From positions 7,381,501 through 7,445,500 of the forward strand of contig NZ_CP108080.1 of assembly GCF_036181745.1 (NCBI RefSeq): DNA of 64,000 bases. The letters are read 5' to 3'. The translations under genes were made by a program, and so were the position numbers. Positions 1 through 64,000 of this stretch are shown one piece after another. Below the pieces are notes generated by a model. That model saw only the letters and a list, made by a program, of their open reading frames with translations, was not told the DNA's origin and made no database searches. The DNA comes from Streptomyces sp. NBC_00259 (GTDB taxonomy: Bacteria; Actinomycetota; Actinomycetes; Streptomycetales; Streptomycetaceae). Every line of letters begins with the position of its first letter. The first letter of the stretch is position 1.

Positions 1-4
1 CTCC

Positions 5-24
5 TATGTTCGATATCTCGGACA
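5..24. promoter_or_regulatory. Imperfect palindrome at the left edge, possible operator
   Basis: The 20-base stretch ATGTTCGATATCTCGGACAT matches its own reverse complement at 16 of 20 positions. It is followed by about 90 bases without a gene before the dehydrogenase stop, so it may belong to a gene lying left of the window. The assignment as an operator is inference from symmetry only. Confidence 0.3.
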
Positions 25-114
25 TGGTGCGGATCGTGGGGCGGACGGCGGTACGGAGTCGTCGGAGGCCGCCACGGCCGCGCGGACAGGCCCCAGGGGC
101 GCAGGGGCACCTTC

Positions 115-1125
115 CTACGGGCGCAGGAGCACCTTCCCCGCCTTCGGGTCTCCGCTGCCGACGAGGGCGATGGCCTCGCCGAACCGCTCCAGCGGATACT
201 CGTGCGTGATCAGCGGAGCCGGATCCAGCAGTCCGATACCGAAGGCACGTACGGCGTCGGCCCAGGCGGACGACGACGCACCGAAGACGCTCCGTACCGT
301 GAGCTGGCTCAGCGAGAGCCGGACGGGATCGATCCCCGCCGCCCCCGGCGCGAACATCCCGGTCAGGACGACCCGTCCGCCCCGGCGGGCGAGCAGGCAC
401 GCGTCCTGTGCGGTGGTCGGCGCGCCCGCGGTCTCCACGACCAGGTCGTACCGTCCGGCGTGTGCCACGGCCTCCTCGGGGGCGCGGGCCTCGTCCGCCC
501 CGAAGCTCAGCGCCTGTTGGGCGCGGGACTCCCGTGGGTCGATCGCGGTCAGCACGGCGGGGGAGTGCGCGGCGAGGAGCTGCACGGCGAGCAGGCCCAG
601 CGTTCCCGCCCCGACGACCGCGATCCGCTCCCCGGGACGTGATGCCCCTGCCCGTACCGCCGCGGCGATCACCGCGGCCGGCTCCAGCAGGGCGGCGGCC
701 CGCAGGTCCGCGTCGTCGGGGAGCGGGTGCAACAGCCGGGCGGGAACGGTGAGATGGTCGGCGAAGGCACCGGGCAGGGTGAAGCCGGTCTCGTCGTATC
801 CGCGCGTGCAGAGATTGGTGTCGCCCTCGCGGCACCGCTCGCAGACACCGCACGCGCGGAATCCCTCGGCGACCGTCTTCCGCCCGGCCAGGGCCGGATC
901 GACCCCCTCGCCCACCGCCTCGACCGTGCCGGACCACTCATGGCCGGGCACGACCGGGTAGCGGACGTAGTCCGCGTCGCGATGGCCCTGGTACACCTCG
1001 CGGTCGCTCATGCAGATCCCGGCGGCGGCGACCCGGATCCGCACCTCGCCCCGCCCCGGTTCCTGCGTCTCGCGCCGGACGAGCCGGAACACGCCCGGCT
1101 CGTCGACGACGATCGCGCGGCTCAC
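115..1125 (-). CDS. Zinc-dependent medium-chain alcohol/polyol dehydrogenase
   Basis: This 336-residue cytoplasmic enzyme is predicted to oxidise a sugar or polyol hydroxyl with NAD(P)+. The GroES-like domain shows GICMSD (catalytic-zinc Cys) and PGHEW at about residues 36-65, then the structural-zinc Cys cluster CGVCERCREGDTNLC at about 91-105. The Rossmann domain carries VVGAGTLGLL near 167. The GTG at 1125 overlaps the TGA of the upstream dehydratase as GTGA, so the two are probably translationally coupled. A longer frame to an ATG at 1158 would overlap the neighbour by 37 bases and is less likely. Pairing with a sugar-acid dehydratase, a lactonase and an IclR regulator suggests an aldose or sugar-acid pathway. 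The substrate cannot be read from sequence; sorbitol, threonine and fucose dehydrogenases share this fold. Confidence 0.85.
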   Translation of the reverse strand: MSRAIVVDEPGVFRLVRRETQEPGRGEVRIRVAAAGICMSDREVYQGHRDADYVRYPVVPGHEWSGTVEAVGEGVDPALAGRKTVAEGFRACGVCERCREGDTNLCTRGYDETGFTLPGAFADHLTVPARLLHPLPDDADLRAAALLEPAAVIAAAVRAGASRPGERIAVVGAGTLGLLAVQLLAAHSPAVLTAIDPRESRAQQALSFGADEARAPEEAVAHAGRYDLVVETAGAPTTAQDACLLARRGGRVVLTGMFAPGAAGIDPVRLSLSQLTVRSVFGASSSAWADAVRAFGIGLLDPAPLITHEYPLERFGEAIALVGSGDPKAGKVLLRP

Positions 1126-2270
1126 TTCGGCGCCCTCTTCTCCCAGCCGTCGGCCCACAGGTCGAAGCGCGCCCGCTGCTGGGGGAACTCGGCCGCGGCG
1201 GCCTCGTCGAACTCGACGCCGAGGCCGGGCGCGTGGGAGACCTCGAAGTAGCCGTCCACGACCTGGGGCGCTCCGCGCACCACCTTCTTGATCTCCGCGT
1301 CCGCGAAGTCGTTGAAGTGCTCCAGGATCTTGAAGTTCGGGGTGCAGGCGGCGAGTTGGAGGGAGGCGGCGGTCAGGACCGACCCGCCGACGTTGTGCGG
1401 GGCGACGAGCACGTAGTGCGTCTCGGCGGTCGCGGCGAGCTTGCGCGCCTCCAGGATGCCGCCGATGTGGCCGACGTCGGGCTGGATGATGTCGGCGGCC
1501 TGCGACTCGAACAGCTCACGGAACTCGATCCGGTCGTGGACGCGCTCGCCGGTCGCGATCGGCATGTCGACCTTGGCGGCGACCTTCTCCAGCGCCTTCA
1601 GATTCTCCGGCGGCACCGGCTCCTCGAGCCACGCCGGCCGGAACGGGGCCAGCTCGCGCGCCAGCCGCACGGCCGTCGCGGGTGAGAAGCGGCCGTGCAT
1701 CTCCAGCATCAGCTCGGTCTCCGGGCCGATGGCGTCACGGACCGCCTCGATCAACGACACGGCGTACCGGGACTGTTCGTGGTCGAGCTCGAAGTGACCG
1801 GTTCCGAACGGGTCGATCTTCAGCGCCCGGTAGCCGCGGGCGACGACCTCCTGGGCGGCCTTGTGGTACGCCTCCGGGGTCCGCTCGGTGGTGTACCAGC
1901 CGTTCGCGTACGCCTTCACACGGTCCGTGACCCTGCCGCCGAGCAGCTGCCACACCGGTACGCCCAGCGCCTTGCCCTTGATGTCCCAGCAGGCCATCTC
2001 CACGACCGCGATGCCGGACATCACGATCTCGCCGGCGCGTCCGTAGTCGCCGTACTTCATGCGGCGCACGAGATCCTCGACCGCGAACGGGTCGGAGCCG
2101 GCGATGTGGTTGGCCTCGGCCTCGCGGAGATAGCCGACGAGTGCGTCGGTGTGACCGAGCATGCGGGTCTCGCCGACCCCGGTGAGGCCCTCGTCGGTAT
2201 GGACGAGGACGTAGGTGAGGTTTCGCCAGGGAGTCCCGACGACGTGCGTGCTGATTCCCGTGATACGCAA
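1122..2270 (-). CDS. Mandelate racemase/muconate lactonizing enzyme family sugar-acid dehydratase
   Basis: Enolase-superfamily protein of 382 residues, predicted to abstract the alpha-proton of a sugar acid and eliminate water. The N-terminal capping domain ends near WDIKGKALGVPVWQLLGG. The barrel shows RALKIDPFG, LMLEMHGRFS, WLEEPVPPE, ATGERVHDR and QPDVGHIGG, the usual metal-ligand and catalytic segments, with a His in VAPHNVGG. A TTG start at 2270 is chosen because GAGGGG lies 8 bases upstream and because the conserved fold begins LRITGIST; an ATG-type extension to 2306 lacks such support. It is close in style to galactonate dehydratase but diverges from the DgoD at 40.2-41.4 kb, so its substrate is probably a different acid. 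It is divergent from an IclR gene and coupled to the dehydrogenase downstream. Confidence 0.85.
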   Translation of the reverse strand: MRITGISTHVVGTPWRNLTYVLVHTDEGLTGVGETRMLGHTDALVGYLREAEANHIAGSDPFAVEDLVRRMKYGDYGRAGEIVMSGIAVVEMACWDIKGKALGVPVWQLLGGRVTDRVKAYANGWYTTERTPEAYHKAAQEVVARGYRALKIDPFGTGHFELDHEQSRYAVSLIEAVRDAIGPETELMLEMHGRFSPATAVRLARELAPFRPAWLEEPVPPENLKALEKVAAKVDMPIATGERVHDRIEFRELFESQAADIIQPDVGHIGGILEARKLAATAETHYVLVAPHNVGGSVLTAASLQLAACTPNFKILEHFNDFADAEIKKVVRGAPQVVDGYFEVSHAPGLGVEFDEAAAAEFPQQRARFDLWADGWEKRAPK

Positions 2271-2289
2271 GGCAGTTGCCCCTCGGGTT

Positions 2290-2317
2290 GTTCGAAATTT
2301 CGTCACACGTTCGAAAT
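2290..2317. promoter_or_regulatory. Repeated GTTCGAAAT boxes, candidate IclR operator
   Basis: GTTCGAAAT occurs at 2290-2298 and again at 2309-2317, a 19-base spacing that places both on nearly the same helix face. The reverse-complement form TTTCGAAC recurs at 2449-2456, just ahead of the IclR start. The boxes flank the divergent start sites of the dehydratase and regulator genes. IclR proteins bind such symmetric sites as tetramers; assignment to this IclR protein is inference. Confidence 0.45.
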
Positions 2318-2476
2318 CGTGGCGCGACCGTATTCAGGCAGGCGGAGGGGTGTCAATGGTTCACGCAGAAGGTGCTCGAGCCCGGGCCGTTGCCCGTCGA
2401 ACAAAGCTGTGCGTACCCTGTGTTCGCGATACCGGCCGCTGGTCGGGGTTTCGAACAAGCGGGACGGAGGCCGACC

Positions 2477-3247
2477 ATGGGACGACTGGTACCGGCGGTG
2501 ACCAGAGCGCTGGACATCCTCGAGCTGTTCCTCGAAGGCGACGGCACGCTCTCCGCGCCGGACGTCATCCGCAGGCTCCAGCTGCCGCGCACGACCGTGC
2601 ACGAGCTGCTGACCACCCTCGCCGCCCGCTCCTACGTGGTGCCCGTTCCCGAACAGCCCGGCCGCTACCGCCTCGGCGTCCGCACCTACCAGCTCGGCAG
2701 CCGGTACGCGGAACAGCTCGATCTCGCCGCCGAGGGACAGCAGGTCGCCCGGGAGATCGCCGACACCTGCGGCGAGACCGTCCATGTCGCCGTCCTCGAG
2801 GACACCGACGTCATCTACATCGCCAAGGTCGACTCCACGCACGCCGTGCGCATGGTCTCGGCGGCGGGCCGGAGACTGCCCGCGCACTGCACCTCGGTCG
2901 GCAAGATGCTGCTCGCGAGCCTGCCCGAGCCCGAGCTCGAAAGCCGGTTCGCGGGCCGGGAGTTCACCGCGATGACCCCCAACAGCATCACCGACCCGGA
3001 CGTGCTGCGCGAAGCCCTCGCCGGCATCCGGGCCCGCGGCATCGCCGTCGAGCACCAGGAGTCCAACCCGGACGTCAGCTGTGTGGCCGCTCCCGTACGC
3101 GACAGGGCCGGACGTGTCGTCGCCGCGCTCTCCATCTCCGTACCGATGATCCGCTGGAGCGACGCGCGCGAGTGCGAGCTGGCCGAGCTGGCCGCCAAGG
3201 GCGCCGCCGACCTGTCGGCGCGCCTCGGCCACCGGAGCGCCCGATGA
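2477..3247 (+). CDS. IclR-family transcriptional regulator
   Basis: Protein of 256 residues with an N-terminal winged helix-turn-helix (RALDILELFLEG ... LPRTTVHELLTTLA, residues 7-50). The C-terminal IclR effector domain includes GETVHVAVLEDTDVIYIAKV and TSVGKMLLASLPEPELE, the usual small-molecule pocket segments. The ATG at 2477 has GGAGG six bases upstream; the open frame extends upstream but lacks recognisable IclR sequence. The stop overlaps the lactonase start as ATGA. Its position between a divergent dehydrogenase/dehydratase pair and a lactonase implies it controls this sugar-acid cassette, probably through the GTTCGAAA boxes upstream. The ligand is unknown. Confidence 0.92.
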   Translation: MGRLVPAVTRALDILELFLEGDGTLSAPDVIRRLQLPRTTVHELLTTLAARSYVVPVPEQPGRYRLGVRTYQLGSRYAEQLDLAAEGQQVAREIADTCGETVHVAVLEDTDVIYIAKVDSTHAVRMVSAAGRRLPAHCTSVGKMLLASLPEPELESRFAGREFTAMTPNSITDPDVLREALAGIRARGIAVEHQESNPDVSCVAAPVRDRAGRVVAALSISVPMIRWSDARECELAELAAKGAADLSARLGHRSAR

Positions 3248-4107
3248 GCCCGATGAGGCCGATGAGATACGAGGTCGCGGTGCGGGAGCGGGCGTCCCTG
3301 GGCGAGGGCCCCACCTGGGACCCGGCGACCGGCCGGATCATCTGGGTCGACATCCTCTCCTCACGCATCCACACCTACGCCCCGTCGAACGGCCGCCGCA
3401 CGGTCATGACCGCCGAGCAGCACGTCGGCGCCGCGAAGCCGCGCGCCGGCGGCGGCCTGGTGGTCAACCTCAGGGACGGCGTCGGGCTCTACGGCCCCGA
3501 CGGCGAGCCCTTCCGCTGGCTGGTCCACGATCCGCTGCCCGGCCGCCGCGGCAACGATGCCGCCGTCGCCCCGGACGGATCGCTCTGGGCCGGCACCATG
3601 CGCTACGACGAACGCCCGGGCGGCGGAAGCCTCACCCGTGTCGCACCGGACGGCACGGTCACGAGGCAGCTCGCGGACGTCGCCGTCAGCAACGGCACGG
3701 GCTGGAGTCCCGACGGCCGGCTGATGTACTACATCGACAGTCCCACCCGCCGGATCGACGTCCTGGACCACGACGGCGGACGCGCCCTGAACCGACGGGA
3801 GTTCGCCCGCATCGAGAGCGGCGCCGGATTCCCCGACGGGCTGGCCGTCGACGCCGACGGCTGCGTCTGGGTCGCCCTGTGGGACGGGGCGGCGATCCGC
3901 CGCTACACACCGGACGGCGCACTCGACCGCGTCGTCGAACTGCCCGTACGGCGCCCCACCGCCTGTGCCTTCGGCGGCCCGGAGCTGCGCGACCTCTACG
4001 TCACCACGGCCCGCACCGGCCTGGCCCGGCCGCATCCGCTCTCCGGCTCGCTGCTGGTCCTGCCCGCCGCGGGCCAGGGGCAGCCCGGTAGGCCCTTCGC
4101 CGGCTGA
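3244..4107 (+). CDS. SMP-30/gluconolactonase/LRE family lactonase
   Basis: Six-bladed propeller protein of 287 residues that should hydrolyse a sugar lactone to the acid in the cytoplasm. The metal-site segments of the family are present: GEGPTWD (Glu, residues about 20-26), RRGNDAAVAPDGSLWAGTM (Asn-Asp), VSNGTGWSPDG (Asn) and FPDGLAVDADG (Asp). The ATG at 3244 overlaps the IclR stop; in-frame ATGs at 3253 and 3262 are alternatives. It would connect the sugar dehydrogenase and the acid dehydratase across the divergent promoter region, giving sugar to lactone to acid to 2-keto-3-deoxy acid. A second, diverged homologue lies at 43.0-44.0 kb. Confidence 0.88.
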   Translation: MSPMRPMRYEVAVRERASLGEGPTWDPATGRIIWVDILSSRIHTYAPSNGRRTVMTAEQHVGAAKPRAGGGLVVNLRDGVGLYGPDGEPFRWLVHDPLPGRRGNDAAVAPDGSLWAGTMRYDERPGGGSLTRVAPDGTVTRQLADVAVSNGTGWSPDGRLMYYIDSPTRRIDVLDHDGGRALNRREFARIESGAGFPDGLAVDADGCVWVALWDGAAIRRYTPDGALDRVVELPVRRPTACAFGGPELRDLYVTTARTGLARPHPLSGSLLVLPAAGQGQPGRPFAG

Positions 4108-4171
4108 GCGCGGCGCACGGACACGTGCTCCGCTCCGCTCCCTCCGTCCGGCGGCTCCGTCCGTTTCGCGC

Positions 4172-4191
4172 GGGTGAGTCGTATCTCACCC
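4172..4191. terminator. Short hairpin after the lactonase gene
   Basis: GGGTGAG and CTCACCC form a 7-bp stem with a 6-base loop about 65 bases after the lactonase stop. There is no U-tract, so it is a weak terminator or a leader structure of the next gene. Confidence 0.35.
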
Positions 4192-4202
4192 AGGGGCACG
4201 AC

Positions 4203-4229
4203 TTGTCTGTGCAACGAGTTGCATAGAAA
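4203..4229 (+). promoter_or_regulatory. Candidate promoter with embedded palindrome TGCAACGAGTTGCA
   Basis: A perfect 6-bp inverted repeat TGCAAC-GA-GTTGCA occupies 4210-4223. It follows a TTGTCT resembling a -35 box (4203-4208) and precedes TAGAAA (4224-4229), about 55 bases before the acyl-CoA dehydrogenase-like start. The layout resembles repressor sites of the MarR or TetR type, but no such regulator is adjacent. Confidence 0.4.
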
Positions 4230-4282
4230 GATCTGGTCCTGGCGCCCAGCCCTCGACGCCGAGCCGGAAAGGCGGACCCCTC

Positions 4283-6004
4283 GTGGCCGACCAGCTGCTT
4301 TTCAACCCGCGCACCTACGACCCGGAGCACTTCGACCCCGAGACCCGCAGGCTGCTGCGTGCCACCGTCGACTGGTTCGAGGACCGCGGCAAGCGCAGGC
4401 TGATCGAGGACTACCGCTCCCGTGCCTGGCTCGCGGACTTCCTGGCCTTCTCCGCCAAGGAGGGGCTGTTCGCGACCTTCCTCACCCCGGCCTCCGCCGC
4501 CGAGGGGAACGCGGACAAGCGGTGGGACACCGCCCGCATCGCCGCCCTCAACGAGATCTTCGGCTTCTACGGGCTCGACTACTGGTACGCGTGGCAGGTC
4601 ACCGTCCTCGGTCTCGGCCCCGTCTGGCAGAGCGAGAACGCCGAGGTCCGCCGCCACGCGGCGGAACTCCTCGCGCAGGGCGAGGTGTTCGCCTTCGGCC
4701 TGTCCGAGAAGGCCCACGGCGCCGACATCTACTCCACCGACATGCTGCTGGAGCCCGACGGCCGGGGCGGCTTCCGTGCCCGCGGCTCCAAGTACTACAT
4801 CGGCAACGGCAACGCCGCGGGCCTCGTCTCCGTCTTCGGCCGCCGCACCGACGTCGAGGGCCCGGACGGGTACGTCTTCTTCGCCGCCGACAGCCGGCAC
4901 CCGGCGTACCACCTCGTGAAGAACGTCGTCGACTCCTCCAAGTACGTCAGCGAGTTCCGCCTCGACGACTACCCCGTCGGCCCCGAGGACGTGCTGCACA
5001 CCGGCCGCGCCGCCTTCGACGCCGCCCTCAACACCGTCAATGTCGGCAAGTTCAACCTCTGCACCGCCTCCATCGGCATCTGCGAGCACGCGATGTACGA
5101 GGCCGTGACCCACGCGCACAACCGGATCCTCTACGGCCGCCCCGTCACCGCCTTCCCGCATGTGCGCCGTGAGCTGACCGACGCGTACGTCCGTCTCGTC
5201 GGGATGAAGCTGTTCAGCGACCGCGCCGTGGACTACTTCCGCTCCGCGGGACCCGACGACCGCCGCTATCTGCTGTTCAACCCGATGACGAAGATGAAGG
5301 TGACCACGGAGGGCGAGAAGGTCATCGACCTGATGTGGGACGTCATCGCCGCCAAGGGCTTCGAGAAGGACACCTACTTCGCCCAGGCCGCCACCGAGAT
5401 CCGTGGGCTGCCCAAGCTGGAGGGCACCGTCCACGTCAATCTCGCGCTGATCCTCAAGTTCATGCGCAACCACCTGCTGGACCCCGCCGAGTACGCGCCG
5501 GTCCCGACCCGGCTGGACGCGGCCGACGACGCGTTCCTCTTCCGGCAGGGACCGGCCCGCGGGCTGGGTTCCGTACGCTTCCACGACTGGCGCACCGCCT
5601 ACGACGCGTACGCGCACGTGCCCAACGTCGCCCGGTTCCGGGAACAGGCCGACGCCCTGTGCGCGTTCGTCACCACCGCCGCCCCGGACGAGGAGCAGAG
5701 CCGCGACCTGGACCTCCTCCTCGCCGTCGGCCAGCTGTTCGCGCTCGTCGTCCACGGTCAGCTGATCCTGGAGCAGGCGCACCTGACCGGCTCGGACGAG
5801 GACGTGCTGGACGAGCTGTTCACCGTGCTCGTACGTGACTTCTCCGAGCACGCCGTCGAGCTGCACGGCAAGGACTCGGCCACCGGTGACCAGCAGCGCT
5901 GGGCCCTGGCGGCCATCCGGCGTCCGGTCGTCGACGAGGACCGTTCGGCCCGGGTGTGGGAGCGCGTCGAGGCGCTGTCGGGGGCGTACGAGATGGCGCC
6001 GTAG
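4283..6004 (+). CDS. Acyl-CoA dehydrogenase family flavoprotein
   Basis: Protein of 573 residues with an alpha-helical N-terminal domain and a central segment FGLSEKAHGADIYSTDM (about 140-157) matching the family's FAD/substrate motif. A beta domain follows, then the C-terminal helical bundle (RILYGRPVTAFPHVRRELTDAYVRL, about 276-300). It is longer than the roughly 380-residue classical enzymes because of N- and C-terminal extensions, as in long actinobacterial members. The GTG at 4283 follows GGAAAGG. The reaction would be FAD-dependent alpha,beta-desaturation of an acyl thioester; the substrate is not evident, and some relatives act in secondary metabolism. It stands alone, convergent with the amine oxidase gene, and probably has its own palindrome-controlled promoter. 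Confidence 0.85.
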   Translation: MADQLLFNPRTYDPEHFDPETRRLLRATVDWFEDRGKRRLIEDYRSRAWLADFLAFSAKEGLFATFLTPASAAEGNADKRWDTARIAALNEIFGFYGLDYWYAWQVTVLGLGPVWQSENAEVRRHAAELLAQGEVFAFGLSEKAHGADIYSTDMLLEPDGRGGFRARGSKYYIGNGNAAGLVSVFGRRTDVEGPDGYVFFAADSRHPAYHLVKNVVDSSKYVSEFRLDDYPVGPEDVLHTGRAAFDAALNTVNVGKFNLCTASIGICEHAMYEAVTHAHNRILYGRPVTAFPHVRRELTDAYVRLVGMKLFSDRAVDYFRSAGPDDRRYLLFNPMTKMKVTTEGEKVIDLMWDVIAAKGFEKDTYFAQAATEIRGLPKLEGTVHVNLALILKFMRNHLLDPAEYAPVPTRLDAADDAFLFRQGPARGLGSVRFHDWRTAYDAYAHVPNVARFREQADALCAFVTTAAPDEEQSRDLDLLLAVGQLFALVVHGQLILEQAHLTGSDEDVLDELFTVLVRDFSEHAVELHGKDSATGDQQRWALAAIRRPVVDEDRSARVWERVEALSGAYEMAP

Positions 6005-6033
6005 CAGCGCGGCGGCCCCGTCGTCCGCCCGCC

Positions 6034-6069
6034 CTGACCGCGTACCGCGGCACCGCGGTACGCGGTCAG
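6034..6069. terminator. Bidirectional terminator, perfect 17-bp stem
   Basis: CTGACCGCGTACCGCGG at 6034-6050 is perfectly complementary to 6053-6069 with a nominal 2-base loop. It lies between the convergent acyl-CoA dehydrogenase and amine oxidase genes, and its right arm overlaps the latter's stop codon. It should terminate transcription from both sides. Confidence 0.8.
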
Positions 6070-7421
6070 TCGGCGGCGAGGACTTCGTGGGCCGCTCGCT
6101 CGCCCGAGCGGACCGCTCCCTCCATCAGCCCGTGCATGAGCGTCGCCGACTCCGTACCGGCCCAGTGGATCCTTCCCGCCGGTTCGCGCAGCGCGCTGCC
6201 GTAGCTCGTCAGGGCGCCGGGCGGGAAATGGGCGACCATCCCGCCCAGCGACCAGGGCTGGTCGGACCAGTCGGTCTCCAGGTATGCGGAGGGCCGGCGC
6301 GCCTGCGGGCCGAAGCGGTCGGTGAGCGCGCGCAGCCACAGCTCCCGCCGCTGCCCGGGATCCAGGCGGCCGAGCCGCACGGCCGCGGCACCGTACGCGT
6401 AGCTGCTCAGCACGCCGGGCCGTCCCGAGCGGGGAGTCTGGTCGATGGTGATGCCGACGGGCGACAGGGGCGCGAGCGTCTGCCCCGACAGCCCCTGACC
6501 CCGCCAGAAGGGTTCGGGGTACGCCGTGATGACCCGGATGATCGCCCCCGGCACCACCCGCTGGCGCAGATGGCTGTGGGCCGCGGGCAGCGGCGGGTCG
6601 AAGGAGATCCGTCCCGCCAGCGCGGGCGGGGTGGCCACGATGACACGCCGTGCCCGTACCTCGACGGTGTCGGAGACGACCCGGGCATCGGCGGCGCTCC
6701 GCCCGATCCGCCGGACCGGGCTGGACAGGCGCACCGCCGCGCCCAGCTGCCCGGCCATCCGGCGGGCCAGCTCGGGGGCCCCGCCGTCCACCAGGTGGGA
6801 TTCCGTCCTGCGGGAATCGGTGTAGTAGCCGAAGCCGCCTCCGCCCCGCGCCAGGACGAGTGCGCCCAGCAGCGAGACCTCCGCCGGATCGGCGCAGAAC
6901 AGCAGGTTCATCGTCGATCTGAGGAGGGTGTGGGCGGTGGCGGAGGGCACGTTGAGCGGGTGGGACAGCCACTGCCCGAGCGTGCGGGCGTCCCACGCCC
7001 GTGCCTGCCGCGCCTCCCACGGGGCGTCCGCCGGAAGGCGCCGTGCCATGAGGTTGAGGCGCAGCAACGCCACCCCGAGCGTGGCGAGCGCCGCCGGGCC
7101 GGTCTTGGGGATGGTGCCCCGGTAATGGTGGTTGACCCCGTCGAGACGCACGATGTGCCGGCCCTCGTCGTACTGCGGATAGACGTCCAGGCCGACCTCC
7201 CGGCACAGCTGGAACATGCGCTCCTGGCCCTTTCCCAGCCAGGTGCCGCCCGCGGAGACCACCGTGCCGTCGGGCATCTCCCGGTTCCAGACCCGCCCGC
7301 CCACCCGGTCCCGGGCTTCGAGCACCACGACCTCGCGTCCGGCTGCGGTCAGTAGTCGCGCCGCCGCCAGCCCCGCGAGTCCGGCGCCCACGACACACAC
7401 ATCCGCTGTCATCTGCTCCAC
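6066..7421 (-). CDS. Flavin-dependent amine oxidase (FAD/NAD(P)-binding)
   Basis: Protein of 451 residues with an N-terminal dinucleotide fold (CVVGAGLAGLAAARLL, then VVVLEARDRVGGR) and the C-terminal FAD-binding segment GRIHWAGTESATLMHGLMEG. Both are typical of monoamine, polyamine and L-amino-acid oxidases. It would oxidise an amine to an aldehyde with release of H2O2. A GTG at 7421 with GAGGAGG six bases upstream is the likely start; an ATG nine bases further in is the alternative. A longer frame to 7520 shows no family similarity. No signal peptide or membrane anchor is visible, so it is probably cytoplasmic. It diverges from the SpoIIE gene, and nothing adjacent indicates its substrate. 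Confidence 0.87.
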   Translation of the reverse strand: MEQMTADVCVVGAGLAGLAAARLLTAAGREVVVLEARDRVGGRVWNREMPDGTVVSAGGTWLGKGQERMFQLCREVGLDVYPQYDEGRHIVRLDGVNHHYRGTIPKTGPAALATLGVALLRLNLMARRLPADAPWEARQARAWDARTLGQWLSHPLNVPSATAHTLLRSTMNLLFCADPAEVSLLGALVLARGGGGFGYYTDSRRTESHLVDGGAPELARRMAGQLGAAVRLSSPVRRIGRSAADARVVSDTVEVRARRVIVATPPALAGRISFDPPLPAAHSHLRQRVVPGAIIRVITAYPEPFWRGQGLSGQTLAPLSPVGITIDQTPRSGRPGVLSSYAYGAAAVRLGRLDPGQRRELWLRALTDRFGPQARRPSAYLETDWSDQPWSLGGMVAHFPPGALTSYGSALREPAGRIHWAGTESATLMHGLMEGAVRSGERAAHEVLAAD

Positions 7422-7641
7422 GACCGACCTCCTCGGTGCAGCATGGCCCGCCGGGGGCCGCCGCACCCGGTGGGTGGACCGGCCGTGCGCTGCCGGGGCC
7501 CGTCCGAGTGAGCGCCCCACCGGGAACGGTCGACCGGGAACAGTCCCGCACCCCGATGCGGCTCACACCTGCCCGGGCCGGACGCCGGGCCGCGAGACCC
7601 GCCCCCTCGATCGAGCGGAACGCATATGCGCTTCGCCCGAT

Positions 7642-8757
7642 ATGATGCCATTTGTGATCATGTCCGGATGGCTGCGGCGCCGCCGTGCCCCCTACGGCAC
7701 CCGGTGGCAAGCTGCCCGGCTCTCACCGGTGATCCTCACTGTCGTCGTCGCCGGCCTGGCGTTCTCCACCCCGAAGGAGATCGCCTTCAGCCGCCTCCTG
7801 CCGGCCGCACCCGCCCTGGCCGCCGCCATGTGGCCCGTGCTCCCCACGCTCATTCTGGGGATGTTCTGCCTGCTGGTCATGATCGGCCTCAGCTTCGTCT
7901 ACACCGACCTGGGGACCGCCTACACCGGGGCCGCCATCGTCGCCGTCACCGCGGCCGCCGCGTACGCGAGCCATGTCCGGCTCCAGCGGGAGGAGGCCCT
8001 CTTCCACATCCGGCTCGTCGCCGACACGGCCCAGAAGGTGCTGCTGCGCCCCCTGCCCCGCCGTATCGCGCACGTGGAGATCGAGTCGCTGTATCTGGCG
8101 GCTCAGGAGCAGGCCAGGATCGGCGGAGACTTCTACGAGGCGGCCGACACACCCTACGGAGTACGGCTCCTCATCGGCGACGTGCGCGGCAAGGGCCTGA
8201 CGGCGGTGGGCGCGGCCGCGGCGGTGATCAGCTGCTTCCGGGAGGCCGCGTTCGACGAGCCCGACCTGAGGGGCATCGTCCGGCGCCTTGAGATCAGCAT
8301 CGCCCGCCACAGTGCCGCGTTCCCCGGCCTGGACCTGCCGGAGCGCTTCGCCACCGCTCTGCTCATCGAGATCCCGAGCAACAAGGGCCACGTCAAACTT
8401 CTCAACTGCGGGCATCCCCCGCCACTGCTCGTCCACCGGGGCGAGACCCGCGTACTGAACCCCACCGCCGCCTCGCCGCCCCTCAATCTGGCGACGCTCA
8501 TCGGAGCCCACTACTGGGTCGACACCGTCGCCTTCGCCCCCGGCGACCAGCTGCTGCTCTACACCGACGGCATCACGGAGACCCGCGACCGCACGGGCGA
8601 GTTCTTCCCGCTGCCGGACTGGATGCGCAGGCAGGACCCGATGCCGCCCCGCGAGCTGCTCGAACGGCTGCACCAGGACCTGCGCCACTTCAGCGGCGAC
8701 AGGCTCGACGACGACATCGCGGCCCTCGCCGTGCGGTCCCGGAGCACGCTCTTGTGA
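7642..8757 (+). CDS. Membrane-anchored PP2C-type (SpoIIE/RsbU-like) phosphatase
   Basis: About 371 residues. Three hydrophobic segments near the N-terminus (about 25-45, 50-70 and 72-105) anchor a cytoplasmic SpoIIE domain. That domain shows the PPM metal-site residues: IGGDFYEAADT, LIGDVRGKGLTA, LLYTDGITETRD and LDDDIAALAVR. Such proteins dephosphorylate anti-anti-sigma factors in partner-switching modules; no partner gene is adjacent. The start is uncertain. ATGs at 7642 and 7645, a GTG at 7654 and an ATG at 7660 are all in frame without a good ribosome site, and TATGAT at 7641-7646 resembles a -10 box. Leaderless translation from 7654 or 7660 is therefore possible. Confidence 0.85.
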   Translation: MMPFVIMSGWLRRRRAPYGTRWQAARLSPVILTVVVAGLAFSTPKEIAFSRLLPAAPALAAAMWPVLPTLILGMFCLLVMIGLSFVYTDLGTAYTGAAIVAVTAAAAYASHVRLQREEALFHIRLVADTAQKVLLRPLPRRIAHVEIESLYLAAQEQARIGGDFYEAADTPYGVRLLIGDVRGKGLTAVGAAAAVISCFREAAFDEPDLRGIVRRLEISIARHSAAFPGLDLPERFATALLIEIPSNKGHVKLLNCGHPPPLLVHRGETRVLNPTAASPPLNLATLIGAHYWVDTVAFAPGDQLLLYTDGITETRDRTGEFFPLPDWMRRQDPMPPRELLERLHQDLRHFSGDRLDDDIAALAVRSRSTLL

Positions 8758-8772
8758 TGTCCGGTTCATCCC

Positions 8773-9678
8773 CTACGGCAGGACGGCCGTGGCGGTGCGC
8801 ACGGAACGACGCAGACGGGCGGCGTCCTGGCTGGGCGGTGCGCCGAACTGGCGGCGGTACTCCCGGCTGAACTGGGAGGGGTTGTCGTAGCCGACGCGAT
8901 GACCGACCCCCGTGATGTCGTTGGGGTGGGTGGCGAGCAGCAGCCGGGCCTCCTGCAGCCGGATCTGCTTCTGGAACTGGATGGGGCTCATGGCGGTCAC
9001 CGCCTGGAAGTTGCGGTAGAAGGCGGAGACGCTCATGCCCGACCGCTGTGCCACGTCCTCGACCCGGAACGGCTGCGTGTAGTGGTCGCGGATCCACCGC
9101 ACCGCCCGCGCGACATGACTGAGGCTGCTGTCGGCGAGACCGAGCTGTCGCACGATGCCGCCCTGCTCACCGGTGATCAGCCGCCACAGGATCTCGCGTT
9201 TGACGAGCGGGGCGAGCACCGCCTGGTCGCGGGGCTCGTCGAGCAGGCGCAGCAGTCGGACCACCGCGTCGAGCAGTGCGTCCGGCGCGTCGCTGACGGC
9301 GATGCCGGGCAGCGCGCCGCCACCCGTGCGCGGCACGTCTCCCGGCCCGGACCTCAGCAGCAGCTCGGCGACGTCGGACGGGTCCAGCGTGAGCCCGAAG
9401 CCCAGTGCCGGGTGCTCGGTGCTGGCCTCGGTGAAGTGGCCGGTGACCGGCAGGTCGACCGATGCGACGAGATACTGCCCGGCCCGGTACTCGTAGACCC
9501 GCTCGCCCAGTGCGAGGCGCTTGGCGCCCTGGGCGACGAGCGCCAGCACCGTTCCGGAGGTCGAGGGCGACGGCGGGTTCGGCTCGTCGACCTTCGAGAT
9601 GAGCACGCCGTCGATGGCCGTGGTCCAGTCGGGCCGCGCGTGCCTGACCAGCAGGGTGCGGAGCTCGTCGAGGTGCAT
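8773..9678 (-). CDS. AraC-family transcriptional regulator
   Basis: Protein of 301 residues. An N-terminal cupin-like AraC ligand domain (YEYRAGQYLVASVDLPVTG, about 66-85) is followed by two helix-turn-helix units at about 195-290 (FRVEDVAQRSGMSVSAFYRNF and ITGVGHRVGYDNPSQFSREYRR). This matches the AraC_N group that often controls adjacent oxidoreductases, but here the neighbours are a convergent SpoIIE phosphatase and small unknown genes. The start at 9678 has GAGG almost touching it, so the true start could differ slightly. Ligand and targets are unknown. Confidence 0.88.
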   Translation of the reverse strand: MHLDELRTLLVRHARPDWTTAIDGVLISKVDEPNPPSPSTSGTVLALVAQGAKRLALGERVYEYRAGQYLVASVDLPVTGHFTEASTEHPALGFGLTLDPSDVAELLLRSGPGDVPRTGGGALPGIAVSDAPDALLDAVVRLLRLLDEPRDQAVLAPLVKREILWRLITGEQGGIVRQLGLADSSLSHVARAVRWIRDHYTQPFRVEDVAQRSGMSVSAFYRNFQAVTAMSPIQFQKQIRLQEARLLLATHPNDITGVGHRVGYDNPSQFSREYRRQFGAPPSQDAARLRRSVRTATAVLP

Positions 9679-9880
9679 GCCTCAAGTGCAGCACACAACC
9701 GCTCGTCGGCTCCCGGACGGGAGAGGATCGTGCAAGGACCGGGGAGTCCTCACCTGGCCCTGACCGGGCCGCCCCCGTCGCACCCCGTGATTCACCCGTG
9801 TGGAGCGTTTGGGTCGACGGTCCGGGCGAGCGTGCCGTCTGATGGGTGTGACCGCAACCGCGTTCGAGCGGGAGGTAGCG

Positions 9881-10114
9881 ATGTACACCATGCGCGCCGA
9901 GCACCAGACGACGGAGACCGGACCGCGGCTGCTGTGGCACGTGCTCCACCGCGAGGGCCGGGCTCTGTGCGGCCGGGCCCTGAGCGCGAACGCGACCGTC
10001 ACGGCCGACGACAGCTACGAGCACGAGGGCTACTGCACCCCCTGCATGGACGCCGTCGCCGCGGCGACGGCGGCATCCTCCGGTGACGTACGGCCGGCGG
10101 AGCCGAGGGTATGA
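9881..10114 (+). CDS. Small conserved actinobacterial protein with Cys pairs
   Basis: A 77-residue protein starting at an ATG with GGAGG five bases upstream. It has a Cys in LCGRAL and a CTPC pair near residue 53, suggesting a small metal site, but no family was recognised with certainty. Its stop overlaps the following membrane-protein start as ATGA, so the pair is co-translated. Function unknown. Confidence 0.6.
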   Translation: MYTMRAEHQTTETGPRLLWHVLHREGRALCGRALSANATVTADDSYEHEGYCTPCMDAVAAATAASSGDVRPAEPRV

Positions 10115-10683
10115 GCGGGCCGAGGACCGGCGTCCATCCCCTGGGTGCCGAGAGCGCACGGCGGAGCGCCCCCGCCCGGCCCAGGCTCATCGACCGCTGG
10201 CGGCAGACGGCGGACCGGAACCTCACCCCCACCAAGCGGTCGCTGATCGTCACCTGGGCCTCGTTCGGCACGACCTGGGGCACGGTGCGGCTGATCACCC
10301 ACGGCATCCGGGGCGGCTGGCTGCCCTGGGGCAACATCTCCGCCGGCGGCCGTCATCTGCACCACTACAACTTCGGCATCGCCACCCTCGCCGCCATCGG
10401 CCTGATCGCCGTACGCGGTGACGAACGGGCCGTCGGCCACCCCGGGGTCGCCGCTGCCTACGGAGCCGGAACCGCCCTGATCACCGACGAGTTCGCCCTG
10501 CTCCTGGATCTGCAGGACGTGTACTGGGCCAAGCAGGGGCGCCTGAGCGTCGACGTCTCCCTGGGCGTTCTCGCCGCGCTCGGCACCTACCTCACCGCCA
10601 AGCCGTTCTGGGACGAGATCGCCAAGGTGACGCGCCACCACATCGCCGCCGTCGCGAAGCGGGACCTGGCGTCGGCCACCTGA
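10111..10683 (+). CDS. Conserved integral membrane protein
   Basis: Protein of 190 residues with hydrophobic stretches at about 45-60, 85-103, 113-130 and 145-160. A conserved-looking polar motif HLHHYNFGIA lies near 87, and a Lys/Arg-rich C-terminus follows. The HHYN cluster beside a membrane segment could bind metal or haem, but this is inference. It is coupled to the small Cys protein upstream and ends at a hairpin terminator. No specific function recognised. Confidence 0.65.
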   Translation: MSGPRTGVHPLGAESARRSAPARPRLIDRWRQTADRNLTPTKRSLIVTWASFGTTWGTVRLITHGIRGGWLPWGNISAGGRHLHHYNFGIATLAAIGLIAVRGDERAVGHPGVAAAYGAGTALITDEFALLLDLQDVYWAKQGRLSVDVSLGVLAALGTYLTAKPFWDEIAKVTRHHIAAVAKRDLASAT

Positions 10684-10704
10684 GCCACCCCCGGAGGGGT
10701 GGCT
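10683..10704. terminator. Terminator between convergent genes
   Basis: AGCCACCCC and GGGGTGGCT form a 9-bp stem with loop CGGA directly after the membrane-protein stop and before the end of the minus-strand beta-helix hydrolase gene. Confidence 0.7.
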
Positions 10705-10747
10705 CGGGCGGGGACTCAGGGGCCGGGCGGCCGGGGTGCGGAACGCG

Positions 10748-13003
10748 TCAGGGGTAGCTCACCAGATTGGCCACGTTGGTGGTCGAGTTGGAGGGGCCGC
10801 CCCGGTCGTTGATCACATGCCGGATCGTGCCGGTCCCGCCGAGTGAGACGGTCACCATGTTGCGGAAGCGCACGTTCGGGTTGTTGGGTGCCTCGATGGC
10901 GTGCTCGGCCGCGACGCCCGGGTCGACGTTGAAGAAGCAGTAGCTGCCGAGCCCGTACGCCTGATGACTGCTGACGGAGTCGGCCACCTTGTAGGCGGTG
11001 TAGCCCTGCGTCGAACCATTCATCCAGGCAGCCTGGTCGGGCGGGTCGTAGGGCATCTCGTTCTGGTAGAAGTACGTGCGCCCGCCGTTGCCGTTCCAGA
11101 TCGTCTGGTGCTTCTGGAAGTGCTCGACGAACAGCCCGTACATGGACACGTCGTCACCGTTGACGATCAGGCCGGTGTCGGCCGTGTTGGTGTTCCAGCC
11201 GATGCCGGAGCCGTGGTCGCCGCGCCAGATCCACATGTGGTCGCCGATGACATGGTCGCTGTTGACCACCAGGCTGGTGGTGGCCTTGCCGACGGCGGCT
11301 CCGCCCACCCGGAAGTACACGTCGTGCAGGGACGTCGGGTTGGCGGCATGCGAGGCGGAGGCTCCGGCCGGGCCGATCTCCATCAGGGTGCGGGAGTTGG
11401 TTGTGCCCGCGTCGAAGAGGACTCCGGCGATCTTCACCCCGTCGACGTCGGCGACCGTCATGGCCGTCACCCCGTTGTCCGGAACGAACGTGGCGAGACC
11501 CAGGCCCAGCACCACCGTGTCGGGCCGCGTCACCCGCAGCGTCTGGTCCAGATGGTAGACACCCGGTGTGACCAGCAGGTTCTTTCCCTCGGCGAGCGCG
11601 GCGTTGATCTGCGCCGCGGTGGCGCCCGCCTTGACCACGAAGAACCGGTCCATGCCGAGCGAGGTCCCCGCGCTGTTCCCGTTCGCCCATGTGGTGGCCG
11701 TCGAGTCGGTCCGCAGGGACGGCACGAAGACCCGGTAGGCGCCGGAGTCGTCGACGTACAGGAACGGCTTCTCACGGACCGTGGGCGTCCGGTCGACCGT
11801 CGTGTACGGCGGATTCGGGAAGGTGTTGCCCGGAACGCCCTGGCTGCCGACGAAGACCATGTTCCAGTTGGACCCCGTCCAGCTGCCGAGCTGTGAGTTG
11901 CGGGTCAGCCACTGCTGCTGGGTGCCGGACCGCACCTGCCCGTCGATCTTCGAGTCGGCCATGAAGCCGCCGCTCGACCAACCGCCGTCGCTCAGTTCGA
12001 GATTGCCGCGCACATGCATCCGCCGGTAGCCGGAGGCCTGCGACACCGCCCAGCGGTCCGTGCCGCCCGGGGGGTTGACCGACAGGTTCTCGGCTCCGCG
12101 CCAGAAGTTGTGCGTCGCGTTCTGCGGCGGGAACCAGTCGGCCTCGACATGGACCCCTCCGTTGATCGTCACCGAGTCCGGCGACTGGCCCAGGCCCAGG
12201 ACCTGGGTGTAGAAGCCGACGTTGACGTCGTTGTTGTACGCACCGGGCTTGAACATCACCGCGTAGCGCTGCGAGCCGAACTGATTGGTCTCCTGCTGCT
12301 GGAAGATCGAGTTCAGCCGGCTCTGGATCGACGACGACGGCATCGAGGGGTCGAAGACCACCACATTGGGGCCGAGGTCCACATCGCCCGGCTGGGTGTT
12401 CACCGGCGTCACCTGGAACCGCTGGGCTGCGGTGCCGTTGCAGGTGTACTGGACCAACTGGACGCTGTCGGCCGTGGACGCGGACGGCACGTCGAGACAC
12501 TTGCCGCTGTGCCGGTTGACGAAGCGGTACGCGCCGCCGCCCTCGTCCACGGGCTGCCACTGCTGGTTGTCGCCGCCGCCGTACGCCCACAGGTGGACGG
12601 CGGCGTTGTCGGCGGTGGACACGTCGCTGACGTCGATGACCTGGTCGGGGTTGTTGCGGTTGCCGATGCGGACATGACCGTCGGCGGTGGGGGTGAAGCT
12701 CCACTGCTGTGCCGTGGTGGTGTTGCAGGTGTACTGCTGCACCGCGGTGCCGTTGGCGGTCGCCGCCGCACGGGCGTCGACGCATTTGCCGCTGCCGGCG
12801 TTGACCACGGTGGTCCAGCCGGTGGGTGGTGCGGCTGCGGCCGACGGCGCCGCGGGTGCGGCGCCGGCGGGGGAGGGAGGCAGCACGACGAGGGCAGAGC
12901 ACACGACGGCGGCCGAGGCGAGAGCCGCGGTCAGGGATCGTGTCGCACGGTGCGCGGACCGGGCTTGACGTCGTGGAACCGGATCGCGTCTGGAAGGGAG
13001 CAC
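10748..13003 (-). CDS. Secreted CBM13 lectin plus beta-helix glycan hydrolase (GH55-like)
   Basis: Protein of 751 residues. A signal peptide runs to about residue 50 (SLTAALASAAVVCSALVV ... AGAAPA). A ricin-type CBM13 domain with repeated QQW/QRF motifs occupies about 60-195. A long domain begins DLGPNVVVFDPSMPSSSIQ and ends in the segments NGNGGRTYFYQNEMPYDPP and VSLGGTGTIRHVIND. That domain is a parallel beta-helix and resembles bacterial GH55 exo-beta-1,3-glucanases; homologues are often mislabelled adenylyl cyclase. The GTG at 13003 has AGGAG five bases upstream and gives a clean signal peptide. It is last in a run with a chitinase and an alginate-lyase-family gene, which fits fungal or algal cell-wall degradation. 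GH55 membership is an inference from remembered motifs. Confidence 0.72.
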   Translation of the reverse strand: MLPSRRDPVPRRQARSAHRATRSLTAALASAAVVCSALVVLPPSPAGAAPAAPSAAAAPPTGWTTVVNAGSGKCVDARAAATANGTAVQQYTCNTTTAQQWSFTPTADGHVRIGNRNNPDQVIDVSDVSTADNAAVHLWAYGGGDNQQWQPVDEGGGAYRFVNRHSGKCLDVPSASTADSVQLVQYTCNGTAAQRFQVTPVNTQPGDVDLGPNVVVFDPSMPSSSIQSRLNSIFQQQETNQFGSQRYAVMFKPGAYNNDVNVGFYTQVLGLGQSPDSVTINGGVHVEADWFPPQNATHNFWRGAENLSVNPPGGTDRWAVSQASGYRRMHVRGNLELSDGGWSSGGFMADSKIDGQVRSGTQQQWLTRNSQLGSWTGSNWNMVFVGSQGVPGNTFPNPPYTTVDRTPTVREKPFLYVDDSGAYRVFVPSLRTDSTATTWANGNSAGTSLGMDRFFVVKAGATAAQINAALAEGKNLLVTPGVYHLDQTLRVTRPDTVVLGLGLATFVPDNGVTAMTVADVDGVKIAGVLFDAGTTNSRTLMEIGPAGASASHAANPTSLHDVYFRVGGAAVGKATTSLVVNSDHVIGDHMWIWRGDHGSGIGWNTNTADTGLIVNGDDVSMYGLFVEHFQKHQTIWNGNGGRTYFYQNEMPYDPPDQAAWMNGSTQGYTAYKVADSVSSHQAYGLGSYCFFNVDPGVAAEHAIEAPNNPNVRFRNMVTVSLGGTGTIRHVINDRGGPSNSTTNVANLVSYP

Positions 13004-13077
13004 GGATACTCCTGTGGGGGGTTGAAGGGGGTGAGGGGCGTGCACGCGGGCGGGGAGGCGCCGACGAGGAGCCGGAG

Positions 13078-14451
13078 TCATCCGTTGTAGGACGCGAAGA
13101 CCCGGGTGAACTCCCACGGCTGCTGCGGAACGCCCGAGCAGGTGTCGGCGCCGCCTCCGGTGCAGGGCCGGTCACGGTTGACGGACCAGAAGGTCAGCCG
13201 GGCCAGATGCCGCTGCTGGGCGTAGCCGAGGATGGTGCGGAAGTCGGCGGGGGTGATGGTCTCGCCGACGTCGGTGACGCCGTTCATCGAGGATATGCCC
13301 GTGTGCCGGTAGGCCTGGTCGTCGCTGTACCCGTAGGCGTTCTTGACCGCTGTCTTCAGGCCTTCGGCGGCGCGGACGGTGAGGGTGCCCATGTTCTGCC
13401 CGTTGCCGCCGAAGTTGAACGGCATGATCGTCCAGCTGTCGACGGACAGCCCGGAGGCGGCCGCCTTGCCGATGAGGCTGGTGTCGGGGCCGTTCTGGCC
13501 GGTGCCGAAGGTGATGTACACCTTGATCCCGGGGTTGTTCGCCTTGATGATCTTCAGCGCGTCGACCGTGCGCTGCTGGACGGCCGGGCTGTCGTAGGCC
13601 GCGGCCTCGATGTCGATGTCGATGGCCTTGAGTCCGTAGGCGTTGACGACCTTCTGGTAAGCGGTCGCCAGCTCGCCCGCGCTGGAGCAGCTGCTCTCCA
13701 GCTTGTTGCCGCTCCACCCGCCGAACGACGGAATCACGTCGCCGCCGGCAGCCCGCACGGAGTTGATCGTCTGCTGGTCGACGCCGCCGGTCAGGGGGCG
13801 GCCACCGTCCCATTGCGGGTTGCAGTAGCCGTTGCTGAGGACGAAGGCGAGGGTGAACCACTTCACCCCGGTCGCGCTCATGACCGTCGTCGGGTTCGGT
13901 GGGCTGCCCCAGCCGTTGTAGAGGTACGGCGCGACGGCCATGTTCCCGGGAGGTACCGGGTCCGTGCCTCCACCCGGCGCGCTCCACTTCTGGTTGGCGG
14001 CTCCGGTACAGGTCCAGATCTGGAGTCTGGTGCCATTGGCGGAGCTGTTGCCGGTGGCGTCCAGGCACTTGTCGGCCTGCGGGTTGACGATGTCGCGGGC
14101 CGCGGTCACCGTCCACTGCTGGGCTGCGGTGCCGTTGCAGTCCCAGAGCTGGACGACCGAGCCGTTCGTGGTTCCGCCCGAGGCGACGTCAAGGCACTTG
14201 CCGAGCGCCTTGACGGTGCCGTCGGCGGCGACGTCCCACGTCTGGGCCGTGGTCCCGTTGCAGTCGTAGAGCTGGACGGGTGTTCCGTTGGCGTTGTTGG
14301 CACCGGCGACGTCGACGCACTTGCCTCCGATCCCGGTGATGCGTCCGGTGGCCGCGGTGGCCGGGGATCCGGTGGCGACGGTCAGTCCGCTCGCTGCGAC
14401 GGCGAGTGCCGCCGCGTACAGGGGCAGGCGCCGGTCGAGGGATATCTTCAT
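13078..14451 (-). CDS. Secreted GH18 chitinase with N-terminal CBM13
   Basis: Protein of 457 residues. A signal peptide (LPLYAAALAVAASGLTVATG, residues 10-29) is followed by a ricin-type CBM13 trefoil (about 35-160) with repeated QLYDCNG, QLWDCNG and QIWTCTG units. A GH18 barrel (about 170-457) carries the catalytic pattern DxDxE in AIDIDIEAAAYD; the last Glu is the expected acid. GH18 enzymes cleave chitin with retention. The ATG at 14451 follows AAGGGAG. It sits 29 bases after the polysaccharide lyase gene and 74 bases before the beta-helix hydrolase, so one transcript is likely. The dre-like element ahead of the first gene supports control by the GlcNAc regulator DasR. Confidence 0.88.
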   Translation of the reverse strand: MKISLDRRLPLYAAALAVAASGLTVATGSPATAATGRITGIGGKCVDVAGANNANGTPVQLYDCNGTTAQTWDVAADGTVKALGKCLDVASGGTTNGSVVQLWDCNGTAAQQWTVTAARDIVNPQADKCLDATGNSSANGTRLQIWTCTGAANQKWSAPGGGTDPVPPGNMAVAPYLYNGWGSPPNPTTVMSATGVKWFTLAFVLSNGYCNPQWDGGRPLTGGVDQQTINSVRAAGGDVIPSFGGWSGNKLESSCSSAGELATAYQKVVNAYGLKAIDIDIEAAAYDSPAVQQRTVDALKIIKANNPGIKVYITFGTGQNGPDTSLIGKAAASGLSVDSWTIMPFNFGGNGQNMGTLTVRAAEGLKTAVKNAYGYSDDQAYRHTGISSMNGVTDVGETITPADFRTILGYAQQRHLARLTFWSVNRDRPCTGGGADTCSGVPQQPWEFTRVFASYNG

Positions 14452-14480
14452 GAGGGTGTGATCTCCCTTGCGTGGCTCGG

Positions 14481-15704
14481 TCAGCGGGGGTTGGCGGCGT
14501 GGGTGAGGGTCTCCCAGGCGACGAAGAGGTTGTTCGTGCCGGCCGGGCGGTTCCGCTCGGTGAGGGCCTGGGTGTTGGTCATCGCGATGCCCATCCGGCC
14601 GTTCAGCGCGTTGAAACCGACCTCGGTGACCGGTCCGAGGTGGTCGCGGAGGGTCCCGCCGCACAGCCAGCTCGGAGGCGTCTCGCCGAGCTCGTACTTG
14701 GCATGGAGACCCAGTGCGTGGCGCAGTCTCTCCGCGATCTCCGGGTAGAGGTCCTGGCCCTGGATACGGCTGGTCTCGGCGATGTGCGAGATGGCGGAGA
14801 GGCCGTAACCCGTGTGTGTGAGGTCGCGGCAGGTCTCCTGGGAGAGGCCGTTGACGAAGGTGGTCTGGCCCTGCCAGTACCGGACGATCTCGTCGCGGGT
14901 GTCGAGGCCGCTGCCGGGTGCCGTCCTCGGCAGGCTGCCGTCGCCGGTGAGGTAGAGGTAGGCCGGGACGCGACCGCGGAACTTGCCGACGGCGTTGTCG
15001 TAGGCGGCGCGGTCCTCCAGGAAGACCGCGATGCCGATCGCGGCCTCGGTCATGCTCAGTTCCCAGTTGCCGTTCGAGTGGGAGCCGCCCGCCACCTCGG
15101 GGAGGTAGACGGTGCGCAGCATGGTCCTGAAGCGGTCGATCCGGTCCTGCGGCCAGCCCGTGTAGGTGTAGCGGATGATCTCGGCGGCCCGTGGCCAGGA
15201 GGACCCGGCCCAGCCCGTCTGGAGGGGCGCGTTGGAGTTCGTGTGATCCCTGATCACGGCGGACCAGGCGTCCATGATCTCGATCGCCTTCTGGGCGTAC
15301 CGGCTGTCACGTGTGACGTACCAGGCCAAGGACAGCGTGTACGCGGCGATGGCGTCCTCGCGTTCGTCCGTGCAGCCGTTGTTGGGGTTCGAGTACGACC
15401 CGCACTCCACGACCGCCCGTGGCTTGGGCACGCGGGACAGCGAGGCGTACTTGCTCGCCATCATCTGGTCGAAGGCGCCCTTCCAGGGCTGCGCCCCGGC
15501 GTTCACCTTCTCGCGGGTGAAGTCGAGCTGACCGCGGGAGACCAGGACACCGGGGTGGACGAACGTGGCGGGGGCCGCCTCGGCGCGTTCGTTCGTGGGG
15601 CCGGCGATCAGCGCGGCCAGGAGGGTGGAGACCAGCAGAGGTACGGCGACTAATGAACTCTTCCTGATGCGCACCGCACCAGGCCTGTTCCGCTTTCTGG
15701 GCAT
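14481..15704 (-). CDS. Secreted alginate lyase family polysaccharide lyase
   Basis: Protein of 407 residues with a signal peptide (VAVPLLVSTLLAALIAGP ... AEAAPA, to about residue 44) and an alpha/alpha-toroid domain of the alginate-lyase family. Segments such as RREDAIAAY-like DEREDAIAAYTLSLAW, SSWPRAAEIIRYTYTGW and SHSNGNWELSMTEAAIGIAVF supply the Asn, His and Tyr residues expected for beta-elimination of uronate polysaccharides. Starts at ATG 15704 with AAGG nine bases upstream. It is the first gene after the dre-like site and probably heads the lyase-chitinase-hydrolase transcript. The natural substrate (alginate, glucuronan or another polyuronide) cannot be told from sequence. Confidence 0.82.
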   Translation of the reverse strand: MPRKRNRPGAVRIRKSSLVAVPLLVSTLLAALIAGPTNERAEAAPATFVHPGVLVSRGQLDFTREKVNAGAQPWKGAFDQMMASKYASLSRVPKPRAVVECGSYSNPNNGCTDEREDAIAAYTLSLAWYVTRDSRYAQKAIEIMDAWSAVIRDHTNSNAPLQTGWAGSSWPRAAEIIRYTYTGWPQDRIDRFRTMLRTVYLPEVAGGSHSNGNWELSMTEAAIGIAVFLEDRAAYDNAVGKFRGRVPAYLYLTGDGSLPRTAPGSGLDTRDEIVRYWQGQTTFVNGLSQETCRDLTHTGYGLSAISHIAETSRIQGQDLYPEIAERLRHALGLHAKYELGETPPSWLCGGTLRDHLGPVTEVGFNALNGRMGIAMTNTQALTERNRPAGTNNLFVAWETLTHAANPR

Positions 15705-15760
15705 GAGATGGACCTTCGTTCAGGTAGATGAACAGAGGGCGAGTGTCGATCGGTGAAACT

Positions 15761-15776
15761 AAAGGTCTGGACCAGA
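15761..15776. promoter_or_regulatory. dre-like element, candidate DasR site
   Basis: AAAGGTCTGGACCAGA carries the core GGTCTGGACC at 15764-15773. The published DasR element has core GGTCTAGACC in the frame ACTGGTCTAGACCACT. The core here differs at one base and lies about 60 bases before the lyase-chitinase operon, where a DasR site would make sense. The match is by eye. Confidence 0.55.
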
Positions 15777-15902
15777 GGCGTCAAGATGGTGCGCGGCTAC
15801 CTTTTGAAGACCTGTGCCGAGCCGGCGCGACAGGCAGGGTGTTCATCGATGTGAACATCGGGGCATCCGGGTTCTCTTCACAACCTGAACGCTCCACCGG
15901 CC

Positions 15903-17105
15903 TCAGCCGGGCCTGCGGGAGCAGGCGAGGGAGTCGAGGGCCACGGAGTCGGCCATGGCCTGCATGCCCTTGTCGTTGGGGTGCAGATGGTCGCCGCCGT
16001 CGAAGGACGGGAGCATGCGCTCGGCGTCGTAGGGGCTGCGAAGGACGCGGTCGAAGTCGGTGACGGCGTCGAACGCCCCGCTGGTCCTGATGAATTCGTT
16101 GACCTGCCGGCGTACCTCCTCGGCCGCCGCGTCCCATTCGTACCAGCCCTTGAACGGGGCGATGGTCGCTCCGACGACGCACTTGCCGGCCGCGTGCGTG
16201 CGGTCGATGATCTCGCGGTAGCCGGCGATCATGTCCTGGGCCGTGACACCGGTGTGCGCCTTGATGTCGTTGACGCCCTCGAAGAGGAAGACGGTGCGGA
16301 CCCCGGGATGGGACAGCACGTCGCGCTGGAGTCTGTTGAGGGCGCTCTGCCCGGCGCCGTCGGCCAGGACCTTGTTGCCGGAGATGCCCTCGTTCGCGAC
16401 GCCCTTGACCGGAGTGCCGTCGCTCGCCCGAAGGCGCCGGGCGAGGTAGTCGGGCCAGCGGCGGTCGAGGTCGGTCGTGGACTGCCAGCCGTCGGTGATG
16501 GAGTCGCCGAGGGTGACGACGGCACCGGTCGCCGGCGCCGCGCGTACGGAGACGGCGTCGAGGTAGTACCAGGAGCCGGTCCGTTCGCTCCAGTTGTCGG
16601 CGCTCTCCTGCGCCGTGTGGTCGCCGGTGGCGGCGTACGACGTCTGCATCGCCATCCCGTGTCCGGTGGCGGGCCCGCCTGCGGCCGACACGTACAGGCT
16701 GATGACGAGGGCGGTCGCGGCCGGGAGCCGCCCGGGGAGCGGGTCGCTCAGGACGGTGTCCCCGGCGGCGACCGTGACCGACCGGTCGCCGCCGAAGGTC
16801 AACGGCCGGTTGCTTCCGGGCACCAGGGCGGCGCCCTCCTTCCGGACACCGGCGAAGACGCGGCCGAAGGTGACCGGGCGGTCCCCGAAGGCGTTCGAGA
16901 GACGGATACGCGCCCCGGTGCCGGCCGCGCTGGTGCGGACGACCAACCGGTAGCTGCGGTCGGGCACGGCCTCGCCCATGCGGTCGGCACTGGCGCCCCA
17001 GGTGACGACCTCCTGCATAGTGGCAGGGGCGGCGACGCCGGGGGCGCTGAACAGCCAGGCCGCGGCGACCACAAGGGCCGTCAGAGCGGATGCCATCCGG
17101 TGCAC
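15903..17105 (-). CDS. Secreted SGNH/GDSL-type esterase
   Basis: Protein of about 400 residues. A signal peptide (ALTALVVAAAWLFSAPGVAAP) precedes an N-terminal beta domain (about 30-190) and an SGNH hydrolase domain. Block I is LGDSITDGW (nucleophile Ser), block III is FEGVNDIKAH and block V is DHLHPNDKG (Asp/His). Such enzymes deacetylate or de-esterify polysaccharides. The GTG at 17105 lies five bases after the GH95 stop; an ATG four codons in is the alternative. Being cotranscribed with a GH95 fucosidase suggests it removes acyl groups from the same branched glycan. The large open frame continuing upstream in this phase is only the opposite-phase reading of the GH95 gene. Confidence 0.85.
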   Translation of the reverse strand: MHRMASALTALVVAAAWLFSAPGVAAPATMQEVVTWGASADRMGEAVPDRSYRLVVRTSAAGTGARIRLSNAFGDRPVTFGRVFAGVRKEGAALVPGSNRPLTFGGDRSVTVAAGDTVLSDPLPGRLPAATALVISLYVSAAGGPATGHGMAMQTSYAATGDHTAQESADNWSERTGSWYYLDAVSVRAAPATGAVVTLGDSITDGWQSTTDLDRRWPDYLARRLRASDGTPVKGVANEGISGNKVLADGAGQSALNRLQRDVLSHPGVRTVFLFEGVNDIKAHTGVTAQDMIAGYREIIDRTHAAGKCVVGATIAPFKGWYEWDAAAEEVRRQVNEFIRTSGAFDAVTDFDRVLRSPYDAERMLPSFDGGDHLHPNDKGMQAMADSVALDSLACSRRPG

Positions 17106-17110
17106 GCCGG

Positions 17111-19528
17111 TCACCGCCCCAGGTCGTGCAGCGTGATGGACCGTCCCGGTGCCAGAGTGACCTCCCGGGAGGAATCCCCGTACGAGACCGTGGTCGTACG
17201 GCCGCCGACACTGCGGACCGTGACCCTGGTCGGCCGGCCGTCCTGCCACCGGAGGTCCACGACGAAGCCGCCGCGTACGCCGACACCGGTGACCCGTCCG
17301 GATGCGGCCCAGGCGGCGGGCAGCGCGGGCAGCAGTTCGAGGTGGCCAGGACGGGAGTGCACCAGCATCTCGATCATCGCGGCCGGCGTGCCGAAGTTGG
17401 CGTCGATCTGGAAGATGCCGCGTCCACGCTCCACCTCGTAGATGTCGAAGAGGTTGGGAGCGGTGCCGTTGCTGCCGCCGGTGGAGGGGCGGAGATTGTT
17501 CACGACGAGCTGATAGGCCTTGTCGGCGTTCTTCAGACGGGCCCAGCACAGGCTGCGCCAGGCGTTGGCCCAGCCGAAGCTCTCCATGCCGCGGGCGGCC
17601 AGCAGGGCGGTGGCGCCCTCGACGAGCTCCTCGGGGGTGGAGCCGTCGGGGCGGATGCGGTCGCCGGGGAAGAGCTGGACGAGCGGGGAGAGGTGCCGGT
17701 GGGTGGTCTCGCCGAGGTTGTCCGGGGACATCCACTCCTCCAGCCAGCCGGTCTTCGGGCTGACCCGCGGCAGGTACAGCCGCTGCCGCAGGGACTCCAC
17801 GGTCTGCGCGTACGCGCTGTCGCGGCCCAGCACGGAGCAGGCGGTGCGGTAGTTGTCGAACAGGGTCCAGACGAGTTCCTGGGCGTAGGTGATGCCCTTG
17901 GCGTCGAGCGGGCCGTGCTCGGGAGACCAGTCGCTGTCGGCGATGAGGACCTCTTTCGCGGCCCCTGTCTCCGGGTCCTCGACGGTGGTCGTCAGCAGCC
18001 GCGCCTCCCAGAACTCGCACGCGCCCCTGAGCATCGGATGGATACGGGCGAGGTGGGAGCGGCTCTGGGTGAACTCGTAGTGCTCGAACAGCGAGTTGCA
18101 CAGCCACGCGTTGCCGGCGGGGTGCCACCACCAGCCCATGCCCCCGTGGATGTTGGTGGAGATCGCGACGGTCCAGCCCGCGATCCTGCCGGTCGAGTTG
18201 CGGTAGCGGTTGCGGGGGTCGTTGAAGTGCTCGCGGGTGAGCTCGGTCCAGGACGGCAGCTGGGCGAGGCAGTAGTCGGTCAGGGCGTCGAAGCAGTCGG
18301 ACAGGGCGGCCCGGTCGGCCATCCAGTAGTTCATCTGGAGGTTGACGTCCGTGTGGTAGTCGCCCATCCAGTCGGGGTCGTTGCCGTCCAGCCACAGCCC
18401 CTGCAGGTTCAGAGGGAGGCTTCCGCGGGATCCGGCGATCATGAGATAGCGGCCGTACTGCAGGTAGGCGGCCTCGAGTTCGGGGTCGGGGTCGGTGTCC
18501 GTGGCGCGAGCCCGGACCCGCTCCCAGGTGTCCATGGCGCGCTGCTGGGCGGTCGAGGCACCGAGCGAGAGATCCATGCGCTCGAACAGCGCGCGGTGGT
18601 CGGCGACATGGGTGTGGAGCAGGGTGCTCGCCGGGTGCCCGGCGGCCCGGAGCACCTTGGTACGGGCCAGCTTCTGCGGGTCGAGCCCGGGATCGCGGTA
18701 GTTCCTTGCCGCGTCCGGGGCGTAGTTGGTGCCACCGCTGATCACGACGGTCAGGCTCGTGCAGTTCCTGAAGGTGATCCGCGGGCCGTTCACGGCGACG
18801 GTGCCGCCGCCGGCGTGGGCGGTGACCGCCGCCCCGTACCGCAGCCCGTTGGGGAAGGCGGCGCCGAAGGACGCGTACCGCCCGGCCGGTGAGCCCGTCG
18901 TGGTCTCGCCGTGGGTGCCGTCGAGGCTGATGGTGCCGGTGTAGCGACCGCCGCCGCTCTGGGTGAAGTGCACGACCAGGACGTCGTCGGGCAGGCTGGC
19001 GAAGATCTGACGCCGGTAGGTGACACCGGAACGGACGTACGAGGCGCTGACCAGGCCCTGACGGAGGTCGAGGGCACGACGGTAGTCGGAGACGGCCGAG
19101 ATGTCGTGGTCGGGGATGTCGACGGTCAGCTTCGCCAGGAGCGTGAAGGAGCCGAAGTTCTCGCGGGCGTACGGGAACTGGCCGTCGTCGTCGAGGGCGT
19201 CGTTGAGGCCGCCGGTCCAGGTGGTGGCGTCGGTGATGAAGAGGCGCTCCCTGCCGGGGTCGTTGCCGACGAGCGCGCCGAGCCGGCCGTTGCCGATCGG
19301 CAGGCCCTGCTCGATCATCGACCCGTCGTCCGCGGGAGCCCGCCACCACAGTGCGGTGGTGTCGTCGTCCGCCGGCACGGCGGAGGCGGTGTGCCGCTGC
19401 GGTTCGGCGGAGGCGGTGAAGGCGGGCAGTCCGCCGAGGGCCGCGAGCGTGCCGGTCGCGGCGGCGAGGGAGAGCAGGCCACGACGGCTGGGGAGGTGTT
19501 CCGGCTGGTCGGTGCGCTGGGTGTCCAC
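17111..19528 (-). CDS. GH95 alpha-L-fucosidase/alpha-L-galactosidase, exported
   Basis: Protein of 805 residues. A Tat-type signal (SRRGLLSLAAATGTLAALGG) precedes the GH95 N-terminal beta domain (GLPIGNGRLGALVGND, about 75-90). The (alpha/alpha)6 barrel follows, with HTDVNLQMNYW (catalytic Asn pair), NAWLCNSLFEHYEFT and GIFQIDANFGTPAAM (base-assisting Asp), then the C-terminal beta domain. The fold inverts anomeric configuration when releasing terminal alpha-L-fucose or alpha-L-galactose. The GTG at 19528 has GGAG six bases upstream. A strong terminator separates it from the GH27 gene before it, so it probably starts a unit with the SGNH esterase. Substrate preference within GH95 cannot be read here. 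Confidence 0.92.
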   Translation of the reverse strand: MDTQRTDQPEHLPSRRGLLSLAAATGTLAALGGLPAFTASAEPQRHTASAVPADDDTTALWWRAPADDGSMIEQGLPIGNGRLGALVGNDPGRERLFITDATTWTGGLNDALDDDGQFPYARENFGSFTLLAKLTVDIPDHDISAVSDYRRALDLRQGLVSASYVRSGVTYRRQIFASLPDDVLVVHFTQSGGGRYTGTISLDGTHGETTTGSPAGRYASFGAAFPNGLRYGAAVTAHAGGGTVAVNGPRITFRNCTSLTVVISGGTNYAPDAARNYRDPGLDPQKLARTKVLRAAGHPASTLLHTHVADHRALFERMDLSLGASTAQQRAMDTWERVRARATDTDPDPELEAAYLQYGRYLMIAGSRGSLPLNLQGLWLDGNDPDWMGDYHTDVNLQMNYWMADRAALSDCFDALTDYCLAQLPSWTELTREHFNDPRNRYRNSTGRIAGWTVAISTNIHGGMGWWWHPAGNAWLCNSLFEHYEFTQSRSHLARIHPMLRGACEFWEARLLTTTVEDPETGAAKEVLIADSDWSPEHGPLDAKGITYAQELVWTLFDNYRTACSVLGRDSAYAQTVESLRQRLYLPRVSPKTGWLEEWMSPDNLGETTHRHLSPLVQLFPGDRIRPDGSTPEELVEGATALLAARGMESFGWANAWRSLCWARLKNADKAYQLVVNNLRPSTGGSNGTAPNLFDIYEVERGRGIFQIDANFGTPAAMIEMLVHSRPGHLELLPALPAAWAASGRVTGVGVRGGFVVDLRWQDGRPTRVTVRSVGGRTTTVSYGDSSREVTLAPGRSITLHDLGR

Positions 19529-19628
19529 GGTGCACTCCGTTCCGGGGGTACGGGCCGTTCGAGGGGTACGGGCAGGCGGGGATCGCGTCCGGCGGGGCGC
19601 GCCGGGCGGTGAGGCCGGGGCAGGAGGC

Positions 19629-19663
19629 GCCGGTGGCCCGGTCCTGGGGACCGGGCCACCGGC
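19629..19663. terminator. Strong hairpin, 16-bp perfect stem
   Basis: GCCGGTGGCCCGGTCC and its exact complement enclose a TGG loop, directly after the GH27 stop at 19670 on the minus strand. It should end the ROK-importer-GH27 transcript before the GH95 gene. Confidence 0.8.
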
Positions 19664-19669
19664 AGGCGT

Positions 19670-21499
19670 TCAGGACGCGTCGGGTACGCGGATCCGGTCG
19701 ATGTCCGGGGCGTAGCCGTCACCGCTGTCGAAGGTGATGGTGTTGGCACCGGCCTTGAGGGTGAGGGGGACGCTCACGGTCTCGACCGTTCCCCAGTCCC
19801 CGGTGGAGGGGAGCTTGTGGCTGGTGAATCCGCCGTCGCCCACGGAGATCCGTACGGTACGGGCGTCGCCGCTGACGTAGGCGATGTCGACCACGTACCG
19901 TCCTGCCTTGGCGGCGTGGACGCCGTTCATCGCGAGCTCGCCGCCGAGATAGAGGTTGCCGACCTTCTTCCCGCCGGAGCACGAACCGCAGTCGGCGACC
20001 GAGGCGTTGCCGCCGAGGGTGTTGCCCGCCGCCTCCGCCTCGTACGCGGTCTTGGGCTGGGCCGGGCCCTGCGGGGTGACGGTGAACAGCCGGGAGCCGT
20101 GGGCGGGCAGCGCCTGGGTGATCCTGTTGTGGTACGTGCCGAGGTTCTCGCGGTTCCACAGGTCGCGGACCTTCGCCTTGCCCGTGAATCCGAACGCGGG
20201 CCAGTCGGCGGTCACGGCGGCGGGAGCGTCACCCAGGTTGAACAGCGCCACGGTGTAGCTGCCGTCGGGGTTCCTCGCGCCCCACACCTGCTGGTCGCCG
20301 GCGGGCGTGACCGGCCGGGCCGGGGGCGTGCCGCCCTGGTTGAGCGCGATGACCTCCCGGTTGGTGAGCAGGGAGAGGCCGTACGCGTCGAGGCGGGTGA
20401 GGTCGTCGCCCGTGTAGAGCGGCGACTTGGAGATGGCCCACAGCGTCGCGTAACTCTGCCGCTCGGCCTTGGTGAGTCCGTCCATCTCGCCGTTGCCGAC
20501 GTTGAGGGAGTCCAGGTCGTTCCAGCCGCCGGGGCCGGCGTGGCGGGTCCAGGCGGGGACGTCGTCGAAGCGGTCGTCGACCGAGTTCTCCCAGCTGACC
20601 AGGGTGTTGCAGTAGCACTCGACGTCGGTGTCGATGCGCCAGCCGTTGGAGTACTTCTTCCAGTCGGCGACATGACCGATGTCGAGTGACCAGGACAGTT
20701 CGAGATGGATGGGACGCCCGGTGGCGGCGATCGCCTTCTGCCAGGCGGCGACGTCGGCAACGTTGTCGTAGTTCTCGCCGGACTTGAAGGAGCCGGGTCC
20801 TACACCGTCGAGCTTGAGGAAGTCGTAGCCCCAGTCGGCGAACATCCGCGCCTGGGAGTCGATGTACTTCTGGGCGCAGGGACGCGAGAAGTCGATCTTG
20901 TAGGCGCTGTCCCACCCGTTGGTGGTGCGCAGATCGCCGTGGACGAGGTCGGCGGTCGTACAGCCCTCGGCGTTCCAGACCGGGACCTTGCCCTCGCCGT
21001 ACGCCTCCTTCTCCAGGCCGACGGGGAGGTAGATGCCCGCCTTGAGGCCCTTGGCGTGGATGTGGTCGGCGACGGCCTTCATCCCGCGGGGGAAGCGGAC
21101 GGGGTCCGCGGCCTGTCGCCCGTAGGCGTCGAAGCGGGGCTTCCAGGCCATGTCGCGCCACCAGCCGGCGTCGATGTTGACGTACTCGTAGCCGTAGGCC
21201 TTGAGCTTGGCGGCCATGGCGTCGGCCTGCTTGAGCACGTTCTTCTCGGTGAGATAGCTGTAGTCGCCGTCGGGGTTGAGCCCGGGGTACTTGGAGGACT
21301 GCATGCTCCAGCTCGTCCAGCCCATGTACGGCTTGGCCGCGACGTCGGTGCTCGTCGTCGTGGGGGAAGCGGGGGCGTTCGCTCCGGCGGGCGCGGGGGC
21401 GAGGCTGGTGAGGCCCGCGGCGAGGGCGAGCACGAGCAGTGCCCCCGTGGTGCGGCGGGCAGGGCGTACGGACACGGCGGAGCCGGGGGATGACCGCAT
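19670..21499 (-). CDS. Secreted GH27 alpha-galactosidase with C-terminal carbohydrate-binding module
   Basis: Protein of 609 residues. A signal peptide (ALLVLALAAGLTSLAPAPAGA) precedes a GH27 barrel beginning KPYMGWTSWSMQ. The expected nucleophile Asp is in YDFLKLDGVG and the acid/base Asp in WRIDTDVE. A C-terminal beta-sandwich follows, then a CBM35/CBM6-like module (YEAEAAGNTLGG ... YVVDIAYVSGDART, about 480-605). The enzyme would release alpha-galactose (or beta-L-arabinopyranose) outside the cell. The ATG at 21499 has AGGAGG eight bases upstream. It follows the importer genes and is probably cotranscribed with them despite a 157-base gap containing a 13-bp repeat array, and it ends at a strong terminator. 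Confidence 0.9.
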   Translation of the reverse strand: MRSSPGSAVSVRPARRTTGALLVLALAAGLTSLAPAPAGANAPASPTTTSTDVAAKPYMGWTSWSMQSSKYPGLNPDGDYSYLTEKNVLKQADAMAAKLKAYGYEYVNIDAGWWRDMAWKPRFDAYGRQAADPVRFPRGMKAVADHIHAKGLKAGIYLPVGLEKEAYGEGKVPVWNAEGCTTADLVHGDLRTTNGWDSAYKIDFSRPCAQKYIDSQARMFADWGYDFLKLDGVGPGSFKSGENYDNVADVAAWQKAIAATGRPIHLELSWSLDIGHVADWKKYSNGWRIDTDVECYCNTLVSWENSVDDRFDDVPAWTRHAGPGGWNDLDSLNVGNGEMDGLTKAERQSYATLWAISKSPLYTGDDLTRLDAYGLSLLTNREVIALNQGGTPPARPVTPAGDQQVWGARNPDGSYTVALFNLGDAPAAVTADWPAFGFTGKAKVRDLWNRENLGTYHNRITQALPAHGSRLFTVTPQGPAQPKTAYEAEAAGNTLGGNASVADCGSCSGGKKVGNLYLGGELAMNGVHAAKAGRYVVDIAYVSGDARTVRISVGDGGFTSHKLPSTGDWGTVETVSVPLTLKAGANTITFDSGDGYAPDIDRIRVPDAS

Positions 21500-21570
21500 G
21501 GGCCGGACCTCCTGGGTCGGGTGACGGGGGTGCGGGGCGGGTGAGCGGGCGGGGCGTACGACGGGATGTG

Positions 21571-21635
21571 AGCCGGGGACGGGAGCCGGGGTCGGGAGCC
21601 GGGGACGGGAGCCGGGGACGGCAGCCGGTGGTGCG
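21571..21635. repeat. 13-bp tandem repeat array
   Basis: Four near-identical copies of AGCCGGGGACGGG at 21571, 21584, 21597 and 21610, plus a decayed fifth copy at 21623. They fill the gap between the permease stop and the GH27 start. Copies 1 and 3 are identical; copies 2 and 4 differ by one base each. Confidence 0.85.
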
Positions 21636-21656
21636 AGCGGGGCTGTGAGGGGCGGG

Positions 21657-22583
21657 TCAGCCCTTGCCGGAGCCGATGGTCAGTCCGCTGATGAACTGGC
21701 GCTGCAGGGCGAAGTAGACGAGCAGGGTGGGGATCGCGGTCAGCAGCGCACCTGCGGCGATGAGATTGGGGTTGGTGAAGTACTGGCCCTGGAGGTTGGC
21801 CAGCGCGGACGTGATGGGCCGTTTGTCGCCGGACTCGATGAGCGCGAGCGGCCAGAAGAAGTCGTTGTAGATCCAGATCGACTCCAGGGTCGCCAGCGCG
21901 GCGAAGGCCGGCCGGCACAGCGGCAGGACGATCTGGAGGAACTGCCGCCATACGGGGGCCCCGTCCACCTGCGCCGCTTCGAGGATCTCCTTGGGGATGG
22001 TCTTCATGTAGTTGCTGAGCACGAAGGTGCAGAAGCCGCACTGGTAGGCGACGTGGATGGCGATGATGCCCCAGGCGGAGTTGTAGAGCAGCAGCGAGTC
22101 GCTCATCCACGCGGGCAGCGGCACCAGCAGGTACAGGCGGTACAGCGGGGTGATGAGGACCTGGGCCGGCAGCAGGTTCCCGGCGGTGAAGAGCATGAGC
22201 AGGGCCAGGTTCCAGCGGAAGTCGAAGCGTGACACGTGGAAGGCGACGGCCGCGGAGAACAGCAGGGTGCCCAGCACCGCGGGGACGGTGATGAGGACGG
22301 AGTTCCAGAAGAAGTGCGCCATCCCGGACTGGGCCCAGGCGTCGGTGTAGTTGTCCAGCGAGATCCCGCGGGGCCAGGAGAGGTAGCCGTTGCGGGTCGT
22401 GTCGGAGTAGGGCCGCAGCGAGGTGTAGACGGCCCACAGCAGCGGCACGAGCCACAGCAGGGCGATGCCGCCGAGCAGCAGATGGCGTCCGGTCTCCCGC
22501 CGGGGCGCCGCGGAGCCGCCCGGTGTGCGCGCAGCGCGCAGGGCGTCCTCGGTGCGGTGGCGGGGCGGGAGGGTCGTGGTCAT
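21657..22583 (-). CDS. ABC sugar transporter permease (MalG type)
   Basis: Inner-membrane protein of 308 residues with about six transmembrane segments. The EAA loop EILEAAQVDGAPVWRQFLQIVLPL, at about 200-223, contacts the ATPase. The C-terminus ends in the typical LQRQFISGLTIGSGKG. The ATG at 22583 overlaps the preceding permease stop as ATGA. With the partner permease and lipoprotein it forms a CUT1 importer for an oligosaccharide. No ATPase gene is present; MsiK or a similar shared subunit encoded elsewhere is expected from streptomycete precedent. Confidence 0.92.
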   Translation of the reverse strand: MTTTLPPRHRTEDALRAARTPGGSAAPRRETGRHLLLGGIALLWLVPLLWAVYTSLRPYSDTTRNGYLSWPRGISLDNYTDAWAQSGMAHFFWNSVLITVPAVLGTLLFSAAVAFHVSRFDFRWNLALLMLFTAGNLLPAQVLITPLYRLYLLVPLPAWMSDSLLLYNSAWGIIAIHVAYQCGFCTFVLSNYMKTIPKEILEAAQVDGAPVWRQFLQIVLPLCRPAFAALATLESIWIYNDFFWPLALIESGDKRPITSALANLQGQYFTNPNLIAAGALLTAIPTLLVYFALQRQFISGLTIGSGKG

Positions 22584-23560
22584 CGGTCCTCCTTGCGGAA
22601 GTTCTGCACCAGGAAGGTCCCGATGGCGGCCAGGGAGACGGCGAGGAGGACGACGGCGAGGGCGGATCCGTACCCGATGTGGCTGGACTCGCCGACGATG
22701 TTGTCGGTGATGAGCAGCGACAGCAGTTCCATGCCGGGCTTGCTGCCGACGCCGCCGCCGAGGATGTAGACGACGTCGAAGGCCCGCAGCGACTCCATGG
22801 CGGTGACGACGACGATGATGACGTTGACCGGCCGCAGGGCGGGGAAGACCACACGGAGGAAGGTCTGCCGCTCGCCGGCGCCGTCGAGGGCCGCGGCCTC
22901 CTTCAGCGCCGGGTCGAAGCTCTTCAGCCCGGCCAGGTACAGGATCATGATGTAGCCGGTGTGCCGCCATCCCGAGGCGACGAGAACGGCCCACAGGTTC
23001 AGATCGGGATCCCCGAGCCAGTCGATGTGGTGGCCGGGGGCGGCCATCCCGATGATGCCGTTCAGCAGGCCGTTGTCCGGGTTGTAGATGATCTCCCAGA
23101 TCAGTCCGACGACGGCCGGGGCGAGCACCATGGGCAGGAAGATCGCCGTCTGGTAGATCCTGGTGAAGCGCAACTGCCGGTCGAGCTGGTACGCGAGGAA
23201 GATGCCGAACGGCGTGGGCAGCAGGACGGAGAACAGCAGCCAGATCACGTTGTGCTGCACGGCGGGCCAGAACGGCGGGTAGTTCCCGAAGATCTCCCGG
23301 TAGTTGTCCAGGCCGGTCCAGCGGATGTCGGACAGGGCGATGCCGTCCCAGCTGGTGAACGACAGGCCGATGGAGGCCAGGGCGGGCAGCCAGACGAAGA
23401 CCAGCAGGGCGATCGTCGGAATGCCGACGATCATCGCGAGGAACAGCCGGTCGCCCGCGCCGATCCTGCGGGGCCCGGGGCGGCGCCCGGCACCCGGTGA
23501 AGGCCGCGGTGCCGGCGGCCGCGTGGGGGAGTGGGACGGCACGGGGGGTGCGGAAGTCAC
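22580..23560 (-). CDS. ABC sugar transporter permease (MalF type)
   Basis: Inner-membrane protein of about 326 residues. A Pro/Arg-rich cytoplasmic N-terminus is followed by six hydrophobic segments and the EAA loop KEAAALDGAGERQTFLRVVFPAL at about 225. The GTG at 23560, 17 bases after the binding-protein stop, is the best start in frame although its ribosome site is weak. It is coupled to the next permease by ATGA. CUT1 subfamily; the substrate is inferred to be an alpha-galactoside from the flanking GH27 and GH36 genes. Confidence 0.9.
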   Translation of the reverse strand: MTSAPPVPSHSPTRPPAPRPSPGAGRRPGPRRIGAGDRLFLAMIVGIPTIALLVFVWLPALASIGLSFTSWDGIALSDIRWTGLDNYREIFGNYPPFWPAVQHNVIWLLFSVLLPTPFGIFLAYQLDRQLRFTRIYQTAIFLPMVLAPAVVGLIWEIIYNPDNGLLNGIIGMAAPGHHIDWLGDPDLNLWAVLVASGWRHTGYIMILYLAGLKSFDPALKEAAALDGAGERQTFLRVVFPALRPVNVIIVVVTAMESLRAFDVVYILGGGVGSKPGMELLSLLITDNIVGESSHIGYGSALAVVLLAVSLAAIGTFLVQNFRKEDR

Positions 23561-23577
23561 GGTCGGTCCGGTCCCGG

Positions 23578-24900
23578 TCAGGCGGTGAAGAAGCGCGAGC
23601 GCTGGGACTCGATCTTCTTCAGCAGGGCGGAGCCGTCGTCGGGGTGGCCGAGCCACTCGGTCAGGCCGGGCAGGACGACGGTGGAGACGAAGCCGGGGTC
23701 GCTGTCGCGGTCGCCGAACTGGGTGATGTGCTTGGCGGAGGCGATGAGTTCGGCGGACTTCTTCTGCAGGTCGTTGTACGAGCCGGTGCCCGCGTTCCGG
23801 TGGACGGCGACGTTGCTGGGGTCGACGCCCATGTACTGGTTCTCCGCCTGCGCGCTGCCCAGGAACTCCAGGAAGCGCTTGGCGCCCTCCTCGTTCTTCG
23901 GCCGGCGGCTGAGCATGAAGCCGTCGGTGGGGGCCTCGACGGTGTCCTGGCCGTGGGCGGGGTCGATCTCGGGGAAGGGGAAGAAGTCGATGTCGGCGCG
24001 CAGCGTTTCGTCGGTGATCTGCTGGCCGAGGAAGAGCCCGATGACGGCCATGCCGGCCTTCTTGTCGAGCAGCGACTGGGCGGCGTCCTGCCAGGAGCGG
24101 CCGCCGCCGCCCTTCTGGTAGTACGGCGCGAGCTGTCGCCAGTGGTCGAGCGTGGCGGTGGCGCGCCGGTCGGTCCAGGAGACCTCGCCGCGCATCAGGG
24201 ACATGTGGAACTCGTATCCGTTGGTGCGCAGGTTGAGGTAGTCGAAGGTGCCGAGGATGCTCCAGCTGTCGCCGCCGCCGTAGCCGGAGGCGATAGGCGA
24301 GAGGCCGTCCTTCTGCATCTGCCGGGCGAGGGCGGTGAACTCGCTCCATGTGCGGGGTATCGCGTAACCCCGCTCCTTGAACAGGCTCTTGCGGTAGAAG
24401 ACGGCCCATGGGTAGTTGTAGAGCGGCACGAAGTAGTACGTGCCGTCCTCGCCGCGCGACAGCTGCTTGGTGGCCTCGCTGAAGCCGGAGCCGATCTTCT
24501 CCCACACGTCGTCGAGGGGGCTGCACAGCTTCTTCTTGGCGAAGTACTGCATGCGGTAGCCCGCGAACCAGGTGAACACGTCGTCCGGCGTGCCCTGGAG
24601 GTAGTTGGAGATGCTCTTCTGGAAGGTGTCGTGGTCGACGGTGTTCGTCTTCACCGTCAGACCGCTCTTCTCGCCGAACGCCTTCGTCACCGCGGCGTAG
24701 GCGGACTTCGGTGTGGCGTCCGCGCCGTTGGACCCGAAGGTCACGGTCTTCGGGTCGGCCGCCGCGCCCGATCCGCAGGCGGTCAGCAGGGGCGCGGCCA
24801 GGGCGCCGGCACCGACGCCCAACAGCCCGCCCACCACACCGCGGCGTCCGGGCCCGGCGGTGGCCGGCGCCGGTGAAGGATTGCGGCTCTGCAGCGTCAT
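23578..24900 (-). CDS. Sugar ABC transporter substrate-binding lipoprotein
   Basis: Protein of 440 residues with a twin-arginine lipoprotein signal (GRRGVVGGLLGVGAGALA, then lipobox LLTAC, Cys near 42). The mature family-1 solute-binding fold follows, with TPDDVFTWFAGYRMQYFAKK and DGTYYFVPLYNYPWAVFYRK. The ATG at 24900 has AAGGAG five bases upstream, inside the end of the ROK gene, so translation is coupled. Aromatic-rich segments suggest an oligosaccharide ligand. Being first after the ROK repressor and upstream of permeases and GH27, it probably captures galactosides released outside the cell. Confidence 0.92.
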   Translation of the reverse strand: MTLQSRNPSPAPATAGPGRRGVVGGLLGVGAGALAAPLLTACGSGAAADPKTVTFGSNGADATPKSAYAAVTKAFGEKSGLTVKTNTVDHDTFQKSISNYLQGTPDDVFTWFAGYRMQYFAKKKLCSPLDDVWEKIGSGFSEATKQLSRGEDGTYYFVPLYNYPWAVFYRKSLFKERGYAIPRTWSEFTALARQMQKDGLSPIASGYGGGDSWSILGTFDYLNLRTNGYEFHMSLMRGEVSWTDRRATATLDHWRQLAPYYQKGGGGRSWQDAAQSLLDKKAGMAVIGLFLGQQITDETLRADIDFFPFPEIDPAHGQDTVEAPTDGFMLSRRPKNEEGAKRFLEFLGSAQAENQYMGVDPSNVAVHRNAGTGSYNDLQKKSAELIASAKHITQFGDRDSDPGFVSTVVLPGLTEWLGHPDDGSALLKKIESQRSRFFTA

Positions 24901-24902
24901 CG

Positions 24903-26084
24903 CTACTCCTTGTGCGTGTCTGATCTGATGAAGGACTGGATGGCGGTGGCCGCGGCCCCGCGCGCCCACTCCTCGAAGGGCAGCGGACGTGTCCTGACGT
25001 CGCATCGCCCGGCGGTGCCGAAGGCGGATGCGGCGAACGCGTCGCGGATCTGCTCGGCGAACAGGTCGTAGGCGGCGAGTCCCTCGCCGGAGATGATCAC
25101 GCGCTCGGGTCCGAGGAGATTGACCACGGAACCGATCGCACGTCCGATGGCCTCGCCCGCCCGGGCGTACACCTCCCTGGCTCCGGGGTCGCCGCGGTGG
25201 GCGAGCTCCAGTGCCTCGGCCGCGTCCGCCACCGGTGTCCCGGTGGCGGTCCGTACGTCGCGGACGATCGCCGAGTCCGCGGCGATCGCCTCCACACAGC
25301 CGCGGTTGCCGCAGTGGCACTGCGGGCCCGCCGGGTCGAGGGACAGATGCCCGATCTCGCCGGCCACTCCGTGCGCACCGGAGACGACCCGCCCGCCCAC
25401 GACGAGGCCGCAGCCGATGCCGGCACCGACGGTCACCAGGGCGAAGTCGGACAGACCCACTCCCGCGCCGAACCACTGCTCGGCCACGGTCAGCGCGCGT
25501 ACGTCGTTGTCGACGGTGACCGGCAGTCCGGTGGTCATGGCGACCAGTTCGGCCAGCGGGATCTCCCGCCACTCCAGGAACGGCGAGTACCGCACCATCC
25601 CCGCGGCCCGGTCCACATCGCCCGACACCGCGACGCCCACCCCTCGCACCTGCACACCGAACCCCTCGGCCTCGGTGAGCAGTTCGTGTACGAGACCGGT
25701 CATCTCGGCCAGCACGGCCTTGGGCTCGCGGTCGCCGAGCGGTACGTGCCGGGCGACGCGGATCCGGCAGCACAGGTCGCTGAGGACGGCGATGATCTCG
25801 TCGCCGGTCACCTTGAGCCCGATGAACAGGGCCCGGCCCCCGTCCACCCGGAGCGGGTTCGCCGGCCGTCCCAGCGCGGTCCGTGACTCCTCGTCGACGT
25901 CCTCCACCAGGTATCCGGCCTCGATCAGCGGCCGGACCGCCTTGGTCACCGCCGCCGGTGACAGGCACGCCCGTCGTGCGATCTCCGCCCGGGTCAGCGG
26001 ACCGTGGGACAGCACGATGGTGAAGATCTGAGGGGCCGCCGGCGTATGGGCCGGGAACAGCTCCGGGCGAGGGGTCGGGCGCAT
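24903..26084 (-). CDS. ROK-family transcriptional repressor
   Basis: Protein of 393 residues. An N-terminal winged helix-turn-helix (LTRAEIARRACLSPAAVTKAVRPLIEAGYL, about 30-59) precedes a ROK sugar-kinase-like domain with GVGVAVSGDVDR, TVDNDVRALTVAEQWFG and GAGIGCGLVVGG. The zinc motif is CHCGNRGCVEA near 260. Such regulators bind sugar ligands directly. It starts at an ATG with no ribosome site; a promoter TTGACA-N18-TAGGTT places transcription initiation at or next to the start codon, suggesting a leaderless message. It stops two bases before the binding-protein gene and likely autoregulates this operon and perhaps the divergent GH36. Confidence 0.92.
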   Translation of the reverse strand: MRPTPRPELFPAHTPAAPQIFTIVLSHGPLTRAEIARRACLSPAAVTKAVRPLIEAGYLVEDVDEESRTALGRPANPLRVDGGRALFIGLKVTGDEIIAVLSDLCCRIRVARHVPLGDREPKAVLAEMTGLVHELLTEAEGFGVQVRGVGVAVSGDVDRAAGMVRYSPFLEWREIPLAELVAMTTGLPVTVDNDVRALTVAEQWFGAGVGLSDFALVTVGAGIGCGLVVGGRVVSGAHGVAGEIGHLSLDPAGPQCHCGNRGCVEAIAADSAIVRDVRTATGTPVADAAEALELAHRGDPGAREVYARAGEAIGRAIGSVVNLLGPERVIISGEGLAAYDLFAEQIRDAFAASAFGTAGRCDVRTRPLPFEEWARGAAATAIQSFIRSDTHKE

Positions 26085-26091
26085 GGCCGGG

Positions 26092-26129
26092 AACCTACGG
26101 TCGATTCTTTTCTGCTGTCAATGAAAGAA
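26092..26129 (-). promoter_or_regulatory. ROK operon promoter with interleaved inverted repeats
   Basis: On the minus strand TTGACA (26121-26116) and TAGGTT (26097-26092) are 18 bases apart, with a predicted start site about position 26085. Two inverted pairs overlap the -35 box: TTCTTT (26105-26110) with AAAGAA (26124-26129), and CTGCT (26112-26116) with AGCAG (26129-26133). They are a plausible ROK operator. Confidence 0.5.
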
Positions 26130-26196
26130 GCAGGATTCATGGGAACTTCGAGTTCGCGGCGCTCCGCACCATCAAACGGCAGATGTGCATGGGGCA

Positions 26197-26225
26197 TTGA
26201 CAGGTGATCCAAGGAGGACTTGGGT
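26197..26225 (+). promoter_or_regulatory. Candidate promoter of the GH36 gene
   Basis: TTGACA at 26197-26202 and TTGGGT at 26220-26225 are separated by 17 bases, with the GH36 ATG about 40 bases downstream. Assignment by consensus only. Confidence 0.45.
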
Positions 26226-26264
26226 GGCGTCTGCACGCGGTACCGCTCTCCCACGTGAGGATCC

Positions 26265-28391
26265 ATGACGGTCGTCTCCCACGCCCCGGACACCGGGCTC
26301 TGGCTGCTGAACACCCCGCACACCTCGTACGCGCTGCGGATCGACGAGTCCGGGGCTCCCTGTCATGTGGCCTGGGGCCCGCGGCTGGATCCGGACCAGG
26401 CTGCGGAACTGGCCGCTCCGCCCCCGCCGCCGCACAGCAGCTTCGAAGGCCGGCCGGGGGTGGGCGAGGAACTGCCCGTCGACGGAGGCGCTCGCTTCGG
26501 CCCGCCGTCACTTCAGGTCCGCTTCGCCGACGGCACCCGCGGATTCGAATGGCAGCCGGAGGGCCATCGGCTCACCGAGCCGGCCCCCGGCGTGCACGAA
26601 CTCGAACTGTCCTTCCGCGACCGGGTCCATCCGCTGCGGGTGGCGCTCCGCTACCGGGTCCACGAGGACAGCGACGTCATCGAGCGCCGACTGGTCCTGC
26701 GCAACGACGCGGACGCCGCGGTGGAGGTGCTGCGCGCCGATTCGGCGGCCTGGTCACTGCCACCGCTGCCGGGATACCGGCTCAGTCACGTCACCGGCCA
26801 GTGGTCGGCGGAGACCCAGCTGCGCCGGGAACCACTGCCGCACGGCGAGACCGTTCTGACCAGCCGACGGGGCATCACCAGTCATCACGCCAACCCGTGG
26901 GTGATGGTCGACGACGGTTCGGCCACCGAGACGCACGGGCGGGTGTGGAGCGCGGCACTGGCCTGGAGCGGCAGCTGGCGGATCACCGTGCAGCGCACGC
27001 CCGACGGCCGGGCCGGGTTCACCGGGGGAGCGGGCCACGACGGTGTCGCCCTGCCGCTGGGCCCCGGCGAGGAGTTCACCACGCCCGTCTTCGCGGGGCT
27101 GTACGCCGAGGGCGGCTTCGGCGAGGCCAGCCGCGCCTGGCACGCGTACACCCTGGCCCATGTGCTGCCGCACCCCGAAGAGCCGGCGCCGGTGCTCTAC
27201 AACTCGTGGGAGGCCACCGGATTCGACGTCGACGAGGAGGGCCAGCTGGCGCTCGCCGCGCGGGCGGCCTCCCTCGGCGTCGAGCTGTACGTACTGGACG
27301 ACGGCTGGTTCGGCGCGCGCCGCAGCGACCGGGCGGGCCTCGGCGACTGGACCGCGTCCGCCGACCGCTTCCCCCGGGGGCTCGGGCCGCTGGTCAAGGA
27401 GGTCCACCGGCTCGGCATGCGGTTCGGCCTGTGGGTGGAGCCGGAGATGGTCAACCCGGACAGCGACCTGTACCGCGAGCACCCGGACTGGGTCCTGCAC
27501 ACACCCGGTCGTGCCCGCACCGAACTGCGCAACCAGCTGGTGCTCAACCTCGCGCGCCCGGACGTCGCCGACTTCACCTACGACTGGCTGACCCGGCTGG
27601 TGGGCGACGAGGGCATCGACTTCCTGAAGTGGGACATGAACCGCGCCTTCAGCGAGGCCGGCTGGGCGGACCAGGAGAACGGCTCCGACCTGCTGTGGAC
27701 GCGCTACGTGCACCAGCTCTACGGGATCATCGACCGGCTCCGCGCCGACCACCCCGGCCTGCGCGTCGAAGCGTGCAGCGGAGGCGGCGGCCGGGTCGAT
27801 CTCGGCATCCTCTCGCGCACGGACCAGGCATGGGCGTCGGACAACACGGACGCGCTGGACAGGATCTCCATCCAGCACGGCTTCGGCCAGATCTACCCGG
27901 CCCGGACCATGGCGGCCTGGGTCACCGACGTACCGAACCAGCTGACGAGCCGCAGCGTCCCCCTGCGGTTCCGGTTCCATGTCGCGATGGCCGGGCTGCT
28001 GGCCATCGGCGGCGACCTGAACGCCTGGTCGCCGGACGACATGGCCGAGGCCGCCGGCCTGGTCGCCGAGTACAAGGCGGTACGGCACCTCGTGCAGCAC
28101 GGCGCTCTCCACCGGATCGGCGAGCCCGGCAGCGAGGGGCCGACGGTGGTGCAGTACACCGCGCCGGACTCGAGCGAGACGCTGCTGCTGGCGTGGCGTG
28201 CCCATGAACGCCACGGCAGCCCTCGTGTCCCGGTCCGTCCGGGCGGACTGGACCCGGCCGCGCGCTACCGCGACACCCGCACCGGGGCGGTGCACCACGG
28301 GGCGGTTCTCGCGGGATACGGACTGATGCTGGAGCTGCCGGCGGGGGACTGGTCGAGCACCTCGGTCCATCTGGTGCGCGACCGGGCGTAG
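26265..28391 (+). CDS. Cytoplasmic GH36 alpha-galactosidase
   Basis: Protein of 708 residues without a signal peptide. The N-terminal beta-supersandwich runs to about residue 305. The barrel then shows LYNSWEATGFDVDEEGQ, LDDGWFGAR, FGLWVEPEMVNPDSDLY, LKWDMNRAFSE (nucleophile Asp), EACSGGGGRVD and WASDNTDALDR (acid/base Asp). It hydrolyses alpha-galactosides such as melibiose or raffinose after import. The ATG at 26265 has GTGAGG four bases upstream. It diverges from the ROK-importer operon and completes that system. A paralogue lies at 36.4-38.5 kb. Confidence 0.93.
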   Translation: MTVVSHAPDTGLWLLNTPHTSYALRIDESGAPCHVAWGPRLDPDQAAELAAPPPPPHSSFEGRPGVGEELPVDGGARFGPPSLQVRFADGTRGFEWQPEGHRLTEPAPGVHELELSFRDRVHPLRVALRYRVHEDSDVIERRLVLRNDADAAVEVLRADSAAWSLPPLPGYRLSHVTGQWSAETQLRREPLPHGETVLTSRRGITSHHANPWVMVDDGSATETHGRVWSAALAWSGSWRITVQRTPDGRAGFTGGAGHDGVALPLGPGEEFTTPVFAGLYAEGGFGEASRAWHAYTLAHVLPHPEEPAPVLYNSWEATGFDVDEEGQLALAARAASLGVELYVLDDGWFGARRSDRAGLGDWTASADRFPRGLGPLVKEVHRLGMRFGLWVEPEMVNPDSDLYREHPDWVLHTPGRARTELRNQLVLNLARPDVADFTYDWLTRLVGDEGIDFLKWDMNRAFSEAGWADQENGSDLLWTRYVHQLYGIIDRLRADHPGLRVEACSGGGGRVDLGILSRTDQAWASDNTDALDRISIQHGFGQIYPARTMAAWVTDVPNQLTSRSVPLRFRFHVAMAGLLAIGGDLNAWSPDDMAEAAGLVAEYKAVRHLVQHGALHRIGEPGSEGPTVVQYTAPDSSETLLLAWRAHERHGSPRVPVRPGGLDPAARYRDTRTGAVHHGAVLAGYGLMLELPAGDWSSTSVHLVRDRA

Positions 28392-28695
28392 CGATCGCCT
28401 CGCGGCCGGGTGGACCCGGCACGGTGAGGCCGAGGGCACGCGGCCGAGTGCGGTTGCGCCCGGCCGGGGCGGTTGCGCCCGGAGCTCGCGACATGCATCA
28501 CAATCGCCCGGCGCCGGGACGGTCGCGCAGGCCGTCGTTCTGCCTCGACAACAGTGGTTTCGCCACACAACGCCACCGACCGCTCGCGGTCCGTACGGCA
28601 CGTGTTTGTGTCTATGGTCGATCTCCGGCCGTCCGATATTCCGATATCGGCGGCCTTTGTCCTTGCAGTCGACCGAGAGGCAGGCGAGCGGAACC
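28392..28695. other. Intergenic region between GH36 and MFS genes
   Basis: About 300 bases without a supported gene. GCGGTTGCGCCCGG is repeated at 28450-28463 and 28469-28482. A CCGATAT direct repeat ending in the palindrome CCGATATCGG lies at 28633-28650. Nothing else was recognised. Confidence 0.6.
28633..28650. promoter_or_regulatory. CCGATAT repeat/palindrome ahead of the transporter
   Basis: CCGATATTCCGATATCGG contains CCGATAT twice, eight bases apart, and the perfect 10-bp palindrome CCGATATCGG at 28641-28650. It lies about 45 bases before the transporter start and could be an operator; the regulator is unknown. Confidence 0.35.
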
Positions 28696-30114
28696 TTGCC
28701 GAGTGCCACCTTCCACGCACCGATCCGGAACAAGGTCCCCCGGCAGAGCCGGGGCACCGCCACGACCGCCACCGTCACCGACCCCGCGCTCGTCAAGCGC
28801 GCGGTGAAGGCGGCCGCGCTCGGCAACGCGATGGAGTGGTTCGACTTCGGCGTCTACAGCTACCTCGCCGTGACGCTGGGCAAGGTCTTCTTCCCCTCCG
28901 GCAATCCCACCGCCCAGCTGCTGTCCACCTTCGGCGCCTTCGCCGCGGCCTTCCTCGTCCGCCCGCTCGGCGGCATGGTCTTCGGCCCGCTCGGCGACCG
29001 CATCGGCCGCCAGAAGGTGCTCGCCGTCACCATGATCATGATGGCCGCGGGCACCCTCGCCATCGGCCTGATCCCGTCGTACGCGGCGATCGGCGTGGGC
29101 GCGCCGATCCTGCTGCTCGCGGCCCGGCTGGTGCAGGGCTTCTCGACGGGCGGCGAGTACGCGGGCGCGACGACGTTCATCGCCGAGTACGCGCCCGACC
29201 GCAAGCGAGGCTTCCTCGGCAGCTGGCTGGAGTTCGGCACGCTCGCCGGCTACATCGCCGGTGCGGGTCTGGTCACCCTGATGACCGCTCTGCTGTCGTC
29301 CGAGGACCTGCTGTCCTGGGGCTGGCGCATCCCGTTCCTGATCGCGGGCCCGATGGGCGTCATCGGTCTCTACATGCGGACGAAGCTGGAGGAGACCCCG
29401 GCGTTCGCCGCCGAGCTGGAGAAGGCCGCGCGTGAGGAGCGCGAGCGGCCGAAGGTCCCGCTGCGGGACATGGTCACGGGGCAGTGGAAGAGCCTGCTGC
29501 TGTGCATGGGACTCGTCCTGATCTTCAACGTCACGGACTACATGCTGCTGTCCTACATGCCGAGCTATCTGACGAGCGAGCTGCACTACGACGAGACCCA
29601 CGGCCTGCTGGTCGTGCTCGGTGTCATGGTGCTGATGATGATCGTTCAGCCGTTCGCGGGCGCGCTGTCGGACCGTGTCGGCCGTCGCCCGGTGATCGCC
29701 GCCGGCTGCGCGGGCTTCTTCTTCCTCTCCGTCCCCGCACTTCTGCTGATCCGCCAGGGCAGCCTCTTCGCCATCGCGCTCGGCATGGGCGCGCTGGGGC
29801 TGCTCCTGGTCTGCTTCACCGCGGCGATGCCCTCGGCCCTCCCGGCCCTCTTCCCCACCCGCGTCCGCTACGGCTCCCTGTCCATCGGCTTCAACGTCTC
29901 GGTCTCGCTCTTCGGCGGTACGACGCCGCTGGTGGTCACGGCCCTCATCGGCGCGACGGGCAACGTGATGATGCCTGCCTACTACATGATGGCCGCGGCG
30001 ATCATCGGTGGTGTGGCGGTGTGGTTCATGGCGGAGTCCGCAGGTCGGCCGCTGCCCGGGTCCGCTCCCGCCGTGGAGACGCACGCGGAGGCGCGGGCCG
30101 TCCGGGCGGCGTAG
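28696..30114 (+). CDS. MFS transporter, metabolite:H+ symporter (ProP-like) family
   Basis: Protein of about 472 residues with twelve predicted membrane segments. Family signatures are GNAMEWFDFGVYSYLAVTLG at the first helix, FGPLGDRIGRQKVL in loop 2-3, GFSTGGEYAGATTFIAEYAP and SDRVGRRPV in loop 8-9. This is the MHS family that takes up proline, betaine, ectoine or dicarboxylates by proton symport, so an osmoprotectant role is plausible. A TTG at 28696 gives the conserved N-terminus; the frame remains open upstream. No sugar role is indicated although it sits between galactoside loci. Confidence 0.88.
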   Translation: MPSATFHAPIRNKVPRQSRGTATTATVTDPALVKRAVKAAALGNAMEWFDFGVYSYLAVTLGKVFFPSGNPTAQLLSTFGAFAAAFLVRPLGGMVFGPLGDRIGRQKVLAVTMIMMAAGTLAIGLIPSYAAIGVGAPILLLAARLVQGFSTGGEYAGATTFIAEYAPDRKRGFLGSWLEFGTLAGYIAGAGLVTLMTALLSSEDLLSWGWRIPFLIAGPMGVIGLYMRTKLEETPAFAAELEKAAREERERPKVPLRDMVTGQWKSLLLCMGLVLIFNVTDYMLLSYMPSYLTSELHYDETHGLLVVLGVMVLMMIVQPFAGALSDRVGRRPVIAAGCAGFFFLSVPALLLIRQGSLFAIALGMGALGLLLVCFTAAMPSALPALFPTRVRYGSLSIGFNVSVSLFGGTTPLVVTALIGATGNVMMPAYYMMAAAIIGGVAVWFMAESAGRPLPGSAPAVETHAEARAVRAA

Positions 30115-30120
30115 CCGGGC

Positions 30121-30137
30121 CGGGCGCGTGGCGCCCG
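30121..30137. terminator. Small hairpin after the transporter
   Basis: CGGGCGC and GCGCCCG flank a GTG loop seven bases after the MFS stop; a 7-bp GC-only stem. Confidence 0.5.
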
Positions 30138-30157
30138 CGACCGCGATGTGATCGGCT

Positions 30158-30184
30158 CAGGAGTAGCAGGAGTAGCAGGAGCAG
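30158..30184. repeat. 9-bp tandem repeat
   Basis: CAGGAGTAG, CAGGAGTAG and CAGGAGCAG run head to tail about 70 bases before the DUF5709 gene. The copies contain AGGAG, so spurious ribosome-site-like signals arise there. Confidence 0.7.
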
Positions 30185-30251
30185 GGAGGGAGCAGAACCG
30201 GTTCCCGCGGTTCCTTGAGGCCGAGAAGGGCGCGGGGCGAAGGAGGACGCG

Positions 30252-30728
30252 ATGTCGGAGCAGTCAAGAGGCGATGACGTATACCAACCGGAGCATTCCG
30301 ATGTGAAGAACCCGCCGGTCGACGATCTCGACCTGGAGAACGTGCTCGACGAGCAGGACCTGGACGGCATTCTCGACGAGGGCTATTCGCCGCCGGAGCG
30401 ACCGCTGGGCGTGGAGAGCTACGGCACCACGGGAGCGGAGCAGATGCGGGGCGCCTCCCTGGCGGACCGGCTGTCCCAGGAGACGCCGGAGGTGGAGCCG
30501 CCCGAAGGGGACGGTATCGGCGATCTGCCGGCCGACGGTGAACCCGTGGACGAACAGGCCGGGGATGCCCGCACCGGCAGGCTCCGCCCCGAGGTGGACG
30601 GCACGGGCGGGACCGTCGACATCCTCGCGCACGACGTCGGCATCGACGGCGGGGCGGCGTCCGCGGAGGAGGCGGCCATGCACACCATCGCGGACGAGGA
30701 GGAGGGCGAGGTGGAGGACCTCCAGTGA
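30252..30728 (+). CDS. DUF5709 family acidic protein
   Basis: A 158-residue strongly acidic, probably largely disordered protein with the family's RGDDVYQP near the N-terminus, LDEGYSPPERPLGVESYG at about 41-58 and a Glu-rich C-terminus. The ATG has GGAGG five bases upstream. DUF5709 proteins are common in streptomycetes and have no established function. Monocistronic. Confidence 0.8.
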   Translation: MSEQSRGDDVYQPEHSDVKNPPVDDLDLENVLDEQDLDGILDEGYSPPERPLGVESYGTTGAEQMRGASLADRLSQETPEVEPPEGDGIGDLPADGEPVDEQAGDARTGRLRPEVDGTGGTVDILAHDVGIDGGAASAEEAAMHTIADEEEGEVEDLQ

Positions 30729-30834
30729 CCGATCTCCGGTGAGCAGGGCCGTCGACCCCTGGTGAGCAGGGCCGTCGCCGCGATCGCCGCGTCACGCGCG
30801 GCGGCGCGATGCTCCCCGGGAGACCGTTTTTAAG

Positions 30835-30880
30835 TTAATTAGCAATTATTATTGACAGCGTTCGAGGGCGCGGCCACAGT
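30835..30880 (+). promoter_or_regulatory. Promoter with AT-rich shared element, copy A
   Basis: A 26-base AT-rich element at 30835-30860 contains AATTAGCAATTATT immediately before a -35 box TTGACA (30852-30857). A weak -10 CACAGT follows after 17 bases. The element matches that at 33193-33218 at 22 of 26 positions. In such GC-rich DNA this points to a shared operator or UP-like element for the GH27 gene. Confidence 0.65.
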
Positions 30881-30957
30881 TTCCGCCGTGGCGCCGCTGC
30901 CCCGGCGTGATCCCGGGTGGGGCTGCCACGTGGACCCCAACTTCTCGGGAGAATTCA

Positions 30958-33090
30958 GTGGCTTCGCATCGTGCAGGGATGGCGCGGGTGCGGCGTACCA
31001 CGGTGGTGCTCGGCGCCGTGGTGCTGGTCGGGTCGGCAGTACCCGCGGCAGGCGCCGCGGACGACCAGGGCGCGCCGCAGTACTACGACAGCGGCCTCGC
31101 CCCCACGCCGTACATGGGATGGAACACCTACTACGGGCTCGGCGCCCCCACGGAGGACCAGGTCAGAAAGGTCGCCGACCACCTCGTCAGCAGCGGGCTG
31201 CGCGACAGCGGCTACAACATCGTCTGGCTGGACGGCGGTTGGCAGGCGGACGAGCCGCGCGACCCGGTGACGGGCCGGCTCGTGGCCCACCCCGCCCGCT
31301 TCCCCTCCGGGATCCCGGCGCTGGTGACGTACCTTCACCAGCGCGGTCTCAAGGCCGGTATCTACACCGACGCGGGCGAGTACGACGGCGGCAAGTGGTG
31401 CGGCCTCGGCAGCCGCGGCCACTACGACGAGGACGCCCGCCAGTTCGCCGGGTGGAAGGTCGACGCCATCAAGGTGGACTTCCTCTGCGGCATCGGGGCG
31501 GGGCTCGACCCGGGCCCCGCCTTCAAGGAGTTCGGCGACGCCGTCGCCAAGTCCGGCAGGAAGATGCTGCTCAACCTGTGCAACCCGCTCACCGACGACT
31601 GGGGCATGCCGCACACCCCCGAGCAGGACGCGCACAACGCCTTCGTCTACGGGCCCACCACCGCCGACTCCTGGCGCACGGGAACCGACATCGCCTGGGG
31701 AACCCCGACGGCGGGCGAGTGGCCCAACGTCCTGCGCAACATGGACGCCAATGCCTGGCACCCCGAGGCCCAGGGGCCGGGGCGCTACAACGACCCGGAC
31801 TACCTCATCCCGATGCGGGGGCTCGCCGAGGGCGGCTACGAACTGACGGAGGAGGAGTCCACCACGCAGTTCGTGATGTGGGCCGAGATGGCCTCGCCAC
31901 TGATCATCGGCAGTGACCCGCGCACCCTGCCGAAGTCGATGATCGACACCCTGCGCAACCCCGAGATCATCGCCGTGAACCAGGACCCGCTCGCCATCCA
32001 GGGCGTGCGCGTCGCGACCGACACCGCCGGCGACGTCTACAGCAAGGTGCTGAAGGGTGCCGGCAAGCGGGCCGTCGTCCTGCTCAACCGCTCCGACCAG
32101 GCACAGGAGCGCACCGTGCGGTTCTCCGACGCCGGGCTGACCGGCCCCGTCGCGGTCCGCGACCTGCGGGCCCGTGCGTCGCGCGGCACGCACACCGGCT
32201 CGTACACGGTGCGCGTCCCCGCGCACGGAACCGCCTTCCTCAAGCTGACGGGCACGGACGACGCCCCCGGTACACAGCTGCCCGGCCACGCCTCGGCGAG
32301 CCCCGCGCTGGTGCGCGACGGGGACACGCTGACGGTCTTCGCCCGGGGTACGGACGGGAGCCTGCGCGCGCAGAGCGCACGCGGCGGCGACTGGTCCAAG
32401 GCCAGGACCACCGAACTGGGCGGCCCGACACACGGCCGCATCCTCGGCCAGCCCGCCGCGTACGCCTCTGCGGGCGGCCGGATCGACGTCTTCGTCCGTG
32501 GCACCGACGACACCGCCTACCGGCGGGTCTACGCGGACGGGCGCTGGGGACGCTGGGAGAGCCTCGGGGGGACGCTGACGGACGCGCCGACCGCCGCCTT
32601 CGCCGGCCCCGACGCGTGGACGCTGTTCGCGCGCGGCGCGGACGGGCGCGTGTGGTCACGCGGCCCCGCCTCCGGCTGGACCTCCCTGGACGCTCCGCAG
32701 GACCGGCCCTTCTACGGACGCCCGTCGGGCGTGACCGACGACGCCGGACGGCTGCACCTGGCGGTGCGCACCGCCGACGACGCCGTGTGGTCGCGGACCC
32801 GCGACACCTCCGGCACCTGGTCCGACTGGACGGCGCTCGGCGGCACGACCAGCGGCAGCCCGACCCTGGTGGCCTCGGGCGGCACGGTGCGCCTGTACGC
32901 GCGGGCCGGTGACTACACGCTCTGGCAGCGCAGCTGGACCGCTGCGGACGGCTGGGCGGGCTGGACCAAGAACACCGCGTTCGTCAGCGGCGCCTTCGAC
33001 GGCGCGCTCGGTGCCGTCGCCGGGCCGGACGGCGGCGTGCTCGCCGCCTTCCGCGGGGTGGACGGTCGCGTCCACCAGAGCGCGCTCTGA
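30958..33090 (+). CDS. Secreted GH27 alpha-galactosidase with C-terminal propeller/lectin-like region
   Basis: Protein of 710 residues. A signal peptide (TTVVLGAVVLVGSAVPAAGAA) precedes a GH27 barrel starting TPYMGWNTYYGLG. The nucleophile Asp lies in DAIKVDFLCG and the acid/base Asp in WRTGTDIAWG; a beta-sandwich ends near residue 435. The remaining 270 residues consist of repeated blades (SPALVRDGDTLTVFARGTDG, APTAAFAGPDAWTLFARGAD, SPTLVASGGTVRLYARAGD) resembling PLL/fucolectin-type propellers. It would release galactose outside the cell while bound to glycans. The GTG at 30958 has GGAG six bases upstream. It shares its promoter element with the downstream importer operon and ends at a 15-bp terminator. 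Confidence 0.9.
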   Translation: MASHRAGMARVRRTTVVLGAVVLVGSAVPAAGAADDQGAPQYYDSGLAPTPYMGWNTYYGLGAPTEDQVRKVADHLVSSGLRDSGYNIVWLDGGWQADEPRDPVTGRLVAHPARFPSGIPALVTYLHQRGLKAGIYTDAGEYDGGKWCGLGSRGHYDEDARQFAGWKVDAIKVDFLCGIGAGLDPGPAFKEFGDAVAKSGRKMLLNLCNPLTDDWGMPHTPEQDAHNAFVYGPTTADSWRTGTDIAWGTPTAGEWPNVLRNMDANAWHPEAQGPGRYNDPDYLIPMRGLAEGGYELTEEESTTQFVMWAEMASPLIIGSDPRTLPKSMIDTLRNPEIIAVNQDPLAIQGVRVATDTAGDVYSKVLKGAGKRAVVLLNRSDQAQERTVRFSDAGLTGPVAVRDLRARASRGTHTGSYTVRVPAHGTAFLKLTGTDDAPGTQLPGHASASPALVRDGDTLTVFARGTDGSLRAQSARGGDWSKARTTELGGPTHGRILGQPAAYASAGGRIDVFVRGTDDTAYRRVYADGRWGRWESLGGTLTDAPTAAFAGPDAWTLFARGADGRVWSRGPASGWTSLDAPQDRPFYGRPSGVTDDAGRLHLAVRTADDAVWSRTRDTSGTWSDWTALGGTTSGSPTLVASGGTVRLYARAGDYTLWQRSWTAADGWAGWTKNTAFVSGAFDGALGAVAGPDGGVLAAFRGVDGRVHQSAL

Positions 33091-33146
33091 GCTGCGCCGG
33101 CGCTGCTCGAGCCACTCCGCTCCACCAGCTGCGATCGCTCCACCCC

Positions 33147-33182
33147 GGTGTGCTCCGGGCCTTGTCGGGCCCGGAGCACACC
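33147..33182. terminator. Terminator, 15-bp stem
   Basis: GGTGTGCTCCGGGCC and its complement enclose a 6-base loop after the GH27 gene and immediately before the next promoter. Confidence 0.8.
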
Positions 33183-33192
33183 CTCCGAAAGA

Positions 33193-33238
33193 TAAATTAG
33201 TAATTATTCTTGACGGCGCGTGGATCTCGGGACAGGCT
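33193..33238 (+). promoter_or_regulatory. Promoter with AT-rich shared element, copy B
   Basis: The element at 33193-33218 contains AATTAGTAATTATT running into -35 TTGACG (33210-33215). Seventeen bases later CAGGCT may be the -10. It precedes the galactoside importer and galactose-catabolic operon. Shared with 30835-30860; the GntR/FCD regulator inside the operon is the most likely binder, but a ROK protein cannot be excluded. Confidence 0.65.
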
Positions 33239-33311
33239 GTGCCTGCCGCACCCAGAGCCGGGCCGTCAGGGGGCCTCAGCTCCGTTTCGTGGGCACTTAG
33301 GGAGTGCACAG

Positions 33312-34604
33312 ATGACCGCCTTCAACGCCACCCGCCGCAGGTTCCTCGCAGGAGCAGGTGCAGTCGGCGCGGGCGCGCTGCTCAGCAGCTGCGTCACCCA
33401 GAGCCCGTCCGCCACCGGAGGAAAGTCCAGCGGCCCGGTGACCCTGCAGTCCAACCTCTCCTCCCCGCAGGCCAAGACCGCGATGCAGGCGGTCGTCGCC
33501 GCCTTCGACAAGCGCGGGGGCACCGGGGCACAGCTCAACACCGTCGCGGCGGAGACCTTCCGCACCCAGCTGCCGACCTACCTCACCTCGGCCAACCCGC
33601 CGGACGTCTACACCTGGTACCCCGGCTCCGTCGCCGAGTCGTACGCGAAGAAGGATCTGCTGCTCGGCCTCGACGACATCTGGGCCGGACCCGAGTTCTC
33701 CGGCTACTCCGACGCGCTGAAGAGGCTGTGCACCTCGGCCTCCAGCGGCACGAAGGTCTTCGTACCCACCACCTACTACTGGTGGGGGATGTTCTACCGG
33801 AAGTCCAACTTCGCCAAGTGGGGCGTCAAGGAGCCCAGGACCTGGGACGAGTTCCTCGACCTGTGCGACAAGCTCAAGAGCAAGGGCGTCGCGCCGATCG
33901 GCCTCGGCGCCGGCGGCGACACCCCGTGGGTCGCCTCCACCTGGTTCGACTACCTCAACATCCGCGTCAACGGCGCCACGTACCACCGCGAACTCCTCGC
34001 AGGAAAGCACCGCTTCGACGACCCCGAGGTCCGCAGGGTCTTCGACCGCTGGGACGAGGCACGCCCGTTCTTCGACCCGAACGGCACGGCGATCCCCTTC
34101 CAGGACGCCACCACCGCCCTCCTCCAGGGCCGCACGGGCATGATGCTGATCGGCACCTTCTTCGCCGACGCGGCACCCAAGGACGCTCTGGGCGACCTGG
34201 ACTTCTTCCAGTTCCCGATCATCGACCCGAAGATCCCGGTCGCCGAGGAGGCGCCCGCCGACGGCTACTTCGCCAGCGCCCGCACCAGGCGCGCCGACGG
34301 CGTCAAGGAGCTGCTGCGCTACCTGGCCACCGCCGAGTCGCAGGAGCTCTACATCAAGAACTCCTCGGGCACCGTGCTGCCCACCCACCCCGACGCCAAG
34401 GACGCGGGAACCCCGCTGGTCCTCAAGGGCCGCAAGCTCATCGAGAGCGCCACCGACCTCACCCAGTTCTTCAACCGCGACTCCAGCGACGCCCTCCAGC
34501 CGACCGCCGACACGGCGCTGGTGCACTACCTGGCCAAGCCGAAGCAGATCGGCTCCATCCTCACCACCTGGCAGCGCGGCGCAGAGAAGATCTGGAGCCA
34601 GTGA
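33312..34604 (+). CDS. Sugar ABC transporter substrate-binding lipoprotein
   Basis: Protein of 430 residues with a Tat lipoprotein signal (NATRRRFLAGAGAVGAGA, lipobox LLSSC). The family-1 solute-binding fold includes NPPDVYTWYPGSVAESYAKK and TKVFVPTTYYWWGMFYRK. Similarity of layout to the lipoprotein at 23.6-24.9 kb suggests the two are distant paralogues. The ATG follows GGGAG by seven bases. It is first of a long operon and is inferred to bind galactosides because a GH36 gene and the oxidative galactose enzymes follow. Confidence 0.92.
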   Translation: MTAFNATRRRFLAGAGAVGAGALLSSCVTQSPSATGGKSSGPVTLQSNLSSPQAKTAMQAVVAAFDKRGGTGAQLNTVAAETFRTQLPTYLTSANPPDVYTWYPGSVAESYAKKDLLLGLDDIWAGPEFSGYSDALKRLCTSASSGTKVFVPTTYYWWGMFYRKSNFAKWGVKEPRTWDEFLDLCDKLKSKGVAPIGLGAGGDTPWVASTWFDYLNIRVNGATYHRELLAGKHRFDDPEVRRVFDRWDEARPFFDPNGTAIPFQDATTALLQGRTGMMLIGTFFADAAPKDALGDLDFFQFPIIDPKIPVAEEAPADGYFASARTRRADGVKELLRYLATAESQELYIKNSSGTVLPTHPDAKDAGTPLVLKGRKLIESATDLTQFFNRDSSDALQPTADTALVHYLAKPKQIGSILTTWQRGAEKIWSQ

Positions 34605-34606
34605 CC

Positions 34607-35506
34607 ATGGCGCTGATCGGCTCCGCACGACGGTCCAGGGCCACCCGCGTGCCCCCGGTGGTCCTGGCCTTCGTGCTCGTCCCGCTGCTCGCCGAGGCGT
34701 TCTGGGTCTTCTGGCCGGCCCTGCAGGGCTTCTACCTGTCGCTGACCTCCTGGGACGGCCTGACGGCACCCGGGTTCGTCGGCCTCGGCAACTTCAGCGA
34801 GATGGCGCACGACCCCGTCTTCCGCACCGCCCTGGTCAACACCGTGCTGTGGCTGCTGCTCTTCGGCGGGCTCTCCGCCGCCCTCGGCCTCGGTGCCGCG
34901 CTGCTGCTCCAGCAGGAGCGGCGCGGCATCGGGTTCTACCGGGCGGCGCTCTTCCTGCCGGTGGTCTTCTCGCTGGTCGCCACCGCGCTGGTGTGGCAGG
35001 CGATGTACCAGCCGGACGGTCTGATCAACAACGTGCTGTCGGCCGTCGGTCTCGGCGGCTGGCGGCACGCCTGGCTCGCCGACCAGGACACCGCCTTCTA
35101 CGCGGTGATCGTGCCCGCGCTGTGGCGACAGGTCGGCTACGTCATGGTGCTCTACCTCGCCGGCCTCAAGGGAATCGATCCCGTGCTGTACGAGGCGGCC
35201 AAGGTCGACGGCGCGGGCCGCCTGCAGCAGTTCCGCCACATCACCCTGCCGCAGCTGCGCAGCGTCAACGCGGTCGTCCTGTCGGTCATCGTCATCGACT
35301 CCCTGCGCTCGTTCGACGTCGTCTGGGCGCTCACCCGCGGCGGCCCGTACCACTCCTCCGAACTGCTGAGCACCTACATGTACTCCACCGCGTTCCAGTC
35401 CCTGCGCCTCGGATACGGCTCCGCGCTCGCCGTCGTCATCTTCGTGCTCGCCTTCGGCGTCATCGCCAGCTACCTCGTGCGCGCCTTCCGGGAGGCCGAC
35501 CGATGA
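34607..35506 (+). CDS. ABC sugar transporter permease (MalF type)
   Basis: Inner-membrane protein of 299 residues with six hydrophobic segments and the EAA loop YEAAKVDGAGRLQQFRHITLPQL at about 200. The ATG at 34607 is preferred because GGAG lies nine bases upstream; a GTG at 34601 that overlaps the preceding stop is only three bases from it. The stop overlaps the next permease as ATGA. CUT1 importer without a local ATPase. Confidence 0.92.
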   Translation: MALIGSARRSRATRVPPVVLAFVLVPLLAEAFWVFWPALQGFYLSLTSWDGLTAPGFVGLGNFSEMAHDPVFRTALVNTVLWLLLFGGLSAALGLGAALLLQQERRGIGFYRAALFLPVVFSLVATALVWQAMYQPDGLINNVLSAVGLGGWRHAWLADQDTAFYAVIVPALWRQVGYVMVLYLAGLKGIDPVLYEAAKVDGAGRLQQFRHITLPQLRSVNAVVLSVIVIDSLRSFDVVWALTRGGPYHSSELLSTYMYSTAFQSLRLGYGSALAVVIFVLAFGVIASYLVRAFREADR

Positions 35507-36429
35507 CCGTCACCCACGCCTCCGCACCCGTCGGCAAGGACTCCGGTGGCGATTCCGGCACCGGCTCCGCCGCTCCGCGGCCGCACCCCCGCCGGCCTGC
35601 CCTCGGCAGCCGCGCCCTGCGCACCGCCGGCTTCCACCTCACGGCAGGCATGGTGTCCGCGCTGTGGCTGCTGCCGATCGCCCTCGTCCTGGTCACCAGC
35701 ACCCGCACCTTCGACGACATCGCCGCCCACGGGGTCGGCAGCCTGCCGCACTCCTTCACCCTGGACGGCTTCCGCCAGGCATGGGTGGACGGCGGCCAGC
35801 AGCAGGCCCTCGTCAACAGCATGCTCGTCACCGTTCCCACCGTGCTGCTCTCGCTCGGCCTCGCCTCCATGGCGGCCTTCGCGCTCAGCCGCTACGACCT
35901 GCCCCTGCGGCGAGCCCTGCTGCTGCTCATGCTCGGCGGCAACCTGCTGCCCCCGCAGATCCTGCTGATCCCGGTCGCCAAGCTCAGCGAAGTGATGGGC
36001 ATCCACGACCAGTTGTACGCCCTGATCGGGGTGCAGGTCGGCTTCGGCGTCGGCTTCTACGTCTTCGTCCTGCACGGCTTCATGCGGGCGATCCCCGACG
36101 AGATCCAGCAGGCCGCCGTCATCGACGGCGCGAGCCCCTGGCAGATCTACCGGCGGATCATCATGCCACTGGCCCGCCCGGCACTCGCCGCACTCAGCGC
36201 GCTGTCGTTCACCTGGATCTTCAACGACCTGCTGTGGGCCATCACGGTGCTCCGCACCGACACCCGGATGCCGATCACCGCGTCCCTCATCGGACTGCAG
36301 GGCCAGTACGTGTCCATGTGGAACGTGATCGCCGCAGGATCGGTGATCGCCGCCGCCCCCACCGTCGCCGTCTTCCTCCGCTTCCAGCGCCACTTCGTCG
36401 CCGGACTGAACCTCGGAGCCGTCAAGTGA
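35503..36429 (+). CDS. ABC sugar transporter permease (MalG type)
   Basis: Inner-membrane protein of 308 residues. A polar 40-residue N-terminus precedes six membrane segments, the EAA loop DEIQQAAVIDGASPWQIYRRIIMPLA near 207 and the terminal FVAGLNLGAVK. It overlaps the gene before (ATGA) and the GH36 after (GTGA), so the whole block is translationally coupled. Confidence 0.92.
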   Translation: MTVTHASAPVGKDSGGDSGTGSAAPRPHPRRPALGSRALRTAGFHLTAGMVSALWLLPIALVLVTSTRTFDDIAAHGVGSLPHSFTLDGFRQAWVDGGQQQALVNSMLVTVPTVLLSLGLASMAAFALSRYDLPLRRALLLLMLGGNLLPPQILLIPVAKLSEVMGIHDQLYALIGVQVGFGVGFYVFVLHGFMRAIPDEIQQAAVIDGASPWQIYRRIIMPLARPALAALSALSFTWIFNDLLWAITVLRTDTRMPITASLIGLQGQYVSMWNVIAAGSVIAAAPTVAVFLRFQRHFVAGLNLGAVK

Positions 36430-38537
36430 CCCCGCACGACCGGTGGCTGCTGCGCACCGACACCACCACCTACGCCGTCACCCTCGGCCCGGACGGCCGC
36501 TGGGCCGAGCTCGCCGCCTGGGGCCCGCACGGCGCCGAAGCCGGCCCTTCGCCGATGGACCGGTCGCGGCGCACCCACTTCCTCACCCCCGCCGACGCCG
36601 CCCCTGCCGAGTACATCCCGTACGGGCTGCGCCCCTTCACCGGCGCCGACCTGATCGCCCAGCACCCGGGCGGCGAACGCGGCAGCTGGTGGAGGTTCAC
36701 CGGCGCCGCGCCGGACGGCGACCGCGCGCTGCGCCTGGACTTCACCGACGACGTCCTCGGCCTGCGGACGACCCTGTGCTACGAGACCGTTCCCGGCACC
36801 GACGTCGTCCTGCGCTGGACCGAGCTGACCTGCACCGGGGAGAGCGAACTGCGCCTGGAACGCTTCGACTCCGCCGCCGTCAACGTGCCCGTCCAGGCGG
36901 GCGCCCGGCTGACGTACCTGGCGGGACAGTGGTCGCAGGAGTTCCAGCTGCGGCACATGGAACTGGCGCGCGGACGCTTCGAGATGGAGAGCACCCAGGG
37001 CTCCGCCGGTCACGCGTACGCCCCATGGCTCGCGATCCAGGACTCCGCCGCCCCCACCGAAGGCGCCACCCCCACCTACGGCATCGCCCTGGAATGGTCC
37101 GGCAACTGGCGCATCACCGCCGACGCCGAGCCCGGCGGCTCCGTACGGATCCGCGCCGGGCGGGTGCCGCATGAGGGCGCCGTCCGCCTCGCCCCCGGCA
37201 CCACCCTCACCACGCCTCGGCTGGCCTGCGCCTTCAGCCCCGACGGCCTCGACGGACTGGCCCGTGTGTGGCACCGCTACGAGCGCCGGCTCACCGGCGC
37301 GCGCATGGACCGGCCCCGCAAGGTCCTCTACAACTCCTGGGAGGCCACCGGCTTCGACGTCGACGCCGCCGGACAGCTGGAGCTGGCCAAGACGGCCGCG
37401 GAGCTGGGCGCCGAACTGTTCGTCGTCGACGACGGCTGGTTCACCGGACGCCACGACGACACGGGCGGCCTCGGCGACTGGGAGCCGGACCCCGCCGGCT
37501 TCCCCGGCGGACTCGACCACTTCATCGACCAGGTCAGGGCGCTCGGCATGGACTTCGGCCTGTGGGTCGAACCCGAAGCGGTCAGCCCCCGCTCGCGGCT
37601 CCACGCCGAACACCCCGAATGGGCCTACCGGATCGACGGCCGACCCGTCACGCTCGTGCGCAACCAGCTCCTCCTCGACCTCGGCCGCCCGGACGTCCAG
37701 GACTTCGTCATCGGCACCCTCGACCGGCTGCTTTCCTCCCACGCCATCAGCTACCTCAAGTGGGACATGAACCGGCCGCCCACCGAACGCGGCCGCCCCG
37801 GGCACCCGGCAGGCACCGACCCGGAACGCCAGGACCTCGACGCCGCCCACGTCGCCGGCTACCTGCGCGTCCTGGACCACCTGCGCAGCGCCCACCCCCA
37901 CGTCACCGTCGAAGGCTGCGCCGGCGGCGGCGCACGCATCGAACACGCCACCCTCGCCCGTACCGACGTGGTGTGGCCCAGCGACAACACCGCACCCATG
38001 GACCGGCTGCGCATCCAGTACGGCTACCTCCACGCCCACGCCCCGCACACCATGAGCTCCTGGGTCACCGACGCCCCCGGCATCTTCGACCCGCGGCCCC
38101 GCTCCCTCGCCTTCCGCTTCGTCGGCTCCCTCGCCGGCGTGCTGGGAATCGGCGCCGACATCCGCGACTGGACGCCGGATCAGCGCGCCGAGGCCGCCGG
38201 ATGGATCGCCCGCTACAAGGACGTCCGCGACGTCGTCCACCACGGCGAGGTCCATCTGCTCGGCAGCCCCGACGACCCGACCTGCGGCATCCAGTACGAG
38301 GAACCGGGCGGCCACCGGCTGGTGGTGACCGCCTGGAACACCGGACCGCTCGACGGCGCGCCGCTGGTTCCCGGCGCGGCCGCCCGGCTGCGGCTGCGCG
38401 GCCTCGACCCGGGCGCGGCGTACACCGACCAGGACTCCGGGACCCGCTACAGCGGCGCGTATCTGCTCCACTCGGGGCTGCCGTTCGCCTGGACCGCCGC
38501 ACACGACGCGGAGTTGGTCGTCCTGGCCCGGGAGTGA
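36426..38537 (+). CDS. Cytoplasmic GH36 alpha-galactosidase
   Basis: Protein of 703 residues with no signal peptide. The N-terminal supersandwich (YLAGQWSQEFQLRHMEL near 165) is followed by the barrel with LYNSWEATGFDVDAAGQ, VDDGWFTGR, FGLWVEPEAVSPRSRLH, LKWDMNRPPTE (nucleophile Asp), EGCAGGGARIE and WPSDNTAPMDR (acid/base Asp). It frees galactose from imported galactosides, supplying the dehydrogenase and Dgo enzymes encoded next. The GTG start overlaps the permease stop. It differs enough from the GH36 at 26.3-28.4 kb to suggest different oligosaccharide specificity. Confidence 0.93.
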   Translation: MTPHDRWLLRTDTTTYAVTLGPDGRWAELAAWGPHGAEAGPSPMDRSRRTHFLTPADAAPAEYIPYGLRPFTGADLIAQHPGGERGSWWRFTGAAPDGDRALRLDFTDDVLGLRTTLCYETVPGTDVVLRWTELTCTGESELRLERFDSAAVNVPVQAGARLTYLAGQWSQEFQLRHMELARGRFEMESTQGSAGHAYAPWLAIQDSAAPTEGATPTYGIALEWSGNWRITADAEPGGSVRIRAGRVPHEGAVRLAPGTTLTTPRLACAFSPDGLDGLARVWHRYERRLTGARMDRPRKVLYNSWEATGFDVDAAGQLELAKTAAELGAELFVVDDGWFTGRHDDTGGLGDWEPDPAGFPGGLDHFIDQVRALGMDFGLWVEPEAVSPRSRLHAEHPEWAYRIDGRPVTLVRNQLLLDLGRPDVQDFVIGTLDRLLSSHAISYLKWDMNRPPTERGRPGHPAGTDPERQDLDAAHVAGYLRVLDHLRSAHPHVTVEGCAGGGARIEHATLARTDVVWPSDNTAPMDRLRIQYGYLHAHAPHTMSSWVTDAPGIFDPRPRSLAFRFVGSLAGVLGIGADIRDWTPDQRAEAAGWIARYKDVRDVVHHGEVHLLGSPDDPTCGIQYEEPGGHRLVVTAWNTGPLDGAPLVPGAAARLRLRGLDPGAAYTDQDSGTRYSGAYLLHSGLPFAWTAAHDAELVVLARE

Positions 38538-38592
38538 CGACAACGGAAGAATCCGAGCACCCACCACCTCCCGACAGGAGACGAACCACCCC

Positions 38593-39351
38593 ATGAACCC
38601 AGCGGCCCGCTTCACCCACCGCGTCGCCGTCGTCACCGGCGCCGCATCCGGCATCGGTGCGGCCACCGCGGCACGCCTCGCCGCCGAGGGCGCGGCCGTC
38701 GTGCTCGCCGACATCGCCGTCGACCGCGGCGAGGAGACCGCCGCGCGGCTGCGCAAGGACGGCGCGCGCGCCCTCTTCGTCGCCGCCGACACCGCACGCG
38801 AGGACGACTGGCGGCGGGTGATGACCGCCGCCCACGCCTTCGGGCCCGTGGGCGTCCTGGTCAGCAACGCGTTCACGGTGGAGGTCGCGCCCGCCCACGA
38901 CACGAGCCTCGCCTCCTGGGAACGGCAGCTGTCGGTCAACCTCACCGGCGCCTTCCTCGGCTTCAAGGCGGCACTGCCCGACCTGCGCGACAACCGGGGC
39001 GCCGTGGTGCTCGTCTCCTCCGTCCACGCCCACCGTGGCATCCCCGGGCACCCCGCGTACGCGGCGAGCAAGGGAGCCCTGCTGTCGCTGTGCGGTCAGC
39101 TCGCCGCCGAGTACGGACCGGACGTACGCGTCAACGCCGTGCTGCCCGGCCCGATCCTCACCGGCGCGTGGGACCGGGTGCCGCAGCACGACCGTGAACG
39201 GAGCATCGCCGAAACCGCGGCCCGCCGCTTCGGCACCCCCGAGGAGGCCGCCGCAGCCGTCGCCTTCCTCGCCGCCGACGAAGCCTCGTACATCACCGGA
39301 TCGAGCCTGCTCGTGGACGGCGGCTGGAGCGTCGTCAAGGCTTCCGCCTGA
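38593..39351 (+). CDS. SDR-family sugar dehydrogenase, probable galactose 1-dehydrogenase
   Basis: Classical short-chain dehydrogenase of 252 residues. The cofactor loop is TGAASGIGAAT (15-25), Asp40 follows in VLADIAVDRG (NAD preference), the catalytic Ser is in VLVSSVHAH, YAASKGALL carries Tyr and Lys, and the C-terminus is SYITGSSLLVDGGWS. The usual NNAG motif reads SNAFT, an uncommon variation. AGGAG lies 12 bases before the ATG. Its place between GH36 and dgo genes implies oxidation of D-galactose to galactono-lactone. This substrate is inferred from context; the fold also serves fucose, arabinose and 2-keto-acid reductases. Confidence 0.82.
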   Translation: MNPAARFTHRVAVVTGAASGIGAATAARLAAEGAAVVLADIAVDRGEETAARLRKDGARALFVAADTAREDDWRRVMTAAHAFGPVGVLVSNAFTVEVAPAHDTSLASWERQLSVNLTGAFLGFKAALPDLRDNRGAVVLVSSVHAHRGIPGHPAYAASKGALLSLCGQLAAEYGPDVRVNAVLPGPILTGAWDRVPQHDRERSIAETAARRFGTPEEAAAAVAFLAADEASYITGSSLLVDGGWSVVKASA

Positions 39352-39400
39352 CGGACCGACAGCGCCGGCCCGCCGACCGACCAGCAAGAAAGGCAAACAC

Positions 39401-40219
39401 ATGACGCCATACGCGCGCCGCGGAGTGCACGGCCAGACCGTGGAGACCCTCGCCCGCCGGGTACTCAGCGGCGAGATCCCCGAGGGAGCGACGCTCGACA
39501 TGGCAGCCCTGCAGAGCGAACTGGACGTCAGCCTGACGGCCCTGCGTGAATCGCTGAAGGTGCTCGCGGCCAAGGGCATGGTCGACGCCCGGCAGAAGCG
39601 CGGCACCTTCGTGCGGCCCCGGTCCGACTGGAACCTCCTCGACGCCGACGTCCTGCGCTGGCAGTTCTCCGAGAGCAGCGGCACCGGCGCCGACCCGGCA
39701 CTGCTGCGCAACCTCGGCGAGGTCCGCGGCATCATCGAACCCGCCGCCGTGCGGCTGGCCGCGGCCCGCCGCACCGACGCCGACCTCGAGGCACTGGAGG
39801 CGGCACTGGCCGCCATGGGCCAGGAAGGCGGCGCGAGCCACGCCGTCGAGTCCGACCTCGCCTTCCACCGCGCACTACTCGCAGCCACCCACAACGAACT
39901 GCTGGAACGCATGGAGATGGTCATCGAGTCGGGCCTGGCCCAGCGCGACCGGCTCGTGCACAGCGCCCCGCACAGCGGGGACCCCGTACCCAGCCACCGG
40001 GCCGTCCTCGACGCCGTACGCGACCGGGATCCGGACGCCGCCGAGCAGGCCATGTGCGCCCTGCTCGACCAGGCGATGCGCGACCTCGACAAGGTCAGCG
40101 GCCCGCACGGGAGAGGGGCCGGGGACAACGGGAACGGGGCCGAGGCCGCCGACGGCACTGCCGGGGAGACGGGTGGCACCGCCGGAGCCGACGACGAGAA
40201 GGACGGCCGGGCAAAGTGA
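39401..40219 (+). CDS. GntR/FCD-family regulator (DgoR-like)
   Basis: Protein of 272 residues. The GntR winged helix (VETLARRVLSGEIPEGATL ... VSLTALRESLKVLAAKGMVDARQKRGTFV compressed here, about 13-70) is followed by an all-helical FCD effector domain. The latter holds metal-site residues ESDLAFHRALLAATHNELL and SHRAVLDAVRDRDPDAAE. A 35-residue Gly/Ala/Glu-rich tail is atypical. Start ATG with AGAAAGG upstream; the stop overlaps dgoD as GTGA. E. coli DgoR has this architecture and represses galactonate catabolism; the adjacency to dgoD supports the same role here. Its likely targets are the AT-rich elements at 30.8 and 33.2 kb. Confidence 0.88.
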   Translation: MTPYARRGVHGQTVETLARRVLSGEIPEGATLDMAALQSELDVSLTALRESLKVLAAKGMVDARQKRGTFVRPRSDWNLLDADVLRWQFSESSGTGADPALLRNLGEVRGIIEPAAVRLAAARRTDADLEALEAALAAMGQEGGASHAVESDLAFHRALLAATHNELLERMEMVIESGLAQRDRLVHSAPHSGDPVPSHRAVLDAVRDRDPDAAEQAMCALLDQAMRDLDKVSGPHGRGAGDNGNGAEAADGTAGETGGTAGADDEKDGRAK

Positions 40220-41361
40220 AGATCGAGCGCGTCGAGACCTTCCTCGTCCCGCCCCGCTGGCTGTTCTGCCGGATCGAGACCGACGACGGTGTCGTCGGCT
40301 GGGGCGAACCCGTGGTCGAGGGCCGGGCCGAAGTCGTACGGGCAGCCGTCGACGTCCTGTCGGAGTACCTGGTGGGCCAGGACCCGCTGCGCATCCAGGA
40401 CCACTGGCAGGTGCTGACCAAGGGCGGCTTCTACCGTGGCGGGCCCGTGCTCTCCAGCGCCGTGGCAGGCATCGACCAGGCCCTGTGGGACATCGCGGGC
40501 CGCACCCTCGGCGTACCGGTGCACACCCTGCTCGGCGGGCCCGTCCGTGACACGGTCCGCGTGTACGCGTGGGTCGGCGGCGACGAACCCGCCCAGATCA
40601 AGGACGAGGTCACCGCCCAGGCCGAGGCGGGCTTCACCGCCGTCAAGATGAACGCCGCCGGGCGCACCGCACCACTCACCAGCCCCGCCGAGACCGCCGC
40701 GGTCGTCGAACGGGTCGCGGCGGCACGCGAGGCCCTCGGCCCGCACCGTGACGTCGCGATCGACTTCCACGGCCGGTTCAGCGCCGCCAACGCGCGCCGC
40801 GTGCTCCACGAGATCGCCCCGCTGCACCCGCTGTTCGTCGAGGAGCCCGTCCTGCCCGACCAGGCCCATCTGCTCCCGGGGCTGGTGTCCGCCTCGTCCG
40901 TCCCGCTCGCCACCGGTGAACGGCTCTACGGGCGCGCCGACTTCCTCCCGGCACTGACCGCGGGCATCGCCGTCGCCCAGCCGGACCTGTCGCACGCCGG
41001 CGGGATCTCGGAGGTCACCCGGATCGCCTCGCTCGCCGAGACCTTCGGGGCCCAGCTCGCGCCGCACTGCCCGCTCGGGCCGATCGCGCTGGCCGCGAGC
41101 CTCCAGGTCGCCTTCGCCACGCCCAACTTCCTGATCCAGGAGCAGAGCCGCGGCATCCACTACAACAAGGAGGCCGACCTGCTGTCCTACCTCGTCGACA
41201 CCGAACCCTTCCGCTTCGTCGCCGGCCAGGCGCACCGCACCCCACTGCCCGGACTCGGCATCGCCGTCGACGAGGACGCGGTGCGCGCGGCCGACCGCTC
41301 CGGCCACGCCTGGCGCAACCCTGTCTGGCGGCACGCCGACGGCTCCTTCGCCGAATGGTGA
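40216..41361 (+). CDS. dgoD: D-galactonate dehydratase
   Basis: Enolase-superfamily enzyme of 381 residues that dehydrates D-galactonate to 2-keto-3-deoxy-D-galactonate. It follows the E. coli DgoD pattern almost motif by motif: PPRWLFCRIETDDGVVGWGE at the start, FYRGGPVLSSAVAGIDQALWDI, VKMN, AIDFHGRFSA (catalytic His), FVEEPVLPDQ, QPDLSHAGGI, APHCPLGPIALAA (second His) and WRNPVWRHADGSFAEW at the end. The GTG start overlaps the regulator stop. This is the most confidently named gene of the pathway and fixes the identity of the operon. Confidence 0.95.
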   Translation: MKIERVETFLVPPRWLFCRIETDDGVVGWGEPVVEGRAEVVRAAVDVLSEYLVGQDPLRIQDHWQVLTKGGFYRGGPVLSSAVAGIDQALWDIAGRTLGVPVHTLLGGPVRDTVRVYAWVGGDEPAQIKDEVTAQAEAGFTAVKMNAAGRTAPLTSPAETAAVVERVAAAREALGPHRDVAIDFHGRFSAANARRVLHEIAPLHPLFVEEPVLPDQAHLLPGLVSASSVPLATGERLYGRADFLPALTAGIAVAQPDLSHAGGISEVTRIASLAETFGAQLAPHCPLGPIALAASLQVAFATPNFLIQEQSRGIHYNKEADLLSYLVDTEPFRFVAGQAHRTPLPGLGIAVDEDAVRAADRSGHAWRNPVWRHADGSFAEW

Positions 41362-42188
41362 GCCCCGCCGTGAACACCACGGCGAGCCCTGGGGAGCGCG
41401 GCATCCGGCTGCCGGTGTCCGTCGTCACCGACCCGCAACGCGGCGGCCGCTGGACCTCGCTGACCGCCGGCGGCCGCGAATGGCTCTGGCACCGCGACGA
41501 GCCGCGCCGCGCCCGCGTCAGGCCCGGCGACGCCTTCGCCGACGCCGGGGGACTGGAGGAGTGCGTACCCACGGTGCGCGGGCTCCCCGACCACGGGGAC
41601 GCCTGGTCACGGCGGTGGCGTCGGGACGGGGACCTGGACGTCGTGGACTGTCCCGACTTCCGCCTGACCCGCCGTATCCGCGACGACGCCGGGGCGGCCG
41701 TCGCCGACTACACGCTCACCGCCGAGCCGGGTTACCGCTTCGTGTGGGCCGCCCACGCCCTGCTGGACCTGTCCCCGGCCGCCCGGATCGGCATCGAGGG
41801 CCCCGCCGTGACCCGGCTCCACCCGGACGAGGGCGCGCGGTGGGTCACCGGCGCCTGGCCCCGCGTCGACGGCATCGCGCTGGACCGGCTCGGCCCGGAC
41901 GACGGGACCGCCGTGGGAGCCGTCGTCCTCACCCCGCGGGTCGCCGTGCACGACGGCTTCGACACCCTGCACATGTCCGTGGAGGCCGACGGCCCGCCGG
42001 TGTCCGTCGCCCTGTGGCGCAACCTCGGCGGCTTCCCGCAGGACGCGCCGTACCGCTCCGTCGGTGTCGAGCCGATGCTCGGCCGCGTCTTCGACCGCAC
42101 GGCGGCCGACGACGGCGACACGGCCGTCGTACCCGCGTCCGGCGAAGCCGCCTGGCGGCTCACCGTCACCGTGACCCGTCGCCACTGA
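41355..42188 (+). CDS. Aldose 1-epimerase-like (mutarotase superfamily) protein
   Basis: Protein of 277 residues with the galactose-mutarotase-like beta-supersandwich. It shows RWTSLTAGGREWLWHR, GGLEECVPTVRGLPDHG (position of the catalytic His region) and PYRSVGVEPMLGRVFD (catalytic Glu). The start is ATG 41355 or GTG 41358, both overlapping dgoD. It would interconvert galactose anomers so that the dehydrogenase, which normally takes one anomer, is supplied. Anomer interconversion of another operon intermediate is possible. Confidence 0.78.
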   Translation: MVSPAVNTTASPGERGIRLPVSVVTDPQRGGRWTSLTAGGREWLWHRDEPRRARVRPGDAFADAGGLEECVPTVRGLPDHGDAWSRRWRRDGDLDVVDCPDFRLTRRIRDDAGAAVADYTLTAEPGYRFVWAAHALLDLSPAARIGIEGPAVTRLHPDEGARWVTGAWPRVDGIALDRLGPDDGTAVGAVVLTPRVAVHDGFDTLHMSVEADGPPVSVALWRNLGGFPQDAPYRSVGVEPMLGRVFDRTAADDGDTAVVPASGEAAWRLTVTVTRRH

Positions 42189-42249
42189 CCACGCAACGCC
42201 GACCACCGCACCGCTGACCACCGATCACCGCTGACGAACGCGCCGCCGA

Positions 42250-42320
42250 CCGCCGACCACCGCGCCGCTGACGACCGACCGCCGACCACCGCGCCGCTGA
42301 CGACCGACCGCCGACCACCG
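42250..42320. repeat. 29-bp tandem repeats in a low-complexity gap
   Basis: A 29-base unit beginning CCGCCGACCACCGCGCC is present at 42250-42278 and 42279-42307, with a partial third copy from 42308. The surrounding 42189-42404 consists of degenerate GACCACCG/GATCACCG runs in which no gene is supported. The array separates the mutarotase from the aldolase gene inside an otherwise compact operon. Confidence 0.8.
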
Positions 42321-42404
42321 ATCACCGATCACCGCGCCGCCGATCACCGCGCCGCCGACCACCGCACCACCCGCTGAACACACCACCACCAGAAGGGATG
42401 TCGG

Positions 42405-43040
42405 ATGGACCTGCTCGCCGCGCTGCGCGACCACCGGCTGCTCGCCATCGTCCGCGGCAGCGACCCGGACGCGGCGCTGAACACCGTCCTCACCCTCGCC
42501 GAGGAGGGCGTCGCCCTCATCGAGGTCTCCCTCACCGGACGCGACGCGCTCGACGTCATCGCCCGGGCCCGCGCCGCCCTCGGCCCGGACGCGCTCCTCG
42601 GCGCAGGCACCGTCCTGACCGCCGACGACGCACGGGAAGCCCACAAGGCCGGAGCCGCCTTCCTCGTCACCCCGGCGGTCAGCGACGGCATAGCCACCGG
42701 CCGGGAACTCGGACTCCCGGTGCTCGCGGGCGTGATGACCCCCACCGACATCCTTCAGGCACTCCGGCTCGGCGCCGACGCCCTCAAGCTCTTCCCGGCC
42801 GGCAGCGCCGGCGGCCCCGGGTACCTGCGCGACCTGCGAGGCCCCTTCCCCGACCTGCCCTTCGTGCCCGTCGGGGGAGTGGACGCCGGGGCGGCCGCGG
42901 AGTACCTGCGAGCCGGCGCCACGGCCGTCGGTGTCGGCTCCCCGCTGACCGGCGACGCCGCCTCGGGAGGCAGCCTCGCCGCCCTGCGCGCGCGGGCCCG
43001 TGAGTTCCTGGACGTCGTCCGTCCGGAGACCCGCCCGTGA
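42405..43040 (+). CDS. dgoA: 2-dehydro-3-deoxy-6-phosphogalactonate (KDPGal) aldolase
   Basis: Class I KDPG/KDPGal aldolase of 211 residues. It shows LLAIVRGSDPDAAL, IEVSLTGRDAL with the active-site Glu, LLGAGTVLTADDA, FLVTPAVSDG, ALKLFPAGSAGGPG with the Schiff-base Lys, and VPVGGVDAG. It cleaves 2-keto-3-deoxy-6-phosphogalactonate to pyruvate and glyceraldehyde 3-phosphate. The ATG has AGAAGGG seven bases upstream. KDPGal rather than KDPG is assigned from the neighbouring dgoD; the sequence alone does not separate them. The stop overlaps the lactonase start as GTGA. Confidence 0.88.
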   Translation: MDLLAALRDHRLLAIVRGSDPDAALNTVLTLAEEGVALIEVSLTGRDALDVIARARAALGPDALLGAGTVLTADDAREAHKAGAAFLVTPAVSDGIATGRELGLPVLAGVMTPTDILQALRLGADALKLFPAGSAGGPGYLRDLRGPFPDLPFVPVGGVDAGAAAEYLRAGATAVGVGSPLTGDAASGGSLAALRARAREFLDVVRPETRP

Positions 43041-44002
43041 CCGCGCCCACGGTCCTCGCGACCGACCGCCTCGAACTCGGCGAGGGCATCCGCTGGACGG
43101 ACGGCCGGGCCGTACTGACCGACATCCTCACCGGCCGGCTCCTGTCCGCCCCCGGCGACCCCGCCGCACCGCACGGGCTGATTACCCAACTGCCCTGCCC
43201 GCTGGGCGCGGTGGCCCCGGTCGAGGGCCGGCCCGGCCACTGGATCGCGGCGGCGGGCACCGGTGTCTGCCGCATCGACGACGCCGGGCGACCCGACTGG
43301 ATCGCCCGCCCCGAGGACGGCGCCCCGGTGCCGATGCGGATGAACGACGGCGTCGCCGACCCGCACGGCCGGTTCTGGGCGGGCAGCATGGCGTACGAGG
43401 CGACCGAGGACGCGGGATCCCTCTACCGCGTCGACCGCGACGGCAGTGTCACCCGCGTGCTGCGGGACATCACGGTGCCCAACGGCCCGGCCTTCAGCCA
43501 CGACGGCACGCTCATGTATCTCGCCGACAGCGCCCGGGGCATCGTCCGGCGCTACCCCGTCGACCCGGCCACCGGCGACCTGGGCGAGCCCGAACGCTTC
43601 GTCACCTTCGGTACGGGCAGCCCCGACGGCATGACGACCGACTCCGAGGGCGGCCTCTGGACCGCTGTCTGGGGCACCGGACAGGCTCACCGCTACCACC
43701 CCGAGGGCACTCTCGACCGAACCGTGGAGCTGCCCGCCGCGCAGCCCGCCGGGTTGTGCCTCGGCGGCCCCGACGGGCGCACCCTCCTCGTCACCAGCGC
43801 CCGCATCGGCCTGCCCCGGCCGCGCCCGCTGGACGGCGCCGTCTTCGCGTTCCGCGTGGACGTACCCGGAGCACCGGCCGCGCCGTACCGCCCGGCGGAC
43901 GCCACGGACCCGGACCGCGCGGATTCCGCCGCCGCGGACTCTGTGGCCGCTGGGGGCTCCGCGGCCGGGGCCTGCGCGTCGACCGGGGACCTCCTGCCGT
44001 GA
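43037..44002 (+). CDS. SMP-30 family lactonase (probable galactonolactonase)
   Basis: Propeller protein of 321 residues. Metal-site segments are LELGEGIRW, RMNDGVADPHGRFWAGSM, VPNGPAFSHDG and SPDGMTTDSEGG. It would open the galactono-lactone made by the dehydrogenase. A C-terminal tail of about 35 residues rich in Ala, Asp and Ser is unlike the family and runs into the repeat region that follows. GTG start overlaps the aldolase stop. A homologue lies at 3.2-4.1 kb in the IclR cassette. Confidence 0.88.
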   Translation: MTAPTVLATDRLELGEGIRWTDGRAVLTDILTGRLLSAPGDPAAPHGLITQLPCPLGAVAPVEGRPGHWIAAAGTGVCRIDDAGRPDWIARPEDGAPVPMRMNDGVADPHGRFWAGSMAYEATEDAGSLYRVDRDGSVTRVLRDITVPNGPAFSHDGTLMYLADSARGIVRRYPVDPATGDLGEPERFVTFGTGSPDGMTTDSEGGLWTAVWGTGQAHRYHPEGTLDRTVELPAAQPAGLCLGGPDGRTLLVTSARIGLPRPRPLDGAVFAFRVDVPGAPAAPYRPADATDPDRADSAAADSVAAGGSAAGACASTGDLLP

Positions 44003-44031
44003 CCGGGGACACCGGGGCCATCGGGCATGCC

Positions 44032-44112
44032 GCCGACACCGCGCGCTCGATCCACGCCGCCGACAGCGCGTACTCCATCCACACCGACGACAGCGCGCAC
44101 TCAATCCACACC
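44032..44112. repeat. 27-bp tandem repeat, in frame with the kinase gene
   Basis: Three 27-base units (44032-44058, 44059-44085, 44086-44112) share the pattern GACAGCGCG...TC.ATCCAC, and a decayed fourth follows. Because 27 is a multiple of three, the array stays open from a GTG at 43999, which overlaps the lactonase stop, into the kinase frame. It would encode nine-residue units such as ADSAYSIHT. Confidence 0.8.
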
Positions 44113-44154
44113 GTCGGCAGCGCCGACAGTGGCGACAGCGTTGAGGAACCCGCC

Positions 44155-45132
44155 ATGAGCACCCTCTTGCCACTGCGCCCCGGCCCCGTGGTCTGCGTCG
44201 GCGAGACCATGGCCGCCCTCGCCCCCGAACCCCTCGGACCGCTGGAGGACGCCGACCTGCTCCGCGCGGACATCGCGGGCGCCGAGTCCAACGTCGCCCT
44301 CTACCTCGCCGACCACGGCATTCCCGCCCGATGGGTCTCCGCGGTCGGCGACGACCCCTTCGGCCGACGCGTCCGCGACCGGGTCGCCGCGGGCGGAGTC
44401 GATGTCAGCGGCGTCCGTACCGACCCGGAACGGCCCACCGGACTGCTTCTCAAGGACCCGGGCGAGCACGGCACCCGCGTCCACTACCACCGCCGCGGCT
44501 CCGCCGCCTCCGCCCTCACCCCCGACCTGCTCGACGACCCGGCGCTGGCGGGCGCCGCACTCCTCCACCTCAGCGGCATCACGCCGGCCCTGTCGCCCAG
44601 TTGCCACGCCCTCGTCGAGCGGGCGCTACGGCCCGACCGCCCCTGTCCCGTCAGCTTCGATGTCAACCACCGCCCCGGCCTGTGGACCGGTCGCTGCGCC
44701 GCCGACGTCCTGCGGTCGCTCGCCGACCGGGCCGACATCGTCCTCGTCGGCCTCGACGAGGCCCAGGCCCTGTGGGGAGAGGCGGTGACCGACGCCCTCA
44801 CGGTCCGCGAACTCCTCCCCGGCCCCCGCATCCTCGTCGTCAAGGACGGCGCCAGGGAGGCCACTGCTTTCGTCGGCACGGACACCCACACCGTGCCCGC
44901 CCTCACCGCCCGCGTCGCCGAACCGGTCGGTGCCGGCGACGCCTTCGCCGCCGGCTTCCTCAGCGGCCTGCTGCGGGGCCTGTCTGCGGAGCAGGCCCTG
45001 CGTCTCGGTCATCTGACGGCCGCCTCCGCCCTCCGGGTCGCCGCGGACCACGGCCCCCTTCCGGCTCCCGCGGTGATCACGACGCTGCTCGCCGCCGACG
45101 ACGAGACCTGGCGCGCCGCCAGGATCGACTGA
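44155..45132 (+). CDS. PfkB-family 2-keto-3-deoxygalactonate kinase
   Basis: Protein of 325 residues of the ribokinase/PfkB group: VCVGETMAALAPEP and AGAESNVALYLADHG at the N-terminus (sugar-binding Gly/Asn), FDVNHRPGLW in the centre, and the ATP/anion-hole motif PVGAGDAFAAGFLSG with catalytic Asp near 265. KDG kinases of this type phosphorylate 2-keto-3-deoxy acids; with dgoD and the aldolase nearby the substrate is probably KDGal. E. coli DgoK belongs to a different fold, so the name is withheld. The ATG at 44155 has GAGGA seven bases upstream. An alternative GTG at 43999 would add a 52-residue repeat-encoded leader. Confidence 0.87.
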   Translation: MSTLLPLRPGPVVCVGETMAALAPEPLGPLEDADLLRADIAGAESNVALYLADHGIPARWVSAVGDDPFGRRVRDRVAAGGVDVSGVRTDPERPTGLLLKDPGEHGTRVHYHRRGSAASALTPDLLDDPALAGAALLHLSGITPALSPSCHALVERALRPDRPCPVSFDVNHRPGLWTGRCAADVLRSLADRADIVLVGLDEAQALWGEAVTDALTVRELLPGPRILVVKDGAREATAFVGTDTHTVPALTARVAEPVGAGDAFAAGFLSGLLRGLSAEQALRLGHLTAASALRVAADHGPLPAPAVITTLLAADDETWRAARID

Positions 45133-45270
45133 CCTCCCGGGCTGGCCGTACCCATGGGGCAGCACCCCGGCCCACGGGCAACTCCGGTCACCGCAGGGGC
45201 TGTTCCGCGGTGCGGATCCACGACATGACGCAGGCGCCAGGCGGCCCAGAACGAGCAGCTAGGACTGGAA

Positions 45271-45293
45271 GCCGTCGTCGGCGCGACGACGGC
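45271..45293. terminator. Terminator between convergent genes
   Basis: GCCGTCGTCG and CGACGACGGC form a 10-bp stem with loop GCG between the kinase and DUF1275 stops. Confidence 0.65.
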
Positions 45294-45299
45294 GGCTGG

Positions 45300-46112
45300 T
45301 CACCCTGACCGCTTACCCGGCGGGCGCGGAGGTGGCGCCGTGGGCCCGCCTCCGTGTGACCGGAGAAGGAACGCCCTCCGCCGCCTGCGTCGTGGCTCCT
45401 CCACCCGCCCGCGAGGAGATGCCGAGGCGATCACGACGACCGTCCCGACCAGCACCGCGGGAAGCACCGGCGCCCACAGCGGCGCGAACCGCAGCAGCAG
45501 GGCCCCGACCGTGGCTCCGACCAACAGGGCGCCCAAGCGCGCCGCGCCGTCGGCGGCTCCGGCGAGCCGGGGCGGCCGGCCCGTCGTCAGGCCGCGGACA
45601 ACGGTGGTCAACGTACCGGTCAGGTACGTGGTCGACGCACCACGCACACCGGAGCCGATGGTGATCGCACTCTGCATCCCCATCGCCGCCGCGGCGGCGG
45701 CGAGAAGCAACGCGGCGGTGTACGGGCCCGGGTCGCCGCCGGTGGCCGGCCATCCGCCTGCCACGCAGGCCAGGAGCGCCAGTTCCGCCGCCACGAGCAG
45801 ACTGGTGCGCCGATACCAGCCGGCGCTCCGCCGCGCCTGCCCGGCGCTGCCCGCCGCCACGCCCACGGCGTAGCCTCCGACCGCGACCGCCGCGCTCACC
45901 AGGAGCGGACCGTCGGGGGTCGCGATGCCTCGGCCCAACTGCACCAGGTTGCCCGTGACGACGCTGGCGAATGCGCCTCCGAGCCTGATGACGCACACCG
46001 CGTCGAGGCATCCGGCCGCTGCGGTCAACACCAGAAGGAGCCGTACGACGAGCCGCTGCGGCAGGCCCACGTCCGGCTGACCCGACCTCGCCCGGCCGCT
46101 CCACGGGTGCAT
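45300..46112 (-). CDS. DUF1275 (YoaK-like) membrane protein
   Basis: Protein of 270 residues with six hydrophobic segments. Family motifs are AGCLDAVCVIRLGGAFASVVTGNLV at the first helix, AAAMGMQSAITIGSGVRGASTTYLTGTLT in the middle and an Arg-rich C-terminus. The ATG at 46112 has AAGGAG four bases upstream. The family's transport function is unproven. Monocistronic, convergent with the galactonate operon. Confidence 0.85.
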   Translation of the reverse strand: MHPWSGRARSGQPDVGLPQRLVVRLLLVLTAAAGCLDAVCVIRLGGAFASVVTGNLVQLGRGIATPDGPLLVSAAVAVGGYAVGVAAGSAGQARRSAGWYRRTSLLVAAELALLACVAGGWPATGGDPGPYTAALLLAAAAAAMGMQSAITIGSGVRGASTTYLTGTLTTVVRGLTTGRPPRLAGAADGAARLGALLVGATVGALLLRFAPLWAPVLPAVLVGTVVVIASASPRGRVEEPRRRRRRAFLLRSHGGGPTAPPPRPPGKRSG

Positions 46113-46185
46113 CCGGCTCCTTGTCCCTTCACGCCGCCACCAGAGCACTGTAAGACCGTGGGGCGTTCCCATCGCCGAGGCGGGG

Positions 46186-46494
46186 ATGCCTATCCTCGCC
46201 CGGTACGGCAAACGAAGGACAGGTGCACATGGCGGACGGCGGCAGGACCGGTTCGAGAGACGCGGACAGCACCTCGACAATCCGCTCCTCGCCCGCACCA
46301 TGGAGCAGCTGAGCTGGCAGCTTCAGCTGCTGTTCGGTCTGCGGGAGGAGCCCGCGCAGATGCGGGCCCAGCACACGGAGATGTTCCGGCACATCGCGGC
46401 GGGCGATGGGGAGGCCGCGGCGGCGAGCACGCTGCTGCATGTGCGTGACAGCAGGTCGGTGGCTCTGCGTTCCCTCTTCGGGAACAAGGACTGA
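46186..46494 (+). pseudogene. Remnant of a GntR/FCD regulator (C-terminal fragment)
   Basis: The frame encodes NPLLARTMEQLSWQLQLLF and HTEMFRHIAAGDGEAAA, which read like the last helices of an FCD effector domain. No winged-helix N-terminus is present in any frame upstream, and the first 30 residues look unrelated. About 65 residues of genuine FCD sequence remain. The flanking TTGGTATACAAA-type boxes resemble operators of this family, as if the regulator decayed but its sites persist. Confidence 0.6.
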
Positions 46495-46499
46495 GCCTC

Positions 46500-46616
46500 T
46501 TTGTATACCAACTGGACGAGGGGTCTCCCCTCGGCGATCAACTGAGGGGAATCCGCGCAGTTCCTGCCGTCACATCCGCCACCCTCTTGCTCGCCGTCTG
46601 ATGCTTGGTATTCAAA
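46500..46616. promoter_or_regulatory. Inverted pair of TTGGTATNCAAA boxes
   Basis: TTTGTATACCAA at 46500-46511 is the reverse complement of TTGGTATACAAA. TTGGTATTCAAA at 46605-46616 matches that at 11 of 12 positions. They bracket the region between the FCD remnant and the amidohydrolase fragment. TGGTATACCA-like sites are known for several GntR/FCD regulators, so the pair is a candidate operator. Confidence 0.5.
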
Positions 46617-46653
46617 GTGGAGGGTCGTCGTCCCCCGGCCGCCAGGAGCCCCC

Positions 46654-47229
46654 ATGTGCGTCGCAGCCACACCGCCGCCCTCCAACAAGCTCACCCGCCG
46701 CGGGATGCTCGCCGGTGCGGCCGCGCTCGCCGGCACGGCGGCGGCCGTCACCCCCGCGTCGGCGGACCCGCGAGGCGGGTCCGCAGGCGGCCGGGGGGAG
46801 GACTGCGCGCCGCGCGGCGGAAACCTGGTCGTCGAGGGCGGTACGGTCCTCGATCCCGCGACCGGCGAGGTCATCGAGGATGCCGTCGTAGTCATCAAGG
46901 ACGGAGTGGTCGGCGCGGTGGGCGCGGTGGGCGCGCGCGGCAGCGTCGCCACGCCCCAGGGTGTGACGGTCCTCGACGCTCACGGCCGATGGCTGCTGCC
47001 CGGCCTCGTCGACGCCCACATCCACCTCAGCACCGCCGCCGAGGCCCGTGACGCGGTCCGCCAAGGCGCGACCAGCGCCCGCAGCGGGTCGACGAACTTG
47101 GCGGGTGGCGATGCTGCGCCACTGCTTCAAGCGGTTGATGCACCGCTGGACCGTGTGTGCCGTGAGCCGGGGACGCTTCGCTGTCTGATGCGAGCCGTCC
47201 TGGACCGCCGGTTCCGACCTCCCGGTTGA
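46654..47229 (+). pseudogene. Amidohydrolase, truncated after its N-terminal metal motif
   Basis: A Tat signal (LTRRGMLAGAAALAGTAAAV) leads into a typical amidohydrolase start: NLVVEGGTVLDPATGEVIEDA and WLLPGLVDAHIHLSTAAEARDAVRQGATS, with the HxH metal motif near 128. From about residue 147 the homology stops and the frame reads backwards through a transposase remnant to a stop at 47229. Family members are about 400 residues or more, so at least half is missing, including the remaining metal ligands. It is almost certainly inactive. Confidence 0.7.
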
Positions 47230-47230
47230 T
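47085..47230 (-). pseudogene. IS5-type transposase C-terminal remnant
   Basis: Read on the minus strand the segment encodes AHTVQRCINRLKQWRSIATR. This resembles the conserved ERCFNRLKQWR-type block around the last acidic residue of IS5/IS4-group transposases, with that Glu replaced by Gln. About 45 residues remain, with an in-frame stop just upstream. It lies exactly where the amidohydrolase homology ends. No clear terminal inverted repeats were found. Confidence 0.6.
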
Positions 47231-47273
47231 CCTCAGGATGCTGCCTCGCTGAACACCACGTGGGGCCGCGGGG

Positions 47274-47828
47274 TCAGGCGTATGGCGAGGGGCGCGTCTG
47301 CAGGCGCCAGATCACATCGATGCCCGACTCGCCCGGGGCTGTAGGCCCTTCCGGCACTCGCACGCGCTCGATCTCGAGGAAACCCAAGCGCCGGGCGACG
47401 GCTCCGCTCGCGTGGTTGGCCGCGTCGTGATGGATCTCGATGCGATCGATGCCGGGCATCCGGCGTCCCGCGTTCACCGCGGCAGCGACGGCCGTGGTGG
47501 CCAATCCCTTCCCCGTCCAGGCGTGGTGGAGCCAGTAGCCGATCTCCAGCCCGCCGGGACCGACCCGGCGCATCAGACTGCAGCTGCCGATCGCCACACC
47601 ACCCGAGGTGATCGCGTAGTGGTACGCCTGCCCCGAGGCCCACTCCTCCTCGCTCCGGGTCAGAAACTCCTTGCCCTGCTGCCGGTCATGGGTGGCCGCG
47701 AAGGGCATCCAGGGGAGCAAGTGATCACGTGACTCGGTGATCAACCGATGCAGGATCTCGATATCTTGCACACGCCAACGGCGCAGCTCCACGTGGGCGG
47801 AGCGGAGTATCTCCCCGGGCTGTTCCAT
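47274..47828 (-). CDS. GNAT-family N-acetyltransferase (RimJ/RimL-like)
   Basis: Protein of 184 residues. It has the N-terminal ELRRWRVQDIEILHRLI, the central AIGSCSLMRRVGPGGLEIGYWLHHAWTGKGLATTAV-type acetyl-CoA region (Q/RxxGxG/A variant TGKGLA) and the ASGAVARRLGFLEIERV helix. It would acetylate an amine or a protein N-terminus. The ATG at 47828 begins the conserved part; an upstream extension of 12 residues is possible. Flanked by remnants and unknown genes, so context says little. Confidence 0.82.
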   Translation of the reverse strand: MEQPGEILRSAHVELRRWRVQDIEILHRLITESRDHLLPWMPFAATHDRQQGKEFLTRSEEEWASGQAYHYAITSGGVAIGSCSLMRRVGPGGLEIGYWLHHAWTGKGLATTAVAAAVNAGRRMPGIDRIEIHHDAANHASGAVARRLGFLEIERVRVPEGPTAPGESGIDVIWRLQTRPSPYA

Positions 47829-47986
47829 GACCAGGATCCTGACGGAGCCACGTCCGCCCGACAACGCAATTACCGGCGCTCAAGGCGCCACGCCTTCCCC
47901 CTCGGCCGCGGCGCGGCCTCCGACGCCGCCCCAGGCGGCACCTGTTGACCGACCCCGCGCTGGACTGCCGGCCGAACGCGAGGACG

Positions 47987-48451
47987 CTACACCTTCTCCT
48001 TGTACAGCTTGATCTCGGAGGGCAGGCGATCGAGCAGTGGCTGCAGATGGGCTCCCACCGTGTCGAACCACTGGTCGAGGCTTTCATCGGTGTCGTAGAA
48101 GAACCACGAATGGAAGCTTCCGAGATCGTCAGGAGCTGGATCGGATTCGTAGCGGAGCTCGCAGTGGACCTGAATGTAGTGGTCGTGCTCGCCGTGGTCA
48201 TCGACGATGGTGAACTGCCGAGTGAGGTCCACGGTGAACATCGGTGGCCCGCCGAAAGAGTATGTGCCGTACTGGAAAAGCAGCCCGTCGGAGTCGGGTG
48301 TGGGTGCTGTGTCAAAACGTTCCTGCCCGAAACGGACGAAGGCCGGCCAGACGGCGCGAGCGGTCAGCTCAGTCGACGCCGGTCGTCCGATCGCCACCTC
48401 GGCACGCAGGAGATCGAGGGCTGCCTCCAGTCGGTGCCTGTCGTCGGGCAT
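47987..48451 (-). CDS. Hypothetical protein
   Basis: Protein of 154 residues with an ATG preceded by AAGGAG at six bases, good streptomycete codon use and no signal peptide. The middle is rich in aromatic and acidic residues (FQYGTYSFGG, HSWFFYDTDESLDQWFDTVG). No family was recognised; size and composition recall cytosolic immunity-type or SMI1-like small proteins, but no motif supports that. Confidence 0.65.
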   Translation of the reverse strand: MPDDRHRLEAALDLLRAEVAIGRPASTELTARAVWPAFVRFGQERFDTAPTPDSDGLLFQYGTYSFGGPPMFTVDLTRQFTIVDDHGEHDHYIQVHCELRYESDPAPDDLGSFHSWFFYDTDESLDQWFDTVGAHLQPLLDRLPSEIKLYKEKV

Positions 48452-48614
48452 GCAGCACTCCTTGCTTCGTGAATCAGCAGCCTAACTACTCCTAGCGAAA
48501 TGGCCGGGCGACGATCTCTCGGCACTTGCCGATGAGTGATCGTCAAGATCTGTGGATGACGTGGCGCGTGTTCAGCCCACGGGTTTTCGGGGCGTTCGAG
48601 GCGAGGCGCCGTGC

Positions 48615-48645
48615 GAATGAGCCCCGGCAGGTGGCGCCGGGGCTC
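48615..48645. terminator. Terminator of the methyltransferase gene
   Basis: ATGAGCCCCGGC-type stem: TGAGCCCCGGC (48616-48626) pairs with GCCGGGGCTCA (48634-48644), extended by an A-T pair at each end, with a 7-base loop, just past the methyltransferase stop. Confidence 0.7.
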
Positions 48646-48660
48646 ACTCGGAGTGGTGTG

Positions 48661-49407
48661 TCAGCGGTCCATCAGTGCGAAAACGCCCCACCCGAGGTAT
48701 TCGCGCTGATACCTGGCGTGCTGGACGGGTGCCGCAGTGAGTTCCGCACGCATCTCGTCGGCAAGCTCGTCGTCGGGGTTGGCATCCAGCCAGCGGCGGA
48801 TGTTGAGCCACTGCGCCGCGACGTACCGGTCCCAGCTGTCCTGATCGGCAAGGACCATCTCGACGACATCACAGCCCAGGGCGCCGAACTGGTCGAGCAG
48901 TTCCGGCAGCGGGAGCAAATCGTCCTTGCGGGCCAAGTGGCAGCCCTCGACGGTGGCCTGGTCCTGAGGCTCGCGGCGCCAGTACGGTTCGCCGATCAGC
49001 ATCATGCCGCCGGGAGCGAGACTGCGCCGCAGGAGTTCGACGGTGCCCGCCACGCCGGAGCCGATCCAGGTGGCGCCGATGCAGGCAGCGATTCCGACCG
49101 GATCGTCGGCGACGTGGCCCGACGCATCAGCGTGCACGAAGCCGACCCGGTCGGCTACGCCCAGCTCCACGGCTCGCGAGCGGGCGGCGTCGACGAACAC
49201 GGTGCTGATGTCCACCCCGGTGCCGCTCACACCGTGGTCGCGGGCCCAGGTACACAGCATCTCACCCTTGCCGCAGGCGAGGTCGAGCACGCGGGTGCCC
49301 GGCGACGGGCTGATGGCCTGGCCCAGGATGGCCAGCTTCTCGCTGGTGAACGGGTTGCAGAGGCGATGGCTGCTCTCGCGGATGGTGAAGCTACGTGGCA
49401 GATCCAC
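48661..49407 (-). CDS. SAM-dependent class I methyltransferase
   Basis: Protein of 248 residues. Motif I is RVLDLACGKGEML at about 39-51, the acidic residue of motif II is in VSGTGVDIS, and the later motif is LAPGGMMLIGEPYWR. The substrate is unknown. A GTG at 49407 with AAGGA nine bases upstream is the best start. It is preceded by a 500-base region holding an insertion sequence remnant. Confidence 0.83.
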   Translation of the reverse strand: MDLPRSFTIRESSHRLCNPFTSEKLAILGQAISPSPGTRVLDLACGKGEMLCTWARDHGVSGTGVDISTVFVDAARSRAVELGVADRVGFVHADASGHVADDPVGIAACIGATWIGSGVAGTVELLRRSLAPGGMMLIGEPYWRREPQDQATVEGCHLARKDDLLPLPELLDQFGALGCDVVEMVLADQDSWDRYVAAQWLNIRRWLDANPDDELADEMRAELTAAPVQHARYQREYLGWGVFALMDR

Positions 49408-49591
49408 TATGGGGATTCCTTCGGTCCAGGGAGGTGAGAACGGCTGGGGAGGGCGGCCGACGGAAGTTGGCCGCGACTACCTGAACCGTCATCAAATGCA
49501 CCTCCTCGGACGCGTGAAGGCTGGGACCGCTCGAAGGTACGGCCGCTGAGACCATCGTGTCCATCGCATTTCACGTCCTCCGAGAGGTGCG

Positions 49592-49850
49592 TCATGCGAT
49601 GCGGGTCGTCGCCGGACGTTCGACGAGCTGACCTCGTTCGCAGCGGGCTCCGGCACATACGAGGGCGACAAGATGAGGCGCGTTCACGGCCCGCCAGCGG
49701 GCCTGGGCGGACTCGACGAGCTTTGAGCGCGTGATCACGGTCCTCGGCGTTGCAGATCTCCTGCAGAGCCTTCTTCGCGCCGGGCTGGGGGGACTTCGGC
49801 AGGGCGTTCGCGGGCCCACTGCTGGATGTGTCAGCCGGAGCAGCACTCCT
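49592..49850 (-). pseudogene. IS256-type transposase remnant, internally deleted and frameshifted
   Basis: On the minus strand one frame reads ANALPKSPQPGAKKALQEIC then NAEDRDHALK. A second frame continues KLVESAQARWRAVNAPHLVA then LVCAGARCERGQLVERPA, ending at a stop. These match the central and the extreme C-terminal blocks of actinobacterial mutator (IS256) transposases, but the roughly 80-100 residues that normally lie between them are gone, and a frameshift joins the pieces near 49730. Not functional. Confidence 0.7.
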
Positions 49851-49932
49851 CGGACTCACGCCGGCGTGATCCCGTGTCATGATCGCGCGAACGCAACACG
49901 CTCAGGTGCCCAGCCGATGGAAGGACGACAAC

Positions 49933-50550
49933 ATGGCGGCCGAGGCGGCTCCGGGCACGGCCGAGCCGGCCCGCGCCCGTATTCCCGACACCGTGGCCGG
50001 GGGAACGACCATCCTGCTCAACGGCACGTCCAGCTCCGGCAAGTCCAGCATCGCGCAGGCACTCCTCGGCCTTCTCGACGGCACGTGGTTCCACATGCCC
50101 GTGGACGCCTTTCACGCCATGCGCTGCAACCGCCCCATAGCCGACGAGGACCTCCAGGCCGAGATCGACCGCACATCCAAGGGCTTCCACCGCGCGGTCG
50201 CCGGGATGGCGGCGGGTGGCAACAACCTCATCGTGGACTACCCACTCAGCCGCCGCTGGCGGCTGCTGGACCTCCTCGATCTGCTCGTGCTCGAAGACAC
50301 GGCCCTGATCGCGGTCCGCTGCCCACTGCCCGAGCTGGAGCGCCGTGAGCGCGAGCGTGGCGACCGACAGCTGGGACTCGCTGCCATGCAGTACGACGAG
50401 GTGCACTCCCACGCACTGCACGACTTCGATGTGGACACCAGCCTCCTCACCCCGGAGCAATGTGCCCTCCGCATCCGTGACTTCCTGTCGGACCGGCCGC
50501 GTCCCACCGCCTTCGAACGGCTTCGGCAGACACTGCGGTCCTCCGACTGA
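49933..50550 (+). CDS. Chloramphenicol phosphotransferase-like P-loop kinase
   Basis: Protein of 205 residues. The Walker A is LLNGTSSSGKSSIAQALL near 37-54, the catalytic-type VDAFHAM follows, then the lid and NNLIVDYPLSRRWRLLDLL. These match the CPT family (PF07931), whose founding member phosphorylates chloramphenicol in its Streptomyces producer. The ATG at 49933 has GGAAGGA eight bases upstream; an ATG at 49879 is less likely. No antibiotic cluster is adjacent, so the substrate is open and resistance cannot be claimed. Confidence 0.82.
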   Translation: MAAEAAPGTAEPARARIPDTVAGGTTILLNGTSSSGKSSIAQALLGLLDGTWFHMPVDAFHAMRCNRPIADEDLQAEIDRTSKGFHRAVAGMAAGGNNLIVDYPLSRRWRLLDLLDLLVLEDTALIAVRCPLPELERRERERGDRQLGLAAMQYDEVHSHALHDFDVDTSLLTPEQCALRIRDFLSDRPRPTAFERLRQTLRSSD

Positions 50551-50793
50551 TCTCTTCTCCGTCTGCTGATGTGCCTTGTACAGCGGGCTCGCCCCAGATC
50601 GAGGAGGCCCTGGCGCGGGCCAGGAGGCCGACGCCGCCCCCGTCCAGCGCCGCACGGACAGCGTCTCCGTGGCCGTCGGTATCCAGGGCGGCGTCCAGGG
50701 CGGCGACGAGCAAGTGCGCCGAGTTCGGATCACCCCGTAGTGGCCGCTGCAGGAAGATGGCGCCGCGTCTGCTTACATGACACCCTGACGACC

Positions 50794-51090
50794 GTGATCA
50801 TCAGGGTGAGTGAGGCACGCATCCGTCCTGAACGTTTCGAGGCGTTCCGCGACATGATCGTCTCTGCGGTACGCGAGTTTCCCAGCCGTTACCCAGGGCT
50901 GGTGGACCACGAGGTACTGCTCGCGCCGCCTGATTCGCTGCTGTACGTCAGTCGTTGGCGCAGCGAACAGGATCTGGTCGGCTACGCCGGCGAGCACTGG
51001 CGTGACCAACCCGTGGTTCTGCCGGGCGAGGACGAGTACCTCGTCGCACCACTTCAGGTCCGGCACTTCACGCTTGCAGCGCTCAGCTAG
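50794..51090 (+). CDS. Antibiotic biosynthesis monooxygenase (ABM) domain protein
   Basis: A 98-residue ferredoxin-like protein beginning VIIRVSEARIRPERFEAFRD, with YPGLVDHEVLLAP and SLLYVSRWRSEQDLVGY, the usual ABM dimer-barrel elements. GTG 50794 is the first start that fits the fold, though its ribosome site is weak. The frame upstream back to 50569 is Arg-rich and not family-like. Function is likely quinone or small-molecule oxidation or haem handling; unknown here. Confidence 0.6.
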   Translation: MIIRVSEARIRPERFEAFRDMIVSAVREFPSRYPGLVDHEVLLAPPDSLLYVSRWRSEQDLVGYAGEHWRDQPVVLPGEDEYLVAPLQVRHFTLAALS

Positions 51091-51134
51091 CGAGTGATCC
51101 GCGTTCGGATCACGAGTTCGGCACTGAGACGCGG

Positions 51135-52259
51135 TCAGGCAGGTGTGGTCCAGCGCTGGTTCGTCCCGCCGTGGCAGTCCCAGACGATCAGCCTCGTACC
51201 GTCCGCGGTGCCGCCGTCCGCCGCGTCCAGGCACCGGCCCGTCTGCGGATTGACCAGCGCGCCACTGCTTCGCTGCCACTGCTGCGCGGCCGAGCCGTCG
51301 CAGCTCCTGAGCTGGACGTCGCTGCCGCTCACCGCCATGCACTTGAAGAGCGCACGCACCGTGCCGTCGCCCGCGAGCACCCAGTTCTGGTGGTTGACGT
51401 CGCCGCACGTCCACAGTTCCAGCGGGGTGCCGTCCGTGCTGCTGCCTCCGGTGATGTCGACGCACTTGCCACCGGTGCTGGTGATCGAGCCCGACGAGGA
51501 GTTGCCGATTCCGTCCTCCTGGACGCTGCCGCCCGAGACCTGGGTCACCTTCGCGTCCGAGCTGCAGGTGCTGCTCGTCGACGTCCCGCTGACGGCCGCC
51601 GTGACCGTGCCGCCGCCGGTGCTCGTGCCGGTGGGCAGGTCGTAGCGGGCCCTGGAGTACGGCTCGTCCCGGCAGGTCGCCGCGTCGTTGTTCCAGTCGA
51701 AGTACTCGACCCAGTCGACCATTCCACCGGCGTTGATCCGCGCGCCGGCGCCGACCTGGAGGCTCCCCAGGACGAAGGACGTGCCGGCCGTGGTGTCGGT
51801 GATGGTGGCCTGGTACCAGCCGTCCGGAGTGCCGGGGGAGACTCGGAAGGTGTAGCGGTGTCCCGCGGTGAACGCCTGGTTGTAGCGGCAGGTGTAGCCG
51901 GAGCCGGTCTCGTCGAACGTCTGGCAGTAGGTGCCGGTGGAGCCCGGCCTCGCCGCGGTCGCGTCCCACAGCGAGAACAGGAACATGCCGCTGCCGGTAC
52001 GCCAGCGCTGCTGTCCGATGTATCCGCCCACTCCGCTGCTGAAGCCGAACTGGTGTGCCCAGAAGACGTTGCCGCGGCCGGGGTCGGCCTCGACCGTCGT
52101 GGCGAAGGTGACGTCGGTCAGGGTGCTGGTCCCTGCCGGGAAAGCGTAGTTGGTGTAGCTGCCGGGGGTCGCCCCGCTCGCCGAGGCGGGGGCGGCGAGT
52201 CCCAGGCAGGCGGCGACGGCGAGAACGGCGCTCACACAGAGCGTTCTGGCACGGAGCAT
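51135..52259 (-). CDS. Secreted DUF3472-like plus ricin-type CBM13 protein
   Basis: Protein of 374 residues. A signal peptide (TLCVSAVLAVAACLGLAAPASA) precedes a beta-rich domain of about 220 residues (NVFWAHQFGFSSGVGGYIGQQ, RYTFRVSPGTPDGWYQATITD) resembling DUF3472. A CBM13 trefoil follows (GGKCVDITGGSSTDGTPLELW, AAQQWQRSSGALVNPQTGRC, NQRW) from about 255 to the end. It probably binds and perhaps processes a polysaccharide. The ATG at 52259 has AAGGAGG eight bases upstream. Monocistronic. Confidence 0.8.
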   Translation of the reverse strand: MLRARTLCVSAVLAVAACLGLAAPASASGATPGSYTNYAFPAGTSTLTDVTFATTVEADPGRGNVFWAHQFGFSSGVGGYIGQQRWRTGSGMFLFSLWDATAARPGSTGTYCQTFDETGSGYTCRYNQAFTAGHRYTFRVSPGTPDGWYQATITDTTAGTSFVLGSLQVGAGARINAGGMVDWVEYFDWNNDAATCRDEPYSRARYDLPTGTSTGGGTVTAAVSGTSTSSTCSSDAKVTQVSGGSVQEDGIGNSSSGSITSTGGKCVDITGGSSTDGTPLELWTCGDVNHQNWVLAGDGTVRALFKCMAVSGSDVQLRSCDGSAAQQWQRSSGALVNPQTGRCLDAADGGTADGTRLIVWDCHGGTNQRWTTPA

Positions 52260-52333
52260 GTGCGCTTCCTCCTTGATGGCAATGTGCATGACATGGCCTA
52301 AGCGGAAGCGTGGGGTCCTGCGGCACCGGTACG

Positions 52334-52350
52334 GGATGGACTTTCCATCC
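52334..52350. promoter_or_regulatory. Palindrome GGATGGACTTTCCATCC
   Basis: Seven-base arms GGATGGA and TCCATCC around a CTT centre lie about 75 bases before the secreted CBM13 protein start on the minus strand; a candidate operator with no assigned regulator. Confidence 0.35.
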
Positions 52351-52552
52351 GGGCAGATGGATTCTTCGCCGTACCCGGCAGGCTGCCGTGGGCGAGGAGT
52401 AGCGGTCGGCGACGGATGCCTCGTCCTGAGTGATGCGCCGAGACCGTCGCCCCTCGCTGTCGCGGCAGCTGCCGGGCGGTGCGGGCAGGACGCCCCTGAA
52501 GTGCCGCATTGCCGTGACCACGGAGCCGTCGCGGCTCAGGTCCGGCGTTGGG

Positions 52553-52987
52553 TCACGCCGACAGTTCAGGGTCGGCGGACCGGTGGGACGCCGCCAAGAT
52601 CGTGGGCTGGGTCACTACCGTGACGGACTCGGTGAGGAGCCGGTGCACAGGGCAGCGGCCGGCGGCCGCCAACAGCTTTTCTGTCTGCTCTTCTTCGAGG
52701 TCGCCGACCAGTCGGATGCTCCTGACGATCTGCTGTCGCGGACCGTTGGGAGGATCGACCCGCACATCCACGTCGACACTCTGCAGCTGGAACCCGTGCC
52801 GGTTCGCATACCCGCGGACCGCCGTGGAGGTGCATGACCCGAGCGCCGCCAGAACCAGCTCCGTGGGAGTGGGAGCCGCGTCCGTGCCGAAGGGCTCCGA
52901 CGCGTCCGCAGTCAGCCGGTGGGGGCCCACCTCGATGGTGCGGACCAGGTGCTGACCTTCACGTACTGACACGGTGCGTGCGCTCAT
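52553..52987 (-). CDS. OsmC-family peroxiredoxin-like protein
   Basis: Protein of 144 residues with the two OsmC cysteines in ALGSCTSTAVRGYA (about 51) and GRCPVHRLL (about 110) and the central GDLEEEQTEKLL. OsmC/Ohr proteins reduce organic hydroperoxides in the cytoplasm. The ATG has GAGAGG eight bases upstream. A TGTCACA-N16-TGTC element about 60-85 bases upstream resembles the promoter recognised by ECF41 sigma factors, one of which is encoded next door. Confidence 0.83.
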   Translation of the reverse strand: MSARTVSVREGQHLVRTIEVGPHRLTADASEPFGTDAAPTPTELVLAALGSCTSTAVRGYANRHGFQLQSVDVDVRVDPPNGPRQQIVRSIRLVGDLEEEQTEKLLAAAGRCPVHRLLTESVTVVTQPTILAASHRSADPELSA

Positions 52988-53044
52988 TGGCCGACCTCTC
53001 TCAAGCGGCCGCTCACGGCCGGCTGATCATCCTGTTACAGGTAA

Positions 53045-53071
53045 GACAGAGAGGGTCGCTTCTTTGTGACA
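53045..53071 (-). promoter_or_regulatory. ECF41-like promoter ahead of osmC-type gene
   Basis: On the minus strand TGTCACA (53071-53065), a 16-base spacer and TGTC (53048-53045). It differs from the ECF41 consensus TGTCACA-N16-CGTC at one base of the -10 box. The predicted start site is about 50 bases before the OsmC ATG. Confidence 0.4.
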
Positions 53072-53104
53072 CCCACCTGGACACCCGCCTGGACACCCGC
53101 CCTG
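53069..53104. repeat. 12-bp tandem repeat
   Basis: ACACCCACCTGG, ACACCCGCCTGG and ACACCCGCCCTG in a row, overlapping the upstream edge of the ECF41-like site. Confidence 0.7.
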
Positions 53105-53213
53105 TTTCCCGGCGCTCCTGGCGGAACCGTGGATTCACATTCCGGGCAGGTGTCACAGCGTGTTGTGCCGCACGGTCTTGATGGCAAAAGCGCCCTGGCC
53201 TCGGCAGAAGGGA

Positions 53214-54110
53214 TCAGTTGTTCAGGGACGCCATATAGTGGGAAAGCTTGGTCGGATTCAATACCCACATGAGCCGGTCGATACCCTTGTCCGACGTTTC
53301 GATGGACAACAGGGCCACGGGGTTCTCGCCATGCAGGACGAGGACAGCCGGCTGGCTGTTGGCCTCCACCCATCGAATGCTGGTATCGGGCCAGAAGCGC
53401 GGTGCGAAGGCGGCAAGGTACTTGGAAACATGGTCACGTCCGACGACCGGGATCTTCGATGCCCCGCGCACTCCTCCACCGTCGGCATAGCTGACGACAT
53501 CGTTGGCGAGAAGCTCTTCCAGCTGTGACAGATTTCCCGTCTGCGCCGCCGAGACGAATGCCTCCATCAGCCGCCGGTGATCAGCTTGGCTGACGGGCTG
53601 CCTGTGCTCGTCGGCCAGGTGTTTCCGGGCCCGGCTCACCAGTTGGCGGCAGTTGGCCTCGCTCGTCTCCAGCATGGTCGCGACCTGCTTGTACGGGTAG
53701 TCGAACGCTTCCCTCAGGATGTACGCGGCTCTTTCCGTCGGGTTGAGTCTTTCGAGGAGAAAGAGCACCGCGAGCTCGAGTGCTTCCTTCTTCTCGGCGC
53801 CGACGTACGGATCCGTGCTCGTATCGATCGGTTCCGGGAGCCAGGGCCCGATGTACGCTTCTCGCCGCACCCTGGCCGACTGGGCGAAGTTGATCGCCAG
53901 ACGTGTGGTGATCGTGGTCAGGAAGGCTGCCGGTTCACGAATGTCGGTGCGGTCGGCATTCTGCCATCGCAGCCAGGCTTCCTGGACGATGTCCTCGGCC
54001 TCCACCGCGCTACCGAGCATTCGGTAGGCGATGCCGAAAAGCTGTGGGCGCGCTGCGGTGAACTCCCTCGCGGCCTGGTCGAGCGAGGATGTGCCGTTCC
54101 CAGCGTGCAT
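53214..54110 (-). CDS. ECF41-type RNA polymerase sigma factor with SnoaL-like tail
   Basis: Protein of 298 residues. Sigma-2 (LFGIAYRMLGSAVEAEDIVQEAWLRW), the ECF41 linker signature WLPEP at about 100, and sigma-4 (RLNPTERAAYILREAFDYPYKQVATML) are followed by a SnoaL/NTF2-like domain. That domain carries the DGGG motif (SYADGGGVRGAS) and an NPDKL-like NPTKL near the C-terminus. In this group the tail modulates activity in place of an anti-sigma factor. The ATG at 54110 has AAAGGG five bases upstream; upstream ATGs at 54137-54140 do not. The adjacent AhpD-fold gene with a matching promoter is the usual ECF41 partner. Confidence 0.9.
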   Translation of the reverse strand: MHAGNGTSSLDQAAREFTAARPQLFGIAYRMLGSAVEAEDIVQEAWLRWQNADRTDIREPAAFLTTITTRLAINFAQSARVRREAYIGPWLPEPIDTSTDPYVGAEKKEALELAVLFLLERLNPTERAAYILREAFDYPYKQVATMLETSEANCRQLVSRARKHLADEHRQPVSQADHRRLMEAFVSAAQTGNLSQLEELLANDVVSYADGGGVRGASKIPVVGRDHVSKYLAAFAPRFWPDTSIRWVEANSQPAVLVLHGENPVALLSIETSDKGIDRLMWVLNPTKLSHYMASLNN

Positions 54111-54526
54111 GGTTTCCCTTTCGGCCTCTGGGTTCATCATGCTACAAACCGGGAAACGGCACAGTTTCTACGATCACGGATTCCCCGACGCGGGTGATTG
54201 CCTTCGATTCCCAGGGGCAGGCGGACACACTGTTGTCGATTACGGAAGGCTTTGCCGGGTGGGCGATGGGGACTCGTCTGCGGGCGCGACCGTTGCGGAA
54301 GCCACCTACTCATGACTGACTCCCCGTACGGCCTGCAGCCGTAGGTTCGCTCTCGACGCAACTTACGTTCCATGATGGCTCGTTCAGGTTTGCCTGACCG
54401 TCAGTCCCTGAGTCCCTGAGTCCCTCAGTCCTGAGTCCGTCCGGCCTGTCCCTCTGTCCGTCTCCGCGCCGATGGTCGGGGGGCGCGGAGACGGACATCC
54501 CACCCCTCATGGGTGGGTATCTCTGG
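54111..54526. other. Intergenic region between sigma factor and decarboxylase genes
   Basis: No gene is supported in these 416 bases. The stretch contains AGTCCCTG-type tandem repeats at 54403-54434 and the decarboxylase terminator hairpins at 54456-54517. No ECF41-type element was found ahead of the sigma gene itself. Confidence 0.6.
54456..54517. terminator. Double hairpin terminator of the decarboxylase gene
   Basis: GTCCGTCTCCGCGCC (54456-54470) pairs with 54482-54496 in a 15-bp stem. A second stem, CCCACCC (54499-54505) with GGGTGGG (54511-54517), lies nearer the decarboxylase stop at 54527. Confidence 0.7.
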
Positions 54527-55000
54527 TTATCCGAACTGGCCGGGCTGGTAGTCACCGGCGGGCTGCTGGTTGATGACGTTGATGCGGTTGTAGGCGTTGA
54601 TGACGGCGATGAGGGAGATCAGGGCGGCGAGCTGGTCCTCGTCGTAGTGCTTGGTGGCGTTCGCCCAAGCCTCGTCCGTGACGCCACCGGCCGCGTCCGC
54701 GATGCGGGTGCCCTGCTCCGCCAGCTCCAGCGCGGCACGCTCGGCGTCGGTGAAGACCTTGGCCTCACGCCAGGCCGCGACCAGGTTGAGGCGCAGCGCG
54801 GTCTCGCCGGCGGCGGCCGCGTCCTTGGTGTGCATGTCGGTGCAGAAGCCGCAGCCGTTGATCTGGCTGGCGCGGATCTTCACCAGCTCCTGCGTCGCAA
54901 CGGGCAGCGTCGAGTCCGAGACCACTTTGCTCGCCGAGTTGATGTGCTTCAGGATCTTGCCTGCAACGGGGTTACCGAAGTAGTTGATACGGGCGTCCAT
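54527..55000 (-). CDS. Carboxymuconolactone decarboxylase/AhpD-fold protein
   Basis: Protein of 157 residues with the AhpD active-site pattern ELVKIRASQINGCGFCTDMH (Glu, CxxC and His). It is probably a thiol-dependent peroxidase or reductase rather than a true decarboxylase. The ATG has AGGAGG six bases upstream. It is transcribed from a textbook ECF41 promoter, and AhpD-fold genes are the classical neighbours of ECF41 factors, so it is almost certainly controlled by the sigma factor downstream. Confidence 0.9.
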   Translation of the reverse strand: MDARINYFGNPVAGKILKHINSASKVVSDSTLPVATQELVKIRASQINGCGFCTDMHTKDAAAAGETALRLNLVAAWREAKVFTDAERAALELAEQGTRIADAAGGVTDEAWANATKHYDEDQLAALISLIAVINAYNRINVINQQPAGDYQPGQFG

Positions 55001-55038
55001 GATGAACCTCCTAGGCCGTACTGCGGTTACGCACTATT

Positions 55039-55065
55039 GACGGGACAGCCCGGCAAGCTGTGACA
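55039..55065 (-). promoter_or_regulatory. ECF41 promoter, TGTCACA-N16-CGTC
   Basis: On the minus strand TGTCACA (55065-55059) is followed after exactly 16 bases by CGTC (55042-55039), matching the published ECF41 consensus. It lies about 40 bases before the AhpD-fold gene start. Confidence 0.8.
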
Positions 55066-55126
55066 GGAGGTAGATGTGACCTGGATCACATCTGCTGGTC
55101 CTGTCTTCTCGGAACGGTGCGGGCGG

Positions 55127-55168
55127 TGACCCCGTGACCCCGTGACCCCGGACCCCGTGACCCCGGAC
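55127..55168. repeat. GTGACCCC tandem repeats
   Basis: Three consecutive GTGACCCC units followed by GGACCCC and GTGACCCC variants; a simple low-complexity run in the intergenic region. Confidence 0.7.
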
Positions 55169-55452
55169 CACCGTCGGCCGTGATCGCACCGTCGCCGACC
55201 GATGTGATCCATCACCTGAGGCCACAGCCGCGTCCCGACGTCCTGGGAGCGCAACGGCAGGTGGCCTACGCGGAGACGGCGTAGTCTTTCCAGATATCCG
55301 GCCGTGCCGTCGACAGCCAGGGCGCGGACGACGATGACGGGTGCCTGATCCACGCGACGAGGCAGCTCCGGGCCACACAGGCTGATCCCGGTAGCTGTGG
55401 TGCGGCTGGCTGATCGGCTCTGCGTATCGGCGCCGAGACCGGAGGTGACGTG

Positions 55453-55899
55453 ATGCCGAACAACGAACCGGCGGCAAACTCCCCGGGAGGACAGGGGCAG
55501 CGATCCGAGGCCTGGAAGACCGCGGTCACCGTCATTCAGGAGGCCAAGCCACCCTCCTTCCCGGAGGGAGCACATGCCATGACTCTCCTCGTCGAGTTTC
55601 CTCCCGGCGACGCTGGCACCCCTCCGCACCGCCACTTCGGGCCGGCCTTCGGCTACGTCCTGGAAGGCGAGATGCTGTTCGAGCTGGAGGGTGAACCCGA
55701 GCGCGTGATCCGCGCCGGGGAGGCGTTCTGGGAGCCCGGCGGCGACGTGATCCACTACCAGGACGGCAACAACCGTACGGACGTGCCCAGTCGGTTCATC
55801 GTCACGATGATGTGCGAGCCGGACAAACCCATGCTCGTCCTCGTCGACGAGGACGAGTTGGAGCAACGCAAGGACAGGCGGGCCCCACGCCCCTCCTGA
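55453..55899 (+). CDS. Cupin-domain protein
   Basis: Protein of 148 residues with cupin motif 1 (GTPPHRHFGPAFGYVLEGEM, residues about 56-75: two His and a Glu as metal ligands) and motif 2 (PGGDVIHYQDGNN). A small metal-binding beta-barrel, probably cytoplasmic. GGAGG lies seven bases before the ATG. Function within the cupin superfamily is not determinable; ECF41 neighbourhoods often include small oxidative-metabolism proteins. Confidence 0.8.
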   Translation: MPNNEPAANSPGGQGQRSEAWKTAVTVIQEAKPPSFPEGAHAMTLLVEFPPGDAGTPPHRHFGPAFGYVLEGEMLFELEGEPERVIRAGEAFWEPGGDVIHYQDGNNRTDVPSRFIVTMMCEPDKPMLVLVDEDELEQRKDRRAPRPS

Positions 55900-55972
55900 A
55901 CCGCAGGCACTGCCAACGCCGGCGCGCACGAGATCCCCCGTGCCGGGGTGGGGTGTTGCCAGGCCGTTCACG

Positions 55973-56050
55973 TACCGCGAGCGTCAGGACGAGCTAGGCA
56001 CCGCGAGCGTCTGGACGGGCTGCGTACCGCGAGCGTCAGGACGAGCTGCG
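55973..56050. repeat. 26-bp tandem repeat derived from the LacI gene end
   Basis: Three 26-base units (55973-55998, 55999-56024, 56025-56050) carry the core ACCGCGAGCGTC.GGACG, and a fourth partial copy runs into the LacI coding sequence. The unit is the reverse complement of the last codons of that gene, so its 3' end appears to have been duplicated downstream. Confidence 0.8.
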
Positions 56051-57052
56051 TACCGCGAGCTGGGTGGGAAGGGTGATGTGCTGTCGCGGTTCGCCGGGAT
56101 GGGCGATCTCGTCGAGGAGCAGGCGGGCGATCGTGCCTCCGATCTCCTCGACCGGCTGGCGCACACTGGTCAGGGCGGGGTGCGCGTAGCGAGCGATGTA
56201 GGAGTCGTCGAATCCGACGACGGCCACGTCGTCGGGAATCCGCCGCCCCTGCCGACGCAGCTCCAGCATGGCACCGGCGGCCATGACGTCCGACGCGGCG
56301 AACACGGAGTCGAGGTTCGGATTACGTTCGAGAAGTGAACGCATGGCGAGCCTCCCGCCTTCCTCCGTGAAGTCGGCCGTGGCAACAAGACGCTCGTCGG
56401 CAGCCAGTCCTGCCTCGCCCCGAGCGTCCTTCCACCCCTGAAGCCGGCTGCGGCCGACATCCATGTCGAGGGGCCCCGTGATGGTGGCGGTCGTGGTTCG
56501 ACCGCGGGAGACGAGGTGCCGGACGGCTTCCCTCGCGCCTCCCACGTTGTCGGCGCGCGCGTGGCTCAGGGACTCCTCGGGGCCGCGGCGCCCGGCCAGC
56601 ACAGTGGGCAGGCCGAGGTTCTCCAGAATGCCGGGCAGTGGGTCGTGCTCGTGCACGGAGACCAGCAGCACACCGTCGACCCTGCGCTCCGCCACACTGT
56701 CCGTGAGCTGGTCACGCTCTTCCCTGTCACGGACGAGCACGAGCTGGAGCTGTGTCCTGGTGGTCGTCAGGACGGTGCTCACACCGCGGATGACGGCGGA
56801 GAAGTAGGGTTCCGAGCCCAGTCTGCTCTCGGACTCCGGGATCACCAGCGCTATCGAGTTGGTACGCCGTGTCACCAGGCCGCGGGCGACGGAGTTCGGT
56901 ACGTAGTTGAGCTCGGCGATGGCCGCGAGGACCGCTTCCCTGGCCTCGTCGCTGACCAGCGTGGAGCCGTTGATGACCCGTGAAACCGTGGTACGGCCCA
57001 CCCCGGCACGCGCGGCCACGGTTTTGATGGTCGGCCGATGCTGTGCCCCCAT
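56036..57052 (-). CDS. LacI-family transcriptional repressor (CebR-like)
   Basis: Protein of 338 residues. The LacI headpiece is PTIKTVAARAGVGRTTVSRVINGSTLVSDEAREAVLAAI compressed across residues 8-46. The hinge contains LNYVPNSVARGLVTRRTNSIA, and the periplasmic-binding-type core includes VVGFDDSYIARYAHPALTSVRQP. GAGGAGAGG precedes the ATG. It diverges from an importer and beta-glucosidase operon whose promoter contains TGGGAACGTTCCCA, a two-base variant of the CebR site TGGGAGCGCTCCCA. Cello-oligosaccharides or another beta-glucoside are the probable inducers. Its last codons lie inside a 26-bp repeat array. Confidence 0.9.
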   Translation of the reverse strand: MGAQHRPTIKTVAARAGVGRTTVSRVINGSTLVSDEAREAVLAAIAELNYVPNSVARGLVTRRTNSIALVIPESESRLGSEPYFSAVIRGVSTVLTTTRTQLQLVLVRDREERDQLTDSVAERRVDGVLLVSVHEHDPLPGILENLGLPTVLAGRRGPEESLSHARADNVGGAREAVRHLVSRGRTTTATITGPLDMDVGRSRLQGWKDARGEAGLAADERLVATADFTEEGGRLAMRSLLERNPNLDSVFAASDVMAAGAMLELRRQGRRIPDDVAVVGFDDSYIARYAHPALTSVRQPVEEIGGTIARLLLDEIAHPGEPRQHITLPTQLAVRSSS

Positions 57053-57181
57053 GCGCCTCTCCTCGTTCACCCCGGCCCTGCGAGCCGCTCGCCAGCGCAT
57101 TGTGCCAGATGTCCACACGAACGGGACCGGCGCCGGCATGACTCCCACAACATCTGTTGGCAACAAAGTGGTTTCACGTTC

Positions 57182-57211
57182 TTGACACAAGGCTTGTTCA
57201 AGAGTCAATCT
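57182..57211 (+). promoter_or_regulatory. Promoter of the beta-glucoside importer operon
   Basis: TTGACA at 57182-57187 and CAATCT at 57206-57211 are separated by 18 bases, with operators lying just downstream near the expected start site. The promoter of the oxidoreductase at 63.5 kb has the same TTGACA and an AATCTT -10 region. Confidence 0.5.
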
Positions 57212-57222
57212 TCCATCGTCGG

Positions 57223-57238
57223 GTGGGAACGTTCCCAC
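57223..57238. promoter_or_regulatory. LacI-type operator GTGGGAACGTTCCCAC
   Basis: A perfect 16-bp palindrome placed just after the -10 box, where a bound repressor would block initiation. Confidence 0.75.
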
Positions 57239-57244
57239 CGCGTT

Positions 57245-57258
57245 TGGGCACGTTCCCA
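57245..57258. promoter_or_regulatory. Second, imperfect LacI-type operator TGGGCACGTTCCCA
   Basis: One base from the perfect 14-bp palindrome. Its centre lies 21 bases after that of the first operator, two helical turns away, allowing cooperative binding. Confidence 0.65.
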
Positions 57259-57334
57259 TTCTCTGCTTCGGGTCAACCGGCAGGACGGTTGACCCGTACT
57301 CCGGTGCGTCTGCGCCGCCTGGGAGGACACACAC

Positions 57335-58648
57335 ATGAAGAGCACCCGGAAGCTGTTGCGTACGAGAGGCACCGCCGTCATATCGGCAGTGGCAGCTCTT
57401 GGTCTTCTCTCCGCATGCGGCGGCGGTGACGCCGGTGGGACCGGTGGAGGCGTCAAGGACGGCAAGACCACCATCACCATGGGCCTGTTCGGCGTCATGG
57501 GGTTCAAGGAGACGGGGCTTCTTGATGAGTACATGAAGAAGAACCCGAACGTGCGGATCGAGGCCGACGTCGCGGGTGACGAGCAGACCTACTACACCGC
57601 TCTGCAGACGCACTTGGCTGCCGGCAGCGGCCTGAAGGACATCCAGGGCATCGAGATCGGACGCGCCAAGGAACTCGTCGACACCCAGGCCGACAAGTTC
57701 GTCGACCTGTCCGAGGTGCCGGGCACCGACCACTTCCTGCCGTGGAAGCTGAGCCAGGTCACGGGCAAGGACGGCAAGGTCATCGGGCTCGGCACGGACA
57801 TCGGCCCCATGGCCGTCTGCTACCGCAAGGACCTCTTCGCGCAGGCGGGACTGCCGACCGACCGCGAGCAGGTCGCCAAGCTGTGGGACGGCGACTGGGC
57901 CAAGTACGTTGCGGCGGGCAAGCAGTTCAAGGCCGGCTTCAAGGGCGACAAGGTCGCCTTCACCGACAGCGCCAGCGGCCTGTTCAACGCGATGATCTAC
58001 GGCAGCTCCCAGCAGTTCTACGACAAGGACGGGAAGCTGATCTACAAGGACAGCCCCGTCGTCACCGGTGCCTGGGACCTGGCCTCCGGGGCCGCGACCT
58101 CGGGCCTGACCGCGAAGCTGCGGCAGTTCCAGCCCGGCTGGGACCCCGGCCTCGCGAACGGCACGTTCGCCACCACCGTGTGCCCGGCGTGGATGCTCGG
58201 CCACATCAGCGAGAAGGCGGGCCCGCAGAACAAGGGCAAGTGGGACGTCGCCAAGGCACCGAAGGGCGCCAACTGGGGCGGTTCCTTCCTCGGCGTCATG
58301 GAGAAGAGCCCCGTCAAGGAAGAGGCGAAGAAGCTCGTCGCCTGGCTCACCGCTCCCGAGCAGCAGGCCCGCCTCTTCGAGAAGATCGGCAACTTCCCCT
58401 CCTCGCAGAAGGCGTTGGCCGCACCCGCGGTGGCGAACGCCGAGTCCGAGTACTTCAGCGGCGCTTCCATCGGCCAGATCTTCGGCGCCGCCGCGCAGGA
58501 GATCCCCGACGAGCAGGTGCTGGGCCGCAAGGACGGAACGATCAAGGACATCTTCTCCCAGGGCCTGAGCCTGATCGAGTCCCAGGGCCAGAGCCCCGAC
58601 AAGGCCTGGAAGACCACCGACGAGCGCATCCAGAAGGCCGTCGGCTGA
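57335..58648 (+). CDS. Sugar ABC transporter substrate-binding lipoprotein (CebE-like)
   Basis: Protein of 437 residues with a Sec lipoprotein signal (LRTRGTAVISAVAALG, lipobox LLSAC, Cys at about 28). The family-1 binding fold includes VMGFKETGLLDEYMKKNPNV, IGLGTDIGPMAVCYRKDLF and CPAWMLGHISEKAG. GGGAGG lies eight bases before the ATG. Its neighbours (LacI, two permeases, GH1) parallel the cebEFG-bglC locus for cello-oligosaccharides, so a beta-glucoside ligand is likely. This is probably a paralogous system rather than the primary cellobiose importer, judged from the changed operator. Confidence 0.92.
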   Translation: MKSTRKLLRTRGTAVISAVAALGLLSACGGGDAGGTGGGVKDGKTTITMGLFGVMGFKETGLLDEYMKKNPNVRIEADVAGDEQTYYTALQTHLAAGSGLKDIQGIEIGRAKELVDTQADKFVDLSEVPGTDHFLPWKLSQVTGKDGKVIGLGTDIGPMAVCYRKDLFAQAGLPTDREQVAKLWDGDWAKYVAAGKQFKAGFKGDKVAFTDSASGLFNAMIYGSSQQFYDKDGKLIYKDSPVVTGAWDLASGAATSGLTAKLRQFQPGWDPGLANGTFATTVCPAWMLGHISEKAGPQNKGKWDVAKAPKGANWGGSFLGVMEKSPVKEEAKKLVAWLTAPEQQARLFEKIGNFPSSQKALAAPAVANAESEYFSGASIGQIFGAAAQEIPDEQVLGRKDGTIKDIFSQGLSLIESQGQSPDKAWKTTDERIQKAVG

Positions 58649-58745
58649 CGTCCCCCGACGCCCCGGCGGCCAGATGCGCACGACCACGTGCGTGACGGTC
58701 GCCGGGGTGTGCCCAGCCCGCCCACGTTCCACGTAAGGACCCCTG

Positions 58746-59762
58746 GTGGCCACTCAGACCTCGACCGCGGCGGCCGGCGAACAGCCCACCGCAGAGCCCG
58801 CCGGCCCTGACCGACCCACCCACGGGGACCGGCAGAGACGACGGACCGGCCGACGGAGCACACTGCTCCACCGCCTGGACCTGAACGGTGCGCCCTACGC
58901 CTTCATCGTCCCGTTCTTCGTCATCTTCGCCGCCTTCAGCTTCTACCCGCTCCTCCATACGGCCTGGATCTCGCTCCACCGCGTCGAGCTCGCCTCCATG
59001 GACCTGATGGAATGGGTCGCGTTCGACAACTATGTCGGCCTGGTACAGGACGAGCGTTTCTGGAACGCCCTGTCCAACACCATCACCATCGGTGTGCTCT
59101 CCACCGTCCCGCAGCTGTTCATGGCGCTCGGGCTGGCTCACCTTCTGAACTACCGGCTGCGCGGATCGACGTTCTTCCGGGTGGCGGCCCTGACGCCGTA
59201 CGCGACATCGGTGGGTGCCGCGGCGCTCGTCTTCACCATGCTCTTCGAGCGCGACTTCGGCATGATCAACTGGATTCTGAGCCTGGTGGGCGTCGACAAC
59301 GTCGACTGGGAGGGCAACAAGTGGGCTGCGCAGATCGCGATCTCCACGATCGTCATCTGGCGCTGGACCGGCTACAACGCCCTGCTGTACCTCGCCGCCA
59401 TGCAGGCGATCCCGCGCGACCGTTACGAGGCCGCGGCGATCGACGGAGCCTCGCGCTGGCAGCAGTTCCTGAAGGTCACCATTCCCGGTATCCGGCCCAC
59501 CATCGTCTTCACGATCGTGCTGTCCACGATCGGCTCCACCCAGCTCTTCGGCGAACCCCTGATCTTCGGCCAGGGACCGAACGGCATCACTGGAGGAGCG
59601 GACAACCAGTACCAGACCCTCGGACTGCTGCTCTACGAGGAGGGCTGGAAGAACTACCAGATGGGCCGCGCGGCCACGGTGGCCTGGGCGATGTTCCTGC
59701 TGCTCATCCTCGTCTTCGCCCTCCAGCGCCTGCTCAAGCGGCGCTCTTCGCGCCCGTCCTGA
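58746..59762 (+). CDS. ABC sugar transporter permease (CebF-like)
   Basis: Inner-membrane protein of 338 residues. A 45-residue polar N-terminus is followed by six hydrophobic segments and the EAA loop YEAAAIDGASRWQQFLKVTIPGI near 228. The GTG at 58746 has TAAGGA about six bases upstream. It is placed between the binding protein and the second permease in a CUT1 operon. Confidence 0.92.
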   Translation: MATQTSTAAAGEQPTAEPAGPDRPTHGDRQRRRTGRRSTLLHRLDLNGAPYAFIVPFFVIFAAFSFYPLLHTAWISLHRVELASMDLMEWVAFDNYVGLVQDERFWNALSNTITIGVLSTVPQLFMALGLAHLLNYRLRGSTFFRVAALTPYATSVGAAALVFTMLFERDFGMINWILSLVGVDNVDWEGNKWAAQIAISTIVIWRWTGYNALLYLAAMQAIPRDRYEAAAIDGASRWQQFLKVTIPGIRPTIVFTIVLSTIGSTQLFGEPLIFGQGPNGITGGADNQYQTLGLLLYEEGWKNYQMGRAATVAWAMFLLLILVFALQRLLKRRSSRPS

Positions 59763-59778
59763 CCAGGAGATGCACACG

Positions 59779-60693
59779 ATGACCACCGACACGCTCCCGG
59801 CCCGCAAGGACGCGCCGCGGACCTCGCCCGGCAGGCGCCGTGGCCTCCGACTGCCGAAAGGGCTCCGCGCCGGCCGGCAGCACCACGCGGGCCCCGCCAC
59901 GTACGTCCTGCTCACCGTCGCGGCGGTGCTCTCGCTCTTCCCGCTCTACTGGACGATGGTGGCGGCGTCGACCGACAACACCCGTGTCACGCAGACACCG
60001 CCGCCCTTCCTGCCCGGTCCGCACCTGTGGGAGAACCTCGGAAAGGCCTGGCAGGACGCCGCACTGGGCAAGGCCATGCTGAACAGCCTGATCGTGGCGG
60101 GCACCATCGCCGTGTCCACCGTCCTGTTCGCCACCCTCGCCGGCTTCGCCTTCGCCAAGCTGCGCTTCAAGGGCCGCAACGTCCTGCTCATGCTGGTCAT
60201 CGGGACGATGATGGTGCCGCCGCAACTCGCGGTCGTGCCCCTCTTCATGATGATGACCGACCTGGGCTGGGGCCAGAAGCTGCCCGCCGTCATCTTCCCC
60301 ACCCTGGTCAGCGCGGTCGGCGTCTTCTTCATGCGCCAGTACCTGGCCGACGCGCTACCCGACGAACTCGTCGAAGCCGGCCGCGTGGACGGCGCGCATT
60401 CGCTCCGTATCTTCTGGAGCATCGTCCTGCCGGTCGCCAGGCCCGCGATGGCGGTCCTGTTCATGATCACGTTCGTCCACGCCTGGAACGACTTCTTCTG
60501 GCCGTTCATCGTGCTGGACATGACCAACCCGACGGTCCCCGTCGCCCTCACCCAACTCAGCGCAGGGTACGTCCGCGACCAGTCGCTGATCATGGCCGGT
60601 GCCCTGCTCGGCACCCTCCCCCTGCTCGCGATGTTCGTCGTCTTCGGACGCCAGATCGTCGGCGGCATCATGCAGGGAGCGGTCAAGGGCTAG
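59779..60693 (+). CDS. ABC sugar transporter permease (CebG-like)
   Basis: Inner-membrane protein of 304 residues with six membrane segments, the EAA loop [26 protein letters not shown] near 199 and the terminal [14 protein letters not shown]. The ATG at 59779 is chosen because AGGAG lies nine bases upstream; an ATG at 59770 touches that site. The ATPase is expected from elsewhere, as for the other two importers. Confidence 0.92.
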
Positions 60694-60802
60694 GGGGTGT
60701 CCGACCAATCCCGCCTGGTGCGCGACGCCCCTCCAGCACCCCGTGCACCCGCTCCCCTCTCCGCGTCACCCATTGACTGACTGCACTTCCGGAAGGACCC
60801 TC

Positions 60803-62275
60803 GTGGATATCGCTGATGGGCACGTCGTGCCCCAGACCGAGGCCCCCGCGGGACTCACGTTCCCCTCGTCGTTCACCTGGGGCACCGCCACCGCCGCCTA
60901 CCAGATCGAGGGCGCCGCCACCCTGGACGGGCGAACGCCCTCCATCTGGGACACCTACTCCCGCACTCCGGGCAAGGTGCGCAACGGCGACACCGGCGAC
61001 ATCGCCACCGACCACTACCACCGGTGGCGCGAGGACGTCGCCATCATGGCCGACCTCGGTGTGGGGGCCTACCGCTTCTCCCTCGGCTGGCCCCGCATCC
61101 AGCCGACCGGCCGCGGTCCCAGCGTGCAGAAGGGACTCGACTTCTACCGCAGGCTCGCGGACGAACTCCTGGAGAAGAACATCCAGCCCGTCGCGACCCT
61201 CTACCACTGGGACCTGCCGCAGGAGTTGGAGGACGCGGGCGGCTGGCCCGAGCGCGCCACCGCGGAGCGCTTCGCCGAGTACGCGGGCCTGGCGGCCGAA
61301 GCGCTGGGCGACCGGGTGCGGACCTGGATCACGCTGAACGAGCCCTGGTGCAGCGCCTTCCTCGGTTACGCCTCCGGGGTCCACGCGCCCGGACGCACCG
61401 ACCCCGTGGCCGCGCTGCGTGCGGCACACCACCTCAACCTCGGCCATGGCAAGGCCGTCCAGGCTCTTCGCGCGAACCTTCCGGCCGACGCGCAGGTCTC
61501 CGTCACCCTCAACATCCACCATGTGAGGCCCCGTTCCGGCGACGAGCGGGACGTCGACGCCGCGCGCCGGATCGACGCCCTCGCCAATCGCGTCTTCACG
61601 GGCCCGATGCTCGACGGCGCGTACCCGGAGGACCTGCTGCGGGACACCGCGTCCCTCACGGACTGGTCCTTCGTCCAGGACGGTGACATCAAGGAGATCC
61701 GGCAGCCGCTCGACTTCCTGGGCGTCAACTACTACACACCGACCCTTGTTTCGGGCGGTGCACGCGAGTCCAGCCACGGGTCCGACGGCCACGGGAACAG
61801 CGCGCACAGCCCCTGGCCGGCAGCCGACGACGTGTCGTTCCACCTGCCTCCGGGCTCCACCACCGCGATGGGCTGGGCCGTCGACCCCACCGGTCTGTAC
61901 GACCTGCTGCTGCGGCTCAAGGGCGACTTCCCGAAGCTGCCTCTCCTGATCACCGAGAACGGCGCCGCCTTCGACGACTACGTCAACCCGCAGGGCGAGG
62001 TGAACGACCCCGACCGGATCGCCTATCTGCAGGGCCACCTCGCGGCCGTGCACCGTGCGATCGAAGCAGGGGTCGACGTCCGCGGCTACTTCCTGTGGTC
62101 CCTGCTCGACAACTTCGAATGGGGCTACGGGTACAGCAAGCGCTTCGGTGCGGTCTACGTCGACTACCCGACCGGCAAGCGCACCCCCAAGGCCAGCGCC
62201 CGCTGGTACGCGGACGTCGCGCGCACGGGCGTGGTGACCGTTCCTGACGCGACTCCTGACGCGACGAAGGGCTGA
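60803..62275 (+). CDS. GH1 beta-glucosidase
   Basis: Protein of 490 residues, no signal peptide, of the classical GH1 barrel: [15 protein letters not shown] near the N-terminus, [19 protein letters not shown] (acid/base Glu), [17 protein letters not shown] (nucleophile Glu) and [16 protein letters not shown]. It hydrolyses imported cello-oligosaccharides or aryl-beta-glucosides in the cytoplasm. The GTG at 60803 has GGAAGGA upstream. It is last in the LacI-controlled operon and ends at a hairpin terminator. Confidence 0.95.
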
Positions 62276-62296
62276 GCGGGCTGAGCACGGTCCTCC

Positions 62297-62333
62297 GGGC
62301 CGGCGAGTGTGGTGTCATGCCGCTCGCCGGCCC
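62297..62333. terminator. Terminator between convergent GH1 and oxidoreductase genes
   Basis: GGGCCGGCGAG (62297-62307) pairs with CTCGCCGGCCC (62323-62333), an 11-bp stem with a 15-base loop. Confidence 0.65.
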
Positions 62334-62348
62334 ACCGGCCGTTCCTCC

Positions 62349-62392
62349 GCACACGCACGCACACGCACGCATACGCACACGCACGCCCACGC
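62349..62392. repeat. CACACG/CGCACG microsatellite
   Basis: A run built from CACGCA and CGCACA units (such as ACACGCACGCACACGCACGC) lies between the terminator and the oxidoreductase stop. The unit is simple and probably prone to slippage. Confidence 0.75.
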
Positions 62393-62421
62393 CGCGGCCC
62401 ACTGGCGGTGCTTCGGTGTGC

Positions 62422-63411
62422 TCACTCGCCGGGGTATCGGACTCCGACGAGCGCGCGGACCCGGTCGAGTGTGCTCATCACGGCCAGGCTGCCGCGCAGT
62501 GGAACGAGCGCGGACTCGGTCCGCTTCTCGCGCAGGCACCGCATGACTTCCAGGGCCTGGTGGCCGTAGCCGTTGCCCACTTGGGGCTCCGCCTCGACGA
62601 CCCGCGGCTCATGCCCGTCGCGGTGAAGCACCAGCCTGCGCGGGTTGTAGAAGTCTGCCGGGAACTCGATCCGGCCCTCGGTGCCGTGCACCACGGCACC
62701 GGTGGCACTGCCGAACGCCAGGGAGCAGGAGAGAACGGCCACAGCCCCGCTGTCGTACCCCAGCACCATGGCCGTGCTCTCGTCCACGCCCTGGTCGTTC
62801 AGATGCGCCCAGGCCGAGATGTGGTCCGGAGGGCCCAGGAAGAGATGGGCGAACGCGACGGGATAGGTGCCGAGGTCCAGCAGCGCTCCGCCGCCGGCGG
62901 CCGGTTCGCGCAGTCTGCTTCCCGCGACGACCGGCACGCGCGCGGAGAAGTCGGCGTGCACGGAGGTGACGTGGCCGATCAGGCCGTCGCCGATCATCTC
63001 CTGGGCGCGGCGGACCAGCGGATTGACGAAGGTCCACATGCCCTCCATCAGGAAGAGCGAGCGTCGCTCCGCGGCGGCGATCATCGACGCGGTCTGGGAC
63101 CGGTTGAGCGCGAAGGGCTTCTCGCACAGGACGGCCTTGCCGCCTTCGAGGCAGAGTGTGGTCGCGGCGAGATGGTGGGCGTGCGGCGTGGCGACGTAGA
63201 CGACGTCGACGTCCGGATCGTCCGCGAGGTCCTGCCAGTTGCCGTACGCGCGGGGGATCGCGAACCGGTCGGCGAAGGCCTGCGCGGCCTGCTGCGAGCG
63301 GGAGCCGACGGCTACGACGTCCGCTCCGGGTACCGTGCGGAGATCCTCGGTGAAGGCTGTGGCCATCGGGCCCGTCGCGAGGATTCCCCATCTGATGGAG
63401 CGGTCGAGCAC
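62422..63411 (-). CDS. Gfo/Idh/MocA-family oxidoreductase
   Basis: Protein of 329 residues. The N-terminal Rossmann fold (IRWGILATGPMATAFTEDL, about 6-24) and DVVYVATPHAHHL lead to the family catalytic signature CEKPFALN near 100. The C-terminal alpha/beta domain begins DFSARVPVVAGSRL and contains GGALLDLGTYPVAFAHLFLG. Family members oxidise or reduce sugars, inositols or their glycosides with NAD(P). GTG 63411 has AGGAGG seven bases upstream. A perfect ATGGGAACGTTCCCAT operator precedes it, so it belongs to the LacI regulon and may remodel a beta-linked disaccharide before or after import. Confidence 0.9.
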   Translation of the reverse strand: MLDRSIRWGILATGPMATAFTEDLRTVPGADVVAVGSRSQQAAQAFADRFAIPRAYGNWQDLADDPDVDVVYVATPHAHHLAATTLCLEGGKAVLCEKPFALNRSQTASMIAAAERRSLFLMEGMWTFVNPLVRRAQEMIGDGLIGHVTSVHADFSARVPVVAGSRLREPAAGGGALLDLGTYPVAFAHLFLGPPDHISAWAHLNDQGVDESTAMVLGYDSGAVAVLSCSLAFGSATGAVVHGTEGRIEFPADFYNPRRLVLHRDGHEPRVVEAEPQVGNGYGHQALEVMRCLREKRTESALVPLRGSLAVMSTLDRVRALVGVRYPGE

Positions 63412-63441
63412 GTGCGGTCCTCCTGAGGCGACACCGTGGGA

Positions 63442-63457
63442 ATGGGAACGTTCCCAT
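63442..63457. promoter_or_regulatory. LacI-type operator ATGGGAACGTTCCCAT
   Basis: A perfect 16-bp palindrome with the same 14-base core as the operator at 57223-57238, about 30 bases before the oxidoreductase start and downstream of its promoter. Confidence 0.75.
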
Positions 63458-63469
63458 CGTTGTGCAAGC

Positions 63470-63499
63470 AAGATTCACGCGCCGAGTCGTCCATGTCAA
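63470..63499 (-). promoter_or_regulatory. Promoter of the oxidoreductase gene
   Basis: On the minus strand TTGACA (63499-63494) and AATCTT (63475-63470), spacing 18. The layout is nearly the same as the importer operon promoter, including the operator just downstream. Confidence 0.5.
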
Positions 63500-63842
63500 G
63501 GACACTGCCTGTCGTTCGGTGTGACTCCTTGTGATGCCACTCCCGAAGGAAGTCCTGCCGGTCGGCGGCGGATCCCACCCCGGCGTCTATTTCTCTCGCG
63601 AGCGAGATATGATGAATTTTGGTATTGATCCGGTGCTCTGCGACGATGAGCATCCCGGCGGGCCACCACGCATCCTTCGTGTGCGGGCGTCCCCGGGCCA
63701 AAGGTCACACCGTGTGTCCTGCCCGGGTTGCTTTCGTGCCCGTGTGGCCCCGTCCTCGCTGTCAATGCCGCGCACCCGTTGTGACGCGCCTTTGCCCATG
63801 CGGTGCACACAAACGATTCCCGCCCCGCCTGGAGGCCCCACG

Positions 63843-64000
63843 ATGGACACTGCTGACGAGGCCGCACGCGGCCTGACCGACATCGAAGGATTCCTGTACT
63901 GGGAAGCCCACCGCCGTAGCGCCCACCACCGTGCGGCCGAGTTCGCCGCACGGGTGACCGGGCTGAGCGAGGGGCAGAAAGCCGAGATCGAGTGGTGGTA
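63843..64000 (+). CDS. Hypothetical protein, cut by the right edge
   Basis: ATG at 63843 with GGAGG seven bases upstream opens a frame that continues to the end of the window (52 codons visible). The start MDTADEARGLTDIEGFLYWE and the later HRRSAHHRAAEFAARV are charged and helical, without a signal peptide. No family recognised from the fragment. Confidence 0.65.
   Translation, partial: MDTADEAARGLTDIEGFLYWEAHRRSAHHRAAEFAARVTGLSEGQKAEIEWW

Follow-up and report, generated by a model that had tools for sequence, protein, structure and literature searches.

The 64,000-nucleotide stretch of the Streptomyces sp. NBC_00259 genome analysed here (the window; NZ_CP108080.1, positions 7,381,501 to 7,445,500) contains a gene for a full-length ECF41 sigma factor of 298 aa, hereafter sigma A (P0001; 53214..54110, minus strand), that is preceded by a gene of the AhpD-fold/carboxymuconolactone decarboxylase family (P0002; 54527..55000, minus strand) and followed by an OsmC-family gene (P0003; 52553..52987, minus strand). 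The AhpD protein matches Pfam CMD (4.7e-20) and TIGR00778 ahpD_dom (3.7e-19) and contains a CGFC (CxxC) motif, and P0003 matches Pfam OsmC (5.5e-18). The other scanned neighbours of sigma A are a cupin and a LacI-type regulator; a CxxC-containing COE gene thus adjoins the sigma gene, and no anti-sigma gene adjoins it.

Sigma A scores above the cut-offs of two profiles, TIGR02957 SigX4 (355.8 bits, cut-off 323.25) and PRK09636 SigJ (296.4 bits), and of Pfam Sigma70_r2 and r4_2, and carries a C-terminal SnoaL-like extension whose match to SnoaL_2 (5.6e-5, 24.1 bits) is slightly below the cut-off of 27. The DGGG motif of the ECF41 group is found at residue 210. The linker motif WLPEP (PMC3426412) is present at residue 90, and the extension motif NPDKL (PMC7730460) is present with one substitution, as NPTKL, at residue 285, in agreement with the earlier note, which had listed WLPEP, DGGG and an NPDKL-like tail. 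The protein also matches the structure of Mycobacterium tuberculosis SigJ (PDB 5xe7; 5e-44) over residues 13-242. A second ECF41 factor, sigma B, is encoded 12 kb from sigma A and is 56% identical to it, and the ECF41-like sigma C contains DGGG and NPDKL and lacks WLPEP. Relatives of sigma A are also found in four Streptomyces plasmid records (three with 68-72% and one with 57% identity); judging by product names, the neighbourhood on plasmid SAT1 is a different gene set.

A TGTCACA-N16-CGTC sequence, in agreement with the ECF41 consensus of TGTCACA-N16(+/-1)-CGTC before the COE gene, lies in front of the AhpD gene as the earlier note had claimed, on the minus strand from 55065 to 55039 (TGTCACAGCTTGCCGGGCTGTCCCGTC), with 38 nt between its 3' end and the AhpD ATG (55000). 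It is the sole match to TGTCACA-N14-18-CGTC in the window and scores 24.5 against the position weight matrix (PWM) of the clade sites, the lower quartile of which is 24.1. On its own, the string is weak evidence because shuffled windows gave a mean of 0.30 matches, and 27 of 100 contained at least one. A sigma-70 promoter scan gave no match, and there is no further site scoring at least 6 by the PWM between positions 53901 and 55500. The cupin gene (55453-55899, plus strand) appears by eye to belong to a family with an upstream motif in ten other genomes, and no upstream site scoring at least 6 was found for it here. Short tandem repeats, also noticed by eye, flank the AhpD gene at 54399-54435 (GTCCCTGA-type) and 55125-55175 (GTGACCCCG-type).

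The sigma gene had been described as lying directly downstream of its target, which is correct with respect to gene order; the two genes are, however, separated by 416 nt that include a strong hairpin with a 16-bp stem (54455..54497, minus strand), perhaps a terminator. The 81-nt stretch containing this and a second, 7-bp hairpin has a minimum free energy of -50.3 kcal/mol (z -5.83, equalled in none of 200 shuffles). The hairpin was missed by a terminator scan that looks for U-tracts, the single terminator-like match of which is elsewhere. Its position between the genes argues against simple co-transcription, so that the sigma A gene is probably not simply co-transcribed with AhpD, and an AhpD-sigma A operon was rejected on these grounds.

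The more general pattern TGTCACA-N16-BGTC occurs three times in the window, compared to a mean of 0.12 in shuffles, none of which (0/100) reached three. The second site (TGTC at -10; 53045..53071, minus strand; PWM score 23.9) precedes the OsmC gene, a predicted second target, and 16 of 28 OsmC rows, the present one included, have a site no more than 200 nt from the start. The third (GGTC at -10; 53151..53177, plus strand) points antisense into the sigma A gene with no credible ORF behind it (cluster C36, a 65-codon ORF with a coding score of -4) and may be due to chance or give rise to an antisense RNA.

The complete genome (8.16 Mb) contains 23 such sites and a single match to the reversed pattern. 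Ten of the 23 fall within 26.9 kb (7434545-7461454; binomial 1.7e-19), an island that starts inside the window and extends past its end. These sites are located, in order, before genes for OsmC, (the orphan match), AhpD, sigma B, sigma C, WhiB, an NAD(P)-binding epimerase-like protein, an SdhA/FrdA-like flavoprotein, a ferredoxin-reductase-like protein and an Ohr peroxiredoxin; past the window end (7447738-7461454), the genes from sigma B to Ohr each lie behind TGTCACA-N16-KGTC. Among the 13 sites outside the island is that of an unlinked AhpD paralogue (80% identical; 6397462-6398001) whose ATG is preceded at almost the same distance by an exact CGTC motif, and three more precede similar long genes (beginning at 2360951, 2363739 and 5351313) that by eye look PAS/phosphatase-like and whose sites have a -10 of the clade type. 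In this genome, a scan with variable spacers yields as many as about a dozen matches for individual spacers other than 16, and some of these 13 sites are therefore surely due to chance.

Relatives of sigma A, defined as P0001 matches above 400 bits, are present in 36 of 199 genomes of the same genus, and we compared the regions of 31 relatives together with the present one (32 of 38 listed sigma A loci), picked by similarity of the sigma factor and not by the motif. In the 31 relatives' regions, TGTCACA-Nk-BGTC is found 198 times with k=16 and only 4, 3, 2 and 1 times with k=15, 17, 14 and 18, respectively; the remaining spacers between 6 and 26 give 0 to 25 matches, and the maximum, at k=11, we attribute in large part to a second GTC within the N16 sites. 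The reversed pattern at N16 is found twice. According to a rough gene caller, 194 of the 198 sites are intergenic, compared to 20% of bases; this base rate was used because decoy sites with other spacers are unfit as a control, 98 of 100 being intergenic as well, probably as most of them share the -35 element of an N16 site. The possibility that the sites are copies of a repeat element was rejected in view of 398 distinct 27-mers and low information across most of the spacer.

The same spacing is seen in a second collection of 79 loci from named organisms, the genomes of which are partly shared with the first set: 260 sites at N16 vs 5 each at N15 and N17 in 60 Streptomyces-type loci, and 21 vs 0 and 1 in 19 loci of other genera (Nocardioides, Catellatospora, Microbacterium and others). 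At the place examined, no site is present in 28 of the 59 Streptomyces-type loci and in 8 of the 19 from other genera; five of these 19 have no site at all, and neither does the sigma A region of genome G032. In the other genera, a site follows the sigma gene within 350 nt in 11 of 19 loci, in nine of these before an epimerase gene. Given that this plain ECF41-COE arrangement (sigma, site, epimerase) has the wider spread, the island looks like an expansion within Streptomyces.

At AhpD itself, the motif is similarly spaced from the start codon (beginning 61-91 nt upstream) in 27 of 42 usable rows, including the two copies of this genome, and absent in 15; matches starting past residue 25 were left out of this comparison, row G118 was discounted as a slice artefact, and a few genomes are represented twice. 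This retention lifts the AhpD site above chance; a chance origin is ruled out by the fixed spacing and the conservation in relatives rather than by the lone CGTC string, and the sequences therefore provide good support for an ECF41-type promoter upstream of AhpD.

The 208 sites in the 32 regions lead to 207 candidate ORFs, which form groups that were named from one scanned representative each. The largest groups of predicted targets are epimerases (30 sites in 20 genomes), ECF41 sigma factors (23 in 18) and flavoproteins (22 in 21), followed by cupins, AhpD and methyltransferases (10 sites each), cytochrome b and pyridine-nucleotide oxidoreductases (9 each), ferredoxin reductases (8), a short protein (7) and Ohr, OsmC, FdxA ferredoxin and WhiB (6 each). 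The ranking is similar in the named-organism set (281 sites, 21 of them unassigned or lacking a good ORF).

The motif, its fixed spacing and conserved position, its clustering and its co-occurrence with the sigma factor can be read directly from the genomes, and from them we infer recognition by sigma A and/or sigma B, release of a brake and a physiological role. The AhpD site is likely to constitute the -35 and -10 elements of an ECF41-dependent promoter and to belong to a multi-promoter redox regulon read by sigma A and/or sigma B. Control of activity by the C-terminal extension has been shown for the Bacillus licheniformis and Rhodobacter sphaeroides proteins (PMC3426412). Under this scenario, both sigma factors would be restrained by the SnoaL-like domain at their own C-terminus until a signal releases the brake. 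The released factors would then direct RNA polymerase to TGTCACA-N16-[G/T/C]GTC and thus serve the promoters of AhpD, OsmC, Ohr, flavoproteins, the ferredoxin-reductase-like gene, the epimerase, WhiB and the sigma genes themselves, the outcome being a coordinated response to redox stress or organic peroxides.

Site numbers follow the presence of the sigma factors. Genomes with sigma A contain a mean of 14.9 KGTC sites (n=36) compared to 3.1 in those with neither A nor B (n=155; p 1.4e-16), with p-values here and below overstating independence because the relatives share ancestry. There are exceptions, namely G105, with 13 KGTC sites and neither sigma factor, and G160, G052, G186, G101 and G032, with sigma A and 2-5 sites. 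The KGTC promoters might instead be read mainly by sigma B (or C), with sigma A a passenger or one of several overlapping readers, an alternative to which we assign a modest chance. Genomes with both A and B indeed contain more sites (mean 19.0, n=19) than those with A only (10.4, n=17; p 2.5e-4), and sigma B and sigma C of the present genome have upstream sites of their own; against this, the A-only genomes are still well above those with neither (p 2.9e-7), and the B-only genomes have a mean of just 6.25 (n=8), one of them with 20.

The -10 element at AhpD deserves separate consideration. With the present region included, the four bases after TGTCACA-N16 are GGTC in 171 cases, TGTC in 35, GGAC in 6, AGTC and CGAC in 5 each and CGTC in 2, with rarer others, such that GGTC or TGTC accounts for 206 of the 208 BGTC sites and CGTC for two. 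The AhpD rows have CGGTC in 21 cases, CTGTC and CCGTC in two each and others in two; both CCGTC rows are the AhpD copies of this genome, and the relatives have CGGTC in 21 of 25 and CCGTC in none. The clade norm at AhpD is thus CGGTC, and what the earlier note had called a textbook match to the consensus is a local variant of a conserved promoter: the identification as an ECF41-type promoter holds at the level of sequence, and "textbook" is misleading, the more so as AhpD is one of many predicted targets. A switch of the AhpD site to another ECF41 factor with a preference for CGTC, so that the island sigma no longer reads it, would account for the two CCGTC copies and for the observation that CGTC counts hardly track sigma A (3.9 sites per genome with sigma A vs 3.1 with neither A nor B, p 0.02). 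We regard this as rather doubtful, given that the site otherwise agrees with the clade matrix and that relative G153 has a nearly identical spacer with TGTC at -10.

An ordinary module in which sigma A controls only AhpD seems unlikely. It would conform to the published generalization of one ECF41 factor, one target (Wecke et al., 2012; PMC3426412) and to the consensus given there, and AhpD upstream of the sigma gene in the same orientation is the commonest COE arrangement (107 of 373; PMC3426412); the locus, with a second site before OsmC, ten predicted sites in 27 kb and many more in relatives, where AhpD is often kilobases from the sigma gene, does not appear to fit. That TGTCACA is the operator of a DNA-binding regulator rather than a -35 element is highly improbable: the 7-mer is the most constant part of the site, but the exact 16-nt spacing to a GTC -10, the position before start codons and the transcription starts mapped in two species (PMC3426412) all speak for a promoter.

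ECF41-dependent regulation from multiple promoters thus remains the preferred reading, and "one ECF41, one target" is a generalization, not a defining feature of ECF41. The locus resembles the Ecf41Bli-ydfG and Ecf41Rsp-RSP_0606 modules in the sigma2-sigma4 architecture with WLPEP and an extension of about 100 residues, and ECF41/COE modules more generally in the CMD target with CxxC, the TGTCACA-N16 promoter and, as those modules are portrayed in that source, the lack of an adjoining anti-sigma gene (PMC3426412). Unlike those modules, it would include many promoters with a -10 that is mainly CGGTC or CTGTC, several sigma paralogues per island, some of them truncated in relatives, and predicted targets beyond carboxymuconolactone decarboxylases, oxidoreductases and epimerases (PMC3426412). 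RpoE9 of Sinorhizobium meliloti is likewise preceded by a CMD gene with a matching promoter; it has, in contrast, a single target with which it is likely co-transcribed (PMC6180224). Effects of an ECF41 factor beyond one neighbouring enzyme are also on record for Azospirillum RpoE10, where they concern lateral flagella (cited in PMC12826043 and PMC8999054). An ECF41 regulon island of this kind was not found described in the covered parts of the open-licence ECF41 literature, a scope outside of which the main classification paper lies. A possible link to light regulation by LitS was dropped because nothing in the literature listing pointed there.

The group comprises about 400 proteins from 10 phyla, and its signal is described as unknown (PMC3426412). 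With a single target for each of the tested factors, from B. licheniformis and R. sphaeroides (PMC3426412) and S. meliloti (PMC6180224), there have been few clues to it. The present comparison suggests that a type of sigma factor thought to control one neighbouring gene controls a whole redox-defence set here, and signal and function become directly testable through this gene set, its sharply defined promoter motif and the availability of genomes that either contain or lack the sigma factor.

Several relatives encode ECF41-like proteins that end early (9 of 66 frames in the 32 regions). Seven of these have a normal start, six of which stop aligning at P0001 residues 201-219 and one at 166; the two without an N-terminal match were left out of the sigma tree. 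In this tree, the short pair from G019 and G149 branches off, fully supported, outside the A+B clade, and the other short copies are found inside the B clade among full-length proteins, with forks that are partly open. The C-terminal extension was thus likely lost twice, possibly more often. Some of these copies end close to the truncation points that increased activity in laboratory experiments: shortening to 204 or 206 residues led to a rise of about 20- and 120-fold, whereas a form of 192 residues showed lower activity again, and none was left once the extension had been removed completely (Wecke et al., 2012; PMC3426412). The short copies may accordingly be unlocked sigma factors, an evolutionary counterpart of the 2012 experiment, or decaying genes; their dN/dS of 0.41-0.55, calculated for aligned frames that reach upstream of the start codons, hints at selection and may favour the former. 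We tentatively put forward the possibility that in Streptomyces the ECF41 one-component sigma factor evolved from a switch for a single gene to a self-amplifying regulon island, in which paralogous sigma factors, some behind a shared promoter, feed dozens of redox genes, and that paralogues that have, apparently repeatedly and at about the same residue, lost the inhibitory C-terminal domain are naturally unlocked.

Four short sigma genes have no motif near their frame starts, the frames beginning upstream of the start codons, and a KGTC site is located roughly 200 nt upstream of the short copy in G172. The present genome itself encodes, outside the island (6854059-6854730, plus strand), an ECF41 paralogue with a diverged tail whose alignment ends after about residue 239. 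A motif site is located downstream of this gene and precedes one that looks, by eye, similar to the patatin-like targets found in relatives.
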